20,550 nt of DNA, taken from positions 1-20,550 of the IMG/VR virus record IMGVR_UViG_3300028417_000020. One strand, written 5' to 3'. Under the pieces are notes generated by a model. It did not search any database and was not told the origin of the DNA. It saw nothing but the letters and a program-made list of their open reading frames with translations. Below are positions 1 through 20,550 of the stretch, piece by piece; position 1 is the stretch's first letter, and every line of letters starts with the position of its first letter. The translations under genes and the position numbers were made by a program. The stretch comes from a virus.

Positions 1-2
1 CT

Positions 3-623
3 CTGGATGCAGCCGAGCGGATCCAGCAGGCGCGGGCGGCTGGTGAGCAGCTGACATTCCTGCCGGATGAGGCTGGCGCGCCGCCGGTGGATACTGTCGA
101 GCGCAAGGCAGGTCGGCCGGTCGGGGCCAAAAACAAGGCCAGCAGCCAGATGCGTGACTGGCTGACCGCCAACGGATACCGGATGCCCGAGGATCAGCTG
201 GCGCAGATGGCAGGGCTGGCCAGTCGCGACAGCGCGATCGTGACGGCGATGCAGCAGGCCGAACAGGTGCTGACCTGGGCGTTTGCGGGCAGCACGGACA
301 AGGACGGCAAAGCCATGCTGCCAACGCCGCACCAGCGCACCGCCCTGTTCAGCCAGCTATACACACATATGCTGCGCGCGGCCGATGCGTTGCTGCCGTT
401 TGGTGCGCCCAAGGCCACACCGGATGCTGGTGGCGCGATGATCATTCCGATTGTGATGCCAGGGGCGCCACTGCCGGCAACGGATGGCAGCAATGCGCGG
501 GTGATCAATGGCGATCAGGACGCCAGATTGCGCCCGCCAAACGCGCATCTATTTAGTGAGCAAAAACAACAGGTTACAAATCCAGCTGATGAAAAGTCGG
601 ATGGCGAAAGTCGGACAGAATGA
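3..623 (+). CDS. Putative terminase small subunit, 5' partial
   Basis: The frame is open from the first bases of the window, so the start lies upstream; a GTG at 87 is internal and has no good RBS. The visible part is about 206 residues. Near its start it carries the basic stretch GRPVGAKNKAS, a GRPxGxxN-type motif common at the N-terminus of phage small terminases and DNA-binding proteins. Helical sequence follows, with an Ala/Leu-rich segment ending in LRAADALLPF, and then a low-complexity polar tail. The role would be recognising phage DNA and loading it onto the large subunit. The call rests on this motif and on the position just before the large terminase. The stop overlaps the next start (ATGA, 620-623), which suggests coupled translation. 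Another DNA-binding protein is possible. Confidence 0.6.
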   Translation: MDAAERIQQARAAGEQLTFLPDEAGAPPVDTVERKAGRPVGAKNKASSQMRDWLTANGYRMPEDQLAQMAGLASRDSAIVTAMQQAEQVLTWAFAGSTDKDGKAMLPTPHQRTALFSQLYTHMLRAADALLPFGAPKATPDAGGAMIIPIVMPGAPLPATDGSNARVINGDQDARLRPPNAHLFSEQKQQVTNPADEKSDGESRTE

Positions 624-889
624 TTAAGCCATTGAAAACACAGGTCAATAAATCGGTTAACCTACTGATTGAAAATCAGTTGCGCGGTGCCCTATGCCTG
701 GGGGAAATGACCCCCACCCCCCCTATCGTGGCCAAGGCGCGCCCGCGAAAAACAACGGGGGGGCCACCCCCCCACCCGATCTTCTACGCCGGTCATTCCG
801 ACCCCATTCAATGTTTTGAGGCCAAACACCCCCAGAAAAAAACGCGAATGTTTGAAGTTTGCGAATGGGGTCTGGGGGTGTGCTTGTGA
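620..889 (+). CDS. Small ORF of unknown function between terminase genes
   Basis: This 89-codon ORF is not recognised. Its ATG overlaps the upstream stop as ATGA (620-623), and its stop overlaps the preferred GTG start of the large terminase as GTGA (886-889), so it fills the inter-terminase gap exactly. That geometry, which matches most junctions in this operon, is the main reason to list it. Against it, the nucleotide sequence is dominated by hairpins and C or G runs. The protein is odd as a result: basic at its start, then rich in Pro, His and Lys (TPTPP, GGPPPHP), and ending in WGLGVCL. It may be a real coupling peptide or structured non-coding DNA that happens to stay open. No domain can be named. 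Confidence 0.35.
   Translation: MIKPLKTQVNKSVNLLIENQLRGALCLGEMTPTPPIVAKARPRKTTGGPPPHPIFYAGHSDPIQCFEAKHPQKKTRMFEVCEWGLGVCL
664..881. other. Cluster of inverted repeats and G/C runs between terminase genes
   Basis: Several perfect inverted repeats are packed into about 220 bases. They are ACTGATT/AATCAGT with a GAA loop (664-680), GGGGG/CCCCC (700-704 with 711-715), seven G and seven C around CCA (757-773), ACCCCATTC/GAATGGGGT (801-809 with 863-871), and ACACCCCCAGA/TCTGGGGGTGT (826-836 with 871-881). The last two share base 871, so they cannot both form completely. The heptanucleotide GCGAATG also occurs twice (844-850 and 861-867). No T-run follows any hairpin, so intrinsic termination is unlikely. 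A packaging recognition site, a translational control element for the large terminase, or a recombination scar are all possible. The function is unknown. Confidence 0.6.
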
Positions 890-2565
890 CCAGCATCAAT
901 CTGGAAAACATCAAAACCGATGCGGGGGCCGCTGGGCTGGCGGGTGCGGACGTTCAGAACATGGCGCTATTGCCGGGTCTGATCGAGGCAACCGAAGTGC
1001 CGAACGTGAATAACTGGGAGCCCCCGGGGCCCATTGCCGACGCCTTCTACTGGAGCGACGCCGACATCATCGGTATACGCGGTCCTGTTGGCTCTGGCAA
1101 GACCACAGCACACCTTAGGTCGCGGGTGCGGCGCGCCGTGATGATGCCGATGTCGATGATTGACGGGATCCGGCGCTACAAGGTGGTGATTGCGCGGGAA
1201 ACATATCGCCAGCTGTGGCAGACCACGATCCCCAGCTGGTGGGAAGTGATGCCAAAATCGCTGGGGAAGTGGGCCGGTGGTCGTGGCGACCCTGTGACCC
1301 ACAGTCTGACATTCGAGGATCAATTCGGACCTGTCGAGTTTGTTGCCGAATTTCTGGCGTTTGGATCCAGTGCAACCGAGATCGAGGCGAATATTCGCGG
1401 GGTGCAAACCACCGATCTGGCGCTGGAAGAAGCTGATACCATCCCTGTGGCTGTGCTGACCAAGGGTATTGGCCGGGTTGATCGCTACCCTGTGCCAACC
1501 CATTTTGCCGGATTGCCGGACGAGATGAAATCCTATGGCCAGATTTCATGCAGCTACAACGCGCCGGACGAGGACAATTGGGTCGTGCGTGTGATCGAGG
1601 GTGCAAATCAGGATGCGGAAAGCGCCGAGATCCGCAAAAGCATGGTAGATGAAGGCATCCAGATCAAGTTTTTCCGCCAGCCCGGCTTTAACGAGCCTAA
1701 TTGCGAGAACCTGCAACACCTGTCACCCAAATACTACCCGCGCCAGATCGCAACCATGACGGCCGAGGGGCGCGGCAATGATGTGGACCGGCTGGTATAC
1801 AACCAGATCGGCTTTGTGCGCATTGGTGATCCTGTGTTCAATAAAATCTACAAGCCTAATATCCACAAGGCCCGCCAGCCGCTGGAACCTGTGCGCGGTG
1901 TGCCGCTGATTATCGGGCTGGATCAGGGGTATTTCGGTGCCGCCGTGATCGGGCAGTTTTTCGCGCCGTTTGAATGGCGCATCTATGCCGAAATGCTGTT
2001 CAAGGAAGGATCCTTTGCGCCGGAATTCGGCCAAGCCCTGCGCGATTTGCTGGATGAGCGTTTTGCAGGGATGCCTGTTGGCGAGGTGTGGTGCGATATG
2101 GCGGGCAACAGCAAGGAAAGCCAGGAGGATGTCACATGGATGAGCCAGGTTGCAGCGGCATCAAATCTGGAGATCGAGCCACAGCAGCTGGGCGGCAACC
2201 GGATCGAGCCGCGGCTGGCAGTGTGGCGTGCGGCGATGCAATGGGAGGTGTTGGGCCAGACCGGCCTGCTGATTGATCCCAGCTGCAAATACCTGCTGCG
2301 TGGCCTTGAAAACGATTACGTCTGGGACAAAACGGCCGACAAAGACACCAACCGAGGCCGCAAGCCGCGCAAAAAAGGCGTGCGCGCGGCGGATGTGATT
2401 GATGCCGGTGGTTACATGATGCTGTCAAAATCACTGCCGGACGGCCGGCCATTAACGGCCGAGCTGATCGGCCACAATGGCGGCCCCGCGCTGGATGATT
2501 TTGTGATGCAGGATCATGGCGAGGCTGTTGAGGAATACGATTTTAATCCGATGGAGGGGTGGTGA
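886..2565 (+). CDS. Terminase large subunit
   Basis: This is the ATP-driven packaging motor and headful or site-specific nuclease. With the GTG start at 886 it has 559 residues, a normal length. The N-terminal ATPase has a Walker A motif GPVGSGKTT (about residues 66-74) and a Walker B region TTDLALEEAD (about 175-184) with its catalytic glutamate. The C-terminal RNase H-like nuclease shows acidic motifs GLDQG (D about 346), WCDMAG (D about 404) and ADVIDAGG (D about 503 and 506). The start is uncertain. An upstream TTG (859) and ATG (865) are in frame, but GTG 886 sits in a GTGA overlap with the preceding stop, as at other junctions here, behind a G-rich stretch that could act as a weak RBS. 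The stop overlaps the next start (TGATG). Packaging would proceed through the portal encoded downstream. Confidence 0.95.
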   Translation: MTSINLENIKTDAGAAGLAGADVQNMALLPGLIEATEVPNVNNWEPPGPIADAFYWSDADIIGIRGPVGSGKTTAHLRSRVRRAVMMPMSMIDGIRRYKVVIARETYRQLWQTTIPSWWEVMPKSLGKWAGGRGDPVTHSLTFEDQFGPVEFVAEFLAFGSSATEIEANIRGVQTTDLALEEADTIPVAVLTKGIGRVDRYPVPTHFAGLPDEMKSYGQISCSYNAPDEDNWVVRVIEGANQDAESAEIRKSMVDEGIQIKFFRQPGFNEPNCENLQHLSPKYYPRQIATMTAEGRGNDVDRLVYNQIGFVRIGDPVFNKIYKPNIHKARQPLEPVRGVPLIIGLDQGYFGAAVIGQFFAPFEWRIYAEMLFKEGSFAPEFGQALRDLLDERFAGMPVGEVWCDMAGNSKESQEDVTWMSQVAAASNLEIEPQQLGGNRIEPRLAVWRAAMQWEVLGQTGLLIDPSCKYLLRGLENDYVWDKTADKDTNRGRKPRKKGVRAADVIDAGGYMMLSKSLPDGRPLTAELIGHNGGPALDDFVMQDHGEAVEEYDFNPMEGW

Positions 2566-2798
2566 TGGGAATTTTCAATAAAATGGCGGAAGAGCTCCGC
2601 AAAAATTATTTAGAGGGTATCCAGGACTGCGATCAGGTTTTCAGAATGAACCCAATATCCTATGACCAGCTTAGATTAGATGCGGCATTTGAAAATGTGT
2701 TGGCCTTTGATTGCGCAGGGTATGGATTGAATTTTTTTGGAGTGTCTATTGAGGTTTCAAGTCAAATAGATGGTTGGTGTCTTGAGGTGCTGCGATGA
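2565..2798 (+). CDS. AT-rich hypothetical protein
   Basis: A 77-residue protein of unknown function. The ATG at 2565 is preferred over two in-frame GTG codons just upstream because GGAGGGG (2553-2559) ends five bases before it and the ATG overlaps the terminase stop. The sequence starts with a short amphipathic helix (MGIFNKMAEELRKNY) and then a mixed stretch with four aromatic residues and two cysteines, including FDCAGYGLNFFGV. No membrane segment or known motif is evident. Bases 2581-2760 are about 41% GC by direct count, clearly below the neighbouring genes, which hints at later acquisition as a small accessory gene. Its stop overlaps the next start (ATGA, 2795-2798), so it is translated in step with the structural operon. 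Confidence 0.7.
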   Translation: MGIFNKMAEELRKNYLEGIQDCDQVFRMNPISYDQLRLDAAFENVLAFDCAGYGLNFFGVSIEVSSQIDGWCLEVLR

Positions 2799-3310
2799 CA
2801 TCCACCCTCACCTTTGAAGGCTGGTCTGACCCGATGGTTCTATACCTGTGCCAGCACATGCGGGCGGGCGATATGGCGGAAATTTTCTGTCAGCGCCCCG
2901 AGGTGGATGCTTATGCGCTGTATCGTGACATGGCCAACCTTGGCCCGTTGCACCTGTGGTTTGAGGTTGCGCGGCCCAGCGATAGCCACATTCCGGTGGC
3001 TCTGTTCGGTATGGTGCAGACTGGCCCTGGCATCGGTGTAGCGCATATGTTCGGCACCGATGAATTAACGCTGGATCATGCCCGCCAGATTGCCGATCGG
3101 GTGCGCAATGTGGCCACGCCAATTATGATTGATCGCGGGATCCACCGCGTCGAGGCATTGAGCCTTGAAAATTACCACTGGGCGCACAGGTTTCTTCGCC
3201 GTGCCGGTGCCCGAGTGGAGGGCCCGCGGGCTGCCCTGGGGAAAAATGGCGAAAATTTCACCTGCTTTGTTTGGCTCAAAAAGGAGATCACAAATGTGTT
3301 CGATGCCTAA
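2795..3310 (+). CDS. GNAT-like internal virion protein, T7 gp13-like
   Basis: 171 residues. The C-terminal half has the pattern of a GNAT acyltransferase fold: HRVEALSLENYHWAHRFLRRAGARVEG (residues about 119-145) resembles the helix and strand in which GNAT proteins place their N..A..ly...GF signature. In T7-like phages a GNAT-fold protein (gp13, DUF2833) lies among the structural genes and is needed for particle morphogenesis. The segment VWVGNTSHIRFLKTIGAV of T7 gp13 lines up by eye with the region here. The position between terminase and portal supports a virion role, although acetylation of a host or phage protein cannot be excluded. The start overlaps the preceding stop as ATGA. The last 17 bases overlap the following small gene. 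Confidence 0.65.
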   Translation: MTSTLTFEGWSDPMVLYLCQHMRAGDMAEIFCQRPEVDAYALYRDMANLGPLHLWFEVARPSDSHIPVALFGMVQTGPGIGVAHMFGTDELTLDHARQIADRVRNVATPIMIDRGIHRVEALSLENYHWAHRFLRRAGARVEGPRAALGKNGENFTCFVWLKKEITNVFDA

Positions 3311-3455
3311 AATGGAAACCCCGACAGTCCAGCGGATTGCAGCCCCGCAAGATGATGCTGCCCAGCGAGAGGGCGAGTTGGAGCGATCCTTGCGCCGTCG
3401 CCGTGGCGGTGTTTCTGCCGATATTCTGACCAGCCCACTGGGAATTACCCAATGA
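3294..3455 (+). CDS. Small conserved podovirus structural-region protein
   Basis: 53 residues, beginning MCSMPKM and ending in a basic ERSLRRRRGG run and SADILTSPLG. Small proteins of this layout (Met-Cys start, Pro-rich N-terminus, Arg cluster, then a Ser/Thr-rich ILT.PLG end) are common just before the portal gene in podoviruses of this type, but their function is not established. The start is chosen because AAGGAG (3281-3286) stands seven bases before ATG 3294; a longer upstream reading in the same frame only shadows the preceding gene. It overlaps the previous gene by 17 bases and the portal start by four (ATGA, 3452-3455). It could be a virion component or a portal-associated factor. No enzymatic motif is seen. 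Confidence 0.7.
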   Translation: MCSMPKMETPTVQRIAAPQDDAAQREGELERSLRRRRGGVSADILTSPLGITQ

Positions 3456-5110
3456 TTGGCGGCAAGGACACATCGGTCGCAAAACATGTGATCGACCGGT
3501 TCGAGGAGCTGAAGCAGCTTCGCAACCGAAAAACCGATGAATTGAATATGATCAGCCGATTGTTCCGGCCCCAACGCAACGGGTTCAATGGCGCAAAAGG
3601 CAGTGACTGGAACCTGCACCAATTGTATAATTCCACCACGTTGCAGGCTGCGACAAATTTTACGGCTAGCCTGTATACGACCCTGTGCAGCCCGGGCAAC
3701 AAATGGATGCAGGCGACCACGCCTGACGCCGATCTGGCGGAATGGCGCGATGCCAAAATCTGGTTTGATATTGTCAGCCGCCGGATGTTGGCCAGCTTTA
3801 CGCCGTCAATGTCCAGTTTCTACAATGCCGCCGTCAGCTGGACCGCTGACACGTCTATCCTTGGCACGGGTGCGATGGTCAGTGATATCGGTATGGGGCG
3901 AAAGAAATTTACCGATCGCTGCCTTGATCCATCGACCTATGTGTTTGATGTGGATGCCGATGGTATGCCAAATGAGCTGATTGTCGAGCGAATGCTGACA
4001 CCTGTGCAGGCGGCGCGTTTCTATGGCGCCGATGCCTTGCCGGAAAAAATCCGCGACAAGGCAGCCAGCGGAAAGGTTGATGAAAAACACGCCTATTTGC
4101 AAGCCTATCAGCTGAATGACGAATTCAACCCGAATATGATTGGCGCGCGGGGTATGGAATTTCTATCCACCCATGTTTGTGTTGAAGGCAAGTGCGTGGT
4201 CAAGCAGGGCGGGGTTCACGAGCAAAATTTTTCCATTCCGCGTTATGATGGCGAGGACGAATGGGGCACCGGCATGGGGTATCTGAACCTTGCTAGCGCC
4301 GTGAAGCTGCAATTGCAGGAGCGCGACAATAGTCAGGCGTCGGCGCTGGCGGCGCGCCCACCGATCGGCACAACCGGAACCAGCAGCGCGCGGCGGATGG
4401 CCAAAATGGCCCCCGGAAAACATATGCACGGTGCGATTTCATTTAATGGCCAGCAGCTGTTAAAGCCGATTTTCACATTTAACGGCCTGCCGATCACGGT
4501 GGATATGGCGCGCATGTCGAAAGAAGAAGTCGAGCAGGGTTGGCATGCGCAGCTGTTGACGTTGGTTGGCCGCACAGGTTTGGGCAACCTTGAGGTTATG
4601 GAGCGCATGGAAGAACGCCTGCGCCTGCAAGCGCCGTATCTTGGCCGGATGCAAACCGAAGGTCTGGCCCCGATCCTTGAGCGGCGCTTTGCCATGCTGT
4701 ATCGCGCCGGCCAGTTGCCGCCACCGCCAAAAGAGCTGAAAAACCAGCCGCTGGAGATGAAATTCACATCCGTGGCGGCAATGGCGCAAAAGGCACAGGA
4801 AGGCGTGGCGGTTGCCCGTATTCTGGAAGACACCGCCAAACTGGCCGGATCACAGCCTGACCCGAAGGCCGCGGCCGAGGTCTGGGATAATGTCGATACC
4901 GACTATGCCCAGCAGGTGCTGCGCGAGGCGCGCGGCGCGGATCCGCGCTTGCATCGCTCGAAAGAGGATGTTGCCAAGCGTCGCGAAGCCCGCGATCAGG
5001 CCGAACAAGGCCAGCAGGCAATGGCGGCGGCAGAAAGCGGTGGCGGCATCATGAAAGACCTGATGGCGGCGCAGGGTGGCGCTGGCGGTGGTGCGGGGCC
5101 AATCCAGTGA
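3452..5110 (+). CDS. Portal (head-tail connector) protein
   Basis: 552 residues, the normal size for the podovirus head-to-tail connecting protein family (PF12236). The portal forms the dodecameric ring at one capsid vertex through which DNA is packed and ejected, and on which adaptor and nozzle assemble. Typical features are the N-terminal helix (VAKHVIDRFEELKQLRNRK), the early TTLQAATNFTASLYTTLCSPGNKW segment describing the clip and wing region, the ILGTGAMVSDIG motif (about residues 135-146), and a C-terminal helical region ending in an Ala/Gly/Gln-rich low-complexity tail. It begins inside the stop of the small gene before it (ATGA). The next gene starts at a GTG that overlaps its own stop, so coupling continues. 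Confidence 0.93.
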   Translation: MIGGKDTSVAKHVIDRFEELKQLRNRKTDELNMISRLFRPQRNGFNGAKGSDWNLHQLYNSTTLQAATNFTASLYTTLCSPGNKWMQATTPDADLAEWRDAKIWFDIVSRRMLASFTPSMSSFYNAAVSWTADTSILGTGAMVSDIGMGRKKFTDRCLDPSTYVFDVDADGMPNELIVERMLTPVQAARFYGADALPEKIRDKAASGKVDEKHAYLQAYQLNDEFNPNMIGARGMEFLSTHVCVEGKCVVKQGGVHEQNFSIPRYDGEDEWGTGMGYLNLASAVKLQLQERDNSQASALAARPPIGTTGTSSARRMAKMAPGKHMHGAISFNGQQLLKPIFTFNGLPITVDMARMSKEEVEQGWHAQLLTLVGRTGLGNLEVMERMEERLRLQAPYLGRMQTEGLAPILERRFAMLYRAGQLPPPPKELKNQPLEMKFTSVAAMAQKAQEGVAVARILEDTAKLAGSQPDPKAAAEVWDNVDTDYAQQVLREARGADPRLHRSKEDVAKRREARDQAEQGQQAMAAAESGGGIMKDLMAAQGGAGGGAGPIQ

Positions 5111-5442
5111 GGCGTTTTCGGCTGGCCGCCCTGAATGCCTATCGCGAAATGTTCGGAATGGTGCGCACGGATCATTTGTGCGAGGGCTGGCGCAAGCTGG
5201 CACAGGAACCCGAGGTGATCAGTGATCTGGTCACTTTGGGCCACCTGTTCGAGCCTGACATCGATCCGGACACCGGCGAATTATACCCAGATAGCGAGCT
5301 GCGCGTGCGCGCCGCCCGCAAGGCGATGTCCCTGCAATTGCTGGCCCGCGCCGAAATTACCCATGAAGACCTAAACCTGATCAGACAAAAGGATGATGAT
5401 TATGACTATTTTGCAGATGATGACGGCGAAAACGCTGGCTGA
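5107..5442 (+). CDS. Bbp19-like phage protein
   Basis: 111 residues with a GTG start that overlaps the portal stop (GTGA, 5107-5110). It resembles the Bbp19 family first seen in Bordetella phage BPP-1: a short helical protein beginning with a YREMF-like motif (here LNAYREMFGM), followed by FEPDIDPDTGELYPDSELRVRAARKAM, and ending in an acidic tail (KDDDYDYFADDD). In BPP-1-type phages it lies between portal and scaffold genes, as it does here. Its molecular job is not known; a role in capsid assembly or portal incorporation is inferred from position only. The end overlaps the scaffold start by about 40 bases in another frame. Confidence 0.7.
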   Translation: MRRFRLAALNAYREMFGMVRTDHLCEGWRKLAQEPEVISDLVTLGHLFEPDIDPDTGELYPDSELRVRAARKAMSLQLLARAEITHEDLNLIRQKDDDYDYFADDDGENAG

Positions 5443-6445
5443 AAATCTGGGCATTTGTTTTGCCGCAGATGACGGCGCTGGCGCTGGGGCCCCGCCCGCG
5501 GGTGACGAGCCGCCAAAAGGTGAAGAACCACCAAAGGGCGAAACCCCACCCGCGGGTGACGAGCCGCCAAAAGGCAACGAGCCACCAAAGGGCGAGGAGC
5601 CGCCAAAGGACGACAAGCCGTGGTATGAAGCCCGCGAATGGACCGACCCCGCGTTGCAAGAGCAGCTGATCAAGGCTGGATACCACAAGGGAACCCCAGA
5701 GGAAGCGCTGGAAAATGTGCTGAAAAACGAAGCATCCCTGACCCGGCGTCTGGGTAAGCCTGCTGATCAGTTTATGGACAAGCCAGCCGATGATCAGGCC
5801 CTGAAAGATTACTTCAAGGCCAATGCGGACACGTTCAAGGTTCCGGAACGCGCGGATGGTTACGAAATTACAATGCCGGACGATATGCCGGAGAACCTGC
5901 CGATCGATGAAAACTTTCTGGGCGCGTTCAAGAATTTTGCACATGAAAAATCGTATCCGCCGGAAGTCGTGCAGGGCGCGGTTAATTTTTATGCCGAGGC
6001 TATGAAGGCTCAATTTGTCGAGGCTGAAACCACCATCGCCAATCTGGAAGAAAAGCTGAACACGGATTTGCAGAGCGAATGGGGGGCTGATTGGAAGTCA
6101 AACAAGGAACTTGCGACCCGCACATTCCAGACACTGGCCGCCAAGATGAAACTTGATCCGGATCAAACAAAACTGATCGCCAGCAAGTTGAACGATGATA
6201 TGGGCGATGCTGCATTGCTGAAGTTTTTCAATGGTATCGGTAAGTTGACTGGCGAAGACGGACTTGTCGTGCCTAGGGACAGTAATGCGCCGGCCCTTGA
6301 TCTGGCCAATGCCCAGCAGCGCAAGGCTGCAATAATGGAGGCCCACACGGGCGAAATGGCGCAGGCGCGCGGGAACACCCAGAAGATCAAAACATTGCAG
6401 GAAGAATTGCGCGGTCTAAATACGATCATCGCGCAACACGGCTAA
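5402..6445 (+). CDS. Capsid scaffolding protein
   Basis: About 347 residues. It would guide assembly of the capsid shell and then leave or be degraded. Features fit a scaffold: an acidic, proline-rich disordered N-terminal region (roughly residues 21-73, repeats of DEPPKGEE type), a central charged segment, and a helical C-terminal half with heptad-like stretches (FVEAETTIANLEEKL; KIKTLQEELRGLNTII) that suggest a coiled coil. Its place between Bbp19-like and capsid genes is the usual place for scaffolds in this group. Several in-frame ATGs are possible (5393, 5396, 5402, 5417). The one at 5402 is preferred because AAAAGG (5387-5392) lies nine bases upstream. The stop (6445) is followed by the 319-base gap before the capsid gene. 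Confidence 0.85.
   Translation: MTILQMMTAKTLAENLGICFAADDGAGAGAPPAGDEPPKGEEPPKGETPPAGDEPPKGNEPPKGEEPPKDDKPWYEAREWTDPALQEQLIKAGYHKGTPEEALENVLKNEASLTRRLGKPADQFMDKPADDQALKDYFKANADTFKVPERADGYEITMPDDMPENLPIDENFLGAFKNFAHEKSYPPEVVQGAVNFYAEAMKAQFVEAETTIANLEEKLNTDLQSEWGADWKSNKELATRTFQTLAAKMKLDPDQTKLIASKLNDDMGDAALLKFFNGIGKLTGEDGLVVPRDSNAPALDLANAQQRKAAIMEAHTGEMAQARGNTQKIKTLQEELRGLNTIIAQHG
5495..5602 (+). repeat. 54-base in-frame tandem repeat in the scaffold gene
   Basis: Two adjacent 54-base units (5495-5548 and 5549-5602) begin with an identical 26-base block and then diverge slightly. Each encodes an 18-residue block of the form PAGDEPPKG.EPPKGE.P, and part of a third unit follows. The result is an acidic, proline-rich spacer. 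Because the length is a multiple of three, copy number can change by slippage without breaking the frame. Confidence 0.9.
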
Positions 6446-6452
6446 AAAAGTT

Positions 6453-6484
6453 GCGCCAGCGGCCCCGGGGAGGATCGCTGGCGC
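6453..6484 (+). terminator. GC-rich hairpin after the scaffold gene, possible terminator
   Basis: GCGCCAGCG (6453-6461) pairs perfectly with CGCTGGCGC (6476-6484), enclosing a loop that itself contains CCCCGGGG. It starts eight bases after the scaffold stop codon. No T-run follows (the next bases are TGGGGATTATGG), so it is not a classic intrinsic terminator. It could stabilise the upstream mRNA end, pause polymerase, or work with Rho. Confidence 0.45.
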
Positions 6485-6552
6485 TGGGGATTATGGCATC
6501 TTACACCTCAATCCGTTGTGCGGCTCCAATCGCACGGCACAGCATATAGCAC

Positions 6553-6580
6553 TTGACAAGTTGTTTCGCAACTGTATGAA
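6553..6580 (+). promoter_or_regulatory. Sigma70-like promoter for the capsid genes
   Basis: A perfect -35 box TTGACA (6553-6558) is followed after 16 bases by TATGAA (6575-6580), a fair -10 box. It is the best host-type promoter seen in the window and stands in the one long gap of the operon, about 185 bases before the capsid start. It would boost transcription of the most heavily used products above read-through from upstream genes. This is a sequence-based prediction only. Confidence 0.55.
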
Positions 6581-6603
6581 ATCGAATCAGTTGCAAAACG
6601 ACT
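6559..6603. promoter_or_regulatory. Inverted repeat overlapping the capsid promoter, possible operator
   Basis: The 16 bases at 6559-6574, between the -35 and -10 boxes, match the reverse complement of 6588-6603 at 13 of 16 positions, so the two arms flank the -10 box. The left arm is also a small palindrome (AGTTG/CAACT). A dimeric repressor or activator could bind here, or the transcript could fold. No candidate regulator gene lies in the window. Confidence 0.4.
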
Positions 6604-6720
6604 ATCACGATCAGCGGGGTGTCTTGTGAGCATCACAGGGTCCGCTACCGCAGGGTAAGTCCTGTCGCCACACGCGAGCGTATCGCCAGATCGGGTCCGG
6701 CTTTTGCCGGGGTGTCCTTC

Positions 6721-6758
6721 GAACAAGCAATCAACATCAACTTGTTCAGAAAAAGGAG
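6721..6758 (+). promoter_or_regulatory. Hairpin and strong RBS before the capsid gene
   Basis: GAACAAG (6721-6727) pairs with CTTGTTC (6741-6747) across a 13-base A-rich loop. It ends just before the RBS AAGGAG (6753-6758), which is six bases from the capsid ATG. The 12-mer CAGAAAAAGGAG (6747-6758) is repeated exactly before the decoration gene (7748-7759). A 5' stem next to an unpaired A-rich RBS commonly stabilises highly translated phage mRNAs. Confidence 0.6.
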
Positions 6759-6764
6759 CCCGAC

Positions 6765-7703
6765 ATGAGCTACGCTGAACGCTTCGACCAAACCAAACAA
6801 ATCAATTTCATGGATCACGCCAAACTTGCGGCCGATCACAACGAAAGCAAGCTGCGCGGTGCTGTGACGGAACAAACCTGTTCCGGCGAACAATCCGCGC
6901 CGGTGCTGTATTACGATAGCGGCAAGGCGCGACGTACCGAGGGGCGCGTGCCGTCAAATCGCGATACGCCGGCCAACCGCCGCCGGCGCTGGCTGAAATT
7001 CCTGCCGGACTTTGACAGCGGCGAATATATCGACAGCCAGGACAAATTCCAGGGCATGTCTGATTTCCGGTCGCCGCTGATGATGCACCACCTGGGCAAC
7101 ATCAAACGCTTTGTCGATCAGGATGTGATCATCGAAGGCATGTTTGGTGATGCTTATGAGGGAAAGCTGGGCGGTGAGGTAATTCAGCTGCCATCGGCGC
7201 AGGTCATTCCGGCCACTGTTCAGGCGGGTGCCGGCACATCGGCAACGGGTCTGAACCTGCAAAAGCTGAAGGCCAGCCGCAAGAAGAAAGCCCTGGCCAA
7301 GCATGATCTGGACGCCGAACCGATCTGGATTGCTCTGACGGCCGAGCAGATTGACGATCTGTCAAACGAAATCGAGCTGACAAGCTCTGATTATCGTCGC
7401 GAGGCCGGGCCGCAATTCAGCAGCGATGGCAAACTGACTATGGTCTGGAACCATATGTTCATCGAGTATCAGGATCTGCCCACCAAGGAAGTGGACTACG
7501 GTGCGGGCCTAAAGCTGATCCAGCGGATCCCGACATGGCTGAAATCCACCGTCTATCTTGGTGTTTGGAAGGATGTCACATCGGATGCTTACGCGGACCC
7601 GTCCAAATCTGGCAGGCCGCTTTACATGGACCACCGCGCCAATATGGATTGTCGCCGTGTCGATGAAACCGGCTTTGATGAAATCGAGTGCCTGATCGGC
7701 TGA
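6765..7703 (+). CDS. Major capsid protein
   Basis: 312 residues. It forms the icosahedral shell, expected to have the HK97 fold shared by tailed phages. It resembles the capsid proteins of BPP-1-like podoviruses (Bbp17 type): a helical N-terminus (AERFDQTKQINFMDHAKLAA), a basic stretch (SNRDTPANRRRRW) just before the conserved DFDSGEYIDSQDKFQ segment, and a C-terminal DETGFDEIECLIG. Scaffold before it and decoration after it support the call, as does the strongest-looking expression signal set in the window: its own promoter, a leader and the AAGGAG RBS. The stop (7701-7703) is immediately followed by the overlapping hairpins described separately. No cleaved prohead-protease site is evident and no protease gene is seen. 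Confidence 0.88.
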   Translation: MSYAERFDQTKQINFMDHAKLAADHNESKLRGAVTEQTCSGEQSAPVLYYDSGKARRTEGRVPSNRDTPANRRRRWLKFLPDFDSGEYIDSQDKFQGMSDFRSPLMMHHLGNIKRFVDQDVIIEGMFGDAYEGKLGGEVIQLPSAQVIPATVQAGAGTSATGLNLQKLKASRKKKALAKHDLDAEPIWIALTAEQIDDLSNEIELTSSDYRREAGPQFSSDGKLTMVWNHMFIEYQDLPTKEVDYGAGLKLIQRIPTWLKSTVYLGVWKDVTSDAYADPSKSGRPLYMDHRANMDCRRVDETGFDEIECLIG

Positions 7704-7745
7704 TCGCGCCCTGACTGAAGGGGCGCGATCGCGTCCCTTCTTTTC
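7702..7745 (+). terminator. Overlapping terminator / anti-terminator hairpins after the capsid gene
   Basis: Two perfect or near-perfect stems compete for the same bases. Stem A pairs GATCGCGCCC (7702-7711) with GGGCGCGATC (7721-7730). Stem B pairs GAAGGGGCGC (7717-7726) with GCGTCCCTTC (7731-7740), with one G-T wobble and a GATC loop, and is followed directly by TTTTC (7741-7745), giving the form of a rho-independent terminator. The first two bases of stem A are in the capsid stop codon, so a terminating ribosome could block stem A and favour stem B. A partial terminator here would raise capsid mRNA relative to downstream genes. Confidence 0.6.
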
Positions 7746-7765
7746 AACAGAAAAAGGAGGCCATC

Positions 7766-8230
7766 ATGGCTATCGTTACTTCAAAATCTTCGGTTTATGG
7801 CACTAATGCCACGGGTTACACCGCGCCGAATTCATCTTCGCGGGCAGGGCGGATTACCCGTGTAGCCGGCACTGTCACATGTGGCGCAACAGACAGCGCA
7901 AAATCTACCTATCTGGTTTGTGATGTTCCGTCTTCGGCGATCCTGTTGCCGGAAAGTGCGATCAAAACCACCGGCTGGGGGTTTGCGCAGGCGATTGTTG
8001 GTGTGGCGGCTGCAACAACCGGCTTGCTGAACGTGACCAAAGCCACGGGTGGTGCGGCCGGTAACAAGCCGATCGTCATTTTCGAGGCGAAATGGAACAA
8101 GCCGATCTGGGAACAGCTGGGCCTTGTCGCGGATCCCGGCATGCCGCTGACCCTGATTGTCAGCACCATCGCGGATGCCACTATTGCCGGCCAGATCGAC
8201 TTTGATCTGGTGTTCGCCAACCACGTTTAA
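7766..8230 (+). CDS. Capsid decoration (cement) protein
   Basis: 154 residues, predicted to bind the outside of the capsid and stabilise it, as cement protein Bbp16 does in BPP-1. Position immediately after the capsid gene and size support this. The sequence is Thr/Ala/Gly-rich and mainly beta in character, with a conserved-looking block KPIVIFEAKWNKPIWEQLG (about residues 101-119) and a C-terminal TIAGQIDFDLVF strand. There is no signal peptide or membrane segment. It has the strongest RBS in the window, AAGGAGG (7754-7760) five bases before the ATG, consistent with a high-copy structural protein. A 12-base gap separates it from the tail adaptor gene. Confidence 0.75.
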   Translation: MAIVTSKSSVYGTNATGYTAPNSSSRAGRITRVAGTVTCGATDSAKSTYLVCDVPSSAILLPESAIKTTGWGFAQAIVGVAAATTGLLNVTKATGGAAGNKPIVIFEAKWNKPIWEQLGLVADPGMPLTLIVSTIADATIAGQIDFDLVFANHV

Positions 8231-8242
8231 AGGCGAGCAAAT

Positions 8243-8857
8243 ATGAGCGTCCTTCAGGCTGAAAGCCCCACTGCAATTGTCAAGCGCGCCTATGGCTGGG
8301 CCGAGCATGCAAGTGATTTTGACAGTCTGGAGGACGACACACCAGAGGCAATAGGCGGGCGGTTGCGTTATGATGCCCGCCGTCGGCAGGTTTTGGAGGC
8401 GCTTGACTGGAATTTTGCCCGCCGCCGGTTCAATCCGTCCCTGCGCACAGATATTGTTGCGCCGCTGAATATGCCTGTCGCCTATGCCCGCCCACCGGAA
8501 TGTTTGCGCGTGCGCGACCTGATCGATGTCATGGGCGACCCTTTGCCCTTTAATGTGGAACATGATGTGTTCACAACCCATCAGGTGCAATCGCAAATCG
8601 TTTACACCAAAGACATTCAGAATGCCGCCCGATTTGCCCCTGCCTTCACGCAGGCGCTGGAGTTCCTTCTGGCCGCAGAATTCGCGATGATCCATGCGCG
8701 ATCGGTCAACCGGTCAAACACTATGCTGGATAATTATCGCCGCACAATGATTGATGCGGATCGAACCGAGGGTCTGGAGCGTAGCGATGATGACGCCTAT
8801 GCGCCGGGTCCGCTGGAAGCAGCAATCGGCACCAGTTATTTTGGGGATCGTGTCTGA
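8243..8857 (+). CDS. Tail adaptor protein, T7 gp11-like tail tubular protein A
   Basis: 204 residues. T7 gp11-type proteins form the ring that joins portal and nozzle. The pattern fits: an N-terminal helix (ESPTAIVKRAYGWAEHA), a middle with an aromatic-rich ALDWNFARRRF, the YARPPECLRVRDLID segment typical of this family (the Y.YP.DCL.ir motif), and a C-terminal helical part around ALEFLLAAEFAM and LDNYRRTMIDAD. It lies directly before the nozzle gene, which starts inside its stop codon (TGATG). The RBS is weak (AGGCGAG, 8231-8237), so it may depend on transcription and translation of the preceding genes. Confidence 0.85.
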   Translation: MSVLQAESPTAIVKRAYGWAEHASDFDSLEDDTPEAIGGRLRYDARRRQVLEALDWNFARRRFNPSLRTDIVAPLNMPVAYARPPECLRVRDLIDVMGDPLPFNVEHDVFTTHQVQSQIVYTKDIQNAARFAPAFTQALEFLLAAEFAMIHARSVNRSNTMLDNYRRTMIDADRTEGLERSDDDAYAPGPLEAAIGTSYFGDRV

Positions 8858-11283
8858 TGGTGCGTGTATCCCCGCCATCCCCATCGGCCGCATCCGGCGA
8901 ATTGTCCGAGCTGATGTTCGGCCGCCATGATTATGTGCGTTATCAAAATGGCCTGCGTGCCTGTCGTGGTTTTGTGGTTATGCCTGAAGGTCCGGTCACC
9001 CGTTTGCCAGGCACGCTGTTTTTGGGTGAAACCCATAACAGCGCAGATGGGCGTCTGACAAAATTCGTATTCAAGGATGAAGATGCGGTGTTGCTGGAGT
9101 GGACCGACAGCCTGCTAAGATTTTGGCGCAATGGCGCGTTGGTGCAGTCAGGCAGCGTTCCATATTCGATCGCCAGCCCATATACGGTTTCCCAGGCTGA
9201 CAAGCTGCAAACATTGAATTCGTCTGATCGGATTTATCTGACCGAAGGCAGTATTGCCCCGCACCGCCTGTCCCGCTTCGCGCTGGACAATTGGTCGATC
9301 GAAAAGACGCCATTTGAAAATGGTCCGTTTCGGGTGCGCAATCTGGATGAAACTGCTGAAATCAGCGTTTCCGGCATTACGGGCAATATCACAATGACTG
9401 CCACCGCCGATGTTTTCGACCCCCTGCATGTTGGAGTGCAATTTGAATTGCGCGAAATAGACACCAGTGACACCCCATATTGGACGGCCGATGTGTCGGC
9501 CAGGGTTAACGACAAGGTTTATTACAACGGCAACATTTACCGGATTTCCGGTTTTGACGCGGAAAATTACAAAACCGGACCAACGGCGCCGACAGTTGAT
9601 ACCGCTGCCGGTAATGCTGTTACCGGCAGCGGAATAGTGCAATGGACTGCGATTGTTCTTGGCAACCCTGGTGCGGTTCCGGTATGGACTGCCAATTCGT
9701 CTATCAATACAGGCGATCGCCGCTTCGCCGATGGTTGGACCATCGAGGTTGTAGGTTTTGACCTGACCGGAAAGAAAACAGGCGTGAACCCGCCACCTCA
9801 TCTTGAGGGGTTTTGGCTGGCTGAAAAGAACGGCGTGATCTGGGAATTCCTTAGCAATGGCACAGGAATTGTTGAAATAACATCGGTGACAGATGCACGC
9901 CATGTCAATGCCACCGTCAAAGGCCGTTTACCGGACGGGTTGGCGACACGGCCGACATATCGCTGGAGCGAGGGTGCCTGGTCTGATCTGCGCGGATGGC
10001 CTCGCGCCATTGGCGCTTATGAGCAACGCCATATTTACGGCGGCACCACGACAGATCCGCGCGCATTGTGGCATTCTGTAATTGGCGGCACGGTCGATAT
10101 GACGGCCGGCGGCGCTGATGATGATGGCTTTTCATACATTCTCGATAGTCCGCGCCGTGACAACGGCGAAATCAGAAACATCACCGGGGTCAGCGGCGTC
10201 GTGCATATCGGCACCACATCCGGTGAATTTTTCGGATCTGCGACAGATGCCGACCGGGCCTATTCCGAGGCCACCGCGAAATATGAAACTGACACCAATT
10301 TTGGCAGTGCTGATGTCCATCCTGTTGTGGTTGACGGCACACTGGTTTTTCTAACCAAAACCCTGCGCAATATGATCACGCTGCTATTGAATGAACGCGG
10401 CAGATTTGAAGGCGAGGATTTGACCCAGATTTCCCGCCACATTCTGGGCATGGGTTGCACCAAACTGGTATATCAGCGCCACCCGATCCCGATTATATGG
10501 GCGCGTCTGAAGGATGGCGATCTTGTCGGACTGACCTTTATCCAGCGCCAGCAGGTGATCGGGTTCCATCGCCACAATTTGGCGGGCGGTCACGTTGTCG
10601 ATCTGGAAGTTATGCCCACAGAAGACGGCACGTCAGAAGTGCTGGAGCTGATCATGCGCCGCAATATCGGAGGTATCGATAAGCATTATCGTGAGCAGTT
10701 ACAGGAGCCATTTGTTAACCTGGACGGCGAGGATCGGCAGATGCAGGATGCCTGGTTCCAGTTTGCCGCGATCCGCTATCAGGGCGATCTGGCAGATACA
10801 ATTGCCGGACTGGATCACCTTGAGGGCGAGACCGTCACGGCCTGGACAGAATTCGGGGCATACACAGAATTGCAGATTGTGGGCGGTCAGGTGGTTTTAC
10901 CGCGCCCTGTAACATCGGCCATTGTCGGGTTGGATGCAACGGATAGCCAGCATATGGACACGCTGGATGTGGTGATAGGAACCCCGGATGGTGGTGACGA
11001 TGGTCGCCTGCGCACGCATCGTGTGACAGGTATGCGTGTGCATCGCACGGCCGGTGGCAAGTTTCAGGTTGTGAAAACCCGCAACGGTGAACGGCAAATG
11101 ACCAGACCGGCATCGATATTCAACATGAACAACTTTGAAACCGCCCGCCTGTTTGACGGTATTTTCGAGATCAGCGGCCACAAGGGTTGGGCGCACGAGC
11201 AATTTTTGCGTTTCACCCCGGAGCCTGGCGCCCCAATGACAATCGTCGGGCGCACCCCGACCATCATGGTAACGGACGACTGA
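8857..11283 (+). CDS. Tail nozzle protein, T7 gp12-like tail tubular protein B
   Basis: 808 residues, of the size of gp12-type nozzles, which form the lower tail tube and carry the fibre attachment surface. The N-terminus GRHDYVRYQNGLRACRGFVV...GPVTRLPGT is typical, as is the central motif WSDLRGWPRAIGAYEQRHIYGGT (about residues 375-397). Between residues about 208 and 332 are two related modules of about 60 residues that share WTA, GFD....KTG..P and a closing G.V/I.W, described as a separate feature. The ATG overlaps the adaptor stop (TGATG), and the following internal-virion gene starts one base after its stop. Ordinary gp12 homologues often lack the inserted pair, so the insertion may modify receptor or glycan contact; this is inference. 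Confidence 0.85.
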   Translation: MVRVSPPSPSAASGELSELMFGRHDYVRYQNGLRACRGFVVMPEGPVTRLPGTLFLGETHNSADGRLTKFVFKDEDAVLLEWTDSLLRFWRNGALVQSGSVPYSIASPYTVSQADKLQTLNSSDRIYLTEGSIAPHRLSRFALDNWSIEKTPFENGPFRVRNLDETAEISVSGITGNITMTATADVFDPLHVGVQFELREIDTSDTPYWTADVSARVNDKVYYNGNIYRISGFDAENYKTGPTAPTVDTAAGNAVTGSGIVQWTAIVLGNPGAVPVWTANSSINTGDRRFADGWTIEVVGFDLTGKKTGVNPPPHLEGFWLAEKNGVIWEFLSNGTGIVEITSVTDARHVNATVKGRLPDGLATRPTYRWSEGAWSDLRGWPRAIGAYEQRHIYGGTTTDPRALWHSVIGGTVDMTAGGADDDGFSYILDSPRRDNGEIRNITGVSGVVHIGTTSGEFFGSATDADRAYSEATAKYETDTNFGSADVHPVVVDGTLVFLTKTLRNMITLLLNERGRFEGEDLTQISRHILGMGCTKLVYQRHPIPIIWARLKDGDLVGLTFIQRQQVIGFHRHNLAGGHVVDLEVMPTEDGTSEVLELIMRRNIGGIDKHYREQLQEPFVNLDGEDRQMQDAWFQFAAIRYQGDLADTIAGLDHLEGETVTAWTEFGAYTELQIVGGQVVLPRPVTSAIVGLDATDSQHMDTLDVVIGTPDGGDDGRLRTHRVTGMRVHRTAGGKFQVVKTRNGERQMTRPASIFNMNNFETARLFDGIFEISGHKGWAHEQFLRFTPEPGAPMTIVGRTPTIMVTDD
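9478..9852 (+). repeat. Duplicated module within the nozzle gene (protein level)
   Basis: Residues about 208-265 and 276-332 of the nozzle protein align by eye. Both start with WTA, have a GFD followed by KTG and prolines some 25 residues later, and end with an aliphatic residue, one residue and Trp. The DNA copies have diverged, so this is an old duplication. The general pattern (aromatic, short beta strands, G-D or N-D near the start) resembles small carbohydrate-binding modules of the CBM5/12 kind, but the resemblance is weak. Confidence 0.55.
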
Positions 11284-11284
11284 T

Positions 11285-11731
11285 ATGTGTGACATGGGCA
11301 TAACAGCAATGGCATTATCTGCGGTTGGCGGAGCTTATTCCGCGATGCAGCAAAATGCGATTGGCAAGCAAAATCAGGCCATCGCAGATGCGCAGTCTGC
11401 ACAAACGCGCGAGATTGGCCGTGCGAACGAACAGAAATCGCGCAGTAAAATGGATCGTCTGATCGCCCAGCAGCGCGGCCAGCTTGCTGCGCGTGGTGTT
11501 CGGCTGGACAGTGTTTCGGCGGAACGGTTGGGCCAAGAGGCCGGTGAGCAGCAAAATGTAGAGGCACAAGCCCAGCGTTTCAACACCGACAGCCGCGCAA
11601 CAGCCCAGACCAATGAAGGGTTGCTGCACCGCGCGCGCGGCCAGTCGGGTGCATTTACCGGCCTTTTGAATACCGGTGCTGGAACCCTGACCGGTGCGCT
11701 GGATCTGTGGCCGGAACTGGCGGGAACGTAA
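11285..11731 (+). CDS. Internal virion protein, T7 gp14-like
   Basis: 148 residues. T7 gp14-type proteins are the smallest of the three ejection proteins and form a pore in the outer membrane. Typical traits are visible: a short hydrophobic N-terminus rich in small residues (GITAMALSAVGGAYSAM, residues about 5-21), followed by a long Ala/Gln/Arg helical region (about 25-115) likely to form a coiled coil, including QNAIGKQNQAIADAQSA and RGQLAARGVRLDS. It begins Met-Cys, as does the small protein at 3294. Position after the nozzle and before the large internal proteins is standard for T7-like core genes. There is only one base between it and the upstream stop, and one base between its stop and the next start. 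The RBS is weak. Confidence 0.8.
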   Translation: MCDMGITAMALSAVGGAYSAMQQNAIGKQNQAIADAQSAQTREIGRANEQKSRSKMDRLIAQQRGQLAARGVRLDSVSAERLGQEAGEQQNVEAQAQRFNTDSRATAQTNEGLLHRARGQSGAFTGLLNTGAGTLTGALDLWPELAGT

Positions 11732-11732
11732 T

Positions 11733-13796
11733 ATGGCATTGATTATTCCAGAGGCGCAAACCCCGTTCGAACCGGTCCAGCAGCCGCGGGTTTCCTATGA
11801 TCAGCCAAACATTGGCGATGGCCTGAAGAAAATAGGCGACATTGGTGTCGCGATCGAGGCCAAGCGCCGCGAAGAAGAACGCGCCAACACAATGCGCGAA
11901 GCCCGCGTGACAGCCGTTGAACGGCTAGGCGATCTGCGCACCCAATACGAACAGGATCCAAACCTGATCGGGTTATCAGATCGATACAATGCGGACGTTG
12001 AGGCGTTGCAAAAAGAACTGGCCGACAGTCTGCCGGAAGGGAAAATGCGCGATGATTTTGATCTGGATTTCCGCCAGGTGGTCGCGCCGCAACGCCAAGC
12101 CGTTTCCAAAAGGGAATTCGCCCTGCGCCGTGATGCCGGCCGCGCCGATCTGAATGCCGGATTGCGCAGCTACGCCCAGCAGGCCGGTGCAGCGCCGGAT
12201 GATGAAAGCCGCGATGCAATCCTGAAAACAGCCGCTGCCGACATCGGTGCCGCTGTTTCGGCCGGATGGTTAAGTGAGCAAGAGGCCGAAAAGCTGCTGT
12301 CCAGCACGATCGAAGGCAGTGTGTCAGCTGCCGCGATCCGCACCTTGCAAGAAGATCCGCGTGCATTTCTGGTTGATGCAAAAGAGGGTAAATACCCATT
12401 GCCACCAGAACAATTGGCCCGGCTTGAGGGGCAAGCAAAATCAGCCATTTCCCGCGAAGACGCCCAGCTTGAGCGCGCCTTGAAGGTTGAGGCGGCGGCG
12501 ACTGCAAAACAGCGCCAGCTGGATGTTGACGGTGCGATTAAAATTCTGGAAAACGGCGGCGCATATGATGGCCTGCCGGAATTATTCGATCGCATAGCCG
12601 GCACCGAAGACGAACAGCGACTGGCGGCAACATTGGCCGCGGTTGGCACGGAAAAGAATTTCACCGTGTTATCACCGCAAGAACAGGCTGCCGTTTTGGC
12701 TGACATCGACGCCAGCCCGACATCTGATCCTGATGACATCGAGCGGCGAAAGCGGTTGCATTCGATCGCCGATGCGACAGAAAAAAGCATCCAGACAGAT
12801 ATTCTGACCCATGTTGCCGATCGCGGTATTCTGGCCCTGCAACCTGTTGATCTGTCAAATCCGGCCAGCATAAAGGCGCGGATTGCGGGTGCTGAAACGG
12901 CATTGGTTGAATTCGGCACGTCACCACAGGATTTTCGCCTGTTCACCAATGGCGAGCGCGACACCTTACAGGCCAGCATCGAAAGTGGTGATCCGGATGC
13001 ACAACTGTCTGTTGCGGTCAGCATCATCGAAGGTTTCGGCGATTATGCCCCGCATGCCCTGAATGAAATTGGTGCATCGGACCCTGTATTCGGATTTGCC
13101 GCGAATTTACTGGAGCAGACCGGCGATCTGGCCACATCGCGCAGCATGTTGGTGGGGCGCAAGATGTTGGCAGATGGCAGCGGTGCCAAGCCCGGTAAAA
13201 CCGTGCGCAGTGCTGTGCGCGCCAAGTATTCCGAAATATACCCGCAAGGCATGTCGCAGCGACTGGAAACCCTGATGAAGGGCGCCGATGCCTATTATGC
13301 TGTTTCCGGTGTTGCCGTTGATCCAGATGCCAGCAACGCCGAAAAGCGCGCCGCATATGAAGATGCGTTCCAAAAGGTTCTGGGTCGCACCGTGCGTGGT
13401 GGAACCCAGATGGGCGGGATCCAGAATGTAAACGGAACGCCAGCATTGTTGCCGCCAAATCTGAATGCAGAGCTGGTCGAGGATGCGCTGCAATCATCAA
13501 CATCCGATCAATTTCTGGCCGCATCGGTTTCCGGAGGGCCGCCCATGTGGGGTGGCGAGATTGTTGGTGGTGCGCAAAAAGATGTCACATCGACATTCGT
13601 GTTTGGAAAATACGACCTGCCAAGTCATCTAAAAGATGCAAAGCTGTTGTCGATCGGTGGCGGGCAATATCTGGTCGGCATCGAACGCGCCAATGGTGAA
13701 ATACGCTACCTTCAGGACGAAAAGGCGCAGGATGGATTTTTCCGCTTGAACCTTGAGGCACTGGTGGGTGTTGGACCCAGAAAGAGGGTGCGATGA
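11733..13796 (+). CDS. Internal virion protein, T7 gp15-like
   Basis: 687 residues. Start ATG 11733 (MALIIPEAQTPFEP) is chosen because it lies one base after the upstream stop; earlier in-frame starts sit inside the previous gene and look like shadow sequence. The protein is largely helical and charged, with an N-terminal block like EAKRREEERANTMREARV and helices around YEQDPN and EALQKELADSLPEGKMRDDF. No catalytic motif is evident. In T7-like phages gp15 is a core protein ejected into the periplasm, where it forms part of the DNA channel. Order in the operon (after gp14-like, before a gp16-like protein) is the main basis. The stop overlaps the next start (ATGA, 13793-13796). Confidence 0.7.
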   Translation: MALIIPEAQTPFEPVQQPRVSYDQPNIGDGLKKIGDIGVAIEAKRREEERANTMREARVTAVERLGDLRTQYEQDPNLIGLSDRYNADVEALQKELADSLPEGKMRDDFDLDFRQVVAPQRQAVSKREFALRRDAGRADLNAGLRSYAQQAGAAPDDESRDAILKTAAADIGAAVSAGWLSEQEAEKLLSSTIEGSVSAAAIRTLQEDPRAFLVDAKEGKYPLPPEQLARLEGQAKSAISREDAQLERALKVEAAATAKQRQLDVDGAIKILENGGAYDGLPELFDRIAGTEDEQRLAATLAAVGTEKNFTVLSPQEQAAVLADIDASPTSDPDDIERRKRLHSIADATEKSIQTDILTHVADRGILALQPVDLSNPASIKARIAGAETALVEFGTSPQDFRLFTNGERDTLQASIESGDPDAQLSVAVSIIEGFGDYAPHALNEIGASDPVFGFAANLLEQTGDLATSRSMLVGRKMLADGSGAKPGKTVRSAVRAKYSEIYPQGMSQRLETLMKGADAYYAVSGVAVDPDASNAEKRAAYEDAFQKVLGRTVRGGTQMGGIQNVNGTPALLPPNLNAELVEDALQSSTSDQFLAASVSGGPPMWGGEIVGGAQKDVTSTFVFGKYDLPSHLKDAKLLSIGGGQYLVGIERANGEIRYLQDEKAQDGFFRLNLEALVGVGPRKRVR

Positions 13797-16546
13797 ACCA
13801 GCTTGTCCCCCCGGCCACACCGACAGAAACGGCGGGCGTTCCCCGCGCGGTTGATGGGCCGGAAACCACAGTTGGCGAATTGACCGGTGCCAGCTTTGAT
13901 CGCGAGGCGATAGATCGTAATTATTTCTGGATGCGCGAACGCCGCACCACGGAAACGCAAAAATCGATGTTGGATGATGTATCCAATCTGGTTTTCGGGG
14001 ATCCGGCAGCCTGGCGTGATTTTCGACAGGACGAAGAAGAATACGACCCGCGCAAAACATTGCGCAAGGTAATAGATGATCCGACCGGCGAAACATCCCG
14101 CGCCGCCGTCCGCGAGGAAAAGTTGGCGGATATGTTTGATCGCCTGGACATCCTACGCGAGTTTGATCCGGGCACATATGCCAATGTTCCGGGATCAGTG
14201 GCTGAATTGAAGGATCTGGCGGAAAACCGCACCAGAACAGATTTGCAGGTAGAAAGCGATGAGATCGATCGCAAAATAGCAAACCGGTCAGATCCAACCG
14301 TTGCTGGTGGCGTTGCCAGCTTTGTTGGTGCATCCGGTGCCGCTATTACAGATGCTGAGGGCCTTGCCACATTGCCATTTGGTGCTGCTGGCCGGGTGAC
14401 ACTGGCCCGACGGGCGTTGATTGAGGGCGCGCTCGGCGGCGGCACCGAGACATTGACCCTGCCGGCATATCGAAATCAGGCCAAGTTTCTGGGGCGTGAA
14501 GCGCCGGATGCCCTAAAGCAAATCCTGTTTGGCACAACTTTCGGAACACTCTTGCCGCTGGCCGGTCGCGGTTTGAAAGTTGGCGCAAATTCGCTAACTC
14601 CGTCGGGCCGCGTGCGCAATCGTGACCTGATCGGTTTCGGCCGCCGTGCTGAAGCCACCCCGCGCGAACGTGGTGCCGCCAATGCGATCGGCCGCGAGAT
14701 AGCCGCTGAAGAAACCGCGCCCGCCGGTGTCGTGCCAGATGAACACGTCGCGCGCATTGATGACGCCGAAGCCCAGCTGGATGCTGGCAAAATCCCACCT
14801 GTGCGTGTTCCGGATGAAGTGCCGGTCACTTATGCAACTGCTGGAAAAATCCGCAATAAACCGGTTAGCGATGATTTTTTGTCGCGTTTGCGTGTGGCTG
14901 TTGCACCTTTGGGAGATGATATAGGGGTGATGATAACGTCTGGCGGTCAGGATCGCATTGGCACGCCGGGCGCGCGGCGCATCGGATCAACGCGCCATGA
15001 TGTGGATGATACCGGGCACAGTCATACCGGTGATCTGGTTTTGACCAGAAATGGAAAGCCAGTCAAGCCCGGTCAGGATCGCGAACTATATCAGCGTTTC
15101 TTTTTCAACGCTGCCGCGCAATTTCCAGGCATTGGCCATTATGAATGGGGCGTTCACGTTGGCAGCGGAGCTGTCGCGGCCTGGGGCCCCACAACACACG
15201 CGGCATCGCTGGATCCGGCTTTTGGTGACGCCATAAAGGCAGGCCGTGAAGGTTTTACTGGCTGGGCCCCGCGGGCAAACAGTGGCGTTGCGGGTTCGCC
15301 AGGCACGGCCGCATCGACTAACGGTCAGGCTGTTTCTGTGTCGGATGGGGCGGGCGTTCCAGGCGCCAGCTTTGACGCACCTGAAATTACGTTTGGTGGC
15401 GGTGCTGATGCGTCGCGGCCGCGAGTGAAGGAGCTTTTGGGGCGATACGAAGCGGCTGAAGCCAGGCGCAAAGACTTAGGGTCTGGATCTGTTGCCGAGG
15501 CGCGGGCGGTCGCGGCCGAGCTGGATAGTGTTTTGAAGGAATTGAAAGCTATCGAGGGGTTGCCTCCAGGGAGTGTCCTGAAAGGATTGGATAATAACCG
15601 TGCAGCGCAATTGGCGGATATACCGCAATCAGGGTCGCTGGTAAAACTGATCGAAGATGGTGTGAGTGTTGCTGAAATTTTAAAGTCAGATGATTTCAAA
15701 AGGTATTCTGATTTCTATTTGGGCGGCGGAAAGCAGAGATTTTTCAATGAGGATGCGCAGGCTTTACGTGATGCTATCACCAGCCCCGGTGTTGTTCGCA
15801 ACGAGGGTGAAGGGTGGGTGGCAATTGACCGAAAAACTGGGGAAATCGCCCTGGTCACTCAGCGACGCGAGGTGGCCAGAAAGGTAAATCCACACAAATA
15901 TATCGTTTTGCCTGACGCTGAGCATTTGGCATTGAGAAATGCCGCGATCAAAGCTGGAAGAATGCGTGATGGGCCGAACGGAAAGGTGGCAATAGTCACC
16001 CCTGATGAAGCGATTGGTGCTGCCCGTCGCATTAGCGCCGCCGCCGGTAAAAAAGGTGAACCGGCCTTACGTCAAAATGTTGGTGAGGTAAAAGAGGCGT
16101 TAGAGGCTGTTGCGCGCGATTTGCAGTCTGATCCTGAACTTAAAGATGCCGTCCAAACCGTCATCGACGCTATCACCGGCGCAGATCGACCGCATCGAGC
16201 AGGAGCTGCTAAAGCTGGACCTGATGGAAATGGCGGCAAGGCAGCGGATGGCCAGCTGAATTTTGATGCCGAGCCGGAAGAGCCTGTGGGTTCCGCCCTG
16301 CGCGATCTGGATCTGTTTGAGGATCCAGTCGAGGGTCGCGGAACCTTGATGCAGGTCGATGGCATCGAGCGCGATTTGCGCCGCCAGATTGCCGACAATC
16401 CCAAAGCCGACATCGAGATCCCGCTTGAAACCGGTGATGGCGCTGCAAGAGCGCGCGTGTCCGAGATCCTGAATGACATCGATGACGAGCAAAATTTCTT
16501 CGAAGAATTTGAACTGTGCATGCCCAAAGGAGCAACCAATGGCTAA
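13793..16546 (+). CDS. Large internal virion protein with embedded M15-like peptidase domain
   Basis: 917 residues. The N-terminal part (about 1-340) is helical with a Gly/Ala-rich hydrophobic stretch near 170-262 that may insert in membranes. Residues about 345-485 look like an M15-type zinc peptidase (D-Ala-D-Ala carboxypeptidase/endopeptidase fold): GSTRHDVDD (His402), GHSHTGDL (His411, Asp414) and EWGVHVG (Glu451, His455), matching the family pattern of an H...D pair followed by an E..H pair. That would cut cell-wall peptides during DNA entry, as the transglycosylase domain of T7 gp16 cuts glycan strands. A segment of about residues 540-740 has low GC (25 of 80 bases at 15641-15720) and no recognised domain. 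The C-terminus is acidic. The last eight bases overlap the next gene, which has its own RBS. Confidence 0.75.
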   Translation: MNQLVPPATPTETAGVPRAVDGPETTVGELTGASFDREAIDRNYFWMRERRTTETQKSMLDDVSNLVFGDPAAWRDFRQDEEEYDPRKTLRKVIDDPTGETSRAAVREEKLADMFDRLDILREFDPGTYANVPGSVAELKDLAENRTRTDLQVESDEIDRKIANRSDPTVAGGVASFVGASGAAITDAEGLATLPFGAAGRVTLARRALIEGALGGGTETLTLPAYRNQAKFLGREAPDALKQILFGTTFGTLLPLAGRGLKVGANSLTPSGRVRNRDLIGFGRRAEATPRERGAANAIGREIAAEETAPAGVVPDEHVARIDDAEAQLDAGKIPPVRVPDEVPVTYATAGKIRNKPVSDDFLSRLRVAVAPLGDDIGVMITSGGQDRIGTPGARRIGSTRHDVDDTGHSHTGDLVLTRNGKPVKPGQDRELYQRFFFNAAAQFPGIGHYEWGVHVGSGAVAAWGPTTHAASLDPAFGDAIKAGREGFTGWAPRANSGVAGSPGTAASTNGQAVSVSDGAGVPGASFDAPEITFGGGADASRPRVKELLGRYEAAEARRKDLGSGSVAEARAVAAELDSVLKELKAIEGLPPGSVLKGLDNNRAAQLADIPQSGSLVKLIEDGVSVAEILKSDDFKRYSDFYLGGGKQRFFNEDAQALRDAITSPGVVRNEGEGWVAIDRKTGEIALVTQRREVARKVNPHKYIVLPDAEHLALRNAAIKAGRMRDGPNGKVAIVTPDEAIGAARRISAAAGKKGEPALRQNVGEVKEALEAVARDLQSDPELKDAVQTVIDAITGADRPHRAGAAKAGPDGNGGKAADGQLNFDAEPEEPVGSALRDLDLFEDPVEGRGTLMQVDGIERDLRRQIADNPKADIEIPLETGDGAARARVSEILNDIDDEQNFFEEFELCMPKGATNG

Positions 16547-17117
16547 ACGCAAAACCAAACAACAGGCCAAACCGGCCAACGCGCCAAAAGATCTGGCCAA
16601 AACACCACAGCAGGCCGCCGCTACTGCGCCTGCTGACGGCGAAGCGGCGCAAGACAACCCACCGCAGCCGAAATCAGACACAGCCAGTCAGGGCGCGTCT
16701 GACGCGACAAAGGCGGGCGCAAAGCCAACACCCGAAGAAAAGGCGGCGGAAGCCCGCAAAGAGGCCGCGCGCAAAGCCGCTGCCGCGCGCAAGAAGGCAG
16801 CCTATGAGGCATCCCTGCAAGAGCCCTATGAGCATTTGTTCGGTGATTTCCCGATCGCTGCCCTGAAATCTGGTTTTGCAGTGCGGCGCAAAGCATGGTC
16901 GCCCGGGTTCGAGCTGACCCTTTCGCACAAGGGCACCCGCGGAAAACGGGTATCGGCATTTTACCAAAGCGGAACCCGATCGGGACAGATCGAATGGAAG
17001 CCCAAAGCCATCGATGATCTTGTGGCCGGTGACTGGCTGGTGATCATGACTGTGAAGCAGGCGATTGACGCGAAACTGATCGCGCCACCACCAAATGCGG
17101 CGGCGGTTGAAAAATGA
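16539..17117 (+). CDS. Protein with Tad2-like (DUF2829) C-terminal domain
   Basis: 192 residues. ATG 16539 is chosen for the RBS AAAGGAG (16526-16532) six bases upstream; in-frame codons further up lie in the previous gene. Residues 1-95 are Lys/Ala/Pro/Gln-rich low complexity, ending in a basic Ala helix (EEKAAEARKEAARKAAAARKK). Residues about 98-171 resemble DUF2829: F..AALKSGFAVRRKAW (Arg117, Lys118, Trp120), a middle beta region, then W.PKAIDDLVAGDWLVI (Trp153, Asp160, Trp166). DUF2829 includes Tad2, which blocks Thoeris defence by sequestering its cyclic nucleotide signal. Standing between two ejection-protein genes, and with a basic tail, it might be packaged in the virion. The family match is by eye and moderately sure; activity is inferred. 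Confidence 0.6.
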   Translation: MAKRKTKQQAKPANAPKDLAKTPQQAAATAPADGEAAQDNPPQPKSDTASQGASDATKAGAKPTPEEKAAEARKEAARKAAAARKKAAYEASLQEPYEHLFGDFPIAALKSGFAVRRKAWSPGFELTLSHKGTRGKRVSAFYQSGTRSGQIEWKPKAIDDLVAGDWLVIMTVKQAIDAKLIAPPPNAAAVEK

Positions 17118-19630
17118 GCCTGGCCGACTGCATCCAGCGCGCGATCGACAACGGAATGAGCCGGTCGCGCGGCCGCGAGGCCCAGCGACTGTTTGCCGAG
17201 CGCAAGCAGGCCCATGCCCATCTTGGCCCCGGTGCCGATGCGGCCGCGGCCGAGGATGTCTGGCGGCAGATGCGCAAGGATTTTCTGAAACGCAAGCGCA
17301 CCAACCTGATGCAGGCACAGGTCAACAGCCAAACCATCGATGATATTACCACCTATCGCGACAGCAATGGCGTGGCCAATGCCGCCAATGCTTTGCGGCA
17401 AAAGCTGGAATGGGGTCAATCGGCGACATTCCAGGGGGCAACGGCAATCGCAGATGCGCTGAAATCCCAATACATGCGCAAGCTGTCCGGCTTTGTCGAG
17501 CAGCACAAACGCAACATTATCGGCAATATCCGTGGCCGCGCCAAGCTGACCAATATTGTGAAAGAGCTACACGGCACCGCCACGGGAGACGAAGCCGCCA
17601 AGGTAATGGCTGATGCGATCCGCGACACTTTGGAAATGATGCGCAGCGATTTTAACGCGGCCGGCGGTATGATCGGCAAGCTGGATGACTACGGCCTGCC
17701 GCACAGTTGGGAAGTCGGCCAGATCCGGCGTGCCGGTTTCGAGCAATGGGCAACCGATATGGATGCGCGTCTGGACTGGATGCGGATGATCGACAACGAA
17801 ACCACCCGCCCGTTTTCCGGAAGCACGCCCGAGCGCCGGATGCAGTTTCTGCGCGAGATCTACGACAACCTGGACAGCAATGGCTGGAGCCGCCGCGAAC
17901 CAAGCGGCGTGCAATTGGGCAGATCGACCGCAAACAGCCGGTCGGATCATCGCATATTCCACTTCAAATCCGCCGAAGACTGGATGGCGGTCAATGATCT
18001 ATATGGCAGATCGGATGCGTTTTCAGCGATAATCAGCCATGTTGATATGATGTCGCGCGACACCGCCCTGATGCGTGTGCTGGGGCCAAATCCGCGCCTT
18101 GGACTGGAATTTGCCAACCAGACGGCACAGAAGCTGGCGGCGGAACGCCCCTGGAAGCAAAGCTGGATGTCGCGCCGGCTGTATTCATCTGCCCAGCAAG
18201 AGGCGGCAGCTAAATCCATGCAGGCCAACACGATGTTTGATCTATACACTGGCGCTGCCAACAAGGCCGAGGCCGATGTGGTTGCCGGTGCCTTGGGTGG
18301 CTTGCGTCATTTTCTGGTTGCCTCGCAGCTTGGTGGCGCAATGTTGTCAGCTGTTAGCGATGTTGGTTTTATGGAAATGGCCGGCCGCCACGTTGGTATG
18401 GATTTTGGCAAGGTGCTGGGCCGCCACGTCAAGGCGATCGCGTCCAGCAAGCAACGCGAACTTATGGTGCGCACCGGTATCATCGCCGATGCCGCCGCGA
18501 ATGTCGGGGTGGTGCAATCACGCCTGATGGGCGATGCGCATGGCCCTGCGATGGCCGAGCGCCTAAGCGAATTCACCATGCGCGCATCCGGCCTGACCGC
18601 CTGGACCGACATCGGACGCGGCGCATTCCGGCTTGAATTCTATGGTTTTCTGGCCGACAACACCAAACATGCCTGGGCCGATCTGCCGGCCCCCTTGCGC
18701 GAGCTGGTATTCGAGGCACGCGGCATCACCGAGGCTGATTGGGATGTTATTCGCAGCACAAAGCTGTTTCGCGATGAGATCGAGCCGGACGCCAGTTTTC
18801 TAATCCCAGGTGATATTCGCTATCGCACTGATATTGACGCCGATCTGGCAATGGACATTAGCCTGAAGCTGGAAGCCGCAATCCGCGAGCAAATGGAATT
18901 TGCCGTGCCCAGTGCATCCTTGCGTGGCCGCGCCATTTTTCAGGGTGGCGCGCCAGGCTCATTTAAGGGTGAATTGTTGCGATCCGGCATCATGTATAAA
19001 TCCTTTGCCCTGTCGATGGTATTCAACCAGATGGGGCGCGTGCTGTTCCACAAGGTCAGGGGTAGCCGCACCGCAAATGTTGCGCTGTTTGGAACTGTCA
19101 CCACGGTTGCCGGCATGTTGTCGATCCAGATGAAAGAGCTGGCCAAGGGCAATGATCCGCGCCGGATGGATGACAAGAACTTCCTGCTGGCCGCGGTTTT
19201 ACAGGGTGGCGGTCTTGGCATTTTTGGCGATTTTGCCAGCGCCTCGCAAAACAGGTTTGGCGGTGGCATTGCGTCCACTCTAGCAGGTCCAGCCTTCGGT
19301 GCCATTCAGGACACAGCATATTTGACCGGTAGTATTGTAGACGCGATTACCGGCCAAACCGACAAGGACTTCGACCGCCTGGGGCGCACCGCCACAAAGT
19401 TTCTGGATCGGTATTCCGGGCCAACCAACCTTTGGTATGCCAACCAAGCGCTGAACCGCCTGCTGTGGGACAACCTACAGGAATGGGTGGATGGCGATGC
19501 GCAAAAAGCATGGCGGCGCGCTGAAACCCGACGGGTGAATGAATACGGCAACGCCAGTTTTTGGCCGCACGGGCAGCCGTTGCCGCCCAGACTGCCAAAT
19601 CTTTCAAATGCAATTGGAGAACCAAAATGA
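17114..19630 (+). CDS. Large internal virion (ejection) protein
   Basis: 838 residues. The start overlaps the preceding stop (ATGA, 17114-17117). The N-terminal third is helical and charged (MQAQVNSQTIDD, FVEQHKRNIIGNIRG). The C-terminal part contains a short hydrophobic stretch (NVALFGTVTTVAGMLSI), then KELAKGNDPRRM and the hallmark QGGGLGIFGDF (about residues 697-707) followed by NRFGGGIASTLAGP, which recur in the C-terminal region of large podovirus core proteins related to T7 gp16. Near the end are DRYSGPTNLWYANQALNRLLWD and a proline-rich tail. No lytic motif is seen, so the wall-cutting role seems to have moved to the 917-residue protein. It likely forms the inner-membrane part of the DNA-ejection channel. 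The fibre gene starts within its stop codon. Confidence 0.8.
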   Translation: MSLADCIQRAIDNGMSRSRGREAQRLFAERKQAHAHLGPGADAAAAEDVWRQMRKDFLKRKRTNLMQAQVNSQTIDDITTYRDSNGVANAANALRQKLEWGQSATFQGATAIADALKSQYMRKLSGFVEQHKRNIIGNIRGRAKLTNIVKELHGTATGDEAAKVMADAIRDTLEMMRSDFNAAGGMIGKLDDYGLPHSWEVGQIRRAGFEQWATDMDARLDWMRMIDNETTRPFSGSTPERRMQFLREIYDNLDSNGWSRREPSGVQLGRSTANSRSDHRIFHFKSAEDWMAVNDLYGRSDAFSAIISHVDMMSRDTALMRVLGPNPRLGLEFANQTAQKLAAERPWKQSWMSRRLYSSAQQEAAAKSMQANTMFDLYTGAANKAEADVVAGALGGLRHFLVASQLGGAMLSAVSDVGFMEMAGRHVGMDFGKVLGRHVKAIASSKQRELMVRTGIIADAAANVGVVQSRLMGDAHGPAMAERLSEFTMRASGLTAWTDIGRGAFRLEFYGFLADNTKHAWADLPAPLRELVFEARGITEADWDVIRSTKLFRDEIEPDASFLIPGDIRYRTDIDADLAMDISLKLEAAIREQMEFAVPSASLRGRAIFQGGAPGSFKGELLRSGIMYKSFALSMVFNQMGRVLFHKVRGSRTANVALFGTVTTVAGMLSIQMKELAKGNDPRRMDDKNFLLAAVLQGGGLGIFGDFASASQNRFGGGIASTLAGPAFGAIQDTAYLTGSIVDAITGQTDKDFDRLGRTATKFLDRYSGPTNLWYANQALNRLLWDNLQEWVDGDAQKAWRRAETRRVNEYGNASFWPHGQPLPPRLPNLSNAIGEPK

Positions 19631-20550
19631 CGCAAGCCATTCAGGTCAGCACCGCCACTTTCGCGCCGGTAAAAAACCAGTCAAATCCATTACCGTGGCG
19701 CTATCTTGCGGCGTCAGAACATGAGGTTCACTTACTGAATGACGCTGGTGAACCAGTTAAGTCTTTGGTTTTTGGCGTTGAATACACGATCACCCCTGAA
19801 GGTGATACGCTGGAAAACGCCGGTGTGATGCAGCTAATTATTGATCCGCCTGCAACAGCGACGCAGATGCGCGTGAGGGCGACAACGGCCATGACGCAGA
19901 ATTTTATATCAACCCCAAAATCTAAAGGGGTTGAGGCCCAGCTGGATAGAATAACGCTGGTCCAGCAGCAAATGGCAGTGAAGGTCAACGGTATTACTTA
20001 TGACGAGGATGCCTTGCTTTTGGCTAAGAATGCGGCCGCCGCATCTGCCGCGCAGGCCGCCCAAGACGCTGCCAGATTTCCAGAGCTTCAAACAGACCTA
20101 CAAGCTATCGCCAGCCGTGTTGACGGTGAGCCATCGCTTGTGGATGTGGCGCAGCTTATCGCGCAGCCTGTTACCGCAAACAAATTTGATCCTGCCATTG
20201 CTGATGTTGGTGATGCTGGCGATGTTACCCCGGCGATTGGGTCGAGTTCCGCCAACCAGATTTCGAGGGTTAGAAATAACCAAACTGGTTTGCTGTCTGT
20301 GCAGGCCGCATCACTTTGGTCTTATTGGGCTTCCAAAAAAACTCACCTATTGGAGCCGTCTACTGAATATACAATGTCTATTCACGGCGCACCTCTTGGG
20401 GCGTATATTTACCCGAATGACTTTTTCCAATTCTATAATGCAGATGGGTCATTGCACAGCTATATCACCAGTGGTTTTACAGTTGATAATCCAGCAGCCC
20501 CGCGACAAATCACGTTTACCACACCAGCCGCGGCAGTTTCCATAGCGCCG
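19627..20550 (+). CDS. Tail fibre protein, 3' partial
   Basis: The frame stays open from ATG 19627 to the last base (308 codons in the window), so the C-terminus lies outside. The RBS GGAGA (19616-19620) stands six bases before the start, which overlaps the preceding stop (ATGA). Residues 1-105 are beta-rich and resemble the particle-binding N-terminal part of T7 gp17-type fibres (PWRYLAASEHEVHLLND, then FGVEYTITPEGDTL). Residues about 112-165 are a helical, Ala-rich linker (ALLLAKNAAAASAAQAAQDA) as in trimeric fibre stalks. From about residue 225 on, a beta-rich region begins (EYTMSIHGAPLGAYIYPNDFF) that looks like a CBM-like jelly-roll start. Base composition is more AT-rich than upstream genes, normal for exchanged receptor-binding parts. 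The role would be host recognition. Confidence 0.75.
   Translation, partial: MTQAIQVSTATFAPVKNQSNPLPWRYLAASEHEVHLLNDAGEPVKSLVFGVEYTITPEGDTLENAGVMQLIIDPPATATQMRVRATTAMTQNFISTPKSKGVEAQLDRITLVQQQMAVKVNGITYDEDALLLAKNAAAASAAQAAQDAARFPELQTDLQAIASRVDGEPSLVDVAQLIAQPVTANKFDPAIADVGDAGDVTPAIGSSSANQISRVRNNQTGLLSVQAASLWSYWASKKTHLLEPSTEYTMSIHGAPLGAYIYPNDFFQFYNADGSLHSYITSGFTVDNPAAPRQITFTTPAAAVSIAP

Follow-up and report, generated by a model that had tools for sequence, protein, structure and literature searches.

Tad2 sponges are homotetramers that bind gcADPR, His-ADPR or cyclic dinucleotides and block Thoeris or CBASS, and genes of the family generally count as anti-defence genes of the early or accessory kind. 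The major head protein of a phage is a late product. It is this major head protein that activates the Thoeris TIR proteins (PMC12578639), and sponges work stoichiometrically, the ligand pocket of SPO1 Tad2 being lined by the loops beta1-beta2, beta3-beta4 and beta4-alpha3 (reviewed in PMC12043709). The gene considered here lies in a late ejection-protein operon, whereas canonical Tad2 (SPO1 gp34.65, ModTad2, HgmTad2) is encoded in an early or accessory region. With the canonical proteins its product shares the alpha1-beta1 framework L.xLK.G..V.R..W, the W...D.LA.DW motif, a Pfam family and the best Foldseek matches; unlike them it is devoid of the GWNGKGM loop, the AADG loop and the long beta2-beta3 insertion, and has a disordered N-terminal extension of ~100 aa. 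The Tad2-like family is already known, and what is new, to judge from the sequences compared, is a divergent variant in an unusual and conserved late-operon place. Our tentative preference, with a likelihood somewhat short of even, is for a divergent, N-terminally extended Tad2-like protein that is made late, its accessory role being that of a counter-defence sponge with altered ligand specificity.

The window, meaning the whole stretch of DNA analysed, is a 20,550-base linear IMG/VR fragment with the late genes of a podovirus of the epsilon15/BPP-1/BcepC6B type: large terminase, portal, capsid, tail tube proteins, internal virion proteins and a gp15-gp16-gp17-like ejection cluster (Table 1). 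The phage is of epsilon15 type and its host probably a marine Rhodobacteraceae, the host being deduced solely from a relative in Oceaniglobus (L095). The gp16 of that relative is 44.7% identical to the window protein across 367 aa and contains a Peptidase M15 domain (PF08291). Ejection proteins of the epsilon15/P22/T7 kind (gp14-16 type; PMC8954989) are genomic neighbours of the Tad2-like gene, in the same operon, but have no homology with its product.

Table 1. Late-array features of the window that are relevant to the Tad2-like gene
Feature	Coordinates	Strand	Evidence and remarks
Major capsid protein	6765..7703	+	PF19821 E 3.3e-29, phrog_3437 E 4.5e-37; upstream of Tad2-like gene in late array
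Internal virion protein (gp14-like)	11285..11731	+	phrog_418 E 7.8e-13
gp15-like head/internal virion protein	11739..13796	+	phrog_992 E 1.5e-6; 43% identity to Oceaniglobus prophage
gp16-like ejection/virion protein gene, 917 aa	13793..16546	+	Synteny with phiV10/BcepC6B/Shamal
Shine-Dalgarno GGAG of extended Tad2-like gene	16529..16532	+	Sequence
Extended Tad2-like gene, 192 aa, pI 9.8	16539..17117	+	ORF, PF11195 match, orthologs L095:7474-8004 and L277 (reverse strand)
N-terminal low-complexity extension, ~103 residues, Ala/Lys/Pro/Gln-rich	16539..16847	+	Translation, composition; disordered by composition
Tad2-like domain (PF11195), residues 104-168	16848..17042	+	Profile matches; AF2/Foldseek
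gp17-like virion structural (ejection) protein gene, 838 aa	17114..19630	+	phrog_684 E 4.8e-150; tblastn relatives

The 5' end of the Tad2-like gene shares 8 nt with the gp16-like gene, whose stop is at 16544-16546, its own stop shares 4 nt with the gp17-like ATG (ATGA, 17114-17117), and the coding strand from 16,000 to 17,400 offers it no separate promoter-like or terminator-like site. Its translation would be by start/stop coupling between the two flanking genes. Extension and domain are read in a single open frame, in which the window has no internal ATG before the domain, and the order in the protein is ~103 low-complexity residues, the domain (~104-168) and then a tail of ~24 residues. 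The first-pass annotation of this DNA had already placed the gene within an ejection-protein operon; that placement is now stronger than the annotation could have known, since the position is kept in three phages.

Membership of the product in PF11195 (Tad2-like, formerly DUF2829; curated cut-off 25 bits) is likely from the sequence matches, though for the window taken alone it is marginal. The whole protein scores 24.4 bits (E 4.2e-5), the trimmed domain 27.0 bits (E 6.4e-6), and a six-frame search of the window gives 26.1 bits, over the cut-off. The orthologs from the Oceaniglobus trochenteri prophage (L095) and from IMGVR_UViG_2886545291_000006 (L277) score 38.2 and 24.7-25 bits, respectively, and PF11195 is the sole family matched by each of the three; as the two orthologs were found independently and match this family alone, a chance match is excluded. 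The original proposal that the C-terminal region fits DUF2829 is upheld by these profile scores of 24-27 bits and the agreement of the orthologs, with the domain boundaries corrected to ~104-168. When a profile from the three orthologs was run against PDB sequences, four came up at E<=10, all of them Tad2 (best E 0.065), and profile-profile comparison with canonical Tad2 was confident over the alpha1-beta1 part, just 17 columns, at a probability of 92%. Single-sequence searches of IMG/VR and tblastn of GenBank phages gave no true relative of the domain; the true relatives emerged when GTDB genomes were searched with the gp17 alignment, and from the degenerate motif SG.RSG.IEWKP. For the late sponge, it is a point in favour that three orthologs match PF11195 and no other family, and a point against that the window score sits at the cut-off and the profile-profile match spans so few columns.

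From a 40-row alignment with Tad2 sequences included, AF2 yielded a model of pLDDT 66.5 whose confident Foldseek matches in the PDB were all Tad2 (SPO1 Tad2 with prob 1.00 and TMq 0.66), which again favours the late sponge. From two orthologs alone the pLDDT was 53, Foldseek returned no meaningful match and the model was too poor to interpret; this, and the presence of Tad2s in the alignment behind the better model, has to be set against it. On the profile matches and the modelling together, a Tad2 fold of the window protein is probable. The PDB matches include chains deposited as AcrIIA7, a type II CRISPR-Cas inhibitor. With such chains in PF11195, and with loop divergence of a sort that would fit a new partner, some other counter-defence or host-takeover activity unrelated to nucleotide signals can be envisaged, for instance anti-CRISPR-like or host-protein binding. 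AcrIIA7 is, however, closer to canonical Tad2 than to the extended protein and the idea is without specific sequence support, so that it is improbable and is ranked fourth.

What then of the pocket? The Tad2 framework is retained (L..LK.G....R..W, plus a C-terminal W......D.LA.DW). In place of the near-universal canonical beta1-beta2 loop R.GWNGKGM, all three orthologs have RR..W[SA]PG[FY], and instead of the AADG-type beta3-beta4 and LASQTD-type beta4-alpha3 loops there are SG[ST]RSG and IEWKP....D, with W, D and DW kept alongside. Residues invariant among the three concentrate where the Tad2 pocket loops align (W.PG; SG[ST]RSG; IEWKP) while the intervening strands vary. Since the pocket-forming loops differ from those of known Tad2, binding of gcADPR is not to be assumed. 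Conserved replacement of pocket loops would be expected of a binding site with altered specificity, though it is also compatible with a new protein interface. The late sponge reading would have the pocket still bind a small nucleotide-type ligand, with specificity altered; the clustering of invariant residues at pocket-loop positions argues for it and the missing GWNGKGM and ADG loop motifs against it. The replacement of the canonical ligand-loop motif also suits a different fate, in which signal binding was lost and the Tad2 fold was co-opted as a morphogenesis or ejection factor, be it assembly chaperone, core component or linker. The location of the invariant residues, mainly at pocket-loop positions, is unfavourable to such a structural role, which is rather unlikely and is ranked second.

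The distribution of the gene bears on the same choice. Alignment of gp17 provided 80 IMG/VR and 80 GTDB loci. Of the 74 IMG/VR loci that show the upstream gene, 71 have gp16 and gp17 within about 13 nt of each other, and the bacterial (GTDB) loci mostly abut likewise, with exceptions. No Tad2-like gene occupies the gp16/gp17 junction in any of the 80 IMG/VR records, and just one of them has a Tad2-like match anywhere; phiV10, BcepC6B and the further relatives inspected yielded no such gene, and the extended form was not found in 397 Rhodobacteraceae and 385 Alphaproteobacteria genomes, the Oceaniglobus one excepted. The three carriers (the window, the Oceaniglobus prophage and IMGVR_UViG_2886545291_000006) have it at the same junction with overlaps of 4-8 nt, and are monophyletic in the gp17 tree with support 100/100. 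Their gp17 identity with the window is 52-62%; among the carriers the Tad2-like domain is 48-52% identical and gp15/gp16 35-45%. Given one clade of this divergence with the gene in the same place and overlapping codons in each member, it was acquired once, probably in the ancestor of the carrier clade, and then retained. A recent moron was considered and rejected, the carriers being one clade at that gp17 identity with the gene at the same position, and no promoter-like or terminator-like site setting off the gene in the window. In a related IMG/VR phage (L090/L091; G079:C1:36249-36451) a Tad2-like gene at 36.2-36.5 kb is split over two frames, by a frameshift or an assembly error.

The constancy of gene, junction and overlaps in a well-supported clade is in accord with the late sponge. 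However, single acquisition with long retention in a tightly overlapped virion operon, and a domain divergence resembling that of gp15/gp16, could equally mean a structural role among the ejection genes. Against the latter, some 150 more distantly related phages possess these virion proteins but not the gene, gp16 and gp17 mostly abutting in them; it is therefore not a core virion function. In addition, unrelated small genes fill the gp16/gp17 junction in other relatives, which means that the junction tolerates accessory genes, a point for the sponge reading and against the structural one.

The occupants of the junction are themselves diverse. In Mesorhizobium prophages (L151:7723-8001, L173:7318-7599) the site is taken by a short 'YRKKPVVIEA...PGDW' protein (phrog_419). 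Its domain also precedes Tad2-like domains in fusions at two other loci (L196, L264) and recurs within a PHROG annotated nucleotide pyrophosphohydrolase, a hint that genes at this site may serve some accessory function connected with nucleotides. An apparent minus-strand gene at L004:5450-6000, read directly, ends in a zinc-ribbon-like Cys motif (CTHC...CPAC), and a like gene at L161:7416-7997 is presumed from similarity to the L004 sequence. Pseudomonas prophages (L153:7199-7570, L160:7164-7598) have an unrelated small lipoprotein-like gene (phrog_3716 for L153). Elsewhere, the Tad2-like domain of phage N4 gp49 (L191:4755-5237) is encoded directly beside the virion RNA polymerase, an ejected protein, but on the opposite strand.

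The N-terminal extension is low-complexity in all three orthologs and measures ~103 residues (window), ~100 (L095) and ~115 (L277). The sequences are unlike, Ala/Lys-rich and basic in the window, Ala/Thr/Pro/Lys-rich and acidic in L095, and acidic with GDQPEA repeats in L277, the contrast in pI being 9.5 versus 4.6; a short Lys/Arg-containing stretch opens it in all three. Of the Lys/Ala-rich disordered extension described at the outset, the disordered-looking part is always present but the Lys/Ala-rich character is not conserved. These differences in charge and sequence led to rejection of the basic Lys/Ala tail as a conserved tag for DNA binding or packaging, and the extension would most likely be a tether or spacer. 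N-terminal additions are common on Tad2: a 'YIGTK...GYLVEY...GYISWSP' domain is present on many canonical phage Tad2 (L195, L201, L204, L212, L220, L235 and others), among which disordered additions were not seen. Another low-complexity stretch in the late proteins of the window consists of PPKGEE/PPAGDE repeats near the N-terminus of the scaffold/protease-like protein (5393-6445).

The prophage of Oceaniglobus trochenteri G4, a cultured lysogen, has two members of the family. It extends for 39.5 kb between 51-bp direct repeats (contig positions 73,623 and 113,087), presumably att sites resembling a tRNA 3' end, and encodes a CI-like repressor. Directly upstream of its Toprim primase is an early Tad2 (G081:C13:80632-81150 = L179:10633-11151; 172 aa, 88.6 bits) with canonical motifs, fused to a YYGTK...GYISWSP domain; the extended late gene is 23 kb beyond, within the virion operon. 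The two are of one family in one prophage but differ in motifs and location, and the late gene as a recent duplicate of the early one was rejected, identity of late with canonical being about 25% and the loops different. IMGVR_UViG_2886545291_000006 has the late gene only, with no second Tad2-family gene, and the window fragment covers the genome up to a point short of the early region. As to the defence presumed to be countered, searches of the Oceaniglobus genome itself turned up neither ThsA nor ThsB, which counts against the late sponge. In its favour, 15 of 150 Rhodobacteraceae genomes have ThsB-type TIR genes, one with an adjacent ThsA-type STALD gene, so that the target defence exists in likely hosts.

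Timing is central to how such a protein would act. On the late sponge reading it would be produced late, simultaneously with the major capsid protein, whose gene is upstream on the same strand, and its counter-defence role would be an accessory one. As the major head protein triggers Thoeris (PMC12578639), a sponge from the late operon would appear when the trigger does, and packaging would not be required. The first-pass annotation had instead envisaged a virion-carried protein acting at once on infection, in contrast to an early Tad2 that has first to be made. Incorporated with the ejection proteins, perhaps via the disordered extension, it would be delivered with the DNA against the first defence signals. 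The conserved overlapping-codon position between two ejection-type genes in three phages is consistent with this, as is the constant presence of an extension with its short Lys/Arg-containing start. There is also precedent in the P1 anti-restriction proteins DarA/Hdf, which are inside the head (PMC12810830); the two cases share the idea of countering defence with a protein produced alongside the virion or riding in it, but the sequences are unrelated and packaging, proven for DarA/Hdf, is for the Tad2-like protein a hypothesis. The contrast drawn between immediate and delayed action is weakened on several counts: the trigger comes late, the Oceaniglobus phage encodes an early Tad2 of its own besides, and in a cell of ~1 fL (1 molecule = 1.7 nM) a few tens of copies from the particle would amount to only tens of nM, a weak sponge where action is stoichiometric. 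The extension, moreover, is conserved in neither sequence nor charge. Packaging is decidedly unlikely and ranks third, below a structural or ejection role and, first, the late specificity-shifted binder. A long shot is a two-stage deployment of sponges in one lineage: first a soluble early Tad2 of canonical type, then a late extended one of shifted specificity, packaged along with the ejection proteins and entering the cell with the DNA; if true, it would be, to our knowledge, the first virion-carried sponge for a nucleotide signal.

The extended genes mark a Tad2 subfamily with new pocket motifs. With a diverged form fixed in the late ejection operon, and an early canonical copy besides in one member, phages may time or target their sponges to the capsid-triggered stage of Thoeris or, alternatively, may carry Tad2-family sponges in the particle.
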